Below, piece by piece: positions 1 through 64,000 of a DNA stretch of 64,000 nucleotides (positions within the stretch are counted from its first letter, which is position 1; each line of letters begins with the position of its first letter). The notes under the pieces are model-generated. The model had not been told where the DNA came from. It was given only the letters and a program-made list of their open reading frames with translations, and made no database searches. The translations under genes were made by a program, and so were the position numbers. Source of the DNA: Phlegmacium glaucopus (lineage: Eukaryota > Basidiomycota > Agaricomycetes > Agaricales > Cortinariaceae); the NCBI GenBank assembly GCA_015039465.1, contig MU130379.1:472342-536341 (forward strand), read 5' to 3'.

Positions 1-1493
1 GCAAACTAGCATAGAAACCAGGTAGTAAAGTTCTTGCCGGGGAAATACCTGCGTAGTTGATGTAGAGGGTAATACATGTTCCGAAACAGTAACAACAACA
101 CCGATACCTGGGTGTTCAGAAGGGGAGTCGGTAGATAGAACGGTAGGGAGCGAGGACCTAGAGTGAGTCAGGGGATAGGAGTGAGTAGATGGAGAATAGA
201 ATAGTAAGTGACGGTTTTGGTAGTAAGTGCGCCATGGACTTCGGAAGGGTGGGAGAAATACTGTTAAATCCTTCAGGTCCTCCTAGTGCTGATTCGTCCT
301 TAACGTCTACTTAGTCGTCGTCTCCTAATAAGAGCGTCTCACAGTTCACAATAGTTCCGACGCGCTGTACCCTGGTACCCGTTCATCACAAAAGAGCCCT
401 TGTTCCGACGCGGAAAGTTCACAACTGAGTCCTGGAAAGTGTAAAAACTGTACTGGTGTACTGATACCTCAACTATATAAAAACGATAACCTGATACATG
501 TGACGGAAGAGAAGAAAAGAGAGCGTGAAACTGTGAAACGTCTAAAAAAATAACAAGGAAGAAGAAAAGGTAACAAGAAAAGAAGAGCGTCGACAGGAGA
601 GAAATAGAAAGAAGGAAACTGTCGCGCATGAAACAAAGAAAATAACAAAATGTATCGGAGTAGGAATCCCATATTTATGACGAGAAAACATGGTCCTATC
701 CATCAAGTCAAGTTAAGTAAGAATGGGGGGTGAAAGTAGTAGAGTCACCTTAAGGTCACTTAAGGAGGGAGTTCAAGCGAAAAAGTCGGAAATTGACAGT
801 TAGATAGGGGTGACAGTTAATGATATCAGAACGACTTCTGAGGGAGAATAAGAAGGAGTAGGAGAAGGAATTGGGGAGACTCAAGCGAAAAAGTCAGGAA
901 ATGACAGTTGGGTGACAGTTGACGATATCAGAATGACTTCTGAGAAGGAGTAAGTAGGAGTAGAGAGGAGTGGAGATGAGAACGAGGGATGGATTCACAC
1001 TATGTTCAGTTCCAATGTGGAAGGGATTTGTTTGTTGTCCCTCCGAAAACTGAATTTCTGATCAGGTAACGAGAGACCAACCACAAAATAATGTGTTGTT
1101 GTTTGTTGTTAAATATTGCGAATGGTAGTAAGAAGTAAAGAGAAGGGATGAGGAAGGAAGGGAAAGAAAAGGGAAAGGGAAGGGTGGGTGATGAGATCGG
1201 TAAATCGGCAACGCGCGTTAAGGTAGAGTCCCCCACGGTGACTATAGTCCCGTGGGGGCAAAAGCCGATATTTTCCGAAGGAAAAGCGAGGCTCGTCCAC
1301 CAATCAACACCAAATTTGAACAAATGAGATTTGATTGGTGGCACTCCTTGGTCGTAGTCGGCTGAGTCGGCGCGGGCTCGCAGAGTCTCAAGCGAGGAGA
1401 CACTGTAGTACAGAGTCTGTAGGAAACGCAAAAAATTGGGAGTGGCTTCACGCTCTTGCCGAGAAACGGATGGCAGAGAACGTGAAGTCCACA
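1..1493. other. Segment in plain reverse (mirror) order
   Basis: The plain complement of bases 1-1116, read left to right, matches the plus-strand S repeat at 43098-44150 (first 60 bases: 53 identical by eye). Bases 1207-1493 read backwards match 6321-6510 and 6700-6760. Reversing 1-1493 without complementing makes the sequence run without a break into base 1494, recreating the S repeat across the join (...CGATCAAACG + CGAGCCGATG...). An inversion would give the reverse complement, which is not what is seen. All coding elsewhere, including the adjacent recombinase gene, reads normally, so this block is the anomaly. It starts exactly at the window edge. ORFs inside it are meaningless. Confidence 0.93.
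1121..1493. repeat. Left copy of the YR1 element repeat (mirror order)
   Basis: Read backwards, this block matches the sequence upstream of the gag gene of the recombinase element: first 6321-6510, then the part around 6700-6760 containing GGAATTGCGCGCAA. The two copies therefore lie on both sides of the gag-RT-RH-YR genes in direct orientation, as expected for the split direct repeats of Ngaro/PAT-like elements. The assignment depends on undoing the mirror order. Confidence 0.7.
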
Positions 1494-1804
1494 CGAGCCG
1501 ATGACCGATGCGAATAGTAGATTGATCGCTTTGCTGGATCACTAGCCAAGGAACAAATGGATGGTATATGCTTAGGAGCATGTCAATAGTGAAAACGATG
1601 GAGAGCATAGTGTGAGACATTGAGAGTATGATGAGCGATAGGGATGTTATCGTTAAACAAATGATTTTGTTGACCAGGAACACGATTCAGGGTTGCTTCC
1701 AAAAATAGGTAAGTGAATTTGAAGTCCGCTTATTTTCATGATGGCGACTTTTAAGCTTTCTTCTCACGCTACCAATCAGTATTGGTGCGCGATAGCGTGA
1801 TGAA

Positions 1805-2794
1805 TCAATGTGGTGAGCCGGAGCCATAAAGAAGAGAAGCGAGAAGAACTGGATGTCGACGAATATAAATTTGGAATGCTGGAGACGACCATCGACCAAT
1901 GGCCTGGATGATGTGAGGAGGGAGGCCGGCCTCTGCGAGTGCAGTAGCACCTCCAGCACGTAGGGAATGTCCGCCGACGTTGCCAGGGAAGTGCTTTTGA
2001 AGTAGGTGGAGGAACCAAGATCGAGTAGGAACTGTTCCATCTTCTTTCAGTAACAGTTCTGCACGGAGGGGGAAAAGTTGGTTGTGTAAAGCGAGATAGG
2101 ATGAAAAAGGAGCCCATGCGTCATCGTCGAGATCGGTAGCTTGAATGATAACTTGACTCCCTTCGAAAAAACGGTCAGCTTTGTGACCAGGTAGTAGAAA
2201 CTGAAAAGATTTAGGATTGATTTGGACTGTACTCCGCATAATGATTTTGCGATAGTCTTGTAATCTTCTTTGGTCAGGCCAAGTTAACTCTCCTAAGCGC
2301 ATTAACCCATGGAAGCCAGTGAAGAGAATAGCGAGGAAGAGAGTATTGTTGAAGGATGATGAAGATTTGTAATATCGACAGACGTTCGCAAGTTCTAATC
2401 GCGTCAGTGGTCGTTTGCGTGAAGTGGCGGAAGGAAACATTTTTCGGCAGCCTTCGAGAGTCTTGGAAACAAGCCAATGACGTCGGTGCATTCTAACATC
2501 AGGGAAGAAAGGTTCGAGCTGGTTGCAAACACCTGAGAGGTAAGAAGCGACGGATCTGGGTTTAATGTGATGCAACATATAGACCGCATAAAAGCTGAGG
2601 GTGTTAGGTGTGGGTTCAATTGGAAAGGAGTGAGTAGAGCAGAAATCAAAGTAAGACGAAACAGCAGATGAATAAGAAGAGATGGAACTGGGTTCGACAG
2701 CACATGCAATGGCAATTGCACGTTCGCGAAGCAAACACTCACAGGTCCAGGTCTCTCGATGAGAATGCCTGGACGAGGAGGGTTTTCTGTTCAT
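1805..2794 (-). CDS. Tyrosine recombinase of a YR retrotransposon
   Basis: This 329-residue ORF encodes a lambda-integrase-type tyrosine recombinase, the integration enzyme of DIRS/Ngaro-like retroelements. It would join a circular cDNA to the target by site-specific strand exchange rather than by a DDE integrase. The catalytic set is complete: R166 in MRLGEL, K205 in GHKADRF, H276 and R279 in GGHSLRAGG, W302 in GRWSS and nucleophile Y310 in FQIYIRRH. Residues 25-140 look like the helical core-binding domain. The start ATG overlaps the stop of the preceding RNase H frame (ATGA at 2791-2794), typical of termination-reinitiation. No stops or frameshifts are present, so this is the best preserved gene of the element. 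The S1 repeat starts just downstream. Confidence 0.9.
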   Translation of the reverse strand: MNRKPSSSRHSHRETWTCECLLRERAIAIACAVEPSSISSYSSAVSSYFDFCSTHSFPIEPTPNTLSFYAVYMLHHIKPRSVASYLSGVCNQLEPFFPDVRMHRRHWLVSKTLEGCRKMFPSATSRKRPLTRLELANVCRYYKSSSSFNNTLFLAILFTGFHGLMRLGELTWPDQRRLQDYRKIIMRSTVQINPKSFQFLLPGHKADRFFEGSQVIIQATDLDDDAWAPFSSYLALHNQLFPLRAELLLKEDGTVPTRSWFLHLLQKHFPGNVGGHSLRAGGATALAEAGLPPHIIQAIGRWSSPAFQIYIRRHPVLLASLLYGSGSPH

Positions 2795-3556
2795 AACTGA
2801 GTCTCCCCCAGCGAGAAACGAGGGGGTGAAAATTTAGCAACTACTAAACCTGGGTGAAGCTGACGGGCAGCTATATTGTTGAGGCGAGAGAGAGCATCAG
2901 CAACTTTATTTTCACTCCGAGGAATATGGAAGACTCGTAGTTGAATCTTGGAGCTGATGAGAAGGTTGATGGCGGTGATGAGGATTGGATTGTAAGCTGG
3001 TAAGGCATGAAGCGTGTTGAACATGTCGAAAGTGTTGGAGCTGTCGGTAAGGATAGCTAGTCGGTGAGGCTTTGGGGAGGTTGATCCGCATACATGGTTC
3101 AGAGCAGATAAAATGGTTAGAGCTTCGAAAAAGAAAATGCCGTTTTGAGTGGAAGGAGGAACAGCACACGAAAAACCCTCACAGGTTTTCGGTGACCAGT
3201 ATCCCATGCCTGTCGGACAGGCGTCACAAAGGAACGTGTCATGTGCTTCTGACCTGGTCCATTCCTGAGATTCAATCATATGGACACCGTCTGAATCGCT
3301 GATGTGGGTCGCTAACCAGCAAAGCTCATTACAAATGGTGTTATTGATCGAAAGTTTCTGGAAAGGTTGGGAACCACATCGCATCTTCTTATATACACTC
3401 GATAGGCCTGGTCGGAGTAAAGGGAAAACATTCAATGCCCAGTTAACCCAACCAGCTAGTCGTTGGAAATCTTTGAGCGAACAACGTTGACGTGGATTAG
3501 CGAAGGCATAGATAGCTGCTACGAGTTCAGCCTTGGCGTCACACGGCATTGTAATC
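2791..3556 (-). CDS. RNase H region of the YR1 retrotransposon pol (5' end cut by MITE M1)
   Basis: This frame encodes the RT connection and RNase H domain of the recombinase retroelement. RNase H degrades the RNA strand during cDNA synthesis. Acidic motifs are visible in order: FLCDACPTGMGYW, FFFEALTILSAL, LAILTDSSNTFD and the C-terminal HIPRSENKVADALSR. The frame is continuous with the RT but is separated from it by MITE M1 at 3557-3926. M1 and its duplicated target lie between ...ITM and PCDAK, so removing them would reconnect the frame. The real coding part begins near 3556; the longer open frame running up to 3687 reads into the MITE. The stop overlaps the recombinase start. Confidence 0.85.
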
Positions 3557-3926
3557 AGTACTTTACCCTCCCCCACACATTCCGAGCGGGTCCGAGCAGG
3601 TCTGAGCAAGTCCGAGCAGGTCCGAGCAATCCGACCAAATTCCGACCAAATTCCGAGCAAATTCCGAGCAATCCGACCAAATTCCAACCAACTTCTGACC
3701 TCATTTAGGGTTAGGTTAAGGTTTGGTTAGAGTCTATTTAGGGTTAGGATTAAGGTTTATTTAAGAGGTTAGGGCAGTATATTGATGCTAGGTGGTTATA
3801 ATGAATTTGATGTAAAATTGGTCGGAATATGGTTGGATTCTGCTCGGATTCTGCTCGGATTCTGCTCGGAGTTTGCTCGGACCTGCTCGGACCTGCTCGG
3901 AATGTGTGGGGGAGAGTAAAGACCTC
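3557..3926. mobile_element. MITE M1 (CTTTAC/CCCCCAC family), inserted in YR1 pol
   Basis: This 370-bp non-autonomous element starts AGTACTTTACCCTCCCCCAC and ends in the inverted GTGGGGGAGAGTAAAGACCT. It is flanked by the duplication CATTGTAATC (3547-3556 and 3927-3936). The arms consist of inverted arrays of TCCGAGCAGG-like and TCCGACCAAAT-like motifs. The centre (about 3703-3772) is a run of TTAGGG/TTAGGTTAAGG variants. A 9-10 bp duplication fits Mutator-like elements, but no transposase is present to prove this. Confidence 0.85.
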
Positions 3927-5001
3927 CATTGTAATCGTCATAAGGTTTGGGTCAACGTCGAACCCGATGATCTGGAGGGGAGCTCCTGACACTTGCTTAT
4001 GTTCCTCATGAGGAATCCCAAGTTCGTCGAATAATTGTAAAAGGTGGGCTTGCTTCGTCGGCATGCACTTCTTGTAAGGAGAGTAGAAGGTTAGGTGACT
4101 AGCGAACTCCCAAGAAAAAGCATCATCGACGTAAGCGAAAAGATTGAGTATGAATTTGATAAAGATGGCGATCCAGAGTGCAAGTCCAAAGAATGTACCC
4201 CAGAGCCGACCAGCTCCTCGATTTCCAAAATTGTTATTGTTATCGACGTGATGGAAACCGAAGATAGTGACAACTTGACGCAATTGCCATAACGGATGCA
4301 TTGGTAACCGTCGATAGGCTTGTGAGACGTCCGTTTTAAATAAGACAAGGGGAACATCACCGTGAAGTCTCTTTACCCTGATAAGCGCTTTACCGAGGAC
4401 ATGGAGGGTATCCAGGTGAATACTCGCATCGTTGGGGGAGATGTAGGAGTTCGGTGAATGCTCCCCTGCTGAATGATCAACTACGAGGCGAAATTTGTCT
4501 GAGTGAGGTTTTGGAACAACCCATAGAGGGATCATCGTCATGCCAGGTAATAGCGTTGTGAAGGGATCTGAAAAGCGACCGAGCCTTATTTCTTCATCTC
4601 TCTGTTCTCTCATGAACTGAATATGTTCTGAGCTCTTTATTCCTTGCAGAACAGCGTTGTCTACAATAGCGGGTGCGTTTGAGCCCAGAGTAACAGCCCA
4701 TGGCCAAAAACCAACTCTGAGGCCCTTGCACACAGAATTAACTAGCAGCCGGTTAGGATGGGTTTCCAAAAAGTCCTGGAAATGGTTGACGTTGATAGGA
4801 GTTGTAATGCGGAAAAGGTGAGGATGGGAATTGATTGTACTCCAGTTTGCAGTGCTAAGGAGTTCGTTACAAGGTGGATCAGGTACTGGTGACGCGGTTT
4901 CGGTAACTGAAGCTGTAGTGACACAAGATAAATCATCATCTGCCCACACGTACTCACGAACAAACCGCGGACGGTGTTCCCAGCACACGAGTGAAGAATA
5001 T
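3927..5001 (-). CDS. Reverse transcriptase of the YR1 retrotransposon
   Basis: This is the RT part of the tyrosine-recombinase retroelement. Recognisable blocks are VVPKPHSDKFRLVVDHSAG, VLFKTDVSQAYRRLPMH (first catalytic Asp) and the AYVDDAFSWEF box carrying the YVDD catalytic pair, followed by the thumb/connection LIGIPHEE-like stretch. The order RT, RNase H, recombinase on one strand, without protease or DDE integrase, is the DIRS/Ngaro arrangement. The frame extends upstream as a long open frame overlapping gag, but the conserved part starts near the gag stop at 5002. It is cut at its 3' end by MITE M1 and is otherwise uninterrupted. Confidence 0.85.
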
Positions 5002-6186
5002 TTATTTCTTGCTGGAGTTACAATCGCTTGCGACATGATTCCCACTGGAGCATTTGGAACACACGTGCAAGTAGTTGCAGTTGGCGGCTGTATTTGGGCA
5101 CCTGTTCTCATTCCATCTCTGGCAGGCAGCACTACGTCGACGGTTTGTGGATTGTTTCTGCTTGGGCTCAGAGAGCTGACTTGAGATGAGGTTTGTTGGG
5201 TTGTGAACCCATTGGATCTGCAAGTCTGCGAACTCAGCAAAATTGGACAGCTCAAGGTCGCGCCGCTGAGCCGCTCTGAGTCGGACAGCTCTGTCATAGT
5301 TGATGACGCGGCTGTGAAATTGGGCTGGCAAGGATGCGAAGTATCACTGAATGTGCTTGCCGTAGAGCTGCAATTCCTGTTTTCTGTGCTCGAAGACAAA
5401 GGGGATGGCATCGACCATGCAGTCCCAGGCGATAACCCAGTCCCCATGGGTTTTGACTGATTTCGCTGGTGTGGATGAGTCGTGGAGTAATTCAATGTTT
5501 TTCCCAAGTTCAATGGTGTCTCTGGTTTTGAAAGATACTGTGTAGATGTTGGAGAATACGTGATCAAGGTCGACGGCATTCCTGCTAAGCAAGTTAAGCC
5601 ACTCCACTTGAGGGAATTGTGGGATAGGCTTGCTGCAGTTGAGCAGGGAGGATCGTGCTCGTTTGACATCGCGAGAGAAATTCTCGAGCAGAGATTGGGT
5701 TTTCTGTAGTGACGGAGAAAGGAATGTCGCTGCGCCTTGGTCTGCTTCTTTGAGGACGTTCCATGGTAACGCTTTGAAGTCAAGGTGTGTCTTCCTAGCA
5801 TATTCGTCATCTTCATCCTCTGATGTCGGGGAACGAGGTCGCTTAGGCGCTCTAACAGGGCAGGTCTCTGGTGCTGGTGACTCGCCGACATCATCTTGTT
5901 CGTTTGGTGGAGATTCTGCAAGTTGTTGTCGCACATCATCGACTCTCTCAATGTTTCCTCTACGGTACCGCCGAAGTTCTCGAGCATGTCGAAATATGGC
6001 TCGTAGGTTGAGAGGAAGACATCTTCGGTGACATTATCATGGGGGATGGATCGCTGAAGGAGCACAGATGCCTTGGGTTTAGAGATTTTTCCTTGTCAAC
6101 GACTCGTCTTTGGTTCTCAGAGAATTCTGGTGTATTTGACGAGGTGGCACTTGGTCTCGTAAAGCTGCTCGACGACGTTTCGCCAT
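5002..6186 (-). pseudogene. gag-like ORF of YR1 (one nonsense codon and a frame break)
   Basis: The first ORF of the recombinase element encodes a putative nucleocapsid protein. A basic/acidic stretch (APKRPRSPTSEDEDDEY) is followed by a helical region and a C-terminal Cys/His cluster (CQRWNENRCPN..CNYLHVCSKC) resembling zinc fingers of fungal YR-element Gag proteins. A TGA at about 5345 splits the frame between GKHIQ and YFASLP. Near the N-terminus the reading passes between two frames around 5935, and the ATG-led frame from 6186 meets a TAA early. The start is therefore uncertain. The gene is upstream of RT and slightly overlaps its long open frame. Confidence 0.65.
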
Positions 6187-6319
6187 GTTGGGACATGATA
6201 CAAATTATGACACAGATTCTTTGTGGATATGAGGGACGAAAGATATAAGCAGAAAATTGCTGAACGCTACAAGTACAGGACAGTAGGTAAACACGATAAA
6301 CAATGGACAGAAAGAATGG

Positions 6320-6880
6320 CACACCTGAAGTGCAAGAGACGGTAGGCAAAGAGCCGTTCTCGCACTTCGGTGAGGGTTAAAAAACGCAAAGGATGTCTGA
6401 GACATGATGTCACAGAGGAGCGAACTCTGAGACGCTCCGGCGCGGCTGAGTCGGCTGATGCTGGTTCCTCACGGTGGTTAGTTTAGAGTAAACAAGTTTA
6501 AACCACAATTAAATGAGGCTTCAATAACATTCTAAAAAAAGAAAAGACTAACAGAAAAGTGCAAACTACTTATATAATCATTAGATTTCTTAGACTTGGT
6601 AGGTTAGCAAATAGATAAAGTTTGGTAAAATCATTAACAAGCTATTCAATAATAAATTATAATGATGAAAAATAAATCCCATAAAAATGATGACTAATCA
6701 CTTGCTCGCACGAGATGCCTGTGTTAGCCGAAAAAAGGGGTGCCCTGAAACCAGAGGCACTCCTCGTGATGGAATTGCGCGCAAAAAGGGACTCTTTCCG
6801 GGAGGAAAGCTACCACGGGCGAGGAGGGAGGGTTAGAGAAATAATGGATAATGATACAACAACACTACGAGCATGGGAAC
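6320..6880 (-). repeat. Right copy of the YR1 split direct repeat / promoter region
   Basis: 6321-6510 and about 6700-6800 match the mirror block 1121-1493 when that block is read backwards. Because this copy lies upstream of gag on the minus strand, it probably holds the element's promoter and 5' leader. A GC-rich stretch at 6420-6470 (GGCGCGGCTGAGTCGG) is common to both copies. About 190 bp between the two matching blocks (6520-6700) is AT-rich and unmatched. Confidence 0.65.
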
Positions 6881-6959
6881 AGGAGTTAGAAACTACAGAA
6901 AAGATAAAAGGAAATACCCACCTAGAGCACAAGAACAGAAGTTAAACAACCTGTTCTCG

Positions 6960-7130
6960 AGCTCAGGCAGGTCTTTATAGCTAAGAGGTGAGACACCTGC
7001 GTCACGATAAGACACTGTGCGACGGCAGCGATGAGAGGCGCGGCTTGACGGCTGTTAGGTTCTTGCCGTGATTAGCCTCGAGTAAACAAAGGTTTAAACA
7101 ACAATTAATTTAAAAAGTATTACACTGAAA
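6960..7130 (-). repeat. Third, diverged copy of the YR1 terminal repeat
   Basis: The order GACACTGTG, GAGGCGCGGCT, TTCTTGCCGTG, GAGTAAACAA and GTTTAAACAACAATTAA parallels 6405-6515 (CACAGAGG, GGCGCGGCT, GGTTCCTCACGG, GAGTAAACAAG, TTTAAACCACAATTAA). A second repeat unit next to the first fits an A-B-A-B split repeat layout, but divergence is high. Confidence 0.45.
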
Positions 7131-7138
7131 CAGCATAC

Positions 7139-8085
7139 TTGCATAATTTAATAATAAAAATTCTCTTTTGCAATTTTTTCATAAGTATGAATTAAAATGT
7201 TAAAGTGAAAAGGATATAATAAAGTATCTATGTATATTTCCCTTATATTTTATTAAATACCAAAACCTTTCTTTATAAATATTATTTTTTCATTAATTTC
7301 TGGGATCTATAGCTAATATATTTTATATTATAATATCTTTTAAATTAATGAATTTTTTCATAAGCATGAATTAAAATGTTAAAGTGAAAAGGATATAATA
7401 TATCTATGTATATTTTACTTATATTTTATTAAATACCAAAACCTTTCTTTATAAATATTATTTTTTAATTAATTTCTGGGATCTATATATTTTATATTAT
7501 AATATCTTTTAAATTAACAACACTAACATCCTTTATGAGTGACATGTTTTATTTATTTTATATTTTTGTATTTAATATTAAGACAACCATTAACAATGTT
7601 TAGGTAATATGTTTATTTTAAAATTGTTAGTAAATATATTAACACTGATCTTTTATCTATTTGAATGTGGTTTAGTAATTGAAAATAATCATTATATGAG
7701 AATTAATGGCATGCCTGTAGGCCTTTTACTATTTTCTCATCTAATAACATTTTTGAAATTTTACTTTTCCCTAAAAACAGATATTAATACTAGAAAACAC
7801 AGAAGAAGAAAAAGTAAATGTTTAGTATTAAGGTTATTGGAACATTGATTGCAACTTGAGTATGAGGATTTGTTAAAAGGAAAGAATCATTGAGCTTCTT
7901 TATATTAAAAATTACAATGTGAGCTAAAAATATAATGTTATTTACAATCTTGTCTAAAGTAAAAGATTATCTTTAGTATCTTTTTTGATTCAAAATATTA
8001 ATAAGTACATTTGTTTATTATTTAAAGTTAACATGTAAATTTAATACACACAATTTTCAATATAATTAAACATATGCTACAAGTC
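7139..8085. repeat. AT-rich dispersed repeat with internal tandem duplication
   Basis: A unit of about 170 bp is duplicated in tandem (about 7176-7345 and 7346-7515), sharing AAAATGTTAAAGTGAAAAGG and ATTTCTGGGATCTATA. The same sequence occurs inverted at about 36590-37960, including ATTAATGGCATGCC at 7700 and its complement at 37155. I see no convincing gene here. A 79-codon frame at 7609-7848 has no recognisable motif. Confidence 0.75.
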
Positions 8086-8099
8086 AGGTGATTAATTAC

Positions 8100-8477
8100 T
8101 TGATTTGGAAGTTGGAATTGGAATCCTTGGAATTCCAAAGGATTTCAATTGGAAAGATCCCTTGGTGATTCCAAGGAATTCCAAGGATTCCAATTGGAAA
8201 CTGGATTTCTACTGGAAAGCTTGGAATGGAATTGGAATGGAATTGGAAAGAAATTCCAAAAATCCCTGACTTTCAAGTGAGACACAGATCCTAGTGAATC
8301 CACTCAGAGTGGTTGGAATTTGGTTGGAATCTGGTCAGAAATGATTCTGAGTCCAAGTGAAATTTGGCTGGGTTCTCACTGAGAACTCATTCTGACCAAA
8401 TTCTGATCATTCCACTCAGACTCTGCTCAGACTCCAACCATTCCACTCAGAATTGTGTGAGGGAAGGTAAAGTACTC
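8100..8477. mobile_element. MITE M9 (left end missing)
   Basis: The right end TGTGTGAGGGAAGGTAAAGTACTC belongs to the CTTTAC/CCCCCAC family. The body is filled with TTGGAATTCC-like motifs (8105-8260) and TCCACTCAGA-like motifs (8290-8460). No matching left terminus is visible where the AT-rich repeat ends, so the element is truncated. The same TTGGAATTCC arm motif occurs in M8 at 40095. Confidence 0.6.
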
Positions 8478-9382
8478 ATGCTATATTGAAAGCTGACTGA
8501 GTATCAATTCATTCAGGTATTTTTATAACATCAAGTGAATACTCTGAAATTCTCTCTGACCAACAACCAGGTTTGTGGAACTCCTAGTAGTGGAAAGACA
8601 TCACTCACCCAACTCTTGTCTCAGTATATTCTTCAGCAGGAGCCTGCCACCAGGGTAGTATGGATTTAAGGGTGGCCACAGGATGAGATAAATGCAAAAG
8701 GTGGATGGATAAATTATTTGGAAACAGATAATAAGTGGGTTCAAGATGAGGAAACAGTCTTTGTTTTTGATGAAGCACAAGTTGTCATATGTTAATGGGG
8801 CACATCTACTCACAACTGTCATGCTATCACCTTTGCAAGCTAAGGAAGTCCAACCTTACCCTTCACAATTCAAGGTACTCCAGTCTTCATTAGGGATGTC
8901 CAGAAGGTTATGTTATGCCCTATTCAACATGAGGGATGGCTTTCCACCTATCAGTCTCTTTTTCACCCAGATCAAGTTGGATAATCTAGTTGCCAGGTTG
9001 TACCCATCCCCACAACACTCATTTTACAGTTCTTTCTTCAACAAACATGTGGGGGTGGTCATCAATTTTATATAAATAATCCTTGCTGACTCTGTAAGTC
9101 CCCTTTCATTGATCCCAGCAATGATCTGACATTATAACCAGTCATATTGTAAAATCCAAAGCAACCCTAACCTGTCTTACACTTGGGATATTTCTTTGGA
9201 ATTAATCAGCCCAATGACATTGGTTAAACAAGTAGAAACATCGGCTAGTATCCTTGCAAGATGGGGTTGCCACCTCCTAGACAACTTCAAAATCCAAGTT
9301 TCACTTTTGTTTTTGAGGCTGTCCTTCTCACAGGTGTCATAATGGAAAGTGACTTTACCAGTGGTGATGAAAAGGCTGTGCT

Positions 9383-9828
9383 TGTTAGGGACACCCAATT
9401 TCCGACCCAACTACTGACTCCCAATTGGGCCCAAACCCCACCTCAGTCCCGACTCTGAACCAACTCCCAATTCCACTCCCGAATCTACACCTGACTGTGA
9501 CTCGGTACATTCCACCTCACCAACAAAACTGACCCAAACCCAAACTGACCAATTCAACTCATGAATCCCAATCAGTTGGTCCAACTCCCAAATCTCAATT
9601 GGTCCAACTCCCAATCCCAATTCAACTTCTTATTTTATTATTTATTTTATCTTTACATGACACCATTCTTATTATTTTTATTATCACGCCATTTCTTTAT
9701 TTATTTCCATATTTCTGTTATGTCCATATTAGTACTTAAATACCCCACCATCCTAGCAGGGATCCTTATCCTTTTCTTTTTGGATCCCCTGCTAGTCTGA
9801 CTGAGTCAGTACCATAGTTGCCCTAACA
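9383..9828 (+). mobile_element. Solo LTR 1 (446 bp)
   Basis: Begins TGTTAGGGACAC, ends TGCCCTAACA and is flanked by the perfect 5-bp duplication GTGCT (9378-9382, 9829-9833). A TTATTTATTTTAT-rich stretch and AGCAGGGATCC repeats lie inside. The same LTR occurs inverted at 35970-36382. It interrupts the Crinkler-like pseudogene: coding sense resumes directly after the right duplication. Confidence 0.9.
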
Positions 9829-10244
9829 GTGCTTCAATGATGTTTCCACAATGGTTGGTTACACCAGTACTTTACCTTCCCCCACACATTCCGAGTGGAT
9901 CTGAGTGGAATGGTAGGAATCCAAGTGGAATCCGACCAAATTCCAACCTTAGTCTGAGTAAAAAATAAATAAAAAATTGCATGTTACATTCCTAGTCATT
10001 CCTAGTCATTCTGAGTCATTCTGAGTGGAATCCGAGCATATTCCGACTTGAAAAAAATACAAATTCTGAGTGATTCCTAGTCTATTTATAGTCCATTCCT
10101 AGTCTATTCTGAGTCCATTATGAGTTAATTCTTAGTCCATTCCAAGTTAATTCCAGTCTATTCCTAGTCCATTCTTAGTCATTCCAAGTCAATTCTGAGT
10201 CAATTCTGAGTCTATTCCAAGTCCATTCCAAGTATTCCTAAGAA

Positions 10245-10620
10245 GATCCTCTATCATTCTATACAATATTTCCTCTTTGGGAAAAGTTTCCCCATAGGCC
10301 AAATCCCATTTAATGCCATGTTTAAAAATGTATATGTTTAAAAATGTATTTTGCATTTTTCTCAATAAGGAAAGAAGCTATTAATAGAATTTCAACAGAT
10401 TCAGGGTCCTAAAAGGATGGAACATCCTTTTAGACACTATTTCCTTTCTTGGAAAAATTTCCCATAGGCCAAATCTCATTTAGCACTGTTTAAAAATGTA
10501 TTTTGCATATTTTTCAATAAGAAAAGAAGCTATTAATAGAATTTCAACAGATTCAGGGTCCTACAAGGATGATCTATCATTCTTACATTTTTTCCTTTTT
10601 TGGAAATATAACTTGGAATT
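10245..10620. repeat. Tandem duplication in the core of MITE M2
   Basis: Two units of about 180 bp share CCCATAGGCCAAATC, GTTTAAAAATGTATTTTGCA and AACAGATTCAGGGTCCTA. The last motif and TTTTCTCAATAAGG also occur in the R2 sequences at 15920-16015 and, inverted, at 21850-21935, so the M2 core and R2 share ancestry. Confidence 0.75.
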
Positions 10621-11206
10621 GACTCAGAATACCCTAGGAATGCACTAGGAATGCACTATGAATCACTCAGAATGAACTAGGAATTGACTTGAAATGCACT
10701 CAGAATGACTCGGAATGAACTAGGAATGGACTCGGAATGGACTAGGAATGGACTAGGAATGACTTTTTTTGAAGTCGGAATCTGATAGGATCCTAGTAGG
10801 ATTGGGATCCGAGCAGATCCTAGTCAATCTGCTCGGAATGGTCAGAATTTGGTTGGAATTTGGTCAGAATCTTTCCGAGTCTAAGCCAAATTTGGCTGGG
10901 TTCTCACTGAAAATTCATTCCAACCAATTCCGACCATTCTGCTCAGATTCTGCTCAGATTCCGACCATTCTGCTCTAGGGACTAGCGCGGTCCAGTTATT
11001 TCCACGGTATTTACCGTAGTTTAGTTACCGGTAGCATTTGGTACGGTTCCATGGTTATTAATAGAAATCCGTGGTTTTCCGGTACTGCCGGCTCATTATT
11101 AATGACATTGTGTGATTTTTAATCTAAATCAGGAGCGCTCAGCGCTCAAGCCTTGTACTGCGTATTGAGCAGTAAAAAAGCTGTTCCCTTCTCTGCTCCT
11201 GCTACC

Positions 11207-14200
11207 ATGGCACCTAAAACCAGGGGCGGAAGCTCTCGAGGCCGTCGTGGCCAGCCATCCACTCAACACCAGCAACTGCAGCCAGCCACAGAGCCTGATA
11301 CCAGTGCTCAGGCTGCTGTTCCTACTCCCCCAGACCCTGTAACTCCCATTCGTCGCACAGCACTGTTTCATGTGCCTCCATATAATCCACGCCCTATCCC
11401 AGCCTGACCCTCATCTCCAGATGAGGAGGAGTTTGATTTCGATGAAGCAGATGCCATTCCAATCACTGCCCCTCCAGCGGCTGGTGCTTTGGGGTCACCT
11501 GTAAAGTGTGCACGTGCTGTGGGGGGAAATCAGGAGAGCCTTCATCGGAAAGGAGATCTTGAGGTTTGGGATGAAAGTGATGAGGATATAATAAGTATGT
11601 GATTGTCCTTGGTAATATAATCAATGTACTAATATTATGAACATAGATGCTGCATGAAAAATCTGGCGATCAAATGTGTATGATCATTATATCACCACTG
11701 TCAACCGCATATGCGACCCCTTCTCTCACCAGCCTCTAAAGATTGAATTTGTATTTACCTGTAAGACCCACCCTGAGAACCACCAACAACCACTGCGCCG
11801 TGATCGGAATAAGACTGGAGATGGAACTACCAAGTTTTTGAAGGATGTTAGGATGTGTGAGGAGAAGCAGGGTATCTATCAGCAACAACCTGCATCCAGA
11901 TCTATCCCTTATACCCCTGAAACTCACCGTGCTCTTATTGCTTTGCGCTGTGCAAAGCATTCCCGCCCAATCAATTCAATTCTTGACGACGACTACCGAA
12001 CTGAAGTTGAAATGCTTCGTCCTGGGACTCCTATACCTCATCCAACAACTGTACAACATGACCTTGTCAGTATATATATCCATATGTCAACCTTTGTCAT
12101 GAATTATTTTATGGTAACATTAATATTTCTCCACTCCTTTTTCAAGATGCTGAAAAATATTCCCAGACACTTGGTACTGCTATTCATATTGCACTTGATG
12201 GATGGACAAGTCCCCTTGTTACTTCCTACCTTTGGCTTGTTGTTATCTGGTATGCAAATGGTACAATAAATCGTGCAGTCTTGGAATTTATTCGGTATGT
12301 ATTTCATTAATACATATATATTATTCTAATATTTTTTTTAGTCTTACCTGTAGTCATACAGGAGAATATTTGGCAGAAGTTACAGCTGAATGTCTCAAAC
12401 GCTATGGTTTGGATAAATTGGTAACAGACATTTCTGAGTTATGCTTGCTATTGCTAATATATAATAGATTTTGGGATTATGTATGGACAATGCTAGCAAT
12501 TGTAATCACCTTGCTAGTATTCTCTCAACTTGTATCCCACACTTTGGAGGAACACATGCAAGGCTTCGTTGTCTTGCCCATATCATCAATCTTATTGCAA
12601 AAGCAAGTTTTATTTTATTTTTACCTGCTAGCTACTTTGATTTATATTGTCTGGTTAGATATTTTTATCATTTTTCTTCAAGAAACCCAAGCACAAGAAA
12701 TCAACAACTCCCATTCCATCTGATGACCCAATTGTTGATGATGATATAGCAGCTGTTGAGGAGGCAGAGTATGATGCCCAGGTAGAACAGGATGATGAAG
12801 GGCAAATTGCACATGATGAGCCAACAGTTCAGTCTATTCATGATCAAGCTATTGAACTTATGAGAGAACAGAGGGTTGAAATGACAGTGAATGAGGAGGA
12901 ATTAGCTCTGAACTTATTTCCCAAGGTGAGTTTATTTATTTATTTTGTCTTTTAATCTATTAAAAATCCTGTATTAGGTTGCAGGGCTTGCTCGTCGAAT
13001 TCAGGATTCTTCACCTCTCAAGGAAAAGTTTANNNNNNNNNNNNNNNNNNNNNNNNNNNNNNNNNNNNNNNNNNNNNNNNNNNNNNNNNNNNNNNNNNNN
13101 NNNNNNNNNNNNNNNNNNNNNNNNNNNNNNNNNNNNNNNNNNNNNNNNNNNNNNNNNNNNNNNNNNNNNNNNNNNNNNNNNNNNNNNNNNNNNNNNNNNN
13201 NNNNNNNNNNNNNNNNNNNNNNNNNNNNNNNNNNNNNNNNNNNNNNNNNNNNNNNNNNNNNNNNNNNNNNNNNNNNNNNNNNNNNNNNNNNNNNNNNNNN
13301 NNNNNNNNNNNNNNNNNNNNNNNNNNNNNNNNNNNNNNNNNNNNNNNNNNNNNNNNNNNNNNNNNNNNNNNNNNNNNNNNNNNNNNNNNNNNNNNNNNNN
13401 NNNNNNNNNNNNNNNNNNNNNNNNNNNNNNNNNNNNNNNNNNNNNNNNNNNNNNNNNNNNNNNNNNNNNNNNNNNNNNNNNNNNNNNNNNNNNNNNNNNN
13501 NNNNNNNNNNNNNNNNNNNNNNNNNNNNNNNNNNNNNNNNNNNNNNNNNNNNNNNNNNNNNNNNNNNNNNNNNNNNNNNNNNNNNNNNNNNNNNNNNNNN
13601 NNNNNNNNNNNNNNNNNNNNNNNNNNNNNNNNNNNNNNNNNNNNNNNNNNNNNNNNNNNNNNNNNNNNNNNNNNNNNNNNNNNNNNNNNNNNNNNNNNNN
13701 NNNNNNNNNNNNNNNNNNNNNNNNNNNNNNNNNNGGATCAGCCAGAGAGCTCACAGGTTCAGAAGAAGGACAAGAGTCGCAAAGGGAAATTGGTATATTT
13801 CATCTCTTGATCATATTGTTACCTTTAACTCACATCACCTAGGAGTTTTCAAAGTGGGCAACCAACCCTGATCAAGCACAGGAGAAACATGGATATGATC
13901 ATATCGAAACCTACCTCAGTGAGCCCACACCTACCAAAGAATCTATTACTGCAGCTGGTGGTTATCTCAATTACTAAACCACTGCTCTCAAGACACGCCC
14001 TTCAGTTGCTCAGATGGCACTGGACTACATTTCTGCACCTGGTATTTCTAATATTATCTTCATGATTTTATTAAACCATATATACAGCAACATCTGTGGA
14101 TGCAGAACGTGCATTTTCAACGGGTCGTCGCCAAGTAAACTTCATGCAACATAATATGAGTTCTCAGACCTTCCAATCACAAATGGCTGTTGGTTCATGG

Positions 14201-14272
14201 GTTAAAACACCCCTGAGCCCTGGCCTCTCCGAAATTTCCAAAATTATTGCTGATCAACATCACTCAAAGTAA
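11207..14272 (+). pseudogene. hAT transposase (decayed, with assembly gap)
   Basis: A multi-exon hAT transposase. The first ATG at 11207 opens a low-complexity N-terminus (MAPKTRGGSSRGRRG) that stops at 11404. Recognisable blocks follow: ALDGWTSPLVTSYLGLVVIWY near 12190 (first catalytic Asp), CMDNASNCNHL near 12480 (second Asp), RLRCLAHIINLIAKA near 12560, and the C-terminal dimerisation block SVDAERAFSTGRRQVN at 14095-14145. Pieces are separated by intron-like gaps with GT-AG ends. A TAA at about 13975 and the stop at 11404 break the frame. Everything between 13033 and 13734 is unknown. The catalytic Glu is expected near the dimerisation block. The element was probably autonomous once. Confidence 0.8.
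13033..13734. other. Assembly gap (702 N)
   Basis: Run of N inside the hAT transposase. It hides the region between the RRIQDSSPLKEKF motif and the exon starting DQPESSQVQ. Confidence 1.
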
Positions 14273-14889
14273 TGTAGAAAAATGAAGTAGTTCACACAAA
14301 TTTGTACAACTCTAACTCGTTTATGGTCATTTAAATTCTATTTCACATTTCATTCTAAATTTATGTGTGTTGTCCTGATCAAACACTCTCTAATGCACCT
14401 AATTTTAAAGAAATTGGTCCAGTATTGGGTCCACAATGAGGGCAACAAAGTTGCAGCCCACCGTGAACCCTATGTGGACCCTGAGCTACCTAAATTAGTA
14501 TGGTAGTTCCGGGAACCGTGGAAACCGTACCGTACCATACCGTATTTGGTTGAACCGCGGTTGTCACACCGGTTGTTACCGGTTGTGACCATGCTAGTCC
14601 CTATTCTGCTCAGAATGTGTGGGGGAAGGTAAAGTACTCGGTTACACACCAACAAGTTCAATGGAAATGGTCAACCTGATGAAGTTGTTTCCCATCATTC
14701 CTCCATTGTTGGTATGTGGAATGGAAGCTGTAGGCAACCACATCTTCCATTCCAAGTCCAGTCCCCACTAATATCCTTGAGTTCATGGTAGCTGTCATCT
14801 GCCTGTTTTCTCTGCAATTTATTGCTATGGTTTCATTCAACATCCACAGGAAGCTCAATACCAAAACAAATTCTACCATTGCTGCTGTT

Positions 14890-15230
14890 AAACAAGTAGT
14901 TTATCTTATCTACTATAGATTAGATTACATTAGATACTTGTAGTGTAGATGTCCGTACTACCGGACTAACATGTGATAACCATCACACATGTGCGATCCT
15001 TATCACACACATGCTACCCCAGGTAGCTTCTAGGGGCTGTGCTAATAGTGTGCACAGACCATCTACAACTAGTATATAAGGCTTAAGCAGTCTGTATACC
15101 ACTAATATACTTCACTTGGATATTACATCTAAGTACCTAGTTAGTAGCATACTCTACATACTCCAAGGTAAGCTAGTAAGATAACCACAACCAGCTCTGT
15201 GCACATAGCAACTAGTTTGCTGCGCAACAG
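14890..15230. mobile_element. Probable solo LTR or small insert in the Crinkler-like pseudogene
   Basis: This stretch interrupts the Crinkler-like coding sense between PQEAQYQNKFYHCC and the nuclease block. It contains TGTAGTGTAGATGTCCG, ACATGTGATAACC and a TATATAAGGC box at 15072-15081, which look like LTR promoter features. A loosely similar sequence is at 38278-38520. Exact ends and target duplication are not clear. Confidence 0.4.
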
Positions 15231-15562
15231 CTGCCACACCTATTCAAAGGGTAGCCTTGTGACCCTTCCTGAATATGGAACAAAAAGGGCATGTTGATTT
15301 CTATGTTCCCTCCAAATGATGGGGTATTGAGCTCCTGCACTATGGCTCCACACTTGAAGAGCATAACAATTGGTTTTTGTCATCAGGGTCATATGGAGCA
15401 ATGCTCCCACTCTCCAACTATATTGTCCTTGACTGCCATATGTCAAGCATCTTATAAAACCACACCCACATAGGCACAGTCTATCTAATATATTTTCCAC
15501 CAATTCTAAAAGCTTGCACAGAATTACAATAATAATTCCTATATAACAACATAATAAGGAAA

Positions 15563-15731
15563 CATCAGGAAAAACACTTTGGCTCTAAGAGTCTCTCAGA
15601 GCAACCTCAAAAATTTAAGTGTACAAATCACTAAAAAAATGCATTTGAAACATATTTATTTTTTTTGAGGTTGGTCTGAGAGACTCCCAGAGTAGCTAGA
15701 GTGTCTTAGAGCTAAAGTGTTTTTCCTGATG
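15563..15731. mobile_element. Short inverted-repeat MITE (169 bp)
   Basis: Both ends read CATCAGGAAAAACACTTT inwards, followed by GCTCTAAGA. The interior is AG-rich with GTCTCTCAGAG motifs. The same terminus ends a second unit at 16552, and TTTTTCCTGATG occurs at 22203. I see no clear target duplication. Confidence 0.7.
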
Positions 15732-15734
15732 CTA

Positions 15735-16552
15735 TCCAAGGACACCTCAGGACAACCTAGGACAGCATAGATAAAATTTTGAGTGTCACACATTTGCTCA
15801 GGACACCTTTAGTGTATCCTGGTGCATTGACCATCTGGATTAAATCACATCAAGAGGCCCTGGGAGTCCCTTAGAATTTATGAATTTTGCTAGACAATAT
15901 TTAACCGCCGCGTCCAGAAAAGTATTTTGCAATTTTCTCAATAAGGAGAGCTGCTATTAATATAATTTAAACATATTCAGGGTCCTAAAACAATTCTCTA
16001 CCATCTTTAAAAAATTTCCTTTTTTGGAATTTATGTAATCTACCCTGACCCAGCACCATATGCTTGAAATCATGCTTATCTGTGATCATGTGACCAATGG
16101 TCTGTGCACCATCCAAAAGATATATAAACCACCCACAATTTTGTTTTCTTATTTCCTACTTCCCCCAGTATTATAGTACTAGTATATAACTTTGTATCAC
16201 TATTTTATTATTATTTTATTACTAGTATATATGATGTTTAAAATAATTGAATATTATTTTATTATATTATTATTATTCTGTTGTGTGAGACTATTCAAAT
16301 ATCTGGTTCTAGCATCAGATATAAAGGGACTAAGGCTGCCTCAGGGATGCTCTCAGGTTGCCTCAGGACACTCTTAGGTTGCCCCAGGACATACCCAGGA
16401 CATACCTAGGACACCCTCTGAGTTTTCAAAAAAAAAGACATTGGAATAGTACCTTCTTAGAGCACTCTTGGAGCTCAAAGAGCTCTGGGGGTGTCTTAGA
16501 GTGTTTTAGAGTGTCCTTAGACTGTCCTAGGGCAAAAGTGTTTTTCCTGATG
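15735..16552. repeat. R2 repeat and companion CAGGACA-rich unit
   Basis: 15780-16110 is repeated inverted at 21735-22215 (shared blocks: GGGTCCTAAAACAATTCTCTACC, GCGGTTAAA, GACCATCTGGATTAAATC). 15735-15790 and 16335-16550 consist of degenerate CTCAGGACA/CCTAGGACA motifs, and the latter ends in the CATCAGGAAAAACAC-type terminus. Probably one composite non-autonomous element. No coding capacity is visible. Confidence 0.6.
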
Positions 16553-16639
16553 AAAGTAAAAGGAACTAAAAGTTATTTATATCCTTTGTTTCATTTTCCA
16601 AATGCAAGAACTTCTAAATTTAAATAAGTAATATATAAA

Positions 16640-16715
16640 GAATACCAGTAAGGAGGATTGAACCAAAGACCTTGATGACATAATTCCCACACTGCATCAG
16701 TGATCTACCAACACC
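16640..16715 (-). repeat. tRNA-like (SINE-type) sequence
   Basis: On the minus strand, TGGTAGATCACTG (16698-16710) resembles a Pol III A box, and GGTTCAATCC (16655-16664) resembles a B box lacking one base. They are about 33 bp apart, close to tRNA spacing. The arms do not fold well, so this is a tRNA-derived repeat head or dead tRNA rather than a working gene. Confidence 0.3.
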
Positions 16716-16892
16716 ATCATTGCTTGTATATATATAAAAACTAATGGTTATATATACCCCTCCCACCTGACTAAATAATATATTCTGGCACTTGCTGAAG
16801 GGCTACTACCATGTATTATATACCAAAATGTTCAGGAAAATGAGGGGAATCCATTGGTAATAAAATGGCGATGTGATACGCACTTTGATATG

Positions 16893-17130
16893 ATTTTTAC
16901 CTATGACTCACTCTTTTCATGAGGATGACTCAAACCTATGCACAACTCATCTATTTAGTATAAATACCGTATTTACACTAACTGTATTCTCTAGCTAGTT
17001 CTTGAAAACTCCTAAGACAATTCCTTGAGACAATTCTCTTGGTACTCTTTTGAGCTCACTTTGAACAATGAACTCATCTTTATACGACTGTCTACAGTCA
17101 GAGTCATCTGAACTGTTCAAAGTCATAACA
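16893..17130 (+). mobile_element. 5' LTR of Gypsy A (left part missing)
   Basis: Matches the 3' LTR at 23565-23731 and its continuation at 35829-35877 (ATTTTTACCTATGACTCACTC..., AGTATAAATACC, GCTAGTTCTTGA). A TATA-like TATAAATACCG lies at 16960. The LTR ends GTCATAACA at 17130. The first about 155 bp present in the 3' copy are absent here. Confidence 0.8.
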
Positions 17131-17276
17131 AAAGAACTAGCTACTGTATTCCTTTATGCTCTCTTCTTAGAAGCATTAGTTATACTTAGCCAAAACCAAA
17201 ACCAACACTGAAACAAAACCAAACAAATACTGTGAAAGGAGAAATACCTGAGCCAGTATAAGAGTACAGAGCAAAG

Positions 17277-18492
17277 ATGTCTTACTCTCCATCAATTGAT
17301 AGCAACAAAGTAGAACTGTTTGCTACTCCCAGAAGTGGAACACTCAAATTAACCAAAGAACAACTTGCAGCAGTCAGTGCATCAAAGAATCCTTTATATT
17401 TAACATGAGAAAAATCTAACCCATTTCTATCATTCACCGAACCAATACAAACTGAACCTGACTTTTGGACCAGCCCTTACTCTAAACCAAAACCAGACGA
17501 AACTACAATGGCACCAACAGAACCAACCACTCATGTTCCAAAAGAACTGAATATCAACAGACCAACACCTTTCTCAGGTGATAGACACAAAGTGAAGATG
17601 TTCTTACAAGAATGTAACATCTACTTGACTGTCAACGACAAAGTTTACAACTCAGATGAATCAAGAATCACATTCATCCTCTCCTTCATGAACAATGGGG
17701 AAGCAGGACAATGGAAAGAAACATGGATAGATAGCATTACTGACACATAGGGAAAACTTGCCCTTCCAACCCTCACTCAGTTCTTGGCCATCATAACTGA
17801 TCAATTCAAAGAAGAGAATTGAACACAAGACACTGTACACAAGTTAACCCTTTTGAACCAAGGAAAGAAATCAGCTGAACAAATCTCTACCAAATTCTCC
17901 TTATTATCCCAACAAGCAGGACTAGAAGAAAAGACGGAATTGGACAATATCCACCTAATACACATGTTCTGAAAGATCTTAAATCCATCTTTATCCAGAA
18001 AAATCCTTTTAGCTGACAATGTTCCTAACACAATCAAAGGATGGAAAGACAGAGCCATTTAGTACAACTTACAGTATCAATTTGTGATGGCAATCTTGTC
18101 ATCAGAGCAACCAACAAAGAAACCATACAACCCACATTATTGAGAAGAGAAACCCAAATATGAAGGACAAAACTGGTCCTCACGACAAAACAATCCTGAT
18201 GCCATAGACATTGACACAATGAGCTATGAAAAACAAGGAGAATATATGCACAAAGGCCTGTGTTTCAAATGTGACAAACCAGGACAGATTGCAAAGAGAA
18301 GAACAGATACAGAGGAAACAGGAGTTCCTCTTCAAACATGAACCAGAATCAACAGAAGAAACTATCAATCAAAGAACTTCATTCAATGATCAAAGGATTG
18401 AACCATGATGAACAAGAAAGGCTAGCCAGCCTTCAACTCAGACTCAAGGAAGACAAGAAGATAGTCAAAGTCGATGATGAGGATTTTTAAAG
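17277..18492 (+). pseudogene. gag of Gypsy A
   Basis: A decayed Ty3/Gypsy gag. It starts near MSYSPSIDSNKVELF and contains KELNINRPTPFSGDR and VKMFLQECNIYLTVN, matching the Gypsy B gag (KEIKLNMPKPFTGKR, RKFLLEVKLYLTIN). The zinc knuckle begins CFKCDKPG near 18258 but lacks its expected final Cys. At least six in-frame stops interrupt it, mostly TGA (17406, about 17819, 17969, 18142) plus TAG at about 17748 and 18060. Gag would have packaged the element RNA. The copy is dead. Confidence 0.8.
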
Positions 18493-18570
18493 CAGAGAAC
18501 TGAATCGATGTCAGTTTCTCCCATGCTATCTATATCAAATTCTTTACTACCTCATCTACACATTCACTAG

Positions 18571-18807
18571 ATGAAAATACCTATATCTATTATGAGTGAA
18601 ACACAAGGAGATCCAGAAATCATTGAACAAGCCTTTATCAACTCTGGCGCAGACAGAAAATTCATCAACCAAAACTTTGTGAGAACACAAAAAATTATGA
18701 TCAAAACCTTAAATGTTTCCATCAAAGTTTTTAATGTTGACAGTACTCCCAACAAACGAGGCAGGATCAAACATTACATAAACCTCAAGATCAATGTACT
18801 TGGATGA
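18571..18807 (+). pseudogene. Protease region of Gypsy A with altered active site
   Basis: Aligned with the Gypsy B protease, the block reads AFINSGADRKFINQNF against LIDTGAGGKFIDQNY. The catalytic D-T/S-G triad is N-S-G here, so the aspartic protease would be inactive even without the surrounding stops. Downstream VFNVDSTPNKRG matches B. Short stops follow near 18808. Confidence 0.75.
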
Positions 18808-19119
18808 AAGAAGATGAACTGACTTTTAGTCACTGGATTAGGGAAACACAAAATTATTCTTGGAGCAACTTGGCTCAAAGAAAATAACCCTGAAATTGAC
18901 TGGAAAAAAGAAACCCTTACATGGCACGAACCTGAACAAACAAAACAACAATCACCATGGAAACCAATTATTAGGACACCCTCTACTACTATTGAAGACA
19001 AAGACAATATTGAAGAATATCTTAATCGAACTCAAAACCCCACTGATGATGAAGAAGAATCACTTTTATTATTTATTGCTCAAATTACTGGCAGAACAGA
19101 AGAAGAATTTTGGATCAAT

Positions 19120-19632
19120 GTGAAATTGTCTGCTTCACAGGATCTGGCTATGAAATACAATATAAAGCCTGACCTTCCTGTTGAAGAAATTGTACCACCA
19201 GAATACCATGAATTCTTAGACGTATTTGACAAAAAGAAGGCTGACATATTTCCTGAACCACAACCTTGGGATCATAAAATTGAAATGAAACCAGACTTTC
19301 AACCGAAATCTTTCAAAATGTACAACCTTACACCAGCAGAACAAATTGAATTGGACAAATTCCTCAAAGAAAACCTTGATCACAGATATATTTGAAAATC
19401 ACAATCTCCAATGGCATCACCATTCTTTTTTGTATCAAAGAAAGATGGAAAACTTCAACCCTGTCAAGACTATTGATATTTGAATAATCATACAATCAAA
19501 AACACTTATCCACTCCACTTATCACTGAAATCATGGATAAACTCAAAGGCGCAACTTGTTTCACTAATTTTGACATCCTGAGAGGCTATAACAATGTCTG
19601 GATTGCTAAAGGAGATGAATGGAAAGCCACAT
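19120..19632 (+). pseudogene. 5' part of Gypsy A reverse transcriptase
   Basis: Contains EYHEFLDVFDKKKAD, PWDHKIEMKPDF, PMASPFFFVSKKDGKL and the RT entry GATCFTKFDVLRGYNN-like block, all collinear with Gypsy B 26210-26690. Stops are TGA at about 19393 and 19475, with a frame change between HTIKN and SGLLK. The frame ends where S3 is inserted, before the catalytic YxDD region. Confidence 0.8.
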
Positions 19633-21458
19633 TATTGTGCACCAATACTGATTGGTAGCATGAGAAGAAAGCTTAAAAGTTGCCATCATGAAAGTAAGTG
19701 GGCTTTGAATTCATTTACCTATTTTGGAAGCAGCCCTGAATCGCGTTCCTGGTCAATAAAATCATTCGTTCAACATTATCATCCTCATTGCTCATCATAT
19801 CCTCAATGTCTGTCACCATGCTCTCCATCGTTTACACTATCGACATGCTCTTAAACATCTACCATCCATTTGAGGACTTTACACTCCCCCACATTGTCCA
19901 GCCGGAATTCCACCAGACTGACCGGAGTCTGGCGGACTCCAGAAAAGTCTGGTCAGAGTCCGGTGAGAGTCCGGTGGAAGTACAAAATATGCCTGTATCC
20001 CCTCCTAACCTAAGAATGCGCTACCACATGGACAGAAAATATCCCCATCCCTAAATATTAATCCTAAGCCCTAAGCCTAAGCCCTAAATCTAAATATAAC
20101 CCTAAGCCTAACCTCTAAATCTAAATATAACCCTAAATTCCATCAAAAGTCCAGCAGATGTCCAGTGGAAGTCCACTGGGCTGTGACCAGACATACAGTC
20201 CAGGCATTTTTCTACTTTCACCAGACTCTCACTGGACTCTCACTGGACTTTTGGCAGTCCGGCCGAGTCTGGCTGAACAATGTGGGGGACTGTAAAGTAC
20301 ACATCCATTTGTTCCTTGGCTAGCAATACAACAAAGTGATCAATCTACTATTTGCATTGGTCATCAGCTCGCGTTTGATTGTATCTTCAGCCCATCATTT
20401 CGAGAACAGCCCCTTTATGGATGCATCAGCTACATCTCCCAGTATGTCAGAGGCTTTGTCATTGTCATTGTGGCAGCTGGCTATGGACCCACAACTTTTT
20501 GCTTCAGCCATCTATCTTGCCATTGCTCTTGGATTGCATTCAGTCCCCTATCCTCAATTATCTACCTCTTATCTTATCATTCACTGCCAAAACCATCATT
20601 CATGCAGTATATGAAGCCTTCCCATCCTCTTTATGACAACTTAGGAAGTCCAGGAGGATCATGACTAAGCAGGAATTGCAGATGAATCAGCAGCAGAGGA
20701 TTATTCTCACAGTGTGTCAAGTGTTATCAAGGCTGCACGACATGGGATCATGGGCAAGTAGTATTTTCTCGGGAACAAGGCTGCACCTTTCAAGTGTTGA
20801 CTCAGGACCTTTCACATTTTTGACATGACCACATGCCTATGGAGTTGATATATTTTTCCTATTGGACTATGTACACTGCCTTCTTTTCTTTTCTCTTGCA
20901 CTTTGACACTTTACAGATTTTTTTATTGTTCCTTCTTCTTTTCCATGTTCTTTTCTTCTTGCAGCTGTCCTCTCTTTATCTTTCTTCCTTTGACAGCACG
21001 TACTTATTGTTCTACATAGCCTCATCCTTAGGGTATAAATACTGCTCTTTTGTACCAGGATAGGTAGTTCCCTTCATTTCAGTTCTTAGTCCCCAACAGT
21101 CATCATCTCAGTGGAATTCCAGTGAATTCCTCCCTCAAGTTCGCTTTTTTACCCCTTTACTGTCAATCTTTCTCTCTGCTGCTATAGTCTTACTGAAGAC
21201 TCTATCATCCACATCCTCATCCTCTCTCTTCGCTTTTTCAGCCCTTCATCTGTCACTGTCCCCTACTGTCGACAGCTATAGTCTCACCAAAGACTCTTTC
21301 ATATTCATCCTCATCCTCCTCTACTCTCTTCTAACCAAGTGTGCTTACTAGTCTCTGGTTACACCTTCCCTAAACAAACACAGGGGGATATTATGACCTA
21401 AAGTCTGGTCCAGTTCCTTCTGGTTGGTGTTTTATAACAACACAAACAACAATTTATA
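19633..21458 (+). mobile_element. S3: family-S solo-LTR-like repeat, with MITE M3 inside
   Basis: Starts TATTGTGCACCAATACTG and ends ACAACAATTTATA, like S2. Without M3 it is about 1.4 kb. It is inserted in the Gypsy A reverse transcriptase: coding sense resumes at 21459 with VFKTN. The flanking 4-mers are ACAT and GTGT, which differ only by transitions. It carries the TATA region GGGTATAAATACTGCTC at about 21030. Confidence 0.8.
19872..20301. mobile_element. MITE M3 (430 bp), inserted in S3
   Basis: Starts GAGGACTTTACACTCCCCCA and ends TGGGGGACTGTAAAGTACA. The target duplication is CATCCATTT (19863-19871 and 20302-20310), which also appears once in the other S copies. Arms are arrays of TCCGGTGGAAGT / GAGTCCGGTC motifs. 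The centre (about 20050-20140) is CCCTAAGCCTAA / CCCTAAATCTAAATATAA, a telomere-like core. It is the same subfamily as M4 in opposite orientation. Confidence 0.9.
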
Positions 21459-21734
21459 GTGTTCAAAACAAATTGAGGACTATTCGAGGTCTTTACACTA
21501 AGCCACTAATTCCAATCGGACTCAAATTTGGCTGGAGCACCAGCCATTTTCACATTTTGAGTCCGAGCCCAGTCCGAGCTCAGTCCGAGTAAATTGCTTG
21601 GACTACTCGGAATCTGATTGGACTGTGTGTCATCGGATTCTGATCAGATTCTGATCGGACTTACTCAGACTTAGTCCAAGTAAATTGCTTAGACTACTTG
21701 TTTGTACTCATGTTTGTACCCATGTTTGTCCTCT

Positions 21735-22215
21735 TCCCACACAGACCATTGGTCACATGATCACAGATAAGCATGATTTCAAGCATATGCTGGTCAGAGT
21801 AGATTACATAAGATTCCAAAAAAGGAAATTTTTTAAAGATGGTAGAGAATTGTTTTAGGACCCTGAATATGTTTAAATTCTATTAATAGCAGCTCTCCTT
21901 ATTGAGAAAATTGCAAAATACTTTCCTGACGCGGCGGTTAAACATTCTATATGAAAATTTGAGGTCTTTGCTGTGATCCCCCAGATCTGATCTGATCTGA
22001 GAAAAATAGAAACTATATACCTCCCTAGCCTTAATAAACCCTTAACCCAAACCTTAACCCAAACCTTAACTAGGTGGGAGACAGAAAGTACTGGAAAATT
22101 CATAAATTCTAAATAAATTCTAAGGGACTCCCAGGGCCTCCTGATGTGATTTAATCCAGATGGTCAATGCACCAGGATGCACTAAAGGTGTCAAAAATCA
22201 TTTTTCCTGATGCAG
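21735..22215 (-). repeat. Inverted copy of R2 with MITE M6 inside
   Basis: Inverse of 15780-16130, ending in TTTTTCCTGATG. It differs by the 132-bp M6 insertion at 21961-22092. Confidence 0.7.
21961..22092. mobile_element. MITE M6 (132 bp)
   Basis: Left end GAGGTCTTTGCTGTGATCCC and right end GGTGGGAGACAGAAAGTACT correspond to the two ends of M5 in opposite order. The centre has CTTAACCCAAACCTTAACCC, a telomere-like core. Flanks TGAAAATTT and GGAAAATTC form a degenerate 9-bp duplication. The uninterrupted R2 at about 15880 shows the empty target. Confidence 0.8.
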
Positions 22216-22261
22216 TCCAAGTTCAGTCCGAGCTGAGTCCGAGTTGAGTCTGAGTCCAAGT

Positions 22262-22534
22262 AAACACAATGTTTTTCACACATATTTGCTAATGCCTTAT
22301 GTTGAAAATGAAGTTCATGGACCAAATTTCCTTAAACCACCTGCCAAAATCATCAATGGAGAAGAAGAATATGAAGTTGAAGCGATTATTGGACACCAAA
22401 AACAAGGACACAAATATCAATACAAGATCCAATGGAAAGATTATCCAATCTTCAAAGCAACGTGGGAACCAGAAGTCAACATCAAAAACACATTTGACAC
22501 GCTGGCAAACTATAAACAACTCCATCACCTCTAA
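22262..22534 (+). pseudogene. Chromodomain / pol C-terminus of Gypsy A
   Basis: Coding sense returns with NVFHTYLLMPYVENE and PPAKIINGEEEYEVEAIIGH, followed by the chromodomain core YQYKIQWKDYPIFKATWEPE. It aligns with Gypsy B 30530-30735. In chromoviruses this domain follows integrase and can direct insertion to marked chromatin. The integrase itself is absent in this copy. Confidence 0.75.
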
Positions 22535-22539
22535 ACATT

Positions 22540-23397
22540 CAACATGCAAAAAAATGGTCAATTTTGAAACAGAAATCAAAAATCTCATCTAGGAATTCAA
22601 CAAGTTCTTAGATGACTATCTAGATTTTGTTGATGAAGTCACTGACTTAAGAATCAACTTGGAAAAAAGAGTTGACATCTTTCACTTCCTCAATCCCCCA
22701 TTTGACCCATTCCAAACAATTGGAAAATATTGTTGAAACATGCCTTGATTTCCTTCCTCATCTTCTCCTCACACACCCCAGTTTTCAATTCTCCCAAGAC
22801 AAATTTTCCACTTACATTGCGACTCAAACTGACATCAATAATTTAACCCCTTTCCTTTGAACAACACCACTTATATATATGAAATTCCTTTTCTTCCACC
22901 ACATTGATCAAACAATAAAACAACTTGAATGAGAACTCAATTATCAAAAAGAACAGGCCGACATTCTTTTTGACAACATGGTCAGTCATGGCCTAGTTGA
23001 ACATATAGATCCCCTTATTCAACATTGATGATGAAACCCTATTACTTCTCAAAGATGTTCTCCTTACCCTATCCCTTGACAACAATCTCCACCTCCTCTT
23101 CCTGAATCAACTTCTCCTACTATCAAAACTGCAACCAATCCTATTGTCATTGAAGATGATGAAGAAGACATTGTCTTACAACGACATTGCTCAATTTGTA
23201 ATGAAGATGGTCACTCTTCTTGACAATGCACCTTATCTGTAACCGGTGAACTGATTGTTTTATCAAATGAACAACCACCAAATGAATATCAACTTTGCAA
23301 CATTTGTCACAAAGAAGGCCACAGTTGGCATTACTGTCCTACTTATGGAGTGGAAGAGAGTGTTTATTCTGAGTTGATTTTGGAGTCATCAATGTAA
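22540..23397 (+). pseudogene. ORF3 of Gypsy A, with two CCHC zinc knuckles
   Basis: A third reading frame lies between the chromodomain and the 3' LTR. The N-terminal part (EFNKFLDDYLDFVDEVTDL) is predicted helical and matches the start of Gypsy B ORF3. The C-terminal part holds two CX2CX4HX4C knuckles: CSICNEDGHSS.QC (about 23187-23229, one position a TGA stop) and CNICHKEGHSWHYC (about 23297-23338). It ends ELILESSM. Several TGA/TAG stops are present. A knuckle-bearing ORF after pol is not part of the usual Gypsy layout. Function unknown; nucleic-acid binding is inferred from the knuckles only. Confidence 0.6.
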
Positions 23398-23408
23398 AAC
23401 CGGGGTAA

Positions 23409-23731
23409 TGTTACAAACTTTATTTTTCTTTTTCTTTAACTCCACCGAACACAAGACTGTTTCACCTATGTTCAACATTCCTTTTTCATTTCCATTTACA
23501 CATTTTTACCTTTACTTTTTCATTGTTTCACAAACATGCATATGACTCATTGCATGAGTCATCTCTATTTTTACCTATGACTCACTCTTTTCATGAGGAC
23601 GACTCATACCTATGCACAACTCATCTATTTAGTATAAATACCATATTTACACCAACTGTATTCTCTAGCTAGTTCTTGAGAATTGTACCCACTTTTCCAT
23701 CTTGATCTTCCTCAAACACCTAAGACAATTT
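23409..23731 (+). mobile_element. 3' LTR of Gypsy A, first part
   Basis: Starts TGTTACAAAC directly after the purine tract CCGGGGTAA. It is cut at 23731 by Gypsy B; the LTR continues at 35829-35877 and then breaks off. TATA-like AGTATAAATACC at about 23631. Confidence 0.85.
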
Positions 23732-24111
23732 TGTTACGATTATACACACTGTGTACACACCATTTTCATTTTATTTTCTATTATCACACATGCGCACTCC
23801 ATGCAATGTTCATTGTTTCATCAACATGCTGTTACAGTTTACTTTTCATACATGTGTCGAACACATGTTGTACATACCCTTACCTCATGCCTTTCATTTC
23901 TTACTTTTGTATATAAACCTACATATCTTGTACATTGTTCTGTACCTAGGTCTTTAATAGATGAACTTCCTAATCTTAATCTCTCTCTAAGACAACTGCT
24001 TCTTCAGACCTTAACAAGTCTGCAAAGCGCAAGTCCTCTGATTGATATTTGAACCCAACATAGTGACAACTGTTAACAATCAGTAACCCTGAATCATTCG
24101 AAGTCGTAACA
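23732..24111 (+). mobile_element. 5' LTR of Gypsy B (380 bp)
   Basis: TGTTACGATTATACAC ... GAAGTCGTAACA. Near-identical to the 3' LTR outside M5, with several differences that are CpG transitions. It contains the uninterrupted target site (CATACCCTTACCTCATGCC at about 23874) that carries M5 in the 3' LTR. Confidence 0.88.
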
Positions 24112-24271
24112 AAAGACTAGGTGTCTACACAAACTCACATAGTTTCTATACTTGCAAAATACCTGAGACAAAATGAAACCGAAACCGAACGTTGAAACTT
24201 GGTGAAAGACCCGATCGACATCCGAACCTCTGAACAACAGCGTCAAGTTCAAGAAACAGAAGAAGAGGGAC

Positions 24272-25555
24272 ATATAGACTATCACAGTCTTCCCAATCTA
24301 CAAACAATACCGAAGGAGATTTTTCTACTCCTCCCGAACCCACAGTTGAACCAACAGAAGAAGCGCTAGAAGAAGCACTTGCTAGACTCAGCGCATCTAG
24401 AAACCCAATCGACTTTACATGACAAGAATCTAACCCATTCCAATTGTTCTTTGATCCCACTGAAACTCAAACAGAACCAGACCCGTGGACTTTTCCACTA
24501 CCTGAAATGAACTCAGAAGAAGAAGTTGCTGAACTTCTAAACCAAACCCCAACACGATCCCCGACACCTAATTCAGAAGAAATGGTTGACCAACCAATGA
24601 ACCCACCAAATGCTCATGAAGAAGCAAAAGAAATCAAGCTGAACATGCCAAAGCCCTTTACTGGCAAAAGAGAAGAATTGAGGAAATTTCTCCTCGAGGT
24701 TAAACTTTACCTCACAATCAATCAAAAAGTTTATGATTCAAACATCCGAAAGATTGCCTTTGTGCTTTCTTTGTTGACAGAAGGAGAAGCGGCTTCTTGG
24801 AAAGAAGAGTTTGTGGCCAATGTCTTTGATAACACAATCACCAACACCAAACCCAATTTTGGAACCATAAAAGAACTTTTTGAATCGCTTGAAAAAGCTT
24901 TCTTGACATATGACTCAAAAGGCGATGCCTTAAACGAAATGAAATACCTCTGACAGGAGAAGACCTTGATTGATGAGCACATCACTCAATTTAAAATCTT
25001 GGTACAGAAGAGTGGCCTCAAAGATGAGGTTGTGATCACTGAACAATTCAAAGAATTGATCCTCCCTTCATTATGGCGAAGGATCTTGACTTTGGAAAGA
25101 CCCACAACCACAATTGCTGGCTGGTACGAATGGGCATCACAACTCAACAACCAGTGGAAGAGGATGATGAATTGTTTTTCCCGAGGAAACACAAACCAGA
25201 ACAAAACTGGTACATCAAATAAAAATCAGAATCCACAAGGAAGATGATGGAACTTCGAGAAGAAGAAGGATCCAAATGTGATGGATGTTGATGCAATGTC
25301 CATGGATGAAAGAAACGATGCAATGAGAAAAGGGCTTTGTTTTAAATGCAAACAGCCCAGACACCTTTCCAGAGACTGCAACAAGACAGCCTCTAACCCG
25401 AACATGGCGAAGACCTGGCAGAAGAAGCCAGAAGTCCCTGAAATCAAGAAGATGAAGGGAAAAGAATTACACTCCCACATCCAAGCCTTGATGGCAAAGA
25501 TGGATGAAGACGACAAAGAAGAGTTCTTCAAACAGGCAGATGATGAGGGTTTTTA
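24272..25555 (+). pseudogene. gag of Gypsy B
   Basis: Encodes a Ty3/Gypsy capsid-type Gag (KPFTGKREELRKFLLEVKLYLT, FVLSLLTEGEAASWKEEF), then a linker and one CX2CX4HX4C knuckle, CFKCKQPRHLSRDC, at about 25338-25379. Three in-frame TGA codons interrupt it (24420, about 24953, about 25246). The genuine end is the TAA at about 25553. The first TGA occurs at the same alignment position in Gypsy A. Without these stops the frame would be about 430 codons. Protease follows 20 bp downstream in another frame. Confidence 0.8.
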
Positions 25556-25573
25556 ATACAGAGAACTTCCTCG

Positions 25574-26035
25574 ATGCAAGTCTCTCCCAGTCTGGATATT
25601 TACTCTGTCTGTAGCGCTACAATAACAAACAATTCAATTTATGTTCCAATCATTATCAAAGGCCAGACATCGAGTAAGGAAGATATTGAAACCCAAGGAC
25701 TCATAGACACTGGAGCTGGAGGAAAGTTTATCGACCAGAATTATGCAAGAAAATCTGGATTCAAGATTGAAAAACTGGATGAACCACTGAAGGTCTTTAA
25801 CATAGACGGAACACCAAATAAATGTGGAACTATCAAGACATTTGTTGATCTTGATCTTATTGTAAACAGACAACAGAAAATGGAACGACTCTTAGTCACA
25901 GGACTCGGAAAGCAGAAGATTATCCTCGGATTCCCTTGGTTACAAGAAACCAACCTGGAAATCAATTGGAAAACTGGAGTATTCTCCTGGAGAAACGAAA
26001 ACATGAACACTGGCAAACAGCGCTTCTTTAAGTGA
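25574..26035 (+). CDS. Aspartic protease of Gypsy B
   Basis: A 153-codon open frame with the retropepsin-type active site LIDTGAGGKFIDQNYARK near 25706 and the flap/second-half motif VTGLGKQKIILGFPWL near 25905. It would process the Gag-Pol precursor. It is closed by TGA before KMNMDT, where pol probably continued in the live element. Unlike the A copy, the catalytic D-T-G is intact. Confidence 0.8.
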   Translation: MQVSPSLDIYSVCSATITNNSIYVPIIIKGQTSSKEDIETQGLIDTGAGGKFIDQNYARKSGFKIEKLDEPLKVFNIDGTPNKCGTIKTFVDLDLIVNRQQKMERLLVTGLGKQKIILGFPWLQETNLEINWKTGVFSWRNENMNTGKQRFFK

Positions 26036-26038
26036 AAA

Positions 26039-27987
26039 ATGAATATGGACACCCTGAAACAAGAATTCCCGAAGTACCTGAAATCCTCAATTACAGAAGA
26101 AGATGACGAAGAAGAATACAAGAATTCTACCCTGAACCCCCTCGGTGATGATGAACTATCATTACTCATTGCTTTTATTACTGGTGAAACGGATGACAAC
26201 ATATGGATCAATGCGAAAACCTCTGCATCCCAAACACTTGCACAGAAATACAACAAAAAGGATGATATTCCAGTTGAAAAACTGGTTCCAAAAGAATATC
26301 ACAAATTCCTTGATGTATTCAATGAAAAGAAAGCAGGCAGATTTCCTGACAAATGGCCCTGGGATCACAAAATTGAGATGAAACCTGTATTTGAACCAAA
26401 ATCCTTCAAGAACAAATTGAACTGGACAAATTCCTCAGAGAAAACCTTGAACGGCGTTATATTTGAAAGTCGAAATCACCGATGGCATCTCCTTTCTTCT
26501 TCATCTCCAAGAAAGATGGAAAATTATGACCTTGCCAAGATTACCGATACTTGAATGAACACACAGTCAAAAATGCTTACCCTCTACCTTTGATCTCCAA
26601 AATTATGGACAAACTGAAAGGCGCAACTTGTTTTACTAAGTTTGATGTCCTTAGAGGTTATAACAATGTCTGGATCAAGAAAGGTGACAAATGGAAAGCA
26701 GCATTCAAAACAAATAGAGGAATTTTCAAACTGATGGTTATGTTCTTTGGCATGTGCAACTCCCCGGCTACATTCCAGGCAATGATGGATTCAATTTTTG
26801 AAGATCTTATTGAAGGGGACTATGTCATTGTATATATGGATGACATCCTGATTTTTGCAACATGCGAAAAAGATCTCGAAGAAATCACAAAGAAGGTACT
26901 GCAGCGTCTACGAAAACATGACCTCTACCTGAAACTGAAGAAATGCAAATTCAACAAGAAGAAAATTGAATACCTCGGAATGACCATTGAAGAAGGAAAG
27001 GTCTCTATGGATTCCACGAAACTCAAAGGAATCAGAGACTGGCCTACACCCACTACTGTCAAAGAAGTACAATCATTCCTTGGATTTGGAAACATCTATT
27101 GAAGATTCATCAAGAAATTCTCGGAACTCGCTGGACCCCTTAACAATCTTTTGAAGAAGAATAAAACATTGGAGTGGACACAAGAATGTCAAGATGCTTT
27201 CAAAACCCTGAAGAAGAGATTTACTGAAGAACTGGTCCTTATGATGCCAGATCATACGAAACCCTTTCAGATTGAATGCGACACTTCAAAATATGCATCA
27301 GGTGCAGTCCTCACACAATTTAACTTGAACGGAGACAGACACCTGGTCTCTTTTATATCGAAAACCTTTTCCCCTACCAAACAAAACTACAAAATTTACA
27401 ACAGAGAATTGCTTGCAATTATTCGTGGACTCCAAGAATGGCGACACTATATTCAAGGATCCTCTCATACAATGGTTATACTATCAGATCACAAGAACCT
27501 GACATATTACCGAGAAGCAAAGAAACTGAACCGAAGACAAGCAAGATGGGCATTATATCTCTCTGAATTCAATGTGAAACTCATTCACCTAGCTGGAAAC
27601 AAAATAATACAATCGGACACTCTCTATCAACGACCTGATCATTGTCCTGAAGAAGACAATGATAACAAAGACATTGTTCTACTCCCCGATAGTCTTTTAC
27701 TCAAAAATCTTTACAAAAGATTTGGATTACCCGACAGATTGTTATCCGACCGAGGACCTCAATTTGCTTCTCAATCGTTTCGAGAGCTTTTGAAACTACT
27801 TGGGATCACATCTTCCCTCTCGACGGCTTATAATCCCCGAACTGATGGAGCTACTGAAAGAATGAACCAAGAAATTGAAGCTTATCTATCAATTTATTGT
27901 GCATCCCATCCAGAAGAATGGCCAATAGCATTGAACACCCTTGAATTTACACACAACAACCGAAGACATGCCGAACATTGTCTGTAG
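26039..27987 (+). pseudogene. RT-RNase H-integrase region of Gypsy B (internal integrase deletion)
   Basis: RT blocks: PWDHKIEMKPVF, FDVLRGYNNVWIKKGDKW, FFGMCNSPATFQAMMDSIF and the YMDDILIFA active site near 26836. RNase H: FQIECDTSKYASGAVLTQF near 27268 and LSDHKNLTYY near 27483. The integrase retains the second catalytic Asp (LLSDRGPQFASQSF, near 27745) and the Glu (DGATERMNQEIE, near 27845). The HHCC zinc finger and first Asp are missing: the junction is at about 27690-27712, where the connection region (IVLLPDSLLL) runs straight into KNLYKRFGLPD. TGA stops occur at about 26463, 26527 and 27101. The frame is cut at 27988 by an insert. Confidence 0.88.
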
Positions 27988-28300
27988 TACTCTGAGGTTC
28001 ATCAATATGACTAGCCTCTTCGACTACATTGGGCACAGAAGTCTGCCTGGTGGGAATGTGTTCTTGGGACATATTTTCTTGTATCGGTAATTGATTTTTG
28101 GAAGTTTTAGAACGAGTTAGCATAGAAGGAGTGAAGTTTAAATATACTGTTAAGTTTAAAACAAGGGAGTCACGTTGGTGATGTACCTGTGGTGGGATCA
28201 GACCGCAAGTAGTAACATAGTTCGGAGGGGTTAATGTAGATTTCCTTGATAGAATTAAAGAGAAGTTCGCGGTATTGAAATATGCAAGAAGAGTAGACTA

Positions 28301-28949
28301 GTGATGCCAAAGTTCGGTTCCGAACCGACGCAAGAACCGAGAACCGAAAGAACCGAACCGTCAGTTCAGGTTCAGTTCAGTTCGGTCCAAGGATCTTGAG
28401 CTGTCGGTCCGGTTCTCGGTTCTCATATTTCTAAGATTTTGAGAACCAGGTTCGAACCGGTTCGAACCGAACTTTCTATCTATTTTTTTTCTAAATTTTC
28501 CGTGCAGAATTGAATTTATAATCTAAAAAATATTATTGTTAGGCGCCCAACCCGATGTCTTGGAAGTCGGAGTTTGAAAATTCTCATGGCAACGTGACAA
28601 CACCAACAACATCAACAACGCCAACAACCAACCAACAACTCCCCACCGGACGAGTTATTTTTTGGTAAGTTTCTTAATTTAATTAATGCACTACGCTAAG
28701 ACAACACACAAGGATGACAATGACGGGCACGGACAACAACAATTGGTAAGTTTCTTGATTTCATTAATGCACTATGACAACACACAGGGATGACAACGAC
28801 GGCCACGGACAACAACATCAAGCACAACGATGACGAGCACAGGCACCGGCAGATATTTTTTAAAAAGAATTAAATTTAAATCTAATGTAAACTACTACAG
28901 AGAAATGACGAACAAAAGACGTTGAATGACGAACAAACAAATAAATGTT
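28301..28949. mobile_element. Truncated copy of the 52.3-kb hAT MITE
   Basis: Starts TAGTGATGCCAAAGTTCGG and is near identical to 52343-52993 (a handful of differences by eye). Homology stops at AATAAATGTT. The flanks AGTAGAC (28294-28300) and AGTAGAC (28954-28960) look like a 7-bp duplication, although the right inverted terminus is absent. Confidence 0.75.
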
Positions 28950-29565
28950 ACTCAGTAGACCACGAAGATAGCAAGGTTCGCAAACAATAATGCAGTATGT
29001 GAAGTAGCTTAAAGAATGAGACTATTGACTTAGAATGTTGCTGCAAAGTTTATGGGATCAAAACTCTGGCTGTCTCTTGTTCACCTTCCTCCTACTTGCT
29101 ACAGGTACTTAATACAAGAGTAATGAACTAACCAGGTGCAGATATGTGAAACAGTAATGTAAGAATTGAGCTAATGCAAAGTCACATGGGCCCAATAGTT
29201 TGGTAACAAAGGAATAGGAGATAAAGTAAAAATAAAGGTGATGAGTAAGGAGGTCAGTTGAATGACCTCCTGTTTCAAAAGAATGAGGAAAATATATATA
29301 TGGAAAGATGAAAGAAAGTAAATGCAAAAGAACATGAACCACAATAAAACCAATGCAAAGGATGCACAGAGAGATAAGGAATGTGTGTGCGAACCGTGAA
29401 AGACCGCGAGATTAGAGAATGGCTGTGTGAAGGTATGGTTGCAAAGGGATCGAATGGTTAAGTCCAATATTGACTGAGAGAACTGAAGATATGTTGAAGT
29501 ATGAAGTGTGAAGAGGAATGAGGGTGCTTTGGATAGTTATGAAGGTCATAGAAGTGATGTGCAAA

Positions 29566-29706
29566 GGTTATGCGAGTACTATATCATGTTATGCAAGGTG
29601 CAAAGGATGTGTGAGAACCGCAAGTGAGAGTGTGAAGGTTATGCGAGTACTATATCATGTTATGTGAGGTGTGAAGGATGTGCGAGAACCGCAAGTGAGA
29701 GTGTGA
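29566..29706. repeat. Tandem duplication, unit about 71 bp
   Basis: Two adjacent units share GGTTATGCGAGTACTATATC, GAACCGCAAGTGAGAGTGTG and AAGGATGTG. A degenerate third unit may lie at 29345-29412. Confidence 0.75.
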
Positions 29707-30049
29707 ATGAAGTTGGTACCCACGAGGTATCCACATATACTGCAAAGTTGTTAAATCACAAAAATAACCAGTTTACGAACCTAGAGTCTATATGGATCCT
29801 ATCATCAGAGTAACACCAGATCGGACGGAACAGAACTGGAACAAGTAATGGAAAGGACTTTGGCCTCAGCGTATATGCTGTGCCGCCCAGCTCCTACAAT
29901 GTCCTGATTTCGGAACCGGAAGAGAATGGAAAGATGGAAGACCTCAGTGACTTAGAGGATGAACAAGAGGAGGAAACTAAGATGATATTCGAACTGAGGA
30001 AAAACATACGAGTTTGAGTACTTAAATATAAAAGGAATTGCAACCAAAA

Positions 30050-30324
30050 TATCGAATATAAATATAAGTGCTGTGTTCTGCTCCCAGAAAAGGTCCTGCA
30101 TTCTTGAGTGAATAATCCATGGCTGGTGTGCTGACTGATAGTGGGAAAGTGATGACAAAGGTGGGTTTGGAGTATTGTTAGAAGAGTTGGAATGATATGG
30201 AGAAGTCTCGGAGTCGGACATAGGAGGAGTAGAGTAGGAGACAAGGGAAAGTACTGGAACGGAGTACGGACTACCAGAAACAACTCCAACGGAGTTGGAC
30301 CGGAGTAACATATGACAGAATGTA
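30050..30324 (-). mobile_element. LTR end (family also at 51.5 kb)
   Basis: On the minus strand it begins TGTTACATTCTGTCATATGT, then ACTCCGGTCCAACTCCG. It matches the minus strand of 51494-51691. The distal end is not clear. Confidence 0.55.
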
Positions 30325-30790
30325 ACACACGCACATGCATTGCAGAACACAGACAATCAAATTTCATCCCATTCAAGAAGGGACAGAAAGTTTGGTTAGA
30401 CTCACGCAACCTCAAAATGTTGTATCACAAGAAAATGGCCCCAAAACATGAAGGACCTTTCAAAATCACAGAAGTCTTAGGACCGATCACTTATGAATTA
30501 CGACTCCCCTCCTCATGGAAGATACACAATGTCTTCCATGCATCTTTGCTTTGACCATACAAAGAAAACGATGTCTATGGCAAAAACTATACCCGACCTC
30601 TCCCTGAACTCTTAGAAGGTGAAGAAGTCTATGAAATCAAAACAATCCTTAAACATCAACAACGAGGACAAAACATCCAATACTATATCAAATGGAAAGG
30701 ATATCTGATCTCCGAAGCATCGTGGGAAACAAAGAAGCATTTTCAGACGACGGCGACTTGTTGATGAACTATAAACAATGTCACCAACCC
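30325..30790 (+). pseudogene. Integrase C-terminus and chromodomain of Gypsy B
   Basis: Resumes with RTCIAEHRQSNFIPFKKGQKVWLDSRNLK, the typical post-integrase GPY/F-like region (FKITEVLGPITYELRLPSSW, HNVFHASLL). A TGA near 30553 is followed by PYKENDVYG and the chromodomain IQYYIKWKGYLISEASWE. The element is therefore a chromovirus. The segment between the catalytic Glu block and this point is missing. Confidence 0.82.
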
Positions 30791-31065
30791 TAATCAAACA
30801 CAGAAGCTCAACATGTGTTACACTTCTTATGCACACAAATTACTTGATGAAGAGTTTTTGAAATTCATCGACCAGGTGGCAATCATTACGACAGAGTTGG
30901 AGAATATAAGAGAGAGGCTTGAAGAAGAACGAGACAAACAGTTTGTTCTCCTTCTTTTCAACTTTGAAGTTTACAATCCTTGCATCAACAACCTCTTTTT
31001 CTTATAATGCCTCGAGAAAATCAACTTCGTCAACCCTGAGCACCAATTCCTCATCGTCCACATGC

Positions 31066-32717
31066 TATAAATCACTGTTTGTGTTGTTATAAACACTAAC
31101 CAGAGAGCAGTGGACCAGTCTTTAGGTCAAGAGACTCCCTGTTATTCATTTAGGGAAGGCTTAGCCTTAGACTTGTAACACACAGAGGTAGGGGGAAAGA
31201 ATAGAGATGAGAAGGATGAGGATGAAGGTCTTGGAAGGTGACTGAGGTAGAGGATGAGGATGAGGATGGGTAAGAAAGAGTCTTCAGTAAGACTATAGCA
31301 GTTGACAGTAGAGGACAGTGACAGTAAGGGACTGAAAAAGCAAACTTAGAGGGAGGAATTCACTGGAATTCCACTGAGAGGATGACTGTTGGGGAGTAAG
31401 AATGAATTGGGAGAAACTACCTATCCTAATACAAAAGAGCAGTATTTATACCCTAAGGATGAGGCTATGTAAAACAATAAAAAGAAACAAAGTACGCGCT
31501 GTCAAAGGAAGAAAGATAAAGAGAGGACAGCTGCAAGAAGAAAAGAACAATGGAAAAGAAGAAGGAACAATAAAAAAATCTGTAAAGTGTCAAAGTGCGA
31601 GAGACAAGAAGAGAAGGCAGTGTACATAGTCCAATAGCAAAAATATATCAACTCCATAGGCGTGTGGTCATGTCAAAAATGTGAAAGGTCCTGAGTCAAC
31701 ACTTGAAAGGCGCATCCTTGTTCCCGAGAAAACACTACTTGCCCATGATCCCATGTCGCGCAGCCTTGATAACACTTGACACACTGCGAGAATAATCCTC
31801 TGCTGCTGATTCATCTGCAATTCCTGCTTAGTTGTGATCCTCCTGGACTTCCTAAGTTGTCATAAAGAGGGTGGGAAGGCTTCATGTACCACGTGAATGA
31901 TGGTTTCGGCAGTGAATGATAAGATAAGAGGTAGATAATCAAGGATAGGGGACTGAGTGAGATCCAGGAGCAAGGGATGGCAAGATAGATGGCTGAGGGG
32001 AAGACTTGTGGGTCCATAGTGTATGAATTGGTATGAGTTTGTAAGGGGGTAGTAGCTTTAGACTTAGATTAAATGAATGAATGAACTTTGAGTGAAAGAT
32101 GATAATCATTCGGTCTGTAATTCTAAGAGTTTATATACTACGAAAGTGTGGCATGGTGGCCTAGGAACTACAATGGTGCCACAAGCCTTCAATATGGAAA
32201 TGGAAAGAGGCCACAGGCCACCTCGCTTGGTCCATGATTCTACGAGCTACCTACAAGTTGTCTGAGTTTAGTAATTAAGTGAAATAAGAAAAACAATGAA
32301 AGAAAGAAACAGAAAGAAAGAAAATATCCTAACTATGGCCTTGTGTAGCTGGCCTTACTTCCCCACAATAGCCACAACAACAATGACAAAGCCTTTTACA
32401 TAATGGGAGATGTAGTTGATGCATCCATAAAGGGGCTGCTCTTGAAATGATGGACCAAAGATATGATCAAACACAAGCCGATGACCGATGCAAATAGTAG
32501 ATTGATCGCTTTGTTGGATCACTAACCAAGGAACAAAGGGATGGTAGATGCTTAGGAGCATGTCAATAGTGAAAATGATGGAGAGCATAGTGTGAGACAT
32601 TGAGAGTATGATGAGCAATGAGGGTGATAACGTTGAATGAATGATTTGTTGACCAGGAACGCAATTCAGGGCTTTAAGCTTTCTTCTCATGCTACCAATC
32701 AGTATTGGTGTGCGATA
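31066..32717 (-). mobile_element. S4: family-S repeat on the minus strand, with solo LTR inside
   Basis: On the minus strand it starts TATCGCACACCAATACTG (32717) and ends AGTGATTTATA (31066). Flanking 4-mers ATGC and GCGC differ by two transitions. Without the LTR at 32020-32367 it is about 1.3 kb. A TATA region GGTATAAATACTGC lies at about 31447-31460 (minus). It interrupts Gypsy B ORF3. Confidence 0.8.
32020..32367. mobile_element. Solo LTR 2 (348 bp), inserted in S4
   Basis: TGTATGAATTGG ... TTCCCCACA, flanked by ATAG (32016-32019 and 32368-32371). The other S copies show the uninterrupted target GTCCATAGCCACAAC. It contains TATATACTACG at about 32132. Confidence 0.8.
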
Positions 32718-34089
32718 GCGCTCACCGACTTTCCTCTTCTCCCCCTTCTTCCACTGAAAACGACATCTTTTCTAATGTTGAATATTTCAACTCACACAAA
32801 CTCGACTGCATACTTAAAAATGAAAACAACCTCAAATCAATCAAAGACATCCTTTGGAACTGTAGCGACTTGAACTGTCAATTTTGCCATTATTTTGAAA
32901 CCAAACAGACAATACGATGGCTAGAGAAAGAAGTCAAATAACAACAAATAACAACAAACCTTCTCTTTGACCACATGAGAGAAGGTGGTCTCATCTTGAA
33001 GCTCACCCCATTGATCAGACACCATCAAAAACATCAATGGTCTCCAGTCGCTTTCAAGAACACCCCTCAAAGGACAAATATACCAGTCTCCGATACTCCT
33101 TCCCCAACTCCATCATCTGCAAAATCCATTCCAATCGTCCCTTTTGACACAATTGTTCTTCCTGTCACTCCCCATGTTTTTATTTCCAAAATCTCAACCC
33201 GATATTCTACTGCTTCAGAAGGCGACGGCTCCAAAGACAGTCCTATTTGCATCCCCAATGACAAAGATTATCAACAACTTCAAACTCTTAACACCATGCA
33301 AACAATTCAAAACCATTGTGTCCTCTGCAATGAACCCGGTCATACTCTTAAACATTGTCAGCTTGCAAAGAGGCTCTACAGTTGTTGAAACCAGGAGTTT
33401 TCAACAGTCTAGCAGAGGGGTAATGTTACAATTATACATGCTGCATACACACCATTTTCATTTTCTTTTCTATTATCACACATGCACACTCCATGCAATG
33501 TTCATTGTTTCATCAACATGCTGTTATGGTTTACTTTTCATACATGTGTCGAACACATGTTGTACATACCCTTACCTCCAGTACTTTTCTGTCCCCCACC
33601 AGATCTGATCAGATCTGATCAGAATTGGTCAGAACTACTCAGATCTGATCAGATCTGATCAGAATCTGACCAGAACCGCTCAGAATCTGAGCAGTTCTGA
33701 GCAGTTCTGACCAATTCTGGTCAGATTCTGAGCAGATCTGAGCAGATCTGAGTAGTTCTGACCAATTCTGATCAGATCTGATCAGAATTGCAATACTTAT
33801 AAGTCAATTCCTACTAACTCATATTTTTTCTAAAATTTCTAACATATTAATTTAAATTTAAATTTAAATGGATTAATTATACATTTTGAGGTGGGATTAG
33901 TTACTAGTACATTAGAATAACAAAATACATTAGTTGATATCAGAGAAATGAAATCAAAATACTAAGTGGTCAAAATGAGTGGGTAGAGTGGGTGTGAAAT
34001 GAATGGGCAGGTGGTAGAAAGGGGGGGGGATGGGGGCAAAAAGGGGGTGATGGGTGCAAAACGGGGGTGATGGGCGTAAAACGGGTGTA

Positions 34090-34380
34090 TGTGGGTGGTC
34101 GAAACGGACGACGACGAGGAGGCATCGCCGTCGTCGTTCGTCGTCCGTCCGTCATCATCGTCGTTGTCCGTCATCGTCGTCGTTGTCCGTTGTCGTTGTC
34201 CGTTGTCGTCATCGTTGTCCGTTGTCGTCATCGTTGTCCGTTGTCGTCATCGTTGTCCGTTGTTCGTTGTCCGTTGTCGTTGTCCGTTGTCGTCATCGTT
34301 GTCCGTTGTCGTCATCGTCGTTTGTCGTCATCGTTGTCGTTTGTCGTTGTTGTCGTGGCTTGTGGTTTGTCATCATTCGA
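34090..34380. repeat. CGT/CGTTGTC-type simple repeat
   Basis: Long run of CGTCGT, CGTTGTCC and GTCGTCATCGTT motifs. Open frames across it in three phases are an artefact of period-3 composition. Confidence 0.9.
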
Positions 34381-34392
34381 AAACTAATTAAA

Positions 34393-34930
34393 AAAACCCC
34401 CCTGGTGAAAGGGGGGGGTGGTGATGGTGTGTCGAGGTTGAGGCATGGTAGTAGTGGGGATCTGGTGGTAATTAGTAAGGTANNNNNNNNNNNNNNNNNN
34501 NNNNNNNNNNNNNNNNNNNNNNNNNNNNNNNNNNNNNNNNNNNNNNNNNNNNNNNNNNNNNNNNNNNNNNNNNNNNNNNNNNNNNNNNNNNNNNNNNNNN
34601 NNNNNNNNNNNNNNNNNNNNNNNNNNNNTGTACGTGTGTACGCGTCGTGTGTCGTCGTCGTGCGTGTCGTACGTCGTACATGGCCTAATACAACATGTTA
34701 GTAGTCAATTAACATAAAATGAAGTAAAAAAATACCCCCCCTGGTGAGGGGGGGTTACCGTTGCACGTCGTCATCGTCGTAGTGTCGTACATTGTTGTTG
34801 TGGTGTCGTACGTTGTTGTTGTTGCTCGCTATCGTTGTCGTATGTCGTACATGACTATTGTAAGTCGTTAGTAATGAATTAAGATAGAATAAAATAAAAA
34901 ATACCCCCCCTCACCAGGGGGGGTTACCGT
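34393..34930. repeat. Three C7/G7 hairpins in a diverged tandem unit
   Basis: At about 34396, 34733 and 34904 the sequence has C6-8, then TGGTGA or TCACCA, then G6-8, each preceded by an A-rich tract. Two are followed by GTTACCGTTG. Surrounding blocks (GTCGTACATG, then AATTAA) repeat with them, so they belong to a tandem unit. Confidence 0.7.
34483..34628. other. Assembly gap (146 N)
   Basis: Gap within the repetitive centre of MITE M5, flanked by simple repeats and G/C hairpins. Confidence 1.
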
Positions 34931-35828
34931 TGTTACATGGCTGTCGTCGTTGTGCTGCCACTGTCGTTCGTTGCCGTTATTCGTTGCCGTTATTCGTTGC
35001 TGTTGTTGTGTAGTGGGTATTAGCATATAATGGGGGTCAATAAAATAATCGACTTACCTTTTTATGACCACAGACGATGCTGTGCATCGTCTGTGGTCGT
35101 CGTTACTGGCCGTGTGACGGTGTGAGAGACAGAGAACGAAATCAACATTACTTGTGCAAGTCACATGTGATCACGTGATTACACCCCTCGCACTGAACAA
35201 AATACACGATTTTGATGGCAACAAGGTTATTGCCATCTAATCTCAATATAGTGCTACTTGACATATTACCATAATTATATTATTTCTCTAGTAAATTCAA
35301 GTGGTTCATTTGCTGATCTCACTTAATTCTGCTCGGAATCTGACCAGATTCTGCTCGGAAATGGTCAGATTCTGCTCGGAAATTGGTCAGAATTAAATCT
35401 GATTAGATCTGATCTGATCTGGTATTTCTGATCTGATCTGATCTGGTATTTCTGATCAGATCTGATCAGAATCTGGTCAGAAAAATTGGCTCTATTACTG
35501 CCATTTGGGCTTGTAAAAATTCTGACCGGAATCTGATCAGATCTGACCAATTCTGATCAGATCTGATCAGATCTGGTGGATCACAGCAAAGACCTCCTTA
35601 CCTCATGCCTTTCATTTCTTACTTTTGTATATAAACCTATGTATCTTGTACATTGTTCTGTACCTAGTCTTTAATAGACAAACTTCCTAATCTTAATCTC
35701 TCTCTAAGACAACCACTTCTTCAGACCTTAACAAGTCTGCAAAGCGCAAGTCCTCTGATTGATATTTGAACCCGACATAGTGACAACTGTTAACAATCAG
35801 TAACCCTGAATTGTTTGAAGTCATAACA

Positions 35829-35877
35829 AATTCCTTGAGATGATTCTCTTGGTACTCTTTTGAGCTCACTTTGAACA
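35829..35877 (+). mobile_element. Remnant of the Gypsy A 3' LTR
   Basis: Continuation of the LTR cut at 23731 (AATTCCTTGAGATGATTC... CACTTTGAACA). The last about 80 bp of the LTR are missing. Confidence 0.8.
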
Positions 35878-35879
35878 AA

Positions 35880-36560
35880 CAGGTAATGGCTCTCAGATGG
35901 CAGATGTCTCTTGGTAGCCAACTCCTGTCCATTGGGATAATCTCAATACCAATGCCCTTAATTGGGGACTGTTAGGGCAACTGCGACACTGACTTAGTCA
36001 AGCTAGCAGGGGATCCAAAGTTAATAATATTTCAGAAAAGATATCTACAAGTGACTTACCTAGCAGGGGATCCAAAGAGGAAAGGATGGGGATCCCTGCT
36101 AGGCTGGGGGTGTTTAAGTACTAATATGGACATAACGGAGATATAAAATAAATAAAGGAATGATATGATAATAATTAATTAATTAAATAAGAAGTGGTGC
36201 GATATGAAAAATAGAAATAAAAGACGGAGTGAATCGGAGGACCGGAGTCGGAGCGGAACTACGGGATTCCGGAGTCAACCGGTGACGGAAGCGGAGTTGG
36301 ACGGAAGGTCGGAGGTCGTCGGAAAGGTGGGGTGTATGATTCTAGAGTTGAGGTTTGGGTTAAAGTCGGGTGTCCCCTAACAGGGACACTGGACTGAGTG
36401 GGATGAAGTTTGGTACCAACAATGAGTGCAGGATATACTGGCAGGCCACCAGACTGGTGTTCCACTTGTACAAAAGTGTCTGGTGGTCCAAATTGAAAGG
36501 ATCCAAGGTCTGGAAACAAGTCACACAGCATGTTCAGGACAAGTCAAAGTCTTGCTTTAT
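35880..36560 (+). pseudogene. Unknown gene fragment split by a solo LTR
   Basis: With the LTR at 35970-36382 and one 5-bp duplication removed, one frame reads TPVHWDNLNTNALNWGHWTE through WDEVWYQQ, a TGA, then VQDILAGHQTGVPLVQ and ERIQGLETSHTACSGQVKVL. The continuity across the LTR argues that this was coding. I do not recognise the family. The frame is open to about 36590 and then enters AT-rich repeat. Confidence 0.45.
35970..36382 (-). mobile_element. Solo LTR 3 (413 bp), same family as solo LTR 1
   Basis: Plus strand TGTTAGGGCAACTG ... GTGTCCCCTAACA, flanked by GGGAC (35965-35969 and 36383-36387). The minus strand matches 9383-9828, including AGCAGGGATCCCCATCC and ATTAGTACTTAAA. Confidence 0.9.
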
Positions 36561-36589
36561 TTGACTGAATGTTCTTCATTTTCAACACA

Positions 36590-38150
36590 TACAGCAGCAT
36601 ACCCTATATATTTGTATTTTTTTTTCTTGATCATATCTATTTCTTTCAAAGGCTGAACATTTTGAAAAGACTACAATTTATTTATTTTTTTGTTGAAGAT
36701 CTTGATGAGTCGCTGATTGCTGTCAGTGGCAATGACTTCAGTGGGCAATTAATTTTGATATTTGTTGAATAGTTCATTTACAAAAATATTTCATTATTGC
36801 CAAATGTGTTGATAAATATTTCATTCTTGTATTGTAACTTTTTTGGACATATGTATTGTTTTGTTTGGATTTTTTACTTCCTACAATTGTTTCATATCCC
36901 ATTTTGGCAAATTTTGCACACTTTTTTCCTTCCTGATTTATCTTCAAGTTCCACAAATTTGAGCAAAACAATTACTTTTACAATTGACAAAATTAACCAT
37001 GTATGTTGTGTACTACAATAAATTTCCCATTGGGGAAATGATTCATTTTTAAATTATTTATTACCCAAGGTAGATGATTACAAAATTTAAACAACAAAAA
37101 TTTCCCAAATACTTTCATTAGCTGTCAATACTCCTCTGCTAGCAGTGTACAGGCATGCCATTAACTTTTATATAATGATTATTTTCAATTACTGAACCAC
37201 ATTCAAATAGATAAAAAATCAGTGTTAATATATTTACTAACAATTTTTAAATTAAATAAAGCATGATAATCATGTTGGTATCCACTAAAAGTTTTAAAAT
37301 AAGCATATTAGTACCTTAAACATTGTTAATGGTTGTCTTAAATACAAAAGATACAATAAATAAAATGTTATGGTGACTATAAGCTTGCACTTGTGTTTGG
37401 TGCTGGGCTGATAGACCAAGTAACTAGGGACTGTTGTACAGTTGCAATTGTATTTCAACAAGATAAGACTGAGGACGGTGTGTTCTGAGCAAGCTTGACA
37501 GATTAAGACTGTAGAAAATACAGAAGATCTAAACTAAGAATCATAGCTATAGGTATGGCTCTTATATACTAGAGAATTGAGTCAGAGATAAGGGGATGGT
37601 CTGTGCTAGGAATACAAGTTGGTACGAGTCAGAGATAAGGAGAACGGGAGCGATGGATATATATATTACAGGGAAAAGGGTAGGTTGGGGAGCGATGGTG
37701 TAAAGGGACATTGATAAGGAGAAGGGGAGAAAAGAAACAAAGGGGTCGTGAGCGTTCCAGACATTCATAACATAAAACATGTCACTCTAAATAAAGAATG
37801 ATGTTAGTATTGTTAATTTAAAAGATATTATAATATAAAATATATTGTCTATAGATCCCAGAAATTAATTAAAAAATAATATCCATAAAGAAAGGTTTTA
37901 GTATTTAATAAAGTATAAGTAAAATATACATAAATACTTTATTATATCCTTTTATTAGCTACATAAATAAGATATGAGATATGCTTAGCTAAAATTTAAA
38001 CACAATTAGCAAGGTAAAAAGGCTATAAAAATCATATAAAAATATAAAACATGTAATTTAAATGAACATCTTAGACTTATTCATTTTATATTTATAAAAA
38101 TAATTTAATAATATTTAAAGTTTTAAATCAACTTATATTTGTATTAATAA
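36590..38150. repeat. AT-rich dispersed repeat, inverted partner of 7.1-8.1 kb
   Basis: Inverse of 7139-8085 (for example GTTAATGGTTGTCTTAA at 37325 and TTTCTGGGATCTATA in complement at 37850). Interrupted by the solo LTR at 37366-37772. 36590-37100 contains short frames without motifs. No gene recognised. Confidence 0.7.
37366..37772. mobile_element. Solo LTR 4 (407 bp)
   Basis: TGTTATGGTGACTATAAGC ... GACATTCATAACA with perfect 5-bp duplication TAAAA (37361-37365, 37773-37777). Pyrimidine- or purine-rich interior, orientation unknown. Confidence 0.88.
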
Positions 38151-38277
38151 AACTTTCCTTTTTTGGAGAATTTTCTGATTTTAAAAATAATTCTGTAAAA
38201 ATGTGATTAATCTAAAAATTATTTTATTTAAAGGATTTGTATGCATTTTTGTAAAAGTGTTTACATGCATGGGTAAC

Positions 38278-38660
38278 TGTGGATTACCACTAGCCATCTA
38301 TATTTAGTACTGTTCACATGTGCGTCCATGAGTAGATACTTATCACACATGTTCCCTATGAATGTATATACCCTACTTCTATTTACCTTATCATATCATT
38401 ACCTGGGTCTATCTTGTATTAGTATAAAGGTAGTAGGTGTTGTTAATATAAACTTAGTTCCTGGCGATAACCCTTCTCTCTAAGTTAGCAGTAGTATTAC
38501 TATAGCTAATGTCCCTTAACAAAAAGAGAAGAACCAACCTTATCTTTTTTTGATATTATACCCAATCTATCAAAGATGCCTGGTGGAAACACTTCTACCA
38601 TTCCTCAAGCAAAAGAACTCAACATCATGTCACAGTTACCACTCAGCCTAAAATTAGCTT
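38278..38660 (+). mobile_element. Possible Copia-type LTR plus start of gag
   Basis: TGTGGATTACC, CACATGTG and TATCACACATG resemble 14936-15010. AGTATAAAGGTAG at about 38422 is TATA-like. At 38576 an ATG opens MPGGNTSTIPQAKELNIMSQ, which resembles fungal Copia Gag starts, but the frame dissolves within 40 codons into unrelated sequence (38645-38730, an AGCTTGGCT-type imperfect palindrome). Confidence 0.35.
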
Positions 38661-38989
38661 GGCTTTTAGCTTGCCAGCTCTGAGCCAAGCTGTTGGCTAA
38701 CACAATTCTATATATGGGAATAGCTGATGTCTTAATATGGAAATGGGTGACATCTTATCAGAGATTAGATATACCCAAGCATTAACTGATATAATAGAAC
38801 TTGTAACAAATATTACAAATCTGATAGCTGGCCCAAACATGCTCAAAGGAAATAAACTGTTTATAAACAGTGAAACAGAGATATTTTATACAGATTTTCA
38901 AGTACAGGAGAAAGTTATTTTTCAGTATTGGAATCGGGTGATAGCATATATATGTATGTAGTTATGACCAGACTGTGCTACAAAGGCTT

Positions 38990-40029
38990 AGGTTAGTGGA
39001 AATATAACTGAGGTGGGATGTGCTGTGTAACAGTGGTAGAACTAGGATTGATGGTCACATGTTTTTGTAGATGGCTAAGAATACCTTTAATATTTTGAGT
39101 GTTCTGGGAAGTGGGGATGGAGGTAATAAGTTTCAAGGTCTCTAGATGACCTTTGAGAACATGAGATTCATCCACAGTCAAATGTTCAAGGGATGCTAGG
39201 GTATACATGAGTATGCTTATCTCCAAGGCAAAGAGCTCACCCTCTACCTATGTAATAAATAAAATAGGATCTTTAATTTGCCAATGAGTATAAGCCCTAA
39301 CTTACCAGGGAAGCTGCAATTCCAAGAATATGTTCTGTAAGGACCTGCCTTTTGATTTGGTGATAATACACTCCAAGTGTTTAGAGTGTTGATAAAGAAG
39401 GGCTGCTACTGCTTTCTCAAGAATTGAGGATGTATAAAGGCTAGGTCCCTAATGCAGATGTTGGAGTTTGGTATGTACTTTAGAGAGAGATTTTCCTGGA
39501 TGAGGCCACAGCAGAAACAAATATCAGGTCCAAGGTCCTTTGCAAGTAGAGGGGATTGAAGGATAAGCTGGGAAATTTCACGTCTAATCTCTTTCATCTG
39601 GGAAACTCTCATAGCACAGATCTGGTAATTAAAATAGGGGTTTGTATCCATGGCTTCCACTGACAATGTATATGTGCAAAAGGTAAGAGGGACCTTGGAA
39701 GGGTGATTGTACAATTCTGAGGACATTACCTGCCTGAAGGCACTAGTTAAATTTGTGTCAGAACCAGCCTCCTTGAGTGCCCATGAGTGCATAGTAATGG
39801 TCATAGGAAGGACACCTATTAAAAGTCCCAGTAACTGATGGTCCCAGCTTAGGCTGATTAGTATTTCTTCAATTGTATAACAGTCTTTTTTATACTGAAT
39901 CAAGCCTGATACTAATTCTGAGTGAGGGTGTCCATTGGCATGGTGAATGATATTTCCCCCTGGATGGGAGATATAAGATTCTGGGACTGTCCCTTCAAGA
40001 TGATGTCTTGGGATATTTGGGAGAGGCTA
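38990..40029 (-). pseudogene. Decayed gene of unknown family (at least two exons)
   Basis: Minus strand. Exon 1 runs from about 40029 (LEGTVPESYISHPGGNIIHH, then SWDHQLLGLLIGVLPMTITM and PLLAKDLGPDICFCCGLIQE) with two single-base frame breaks near 39410 and 39330. An intron with GTAAGT...ATAG ends lies at 39248-39305. Exon 2 reads VEGELFALEISILMYTLASL and ITSIPTSQNTQNIKGILSHLQ and ends at about 38993. The protein looks helical and soluble, without signal peptide or known catalytic motif. Upstream it is cut by MITE M8. The low stop density compared with the Gypsy genes suggests a younger relic. I do not recognise a domain. Confidence 0.5.
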
Positions 40030-40094
40030 GGCCTAAAGTATTAACATAAAATATTAATTTAAAGAATTTTATAACATACAATTAAGGGTTCCAA

Positions 40095-40165
40095 GAGGTC
40101 TTTACGGTCCCCCACCCTTTCCAATTGGAATTCCTTGGAATCCTTTGGAATGTCTAGGAATTCCT
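40095..40165. mobile_element. MITE M8 (left end only)
   Basis: GAGGTCTTTACGGTCCCCCA followed by CCAATTGGAATTCCTTGG arm motifs like those of M9. No right terminus found, so it is truncated. Confidence 0.6.
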
Positions 40166-40667
40166 ATTGCAGTGTAGTATATCAAACACTCGAAAAATGG
40201 AATACCTTCACAATCACTTCCTATACAAGGACAACATTGAACTTTGTAACCTTGATTCAGAAGAAAGACATGGTAGGCCTGGGTCCTCTGACAGTGAGAT
40301 TGGAGTAGGCGGTGGGCCTGCCAACACCTCCACCACACCCCCGGAACCTGGGTTGTCCAAATAGCCAGATGAGAGTAGGTGATGGGCCCACAGACTTGAT
40401 GCAGATTGAGAGCTCTGGAGCCGAAGTTGAGATGGAGTTGAACACCAATAAGCGTTCAAGGCATCAGGATCAAGCAAATTCAAACAAGGTTCGCATTATC
40501 ACACAGACATCAAGAATCCTGACACTGGTAAGTGTCCATTACTTGTAACAGGAAATTAATTGATGGTGTGGATTTAATAGAGAGAGGTCAGAAAACAATA
40601 TGAAGTGAAGCTCCAGCGATCAAATATGGACTTCATGGGGAAGGCAGAAGAATGTATAAGGGAACTC

Positions 40668-41109
40668 GTGTACTTTACAGTCCCCCACGTTGTCCAGCCA
40701 GAGTCCGGCGGACTCCACTAAAATTCCGGTAAAAGTCCAGTCAGAGTCCGGTCAGAGTCCGGTGAAAGTAGAAAAATGCCTGGACTGTATGTCTGGTCAC
40801 AGTCCGGCGGACTTCCACCGGACATCCGCCGGACTTTTGATAGAATTTAGGGTTATATTTAGATTTAGAGGTTAGGCTTAGGGTTATATTTAGATTTAGG
40901 GCTTAGGATTAATATTTAGGGATGGGGATATTTTCTGTCCGCGCGGTAGCACATTCTTAGGTTAGGAGGGGATACAGGGATGTTTTGTACTTCCACCAGA
41001 CTTCCACCAGACTCTGACCGGACTCTGACCGGACTTTTCTGGAGTCCAGCAGAGTCTGGTCAGTCCGGCGGAATTCCGGCTGGACAATGTGAGGGAGTGT
41101 AAAGTCCTC
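40668..41109. mobile_element. MITE M4 (442 bp)
   Basis: GTGTACTTTACAGTCCCCCA ... GTGAGGGAGTGTAAAGTCCTC with duplication GGGAACTC (40660-40667, 41110-41117). Arms are TCCGGTCAGAGTCCGG arrays. The centre (about 40850-40920) is TTAGGG-like (TTAGGGTTATATTTAGATTT). Same subfamily as M3, opposite orientation. Confidence 0.9.
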
Positions 41110-42797
41110 GGGAACTCAAATGATTCTCAGAGGCAGCTGAGCAACAAACTTCTGAGGAGAGGGCCCAGCGAGTGGAAGAGAAAAGACTTTATGAAGAGGA
41201 GGTAGTAAGGGTCAGGGAAGAAGGGAGTCGATGAGTTGAGGAGGTTAGCAAGATGGTTGAGGAGATTACCAGACAAGTAAAGGAAGAGGCTACCCAGCGA
41301 ACTGAACAGAGAAAGGCTCACATCGAGGAGGTTGAAAGGATGAAGAACAAAGGGCACCAATGCGAAGAAGATATCTTCAAGCATGCTGAAGAAATTAAAA
41401 AAAGAGCTCAGGAAGCAATCGCAGCAGCCCTTGCTGGTAAAGAGGAAGCAGAGCGACGGTCTACCAATCTCATGGAGGAAACAGAGAAGAGGATTCAGAA
41501 AGCAGTGGAAGAGGTAAGGATAAGAGTGGAAAGGCAAGAGGGAAATCCTCACACCAAGAGGCAGCAGAGGGTTATTCAGAATTTGGAGGAGGCACCCGAC
41601 TCAGAGGCTGACATTGAAGCGGTCCAAAACTTAGTCTGGGTTCCAACTGCAGGACCATCAAATAGGGGGATGGATGAACCTTCCCTGGCGGAACACCATT
41701 CAAGGGATATGAATCAGGGGGAACCTGCGCAGACGAGCCGAGTGCACTTTGAGGTAGGTATAAATGTTATGGAGAGCAAGGTGGAGGAGATGAGTGTGAG
41801 CTCACAAAGCAATGAGAAAGAAACAGAGGAAGATGAGGAAGAAGTTGAGGAAGTGGATGAGACTGGGAAAAGGAAAGGGAGAGGTAAAGAGAAAGAGAAG
41901 CAAAATGAGAATAAGGCAAGCAACCCTTCCAGCTTTTCAAATATTTTAGCTCAGTGTTCTTCCAAAGATTCCACTACCGTGGAGATTTTCTGCACCTCGA
42001 GGAGGGGCTGTGCCAGTCAACATCCGTCTACAAAGGGATTAATCTGAGGACAGTGGTATGGCCACAGATACTTCCTCTCGTGCCGTACTACATCCACAGG
42101 AGCGTATCAAGCGGTTGAAGAAGTTGCAACAAATCTTCGGCAATGATAGAATAGATGAAGAAAGTCTGGTTGTTCACAAGAGGCCAACAAAAAGGAAACT
42201 CTTCCCTCAGTCATCCCTTCATGGGTATCGGGCTATGAGGGCAGCGAGATTGGTATGCCTATATTCTTTGGATGGAGAGCACCCATCTCATATTGCTCTA
42301 GACTGCGATCAGGGAGTCGATGAACCGGCTTATGAACATCAGCACAGATGCTGAGATTCATAAAGTTGATTGTATAACAGAGGAACAAGCTGACAATTTT
42401 GAAGAGGGCGCAGTGGGCCCCGAGCTAAATCCAATGCACCTGTACCTTGACACCAGCAAGCACACAAGGTGGAACAATGAACTAGCTGAGTTGTTTGTTG
42501 AACACCTCCAAGAAGAAGAAGAGGGGGTTACGTTCACACAAAAGGACAAAGAAATGGTTGAAGAGATGTTCCTTGCTTGTCTTGGCCAGCTTTCACGTAC
42601 GTGGCGAGAGTATTGGACCCTTAGCCCAGAAGGGCGGGAGAAGAAGAGGCGGAGGATGAGGGGGCTTGTGCGAAGGAATACCCGCAGAGTTGATGTAAGC
42701 TATTCTTTATGTGAAGACTTTGCATTCCAATATTGATGATTTATTCAAGCTCTACAATAATTGACTGGCCATATGTTACGGGAATGTGAAGAACCGG

Positions 42798-44150
42798 TGT
42801 CGTGCACCAATACTGATTGGTAGCGTGAGAACAAAGCTTAAAAGTTGCCATCATGAAAATAAGCGGACTTTGAATTCACTTACCTATTTTGGAAGCAGCC
42901 CTGAATCGCGTTCCTGGTCAACAAAATCATTCGTTCAACGTTAACATCCTCATCGCTCATCATATCCTCAATGTCTTCCACTATGTTGTCTATCATTTAC
43001 ACTATCGACATGCTCCTTAACATCTACCATCCGTTTGTCCCTTGGCTAGTGATACAACAAAGCGATCAATCTACTATTCGCATTGGTCATCGGCTCGCGT
43101 TTGATCGCATCTATGGCCCATCATTTCAAGAATGGCCCGTTTATGGATGCATCAGCTACATCTCCCATTATGTCAAAGGCTTTGTCATTGTTGTTGTGGC
43201 TATGGACCCACAAGTCTTCCCCTCAGCTATCTATCTTGCCATACCTCGCTCCTGGATCTCACTCAGTCCCCTATCCTCACTCATCTACCTCTTATCTTAT
43301 CATTCACTGCCAAAACCATCATTCACGCGGTACCTGAAGCCTTCCCACCCTCTTTATGACAATTTAGGAAGTCCAGGAGGATCACGACTAAGCAGGAATT
43401 GCAGATGAATCAGCAGCAGAGGATTATTCTCGCAGTGTGTCAAGTGTTATCAAGGCTGCGCGACATGGGACCATGGGCAAGTAGTGTTTTCTCGGGAACA
43501 AGGCTGCGCCTTTCAAGTGTTGACTCAGGACCTTTCACATTTTTGACATGACCACACGCCTATGGAGTCGATATATTTTTGCTATTGGACTATGTACACT
43601 GCCTTCCTTTCTTTTCTCTCGCACTTTGACACTTTACAGATTTTTTTATTGTTCCTTTTCTTTTCCATTGTTCTTTTCTTCTCGCAGCTGTCCTCTCTTT
43701 ATCTTTCTTCCTTTGACAGCGCGTACTTTGTTTCTTTTTATTGTTTTACATAGCCTCATCCTTAGGGTATAAATACTGCTCTTTTGTACCAGGATAGGTA
43801 GTTCAGTTCAATTCATTCTTACCCCCCACTTTCATCATCTCAGTGGAATTCCAGTGAATTCCTTCCTTAAGTTCGCTTTTTCAGTCCCTTACTGTCACTG
43901 TCCTCTACTGTCTACCGCTATAGTCTTACTGAAGACTCTTTCTTACCCATCCTCATCCTCGTCTTCTACCTCATTCATCTTCCAAGACCTTCATCCTCAT
44001 CCTCCTCACCTCTACTCTTGCTCCCTACCTCTGTGTGATACAAGTCAAGGTTACACCTTCCCTAAACGAACAACAGGGAGGCTTTTGACTTAAAGACTAG
44101 TCCATTGCTCTCTGGTTGGTGTTTATATACAACAACAACAACAATTTATA
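42798..44150 (+). mobile_element. S2: reference copy of the family-S solo-LTR-like repeat (1353 bp)
   Basis: Starts TGTCGTGCACCAATACTG, ends AACAACAATTTATA, and is flanked by CCGG (42794-42797, 44151-44154). Promoter-like layout in the second half: GGGTATAAATACTGCTCTT near 43769, then a pyrimidine-rich leader (TCATCCTCCTCACCTCTACTC). This resembles U3-R-U5 of a long LTR. No internal element with this LTR is seen in the window, so the family name is provisional. Confidence 0.8.
42905..43408 (+). CDS. Open frame inside the S repeat, conserved between copies
   Basis: An open frame of about 168 codons (145 from the ATG at 42971) reads IAFLVNKIIRSTL, MLSIIYTIDMLLNIYHPFVP, WLVIQQSDQSTIRIGHRL, GPSFQEWPVYGCISYISHYV and KGFVIVVVAMDPQVFPSA. 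Corresponding peptides are encoded by S1 (after undoing the mirror order) and S4, with many differences at third positions or as mild changes. Two hydrophobic stretches could span a membrane. S3 has a frame change. It may be an LTR-borne accessory protein or simply a low-stop region. No family recognised. Confidence 0.35.
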   Translation: MAFLVNKIIRSTLTSSSLIISSMSSTMLSIIYTIDMLLNIYHPFVPWLVIQQSDQSTIRIGHRLAFDRIYGPSFQEWPVYGCISYISHYVKGFVIVVVAMDPQVFPSAIYLAIPRSWISLSPLSSLIYLLSYHSLPKPSFTRYLKPSHPLYDNLGSPGGSRLSRNCR

Positions 44151-44429
44151 CCGGAATGGCACCACAAATCCTGGATGGAAAGCAACGACTGAAATGGTAG
44201 AACAGCTTGGTCCTGCAGGAATGAGTTCAGACGAGAGCAAAGTGGACACAACAACCAAAAAAGTGACTTACAGGATCTGTAAACGTCTTTGGCGAAGCAG
44301 TGCATGCAAGGATCACCTCCTTATGATTGATGCTGATCGTAATGTCACAAATGCCTTGGGTGGGGCCCGTGCCGGAAATCCAGCAAGAGAGCGGGTGAGG
44401 GGATCCAATGTGACAGTTAGCAAACGTGC

Positions 44430-44770
44430 TCCAACAGTTGGCTGCCCCGAAAATTACTATTCAAGGGCGTGGGTCTCGAACCTGGGAAGTAGGTGAATGG
44501 TTAAGGCTCTGAAGATAAAGACTCTGAAGGATTTTGGGGACGTACAAGTTGCATAGATTTATTGATGGACCCATTGCCGTCGGTTGCTGGTCAATCCAAG
44601 GTAGAAAGGGTTTGAAAAGTAGTCTTGTAAATACAAATGTGCTCCAAAGGTTGGGTATGCCAAGAATTACTGTTTGGAGGTGGTCTCAAACCTGGAAAGT
44701 AATTGAGGTTCGGACGATGAAAACCAAAAATAAATTGGACTTACAAGTAGCATAGATAAAGTCATGGATC
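44430..44770 (+). repeat. Imperfect tandem duplication, unit about 210 bp
   Basis: GCTCCAACAGTTGGCTGCCC...GCATAGATTTATTGATGGACCC (44430-44572) is repeated with divergence at 44640-44775 (GCTCCAAAGGTTGGGTATGC...GCATAGATAAAGTCATGGATCC). The second copy repeats the 3' end of the gene ending at 44556 without its frame. Confidence 0.65.
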
Positions 44771-44814
44771 CGTTGATCCAAGGTCGATCCAAGGTAGGCA
44801 TGAAAAAACAAAAA

Positions 44815-45370
44815 CCAGTACTGAGGATGATCCAGAGTATGAAGCATGGATTGTCGTCCATGAAAACATCCTGCTATTAAGGAAATCAGTACTGTGGATG
44901 ATCCATAGTACTGAGGATGAGGTGTGGAAACAGTATTCTGGATGATCCAGAATACTGAGCACCGTCATGGTGGAACTTAGCAAAGTTGATTGTTGATTGG
45001 AAATGTGGTAAGAGCTTATGTCAGGTGGTTACAAACATTTGTCAACACAATCCCCGACATCAACAAATCATTTGTCAACACAACCCCCGACTTGCCCCCG
45101 ACATCAACACCGCCAAGCTACAACTTAGGAATTCCCTCCTCCTACATGTTTTGGATCATCCAAAGCATGTATTGCATCTTCCAGAAACTATTCGAGTACT
45201 GTGGATCATTCAGAGTACCTTTACGTGGGTCTACTTTGGATAGCGGTTTGTATGTTTTCACCTCACAACAGGTATTTTGTCTCCTTTCTTATAAATGAAG
45301 ACTATCGCTCATCTTGTAAAATTTATCTGCAGAGGTACTTTGGGTCATCTGCAGTTCTTGTAATCCTTGT
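44815..45370. repeat. Cluster of GTACTG..GGATGATCC..CAGTAC palindromes
   Basis: Imperfect palindromes centred on GGATGATCC occur at about 44817, 44888, 44930, 45150, 45196 and 45336. The 44930 copy reads CAGTATTCTGGATGATCC and then returns in complement. They lie upstream of the Tnp2 transposase, where CACTA elements carry subterminal transposase-binding repeats. Confidence 0.6.
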
Positions 45371-45543
45371 TGTTTTGGTCAATCTACCCTGGATGGTGCT
45401 TGATTCCTTGTTTTCACCTTGCAACGGGTCTCCTCCCAGGTATGTTGTTTCCTGCTTATCAAAAGAAGGCTATCACTCATATATAATTACAGTCCTGGGT
45501 CTCTGTTTCTCCCAGGTGTTCTGGTTTACCACTGCACTTTTCA

Positions 45544-48500
45544 ATGCCCACTTGTGTTTGTGTCACTCACGGCTGCTACTTCTCTGGTGGCAAGGATCCC
45601 ATCTCTGACAAACCATTAGGAAGAAATGTTGATGGTTGTACATACAAAGCCCATACTGTCGCCGATAGACAAGCTGCTTTTCATGCTGCAGAAGAAAATA
45701 CAGAAGCTGTCCTTGCTGCCCAGATAAAGGAAATCACTGCACATCTGTCGGCAAGTGTTCTTGCAGATAATGTTTCGGGTCCATCTCTTGTCCCTGGTGG
45801 GCCTCTGTGGTCCAGAAACAGCTCTGAGGATCACCAATCCGACAATGATTTCCCTACTTTGAAGCAAACAGGTGGCCCTTCATCATCTCCTTTGTCCATG
45901 ACCCATCATTCTCCTCCAAGTCGCTCGAGTTCTTCTTCTCAGAGCCTTCCCACATCTTTGCATTCTCCTTCCCGTCAAACTGGATCAAGACGCTCTCCAG
46001 AAGCTGAGCTTATCGCCTGTTTGTCTGAGCTGGAACAAGAGGTTGACACTCTTCGTGAAAGAGCTCTGGAAGGCCTTGCCCGCCTCGGTTGCCCATCATC
46101 TTCTGGTCCACCCACCTCATTTCCCCTTTCACAATTGTTGCAATCTTCAAGGAGCCTTAAGGACAAAATAGAAACTGTGATGTTCAAAGGGCCTGCTGTT
46201 CATGACCTCAAAACTTTGATTTCATCCAAACTGCAAGAAATCCCCGCAAAATTGGTCGCTGCGAAGAAAGATTGGAACCAAAAGCTGTCTGACATTAAGA
46301 CGATGAAGACACCTATCCATGAAGGGGTTCCTTGTGAGACAGGTACAGTTTTCAAGACTAACTTTCAACCCTTTCACTGACAATGCTTTCCCTAGACCAT
46401 CATTTCAAGCCTATTCTTGAAAATGTCGACCCCGTCCTTCAAGTGACCTTCTTTCTTGTTGTTACATGCCAGGTCTTGCTCAGTGTGAGCCACCGTGGCT
46501 GTAGTTTCCTGTTGCAAATGGTCCAATACATCATCCATTTGACTCTTCTTCGCCTTGGTCCAAATTTATCTCAAGGAGACAAAAAACTCCTTAGTAGCAT
46601 CCCAATGTACCCTCGCACGACTGAGAAGGCATTTTATCTTGGAAACAAGAACACCATTTTCGCAGTTTGCCCAAATCCTGATTGTCACTTTAATTACAAA
46701 CTGACATTCCATGAAGACTCTCCTATCCCACATTATCCTGCTAGGTGTAATCATCGAGAATTTTGAGGTGGCTCCATATGTGGCACGCCTCTCGTCAAAC
46801 CGCAACGTGTCAATGGGTATACCATACATGTTCCAATTAAGTCTTTTGTAGCTTTCAGTTTTAAGCATTGGTTAGGCGGAATGCTAGCTCGTTCCGGATT
46901 TGAGGAGACGATGGACAAGGCTTGGGTGCCGTGTAAAAAAAGGCTGACTCCTGAAATAAAGGACATCTTCAATGCTGAAGTCTTACGCAACTTCAAAGGT
47001 CTAGATGAACAGCATTTTAGTACCAGTGGCAAAGAAGGCCGATACATCTTTTCACTGTGTATCGACTACTTCAATCCCCTGGGTAACAAACAGGCAGGGA
47101 AGAAGAAGTTGATTGGCTTAGTATCCATGGTCTGCCTCAATCTTCCTCCTGAGATGCGATACAAGCCGGAAAACATGTTCTTACTTGGCATTATCCCTGA
47201 TCCTAATGAACCCCCGTTAGCCTGCTTCAATCATTACCTGCATATTCTTATCAAGGAGCTTCTGGAATTCTGGTATAGCGGTGTCCGGTACTCTCGCATA
47301 AGCGCTTGCTATTATGGGAGAGTTGTTTGATGTGCTCTTGTATGTGTGGTTTCCAACCTACTGGCTGTGCGTAAAGTAAATGGATTTGCTGCAATTGTAC
47401 ATACACAAATGTGTGCAATTTGTCACTGCATGCGTCAACAGCAGGACGACCTGAATGACTCTTTTGCATTGCTAGGAAAATGATGAACGGGTGAGGAGAT
47501 CCACTCATCAGCCCAGCTCTATTTGGATGCCGAAAATGAAAAGGAAAGGAAAGAAACTGTTACCACCACTGGGATACGGTGGTCTGAATTGTATCGCCTG
47601 CCATATTTTGACCCTTCCCACATGGTCGTTGTCGACTGTATGCATAATCTCTTTCTTGGCTTGGTCCAGGAACATTTCGAAATTTTGGGTATTCGAATGG
47701 ACAGTAAAAAGGGCAAAAACACTCCTGCGCTTTCTATCAATATTTCCATGGAGGCAATGAGTGGGTTAAATAAGAACGAGCACAAGAGCATGGATAAATT
47801 AATTGAGACTCTAGAGTCTCCTATGAACAAGGAACTAGAGTCGCAGGACGGCTATGATATGTACTCCAGGCAATTGGAGAAACTACACAAGCAACCCCTC
47901 AAGCTGGTCTTCGAGAAGGTGAACCCAACCTGTACCCATATCAACGAAGAGAATCTCAAGAAGCTGGATTTTGTTCATTCAATTCTCACATGGGTAGGTT
48001 GCTGATACCTTTCCAAATATGTACCCAATTTTTATACTATGTTTCCAGCGACGTACACAAAGTGAAACACCCCAAATGTTGAAGCAGGGCGCCGTCCTTA
48101 CCCCGGAAGAGATGAGCAAACTTTGTTCTGACATTGAACACATGTATACTCCCTCTTGGCTCACATCTGTCCCTACCAATCTTGGCAAACCAAGCCATGG
48201 CAAGCTCAAGGCAGATCAATGGCGCACTCTTGGTACGACCTACCTCCCTGTATCGCTTATTTGCCTTTGGGATCGGCTCAAGGACGATGACCAGCATTCA
48301 CAACAATGCAAGAAACTTCTAGTGGAGTAACTCTTTCCCTGATATCAGCTGTCGTTATTGCTTCCTCTCGGACTACATCACAGGAGAAAGCAGACCTCTA
48401 CCTCCATCACATGCAAGTGTACCTCAATGGATTACACGAGCTTTTTCCTCGATATAGATTTCTACCAAATCAACACATGGCGCTTCATCTTGCAGAATAT

Positions 48501-49660
48501 CTGCAGTTTTATGGCCCTGTACATTCTTGGTGGACCTTTCCTTTTGAACATTTGATAGGCATGTTACAGCACATTCCAAATAACTTTCAGGATGGTGAGT
48601 TTCATATGTTTCTTTGACTATCATGACATTCATCTTCCCCAGGGCAACTGGAAGAAACCATTTCTACCACCTCCATGAAGTCTGCCAACCTTCAAGCTCT
48701 TATGCTAAAAGAAGGTTGCCTGCCAGCGATCAAGAATTGCAGTGGTCATTTCTCCAAGTTTGTAGACCCTCAAGTACACAACATCCTTCTCACGGATATT
48801 GCTCATTTTCTTGCCCTTGAAGAGGAAGCTAATGAGCCTCTGGATGTCAAAGGAAAGATGACAGCTATTCCGGCAGCACTGTACAAAGCTTTGAAAACCC
48901 ATTTTCAGGGTTCGAGCTCAATGTTGCGCAAGGCCAAAGTCCTGAGTTCTTACAAGCTGAATGGATTGACATTCTCTACCTTCACTCGCCACAGAGGCAA
49001 CAGCTTTATTCTTGTTCGTAGCCCGTCTCTTCCTTCCACTCCCACCCAAATTGAAAGCATACTTCAAACACCCTCAAATGACACCTTTTTTGTTACTCAA
49101 TATTTCCTAAAACCTATGTCTGACGACCCATTTGAGAAATACCCTGTCCTTCAGTCATCACTTTGGTCTCAAGATCTTGGACAGCTCATAATCGTGAAGC
49201 CACAAGATGTCGAATCTCACTTCACATGTCTGGTGTTTGAATGGCGTGGCGCTGACTCTGTTGCTGTTGTATCCTTATCCTCGGGTATTTCCTCATTTTC
49301 ACGTTTGTCCAAATCAATGCTTATCTCTTCCGCAGGAATGCTAATTATTATGGTTCGTGCATTGCTCATCGTTTCTTTATTTGACTGCTTGATTTTCTGT
49401 ATACCACATGGTTTCCTACTTAGCCCTATTGCAAAAGTCTATATGTTGCCATCAGTAACTCCTTCTATCATGCTATCATTTGCATCCTCTCACAGGCCCT
49501 GGTTGACGCTGATGATCCTAACACCATCTGCCACCTTGTTCTCTCCTGGACCGGTCCCAGTCATCACAGGCATGGACCGTATGATTTCCTGACGAGCCTC
49601 CAGTCGAACATGAGGATGGATGAGCGATGCCAAACAAGATGTATTCTAATGTACATGTAA
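45544..49660 (+). pseudogene. CACTA-type transposase (Tnp2 family)
   Basis: Multi-exon Tnp2-like transposase, the cut-and-paste enzyme of CACTA/EnSpm elements. The N-terminus MPTCVCVTHGCYFSGGKD is a Cys-rich knuckle, followed by a Ser-rich linker. Intron 46345-46400 (approximate). The catalytic core includes RYIFSLCIDYFNPLGNKQAG (about 47040), MVCLNLPPEMRYKPENMFLLG and DPSHMVVVDCMHNLFLGLVQ (about 47615). Introns with consensus ends follow at about 47999-48049 and 48597-48643. Conserved FLPNQHMALHLAEYLQFYGP lies near 48465, and the last exon ends at TAA 49658. Defects: a TGA at about 47329 (VV.CALV), a single-base shift near 48330 and a TGA near 46765. No CACTA termini were located. Confidence 0.82.
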
Positions 49661-51480
49661 ATACTTGACTGCAACGAATACAATCAACAAGACCACGCAA
49701 CACATATCCCTTCCACACACATTCATGCGGCTCCTCGCCACCCCCAGACTTCATTCTCTCTCATACACCATGACCTCAACCCGAATATTTATTCCACACT
49801 TCCATCATCACCCGTCCATTCCCCACAACTCCATTTGTTTTCACAGGAACATCCTCAACTCAACTCACACACCGCAAGCATCGTTCTCGACAATCCCAGC
49901 AAATAGATATTTACTGCGCTCATTCAAACCGTTGGATGTCCGGTTGCGGCTCACGTCGCCATGCAATTTCAAAAGTCTTGCGTTCGGGCCCAGCGTTTGT
50001 TGTTTCAAGTATAATTAATTCTTAAATAATTCTGCTGAGATGCAAGGAACAATTAAAATCTAGCCAGATTTAGAAATTTTGCCTCAATTTTACTTTTGCG
50101 TGAATTCTGCAACAATTAGAATTCAATTAGAATGTAAGATTCTGCCTTAATTTCACAAGATGCAGAATTTATCAAGAATGATAAATTCTGCATTTTGAAG
50201 AATTGATCGTGCATAGTCAGGGGCATGTCTGCAAGCTGGTCAGCGACCCCGACCTTGAAATTAAATCAACTCCCTCCGAGTAGCAGTGGTAGTATATTGT
50301 ATATTTATTGTAGATATTTACAAGAAACGAGTGAAACACTTATATATCATATCAAGAAAAGATTTACTACTTTAGGGTAGTTACAAACTAAAAATAAATG
50401 CATTGCAGATAAATGAGGCAGGCAAGTAGCGCTAGTGTTGCGAAATATAATCTGAGCAAGTAAATGAGAGTTAGCACAGCGAGGAATGTGAAATGGTATA
50501 TGAATTTGCATTGCTGATGAAGATATTAGTTCAAATCGCTATGGAGTGGAAATAATACAATGTACAGCTGGCTGTTCTCTAGCTATGGCCAGAAAATGAT
50601 TTACTGCCACTAACTTGGCATTGAGGTAACAGATAGCGGTCAGAAAAGCGCAGAACATTGTGATTACTGGTGCCAAGTAATGTAGTTTGAGATATAAGAT
50701 AAAAGATGCCACTAAGGTGATGGTAAATGTTAATGTTCTGCGATTAATTGTATGCTGCTAAAAACTATCAAGAACTATAGATGATCCTGAATGGGGCTGG
50801 CTTACCGCAAGTACTCTATCCATTATTCTGCTAAATGCAGATTTTCATGATCCTGCATTACATTTTGCATCGATTCTGCATCCTGCAGAATTGGTGGCTT
50901 CCAGGAGTGAAGGCACCTGATTGTCTGCATGTCACACTGATTATCTTTGATCAGTGGCATTGACGGCAGCTTATAGTAGCTGCTGCATATATAGTAAATG
51001 TTATTGGAGTTGCTGCTACCCTCTATGCCTCTCCTTTGTACAGAAACAGGCATACCATACCTCAGTATTAACCGGAGCAGCATGGGTGAAAGAGAGCTCT
51101 TCTGGGGCAGTCCAGCACACTGAAGAGGCCATTGTATCAGTCAACAACAATGAAGATGAGGGGGAAAGATGGGAAAGATAACAAAGAAAAAACAAAACAA
51201 GGCTGTTTAAAAGAATGTTGACATGCACATTTAATGACTTGAAAAGAGCCATTTGCATGTTATCCTGTGTCTCTATTATATGTCTGTGTTAAAACTAGCT
51301 GATATGAACAATGCACGGTGAGGAAACGAGGAGGATGAAGCAAGAACAAGATAATCAGTGGTCAATCAAGCAAGGGTGACAATCTGTGATGGAGTTCCAT
51401 ATTTGGGTGGTGGGAATAAGCCAGCTGCCATCAAAATGAAAATGCGCCTTAATTTTTGTAGCCGGACAGACCCTAATACA
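49661..51480. other. 1.8 kb without recognisable gene
   Basis: The first 350 bp may be the 3' subterminal part of the CACTA element. 50040-50220 and 50820-50890 share ATTCTGC / ATGCAGATTTT / CCTGCAT motifs, suggesting a small element with loosely inverted ends. Frames at 50823-51258 carry no motif. I find no RNA gene. Confidence 0.5.
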
Positions 51481-51493
51481 CTCATTTCCACAT

Positions 51494-51695
51494 CTTTGAA
51501 CAGGGGAAGCACTGGTACGGAGCACGGACTACCAGAGACAGCTCACATGGAAAGGTCTTGGAGTTGGATGTAGGCAGAGTAGATCTGGATACAAGGAGAA
51601 GCACTGGTATGGAGCACGGACTACCGGAGACAGCTCTAACAGAGCTGGACTGGAGTAACGTAAGATGGAATGTAACAGATGAGGTCATTCATATT
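51494..51695 (-). mobile_element. LTR fragment with internal duplication
   Basis: Minus strand begins TGTTACATTCCATCTTACGTTAC, matching the LTR end at 30324. A unit AAGCACTGGTACGGAGCACG...ACTACCAGAGACAGCTC is present twice (about 51507 and 51600). Confidence 0.6.
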
Positions 51696-51911
51696 CCTCC
51701 AAGCTTTCTAACTGAATTCCTATGTAGGGCTCTGTAAATGACACCTGTTAGTTTTGAGACATTTGGTGGAATGAAAGATCTTTGGTTCAACAGGCTGGCA
51801 CTTCTGCTGAGTTTGAAATACAATTGCCTTTGCAGTGTGAAGTCTGAGATCCAAGGACTATTCAGAAGCTAGTGATTGCCATGGGTTTTTGAATTCCTGT
51901 GGGTAAGCAGG

Positions 51912-54290
51912 CTGCAGTTAGGGTTAGTCAATTTTGAAAATAAAATAACTGGTTATTTTGCGGTTAACTAACCATTAACTAACCAGTTATAACCGGTTAT
52001 AACTGCCCCTATTTTACCCCTTCAAAATGTGCCTAAGAACATCAAAAATGCTCAAAATGTGACTGAGTTATTGTCAAATCTCTAAATATTAGTCAAAATA
52101 GTATATTTTTAAGATTATTTTCATAAATATGTCAATTCTTCACCGAATTAAGTGTTCTTGGGCTCATTTTAAAGCTAAAATAAGTGGGAATAATATTTAC
52201 TGAGACATATTTGCCTGAGTTTTGCCAAATTTCAGTTTTTTGGTCCTAACTGGTTAGTAACTGCAATAACTGACTATAACTGGTTAGTTGTGGTCCAGTT
52301 AGGTTATTTTTGGTTCTGGGACGAAGGCTACCCAGTCTTGGTTAGTGATGCCAAAGTTCGGTTCCGAACCGACGCAAGAACCGAGAACCGAAAGAACCGA
52401 ACCGTCGGTTCAGGTTCAGTTCAGTTCGGTCCAAGGATCTTGAGCTGTCGGTCCGGTTCTCGGTTCTCATATTTCTAAGATTTTGAGAACCAGGTTCGAA
52501 CCGGTTCGAACCGAACTTTCTATCTATTTTTTTTCTAAATTTTCTGTGCAGAATTGAATTTATAATCTAAAAAATATTATTGTTAGGCGCCCAACCCGAT
52601 GTCTTGGAAGTCGGAGTTTGAAAATTCTCATGGCAACGTGACAACACCAACAACATCAACAACGCCAACAACCAACCAACAACTCCCCACCGGACGAGTT
52701 ATTTTTTGGTAAGTTTCTTAATTTAATTAATGCACTACGCTAAGACAACACACAAGGATGACAATGACGGGCACGGACAACAACAATTGGTAAGTTTCTT
52801 GATTTCATTAATGCACTATGACAACACACAGGGATGACAACGACGGCCACGGACAACAACATCAAGCACAACGATGACGAGCACAGGCACCGGCAGATAT
52901 TTTTTAAAAAGAATTAAATTTAAATCTAATGTAAACTACTACAGAGAAATGACAAACAAAAGACGTTGAATGACGAACAAACAAATAAATGTTGAACGAC
53001 GGCAAGGACCACAACTCCACCATCACTTGTACCACTATGACCCTCCTGTTAGACGCCTCTGCCCTCGTTTTAAACACCCACCGGTTGTTTTTCTTTAATT
53101 TTTATTAACTAACTCTATGCAAATGAAGACAAACAAACAAACCAAAGACAACGAATGGACGAATGAAAGAACAATGACAACGGACGAATGGACGGCAACG
53201 ACGAACGAATAGACGGATGACAGTGATGAATGGATGGACGACAACGACAAATGAACAAACGTGAGTGTTCAACTTTGTCCATCGCATCCCAAGTATTTAC
53301 CATCGTCATCAATCAGACTGCCCATGACAGCCGAGTCTCTACTTTGGTTTGCACCTTGGCAATCAATGACCTCGCTCCTGTAAGCGTTCCAGCCGCTGGC
53401 GTTAATGTGAGTGTTCAACTGATCCCATTGCATCTATAATTACTCAATTATCATCATCGAGCAGACTACCCAGACAACGATGGCGACGGCCACAGCAGAC
53501 CACCACTCACTTGCAGCCACCACTACTGACGACAACCATCACCATACTATCGAACGACGGCGAGGACCATGACTTGACCATGACTTGCACCACTACGACC
53601 CTCCTGTTAGACGCCTCTGGTATCCACACACGCAGTCAGATTACTGCCTATGCAGGCATCGGTCCGTCCATATCTTTTCGAAACCACTTCTTCTCAATGT
53701 TGACTCTTGGTCCATACGCTCGCTTCATTCGCTGGGACCGTCGAGGAGCCGTCGTCGCTTGTCAATTCGATTACACTAAGCACCCATTCCACATCTTCAA
53801 CTTCTACCTGCGCTATGGCCAACTCACACTTCTTCAGAGAGGGTTTGACCCCACAGCTGAGTGAAAATTAAAATTAAAACTAATATAGCTAAACTATGAC
53901 AGACACATGGCGACGAGCAAACGATGTCGAATTAGTACAATGGATGAGTGGCAACGGCAGCCAAGGAAAACACATTCCAGGTGTAGAGTAATGCTAGTAG
54001 TAGTAGCTTATTAAACTTACCCCCAGCACCCATTTGCATCGAAATAATATAAGTTATCAGGTTTTTTTTATCAGTTCAACGGTTCGAACCGGTACTAGAA
54101 CCGGACTGAACCGACAGAACCGGTTCTATCAGTTCTGGTTCCGGTTCTGGTTCAGTTCAGCAAGAGGGCCTTCGGTTCTGTTCTCGGTTCTTCAAAAATG
54201 GTTGAAGAACCGAACTGAACCGAACTTTGGCATCACTAGTCTTGGTCTCAGTTAAAGCCCCTGGGCACCTAATAACTGGACCTAACTGGA
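51912..54290. mobile_element. Possible outer hAT-like MITE with ACTGGTTA motifs
   Basis: 51930-52310 is rich in TAACTGGTTA / AACCGGTTATAACTG motifs, and 54247-54290 resumes with AACTGGACCTAACTGGAC after the nested element at 52343-54238. Ends TAGGG-like at 51912 and CACTA at about 54290 are only weakly inverted and no duplication was found. Confidence 0.4.
52343..54238. mobile_element. Non-autonomous hAT element (1896 bp)
   Basis: Inverted ends TAGTGATGCCAAAGTTCGGTT ... AACCGAACTTTGGCATCACTA with perfect 8-bp duplication GTCTTGGT (52335-52342, 54239-54246). Subterminal GAACCGA/TCGGTTC repeats at both ends. The interior has ACAACAACA-rich and GACGAACGG simple sequence, and a 117-codon frame (53511-53864) without transposase motifs. 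Confidence 0.9.
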
Positions 54291-54873
54291 CTTTCAAGCA
54301 CTAGTACAGACAGGTATGGGTATGGGTACAGATTCCTGTACCCTCCACCTACAAAATGAGCCCTATAACATCCAAAACAGATGAGAATTGGTGGAGATAT
54401 AGCCAAAATGATATAACATATCATTTGGCACATATCTTGCTCATTTATGGCTTGTTTTGGGTGTTTTTGGGCTTGTTTTGACGGGGAAACCTGTGGGTTT
54501 AATGGGTATGGGTCTCAGGGGTACAGGTAGGGGTCAGCATCAAGATACCCGAGGGTTCCCCTGTCAATCACTATCAGAAGCTGACTGGATAAACCTGCAC
54601 AAATAGATGCCAACCCATTCAATTTTGTGGGCCCAGGTTGTAAAGACTGAGTTCTCAATGCTGAGAACTTGGAACTCAATTAAACTTGATTTTTTACCCA
54701 ACTTCCAACCAACTTCCTGATTTGCAATGCACTAACCATTATGGTCACGTGACTTACTGGGTTTGGATCACGTGTAGTTTTAACCGGGCTATCCCGCGCC
54801 CGAGCCCAATTCAGAGATTTGACTTGAATGCCCAGCCCGTTCTTCTGGCGCTATATATTGTTTGAGATATTCA
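54247..54873. other. Upstream region of the thioesterase gene
   Basis: 54300-54560 contains GGTATGGGTATGGGTACAG and GGTACAGGTAGGGGT, possibly another hAT-type remnant. 54740-54873 is the likely promoter/5' leader, with CTATATATTG at 54851. I see no gene. Confidence 0.4.
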
Positions 54874-56120
54874 ATGGCACCGCTGAGTCGAGCTATCAAG
54901 ATACAGCCAATTAAGCTCGAGAAGGAGTCCCAATCGAGCACCAAGTTATATGAAGGTGTGGTCGATCCCGACTGGACGATAGGCAGGTCAGGCCTCTCGT
55001 TCTCTGATACAAGGATTTAACCAGAAAATAATTATTCATGGTCAACAGTGTTGCCAACGGAGGTGGTTTATCTTTCCGTTGTGCTTTTGCTTTTGTACTA
55101 CGTTTAGTTAATACTTGTAATGACTAGGCTATGTGCTCGCTTTGATTCTGGAGGCTTGTATCCAATTCCAGTCAACCACAGCTCATATTGATCCTATTCA
55201 TATCACCGCGCATTATCTCAGGACGACCTCCACGGCGCCGTTTACAGTCTGCGTACGCACTTTGAAGACTGGGTCGGGTTTTACAAACCTCAGCGCTGAA
55301 TTATTGCAAGAGGTATCGAAGCTTTATCTCCCAGATCAAATTCGTTTTTGAATCTTGGCTTGTCCCATAGGGTGCTGTGAAGATAATGACTCATATTATC
55401 TTTGGTATCAATGCTCCTCATCCCAAGGATACATTAAACCTCAATTTAAATCCACCATCGACATACGCAAGGCGCCATCCTCTCTATGTCCACCCTTCAA
55501 AAGGGGTCATCAATCATATTTCAGACATATGGACATTCCGCCCTTACTTTAGATGGACAAAGGAACCGGATATTCGAGCTACAAATAACGTCAATAGTCC
55601 GACTCGTACTAATTCATCAACCATTGGCGGGGGAGGTCTTGAATGGGGTACTTGGTTCGAATTCACCGACAAAGATGAGAGGATCACCAATCCGTCTCTA
55701 GCTTTCCTAGTTGATATCTTTCTGAATACCCCGACTCTACTCCCCAAGAGTGAAAAAATTGGTTTGAAAACCAGGTATTTATCTATTATACTACGGATGT
55801 TTGTTCCTATTGCTTAATGACAATTCTTCAGTTGGTGTCCGACCCTCACTTTATCAATCGAATTCAAAAACAAGATACCTCCCCCTTCCTCGGTGCATGC
55901 AGACCGCACAGTCGGTCTGTATTCCTGTGGTCGTTTCATGACTGCGCCCCAAGGAAGACATGACGTTTACGTTGAAGTCTGGACTGCCCCATCTAATATT
56001 GGAGAAGGGAGAGAGGCGGACAATTGGAGAGATAATCAAGTTTGCCTTGCGGTTGCTACACAGATGGCACTAACTTTGCCTATGGAAGTCAATGAGAAAT
56101 TAGGGAAGGCGAAGCTATAG
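54874..56120 (+). CDS. Acyl-CoA thioesterase-like protein (double hotdog)
   Basis: Five exons (54874-54986, 55049-55062, 55128-55312, 55371-55774, 55832-56120) give 1005 coding bases, a 334-residue protein ending in TAG. All introns are 55-65 nt with GT-AG ends. Exon 2 is only 14 nt and is needed to build GSVANGGYVLALILEA, the hotdog signature. Then come HITAHYLRTTSTAPFTVCVR, a linker and a second hotdog half containing RWTKEPDIRATN..., GLEWGTWFEFTDKDERIT and GRHDVYVEVWTAP. The family (thioesterase-like superfamily) hydrolyses acyl-CoA; substrate and location cannot be told, and I see no peroxisomal SKL end. The start is the first ATG in frame. It is intact and convergent with the Rxt3 gene. 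Confidence 0.88.
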
Positions 56121-56633
56121 ATGTACTACTATTAGTGCCACAGAAGCTATACGTATAATTCAAGTAATACAGACAGGAGCTCGATCGATGGGATCCGGGG
56201 GAAAAAACCGCATGATACATATGCCAAAACTCAATCTCGAGCTAAAAACAAAAAAAGACTGACTGCAACCACGCGGTGTTATGTACTTGATAAAAGTCTA
56301 CTTCGAAAAGTCGCCGTGGCAGAGGTCCTCCCGAATCCAAGTTGTGATATTGATATTCTAACTAGCTATATAGGTAATAGGTTGTGATCGGTCTCCAGAG
56401 TGGAGTTGTAAACAGTGCCAGTTAGGGGTGTGGCTATGAGCATAGTGGAGTCACGGGCATACAGCATACTATTTTTGGGTGTTTGCCAGAAACAAAGGCA
56501 CACACAATGTAAATGTCTACAGATATGAAAACCAAATGAGAACAGCTGGAAGCAGAAAGCACAAAAGACAAGGTAACAATAGATGATATATAGCAGAGAA
56601 ACAGATAAACAATAAACACGACAACAAAACTTG
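56121..56633. other. Intergenic region between convergent genes
   Basis: No ORF with motifs, no repeat recognised. It should contain the two 3' UTRs and polyadenylation signals. AATAAACA at about 56610 lies near the 3' end of the minus-strand gene. Confidence 0.6.
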
Positions 56634-59600
56634 TCATATCCTCTCCCTAGAGCTCAAACTCTTCGGAGCCCACTTCCAATCTTTAACCTGAATAACCCAC
56701 TCCGTCTCCATCCCACCTCCACCATCACCACCATCCTCTTTAACATAAACACCTTCATCCACAAACCTAAACATATCTTTCGTCAAACTCCGTTGAAGAA
56801 CTTGTACAGCGAATTGAGGTTTTGCGCTTTCATCTTCTAGCGTCAAGGTATCAGTGGGTGGAGATGAGGACAGTGCCATTTCTTCGACTGGTTTAAGACT
56901 GGGTTTGTTGGATTGAGCGATGATTTGGGATGGGATGACGGTTGGCTCAGTCTTTTCTGTTGTAGATAGGCCGTCTATGGGTTTGGCAGGCGACAAGGTA
57001 TCACCATCGATATCCAAAACTGCATTACGTTCAGATTCCACCAATGGTGGCTCCTCTTCAACAACCACCTCAGCTTCCAAAATCAACGCAATATCATATA
57101 TCTGTGGCATTTCCGCAGACGAAGAGGACGGGATAAGACTAGGCGAAAGCAAGTAACTCTCTTTCACCGTTTCTAGAATGACAGGTCTGAGAATATCGCC
57201 GTGCTGAACCGCAGAAGACGTCGATGGAACACTGTTGTTGATGTTGTTGTGGTCTGCATTTTCCATTTCGACGTCCTCGTTTTCTTGTGTGCGACGTCGT
57301 TTCTTTGGTGGGGGTTGATCTGAAGAAGATGACCTCGGTGATGAAGGGAAGAGAATCTCATTCAACACGTTAGGTACATATCTATACCTAAGAATCAGAG
57401 ACATCATATCACATCAGCATACCGAACGAAAAAAAGAAGAAAAAAAAACCCCACCCAACACGTAAATCACCCGAAACTCCCATACCAAACACCATAGTCC
57501 TCACATCCATCAACCTATCTTCTTCTTGCACCCTCAATCCTTTCGCACAACCCAGCTGATCATCCTCATCCTCATCCTCGTCTTCATCAATCTCCTGAAT
57601 GACATCCAACACCGTAGCATTTGGTAACCGTCTGGGATGACGCACAGGCCAGCTACAAGCATCCCAACCCCGACGTCGTTTCCGACCCGCTAGACGGCCA
57701 AACGTAGGTGTACATTGTGGATGTCCTAGAATACTTGCTCGCCTCTCAGCGTATTCAAGAAGTCGTTGAGAACGATTTCGTCGGCCAAGACCGCAAGCAG
57801 AACGTGCAGTACCCTTCTATAAGCTTAATGAGCAATACATAAATATATAAAAAAGAAAAGAGACTAACCTCGACGAATTCAACGTTAACAATCTCAATAC
57901 CACTTCCATCATGCCCGCTACCCCAAGCAGCACTGACAAGACTCCGTCCATCATCATCAGGATCATCTAACATCAGATCACTCTCTGCTTCCTCCTCTTC
58001 TTCATCAACACCACCACCATCACCCTCCTCTCCAGCTACACGTCCACTTTTGCCAAGCGGATTAAAACACCTCTCACCATATCCACCTACAAATCGACCA
58101 ATCATCTCTTCTTTCACTCCTTCACCTCCCTCCTTCTCCCCGCTCTCCCTCTCTCCACCTCTGCCAACACCTCTAGCCAAGACACTCCCAGCACCTGCCC
58201 CAGCACATCTCAACATCCTCAATTCAATACGCATATCGCTGCCTTTCAAGCGCGCTTTCCTAGCTCCACTCCAGGTGATCCAACCGGAATGGATAGCACA
58301 TAGGAAGATATCAGAATCGTCAGTGTAGATCCTACGTGGACGACGAGCGCGGAGTTGGGGTTTGGAGGATGAGGCGGGCAAGGCTATAGTGGTAGCGGTA
58401 GTGGGATTGGAGCTGGAACTGGAATTGCTGTTAAGACTAGTATTCGCAGATAGTAAACTCGGTTTAGTACTCGAAGGTCTCTGTTGTTGCTGTTGATGAT
58501 GCTGTGACTGTCTTCCTTTCCCATTCAACCCCGTACCATTCTTACTCCGCCTCGTACGCAATGGAGGTGGTCTTGGACGAGGATCAAACCCACCGCCACC
58601 CCACAACCTTGGCCGAAGTGGTTTTTCAACCGGAATGTATCCTGTAGGTATGATGATAGTCGTGCGAGTTTCAATATCCAACAAAGGTTGTTGCCGTTGC
58701 TGCTGGTCTTGTTGATGTTGAATGGAAAGTGGCGGATGAGGACTATCGGTTTTCCCTTGAATTGGGGTGGAAGGGTCTTTTGGTTCGTCTTTTTTGATTT
58801 CGATTCCTCGGTCTTTTTCAGCTTTCTTTTCCGTTTCTGAAGGTTGTGTCGTCTTCTCATCCACCTCTTTCTCAATAATCTCGCCCTCCTCGATCTTCAA
58901 CGCGATATTGTCGTCCTCTTTTTCTTTCTCGTTCTCTCCGTCTACTTTTTTCTTCTCTTTCTCTTTCTCCTTCTCCTCCTCCCTCTCCCTCTCTTCCCGC
59001 TCCCTCTCCTTTTCCTTCTCCCTTTCCCTCTCACTCCTCTCATTCTCTTCCCTCTCCCTCTCCTCCTCCCTCTCCTTCCCACCAACCAATCCACCCCCAA
59101 GTTCAAAAAAATAAGGAAACGGTAACCTCGGGAAAACGAACGTTCCAAGATGAACTCCAACCCTTGCTCGATTCCAACTACGACCCTCTTCTTCAATCGC
59201 AACGTCGATATCACCCCAATCGTCCATGGAATTGATACTGGGAGGATTACCGCCTGGACCAATACCAGCTGAACTAGGACCAAGACCAAGACTGATACCA
59301 GCACCAACGCTTTGAACGCCAGGTGCATCAGGTTCAGAATCGTATAAATGGTGTCGATGACCAGAAGGTCCGGTACCAACACCGCTATGAGAAGGAACGT
59401 TAACGATGAGGGGTTGTCCTTCGAATTCTTTCCTTTGCGAGAGATGCTGCTGCTGCTGTGGGTTTGAATGATGTTGTTGTGGAGGGTGATGCTGGGAATG
59501 TTGGGGGTGCTGGTGTTGAGGGTGTTGTGGATGTTGAGGGTGTGGTTGTTGGTGGGAATGGGAATGGTGTAGTGGTGGTGGTGGAATACGATATTGATGG

Positions 59601-62406
59601 TGAGTTTGCTGATGGAGCGGCGGGTGCTGCTGATGGTGTTGTTGCGGGATTCCATGTCGATGGTCATACCCAGATGGACCTGCTGGATATTCCGTACCAC
59701 CACCTCCAGGACCACCATACCATTCCTCATCACCACGAGGTTCATCAACTATGATTATCCCTTGCTGACGTGTATGATGACCAGCAGCGGCAGTGGCTGA
59801 CGATGATGGAACGTCTAGCATGTCAACGTCTCTGTCTCTATCTCGTTCTCTGTCCCTATCTCTTTTTCTCTCCATCCCTCTGTCCCTATCTCTGTCTCTG
59901 TCTCTTTCCCGTTCTCCCCTCTCCCTCTCCCTGACGTCACCCCCATACCCAATAATTCCATGCGATTGCGTATGAGACCCTTGATGTCTATAGATCTCCT
60001 GCCTCTGTTGTTGTTGGTGGTGGTGAGGATGAGACGGAGGCGGAGGTAGACCCATCATCGGAGGGTTGTGGTCCTCTACATCTACCATCATAGTATCCGG
60101 ATGATGAGGATGTTGATGTTGGTGATGGGATTGTAACTGCGATTGCGGGTGTTGTCCATGTTGAGATTGCCCATGTCCATGTCCATGATACTGACCCTGA
60201 CCTTGCTGCTGCTGTTGTTGTTGAGAACCATGTACCTGAACAGACGAAGACCTCCCACTCGCGCCATGCCTCTGCATAGAAGAAGAAAGATGCGGAGAAC
60301 CGATCGGTTCTGGTATAGTAGATCCGGATCCATAGGTATCTTCTATGGGTGGGTTTCGGTTGGTTGTTGCTATGATGGGTGTTGTGGTTGTAGATTTATC
60401 AGACGCAGCGCCGGCAGTGTTAGCAGGAGGAGGGGCGCCAGCAACACCAACAGGGACGGAAGAACCGGTAGGAGGTTTCAGAGCAGCTGCATAACTCTCT
60501 CGCTCTCTTTCTCGTCCTAGTTCTCTTTCTCTTAACTCTCTTTCTCTTCCGACTTCGCGGTCTCTTTCTCTGTCACGGTCGCGATCACGATCTCTGCCCA
60601 TTTCTCTGTCTCTTTCTCTATCACGGTCGCGATCGCGATCTCTTCCCGACTCCCTATCCCTATCCCTATCTCTTCTCTCCCTCTCCCGTTCCCTCTCCCT
60701 CTCTCGTTCTTTCTCTTTATCCCTCAATTCCCAAAGTTCACGTTCAACTCTATCACGTTCAACTCTCTCTCTTTCCCTATCAAGACGATCTGGTTCCCCA
60801 CGATCTCTATCTCCGCCATTTCCAGCACCCTCTCGGTCTTTATTACTAGAAGATACGGGTACGTTTGTTCTTGCATTGCCATTGCCGTTCCCACTACTAC
60901 CACTCCTCCGCCCATCCCTATCTTTCTTGCCCCCATCAACAACAGGCGAAGGTGTTCCACTCCCAACCGTCAACCCAGAAACGAATTGAGTGTGGAATTG
61001 ATGTTGGAATTGTTTTTGAGGTTGGGCTGAAGCGGCAGGTGGTTGTGGTTGTGGTATAGAGACCGGTGCTGCTGGAGCTGAAGAGGAGGTAGACGACTGT
61101 ATAGCCGTAGGCGCGGCAGAGGATGGTACAGCTGTGGGTGTAGGACCAGAACCTGCAGTAGCTGAGAAAGAGGATGAGGATATGGCTATCGATCCTGATG
61201 GCTGTGTGGGCGTACCTGAAGTTGGGCCACCTGCCCCTGAGCTTGTTGATGGACCAGGGGTGGAAGATGAAGATGACGCGATAGGGGCCGGGGTAGGCAA
61301 AGTAGAAGGAGGTGGCACGTTCGGACCTACAGATCCACTCGTAGGTGGGTTAGATGTATGTCTACTCGGTGGTTGACTCTGAATTGGACTTGATTTCTGT
61401 CCTTGTGCATGTCCACCAGGAGGAGGAGGATGAACGTGATGTACATGAGCGTGTGGATGGGGATGGGTATGTGTATGTGTATGGGTGTGTTGATGAGAGT
61501 GGGTATGCTGATGTTGATGAGAGTGTGCGTGTGCGTGTTGGTGCTGAGGGGGGTGTTGTTGAAGTTGATGGGTATGTTGATGTGGGTGATTGTGGACGTG
61601 ATGAATATGTGGACGGATAGGAGTAGGAGCGGAAGGAGAATGTGGATGAGGATGCGAGAAAGAGTGAGATTGAGGACCTCCTGGTTGTTCTCTATCTCTA
61701 TCTCTTTCGCGTTCGCGATGTTCTCTCTCCCTATGTAATGGCGTTCCTCCATGTGAATGAGATTTCATGGACGATTGCACAGCTGATCCTGGGGGCGAAC
61801 CAGAGGGTAGAGAAGAGGATGAATGGTGATGATGATGATGTCTGTCTCTATCACGTTCTATCCATTCGCGTTCGAATATTGCTCTGTCCCTTATAACAGT
61901 TTCAGGAGGAGGTACGACGCCAGGACCAATAACAGGTGGACCTGGTAGTTCCAATTTTGTTGTAGCCGGAGAATCTCTTGATGAAGGACGTTGCTGACGA
62001 GAAGAAGCTACTGCTCGTATGATATCCATATCGGCTCGATCGCGTTGTTCTCGTTCTCTATCCCGATTGGTTGTGGATTGTGGTTGTGTGCCAGAGTAAA
62101 ATCCTGGAGGAGGGGGAAGAGGAGGACCATCTGCCCGCTGTTGTCTCATTGCAGTTTCAGCACCTGTAGAGTATAAATAAATAAATAAATTAAAAATTAA
62201 AATAATGTAATATAAATTTAACCTGAGTGAAGTACACCTGTTCCAGGACCTACGAGAGTAGCATTTGGTCTTTGAATGGAGGATGAGCCTGTGGGACCCC
62301 ATGAAGTGGATGGAGATGAAGGGTGCTGCCATGTAGTATCTTGAGGTCTCCGTCTATTGTTTGTATCCTCCGAGGGAGAGTCTTGTAAGAGAGCTGCGAC
62401 GTTCAT
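56634..62406 (-). CDS. Rxt3-type subunit of a histone deacetylase complex
   Basis: Four exons on the minus strand: 62223-62406; 57869-62163; about 57490-57825; 56634 to about 57383, ending in TGA. About 1,860 residues. The C-terminal third carries the Rxt3-like core: VGVHLGTFVFPRLPFPYFFE, IIIPTGYIPVEKPLRPRLWG, RRIYTDDSDIFLCAIHSGWI and the ending GSGIEIVNVEFVE. Rxt3 proteins belong to Rpd3-type deacetylase complexes in the nucleus. The first two-thirds is low complexity: His-rich (about 61550-61640), Gln-rich, Arg-Asp/Arg-Glu repeats (about 60520-60760 and 59820-59930) and a Glu/Lys tract before the core. The first intron is a clean 59 nt, the second 43 nt. The third donor is uncertain (GTTTGG keeps frame). 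A bipartite-like PPPKKRRRTQ lies in the last exon. Confidence 0.72.
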
Positions 62407-62429
62407 GATGGCCAAGAGCAAAAGTCATA

Positions 62430-63855
62430 TTAGGTGGGAACTTTTCTGAACCTAACCTATTTGGTTCTCGGCTCATTACTTTGGCTACAGTTATGGTAAA
62501 ATCCACCGGACAGAGATGCAACTCGGAACCTTCTGGCGGGCTTTATAGTAAATATTTCACTGTAGGAGACAGAGTATGGGAGAGGCAAAGAGTTGCTTGA
62601 CTGGATGCCGCTTTTCGAAAGCTATCTGGTCTAGAAGCACCGACGTACACTACGGGATGGAGAATGGATGGAAAGGATCTTTGCGAAAGCCCTTGATGAT
62701 CCCAAAGCTGATTGGGATGCAGGGCTTACGTCGAGTGTACTGTGACCTGAGGTACTTACTTTGTGGATTGCTCCATATGTTTTACTCCACATGTTTTACT
62801 TGGTCAAAATTTATATTATTTATGTAAAACCAGCTTCAGTGTTCAACGTCAGGCAAAAGTCGCTGTCATCGAACAGATGACTGAGAAAAAAGCTTTACAT
62901 AACCGAGCCATGAACAGTTCGAGAAGAAAACTGCTGCATGAAACATTTCAAAACTTCTTCAAGTTCCGAGTCAGGCCGAAGTACTGCCAAATGGAACGCA
63001 TTTCTACTAGGAATAATAGTAAGGACATCTGAGTTAGAGCTGATATATTTGTCCCAACTGCTATATCCTGGGTGATGGAACAACAAACAGGCGTCGTAGA
63101 TGTAGCACAGTGTACCGTTGATACTAGGGCGTAGAGAACGTTGGCGCAAGCCAGCATCCGTCAGTTTGCTGACAGTGCATGGCTGCGCTGTCGGATGGAG
63201 AGTAGATACCTCAAAAAAAAGGTCGACGGTCGATATAATGTATGAAGTTACTCAGACTGGCGGCATTAGAGATTTCAAATTTGGAGTACCGCAGTGGTAG
63301 TTCATAGCCTCCCCTAGTCAGACTATAAGATTCGTGTTCGTGAGGGGAACACTTGTAGTTCGTGAATTGAGTACAGCTGCGGACACAACTTTCAGTGACC
63401 GAATTTTCAAAATATGGGATTCAGATACCCCCAAAATTTTGGCCACCCTCCTTGAAAAGTATTAAAGGATGGGCAATTGAGAGTGCTGGATCCTACTATG
63501 GGGCTCTGGGTTGCTAGTATAGCCTGAGCGGACGGCATATCGACATGTTAGGAGAAGATTTTCGAGTCTAAAGAATATTCCTTTGATATTCCTACGTTTA
63601 GTGAGTCGTCTCCTTGCGAATTTACTTACAACTTACCCGGTTGGATTTTCTTGACCACCGTGATGATCACCCTCCAACGTTCTCCACCATTCAATGTCTT
63701 TTGTTCATTGGTAAGTATGATTCTAATAATTCTGCTTAGTTGTCGCAAAAAGCAGAAGGATTTCAGTTTCCGCTCCTTGCCTTGCCTATTCTGGGCCAAA
63801 TTGGTAACAGTCTTCAGTGACCTTATCGTTCACAACTACGAGAGCGTCTTTCGCA
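62430..63855 (+). pseudogene. Gene fragments of unknown family
   Basis: Two coding-like pieces on the plus strand: ETEYGRGKELLDWMPLFESY, a TAG, then KHRRTLRDGEWMERIFAKAL (about 62565-62740), and QRQAKVAVIEQMTEKKALHN...SRRKLLHETFQNFFKF (about 62846-63035). Basic, helical, without a motif I recognise. The separation could hold an intron, but the TAG and lack of a downstream partner argue for decay. 63035-63855 has only short frames; the last 200 bp are the likely promoter of the GTPase gene. Confidence 0.35.
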
Positions 63856-64000
63856 ATGTCTACTTCATCGACACCCGAACTCACTGCTGAGCAGATTCAG
63901 AAACTGCAAGCAAAGTTTACTCAATTCCGTATCCTCGTGATCGGCCGAGCCAACGCAGGCAAGACAACAATCTTGCGAAGACTCTGCAACACTACAGGAG
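63856..64000 (+). CDS. P-loop GTPase-like gene (5' end only)
   Basis: The ATG at 63856 opens MSTSSTPELTAEQIQKLQAK, followed by FRILVIGRANAGKTTILRRL. GRANAGKT fits the G1/Walker A motif GxxxxGK[ST] and the preceding beta strand FRILVIG is typical of small GTPase or AIG1-type G domains found in many copies in agaricomycetes. The frame runs off the window after 48 codons, so the remaining G motifs, exons and size are unknown. The start fits: no upstream in-frame ATG close by and a typical short polar N-terminus. Confidence 0.75.
   Translation, partial: MSTSSTPELTAEQIQKLQAKFTQFRILVIGRANAGKTTILRRLCNTTG

Follow-up and report, generated by a model that had tools for sequence, protein, structure and literature searches.

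A block of letters written backwards beside a gap in the Phlegmacium glaucopus assembly is almost certainly an assembly fault

Gap filling and contig-end extension add sequence at contig ends beside N gaps, often in repeats, and their usual faults are the choice of a wrong copy, the use of a wrong strand and the collapse of repeats. They resemble the case described here, in which about half of the mirrored blocks lie at such places, but here the letters are reversed without being complemented. RegCloser has been described as one gap-closing tool (PMC10265787). An ordinary genomic inversion likewise sets a sharp-ended segment in reversed order, but it yields the reverse complement, and the reverse complement of the block studied here does not match the normal copies. 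Mirror repeats and H-DNA motifs share with the block a symmetry of letter order on one strand, and those described for their triple-helix potential in mouse are polypyrimidine-polypurine mirror repeats (PMC9171763). The block, in contrast, is kilobase-sized and of mixed sequence, and its mirror partner lies elsewhere in the genome. Among the entries listed by a literature search we found no description of an assembly fault of this kind, and a search for this assembly likewise brought up nothing in the part of the literature that it covered.

The window, the whole 64,000-nt stretch analysed (G000:C145:472342-536341), belongs to a 60.5-Mb assembly of 259 contigs. Its base 1 directly follows an N gap, and the 3,274 bases before it (locus L001) are all N. 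The features on which the analysis turns are given below, with the repeat S numbered from base 42786 of its reference copy.

1..1493, no strand: contig-end block with its letters backwards, between the N gap before base 1 and normal sequence from 1494
1..1119, minus strand: mirrored S repeat, S313-1368 of the reference copy, by alignment to S
1120..1493, no strand: mirrored flank outside the S copy, by mirror matches to 6321-6512 and to L001
1491..1792, minus strand: rest of the same S copy, S15-315, normally written, continuous with the block only after in-place reversal
6321..6512, plus strand: normal copy of the mirrored block's far end, by mirror alignment
19637..21458, plus strand: normal S copy in two pieces (19637-19872, 20302-21458), by S alignment
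31066..32710, minus strand: normal S copy in pieces (31066-32019, 32368-32673, 32673-32710), by S alignment
42795..44153, plus strand: normal full-length S copy, within the reference stretch 42786-44160, by S alignment

The S repeat is about 1.36 kb long and carries internal repeats of about 90 bp; its start, CACCAATACTGATTGGTAGC, contains an inverted repeat, and 4-bp direct repeats were seen at the S ends in two of the copies viewed. Searched genome-wide, normal S gave 861 first-look candidates, a number that is not a verified copy number, and 40 of them were scored. Downstream of the block, a 329-aa ORF (1805-2794, minus strand) had no Pfam match; by eye it presumably resembles the tyrosine recombinase of a DIRS-like or related element. 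An Rfam scan of the window returned no match at the gathering score, and in the sequences analysed a fungal affinity is indicated by Pfam matches to Pkinase_fungal and CxC6/KDZ and by a sub-cutoff match to Rxt3.

The original prediction held that 1-1493 is reversed without complementing and proposed scoring that reversal against the other orientations. We aligned four versions of the block (forward, reverse complement, reversal and plain complement) each to the whole window, and both the claim and the proposed comparison came out in favor of the reversal, with the forward and reverse-complement versions far below; for matches in the window, the plain complement is equivalent to the reversal. 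In the alignment within the 64-kb window, the reversed block matched 44153-43098 at 89.5% over 1121 nt (1497 bits), which bears out the earlier reading of the plain complement of 1-1116 as the S repeat at 43098-44150. It also matched the S copies at 21458-20372 (85.4%, 1134 nt) and 31066-32019 (86.1%, 1019 nt), as well as 32368-32472 (95.2%). Outside S, positions 1302-1493 are the mirror of 6321-6512 (99.0% over 192 nt) and positions 1206-1305 that of L001:4537-4636 (100%). The further claim that 1207-1493, reversed, reads as 6321-6760 therefore held in part, for 6321-6512 and, at 78%, for 6693-6784.

Neither the forward nor the reverse-complement version found an S match in the window; they returned only the block itself, its internal repeats and one 41-nt hit (35.6 bits). 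A true inversion of 1-1493 was rejected, because the segment is not the reverse complement of the normal state and its reverse complement has no match to the normal copies. When the other 1.5-kb tiles of the window were reversed in the same way, none of the 39 found a mirror partner outside 1-1493 at E 1e-10, and chance or low complexity was rejected on this ground as the cause of the mirror match. At E 1e-3 the whole window gave only two further mirror matches, both weak (31 and 85 nt). The local polypurine-polypyrimidine symmetry of mirror repeats and H-DNA is also absent from the block, which is of mixed sequence and has its partners in the window some 5-44 kb away.

Reversing 1-1493 in place produced a single S alignment, 15-1368, that spans 1493/1494, and the predicted exact join of the reversed block to base 1494 was thereby recovered. 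To examine the joint, 150 + 150 nt around it were searched genome-wide as written and as corrected. The corrected junction was covered over at least 296 of 300 nt at 98-99% identity in all 40 places scored (706 candidates). The junction as written matched in full in one of the 40 scored (647 candidates), which was itself, and the other 39 matches began at base 148 or later. A 4-bp ACGC duplication had been placed at the ends of the block; read by eye, ACGC borders the restored S copy on either side and does not mark the block ends. Also by eye, CCGG stands at each end of the normal copy at 42795-44153, and the restored S copies of L014 and L017 showed no terminal 4-bp repeat. A 225-aa ORF (1006-1683) spans the false joint. 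With the block read as an assembly artefact, its ORFs, including the one across the joint, are to be discarded, in line with the proposal that every ORF in 1-1493 is spurious, and the letters at these positions are best treated as provisional.

Searched genome-wide as written, the block gave 75 first-look candidates, of which 40 were scored to yield 45 match rows including the block itself, none of these being a verified copy number. Mirrored S was present in all 19 loci L002-L020, which were picked because they match the block, and mirroring confined to this window was rejected by its presence at these other places in the genome. At many loci S ran normally up to a break and its remainder lay mirrored within a block; the breaks fell at S147 (L016), S160 (L005), S184 (L007), S247 (L014), S262 (L013), S312 (window) and S391 (L017). 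These observations bear on the suggestion that the window or the record was edited deliberately, for example as a planted test. The cleanness of the string reversal would suit such an edit, but mirrored S occurs at 19 further loci, many of them near gaps, and both block lengths and break points vary, so that we regard an edit as extremely unlikely.

Together with the window, L002-L020 make up 20 sites, and at ten of them we could fix the block end on a gap or contig end, fit the joint and compare the best ungapped S match over 160 nt before and after flipping, a test that sees nothing past the gap edge. The match rose from 83-103 to 140-155 of 160 in seven of the ten, giving clean S continuity, and more weakly in the other three (L008, 111 to 121; L015, 84 to 96; L020, 71 to 102). 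Each base by which the edge was shifted inward, over a few bases, altered the score by only about one point; the window, L015, L019 and L020 gained slightly. At L003, L010 and L018 the mirrored S stops less than 300 bases from a gap, and at L004 the gap is 682 bases from it. Breakpoints at gap edges or contig ends thus have support at the ten sites tested in this way, clearly at seven, and are without support at the six sites with no gap within 1 kb (L002, L006, L009, L011, L012 and L016), which we assume to be closed gaps. Mirroring was confined to one side of several gaps, the far side being normal at, for example, L008, L010, L013 and L017; the k-mer score and segmentation called no mirroring in L001, to the left of the window's own gap, nor at the gap at 13033-13734.

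Some of these loci carry relations between neighboring sequences. At L016, two reversed blocks lie side by side, and turning both back gives a 156-bp dovetail between the end of one and the start of the other (98% identity), an overlap of a kind that should normally have been merged. At L009 the un-reversed block and the right flank share only 77 nt at 83%. The block of L010 holds a plain complement of the left-hand sequence (1-766 / 5528-6294; 99.7%, 767 nt) that ends exactly at the gap edge, and that of L012 holds another (1-2426 / 3432-5861; 99.2%, 2430 nt). Both copies become reverse complements when the blocks are un-reversed. This is more than a reversal alone accounts for, and it points to anchors that were misplaced or a contig turned the wrong way in addition.

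Mirroring as a property of S alone was rejected on several grounds, namely S-free stretches of blocks, a mirror match at L004, contig ends and reading frames. A k-mer orientation score trained with S masked was negative across the blocks, including S-free stretches, for example the one in L015 that lies right of the gap and extends from 8113 to about 9100. In addition, window 15836-16388 has a 93.5% mirror in L004 8901-9462, a stretch that begins at the gap edge. In the window as a control, 8 of 122 tiles scored negative, two of the 122 below -5. The segmentation called window 34060-35139 mirrored, and we counted this call as a false positive: the region is a GTC-rich repeat in which short G/C-run hairpins flank an N gap of 146 bases, and near-identical copies across the genome have the same reading (98-100% in the best 12 rows, self included). 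Calls away from the S blocks at L008 8157-8888 and L018 9421-9901 may also be false positives.

We also sampled 40 contig ends regardless of S, of which 36 were readable (L030 in part) and four were all N. Every tile of L054 and L057 scored negative, as did two of the three tiles of L048, and L058 was slightly negative. The last was rejected as a mirrored end, since as written it matches well and contains a 384-aa frame. Reversed L054 (an end of C100) matched L060 at 74% over 787 nt, whereas as written it had no match among the sequences compared; its reversed frames reach 155 and 146 codons, against 79 as written, and neither of the two had a Pfam match above cut-off. L057 (an end of C150) has a frame of 259 codons reversed and 132 as written, the former matching Pkinase_fungal at the borderline (24.2 bits against a cut-off of 24.1). 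Reversed L057 and L048 found no match among the sequences compared. About two of the 36 ends chosen independently of S, L054 and L057, thus look mirrored; besides these and L048, none was seen in the other 33 readable ends. C100 and C30, of which L048 is an end, start with at least 1500 N. The S-free negative scores, the L004 mirror and these two ends indicate that the mirroring is independent of sequence content.

Such independence is also what would follow if the fault lay in the input rather than in gap handling, with a read set reversed without complementing before assembly and partly assembled into contig ends, since this would likewise mirror any content. Joins of such reads to normal contigs need common sequence, however, and the blocks join as in-place reversals at varying S positions. 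Whole mirrored contigs would be expected too; C100 could be one, its two ends reading as all N and as mirrored-looking, respectively. We consider a reversed read set very improbable.

Traces of evolution were sought in frames and in CpG decay. The longest stop-free frame was longer after reversal in seven of eight blocks, some with approximate ends (for example, 605 vs 166 in L012, 306 vs 130 in L010 and 261 vs 86 in L015); L011 is the exception, with 352 as written and 235 reversed. When the first 120 residues of reversed block frames, and of reversed frames only, were scanned against Pfam, all three scanned had a match (the reverse transcriptase family RVT_1 at 1e-21; CxC6 at 1.2e-13 and 2.9e-18). 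For CpG decay we compared 23 mirrored and seven normal S pieces in the un-reversed reading, excluding pairs with fewer than 300 aligned bases; the pairs are not independent. Changes from CpG to TpG/CpA exceeded those from GpC to GpT/ApC 4.27-fold in normal pairs, 3.63-fold in mixed pairs and 2.46-fold in mirrored pairs. Had the copies aged while mirrored, the mirrored-pair ratio would be expected at or below 1. It lies below the normal ratio but clearly above 1, and we therefore take the mirrored copies to have aged like normal DNA. Since the decay fits the un-reversed reading, evolution in the mirrored state was rejected; neither this ratio nor, L011 excepted, the frames showed any evolutionary trace of the rearrangement.

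It could still be asked whether the DNA itself is mirrored, the letter order of the chromosome having been turned round by parallel-strand copying or joining. In favor of this, the text does contain a true reversal, and mirrored copies do exist at further places. Against it stand the reversals anchored on gaps or contig ends that restore S, the frames that in seven of eight blocks are longest only after reversal, the CpG decay, the agreement of the corrected junction with ordinary copies and the dovetail overlap of the two L016 blocks; moreover, we know of no enzyme that copies in parallel. We hold a mirrored chromosome to be vanishingly improbable. The many genome sites tied to gaps argue both against this and against an edit of the window alone. 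The original prediction had called parallel-strand copying extraordinary and a file or assembly handling error or a deliberate edit likeliest; the first judgement is upheld, and the second is supported in the form of an assembly error.

The letter order is reversed, the reversal recurs elsewhere in the assembly, about half of the sites examined have it anchored on gaps or contig ends, and the sequence behaves ordinarily once turned back. Because of this anchoring and the lack of any evolutionary trace of the reversed state, the reversal most likely happened in the computer. We conclude with high confidence that the block arose as an assembly artefact, and we infer that the step at fault, in the simplest case, was contig-end extension or gap filling. 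Bases would have been added at the contig end next to the gap, stored or pasted in reversed letter order and never turned back, so that the base belonging next to the contig would now border the gap and the outermost base would adjoin the contig. There is about an even chance that an undocumented program fault wrote contig-end extensions backwards, producing kilobase-sized stretches here, and probably in other assemblies made alike, that are invisible to aligners considering two of the four orientations.

The mirrored block at 1-1493 is thus almost certainly not a real DNA feature, and reading it as an artefact removes a claim that would overturn strand chemistry. Backwards stretches, often by gaps, create false genes and hide true ones, and they could pass for species-specific sequence. 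Self-alignment with reversed letters, or a k-mer orientation score, detects such stretches cheaply and can be used on other draft genomes.
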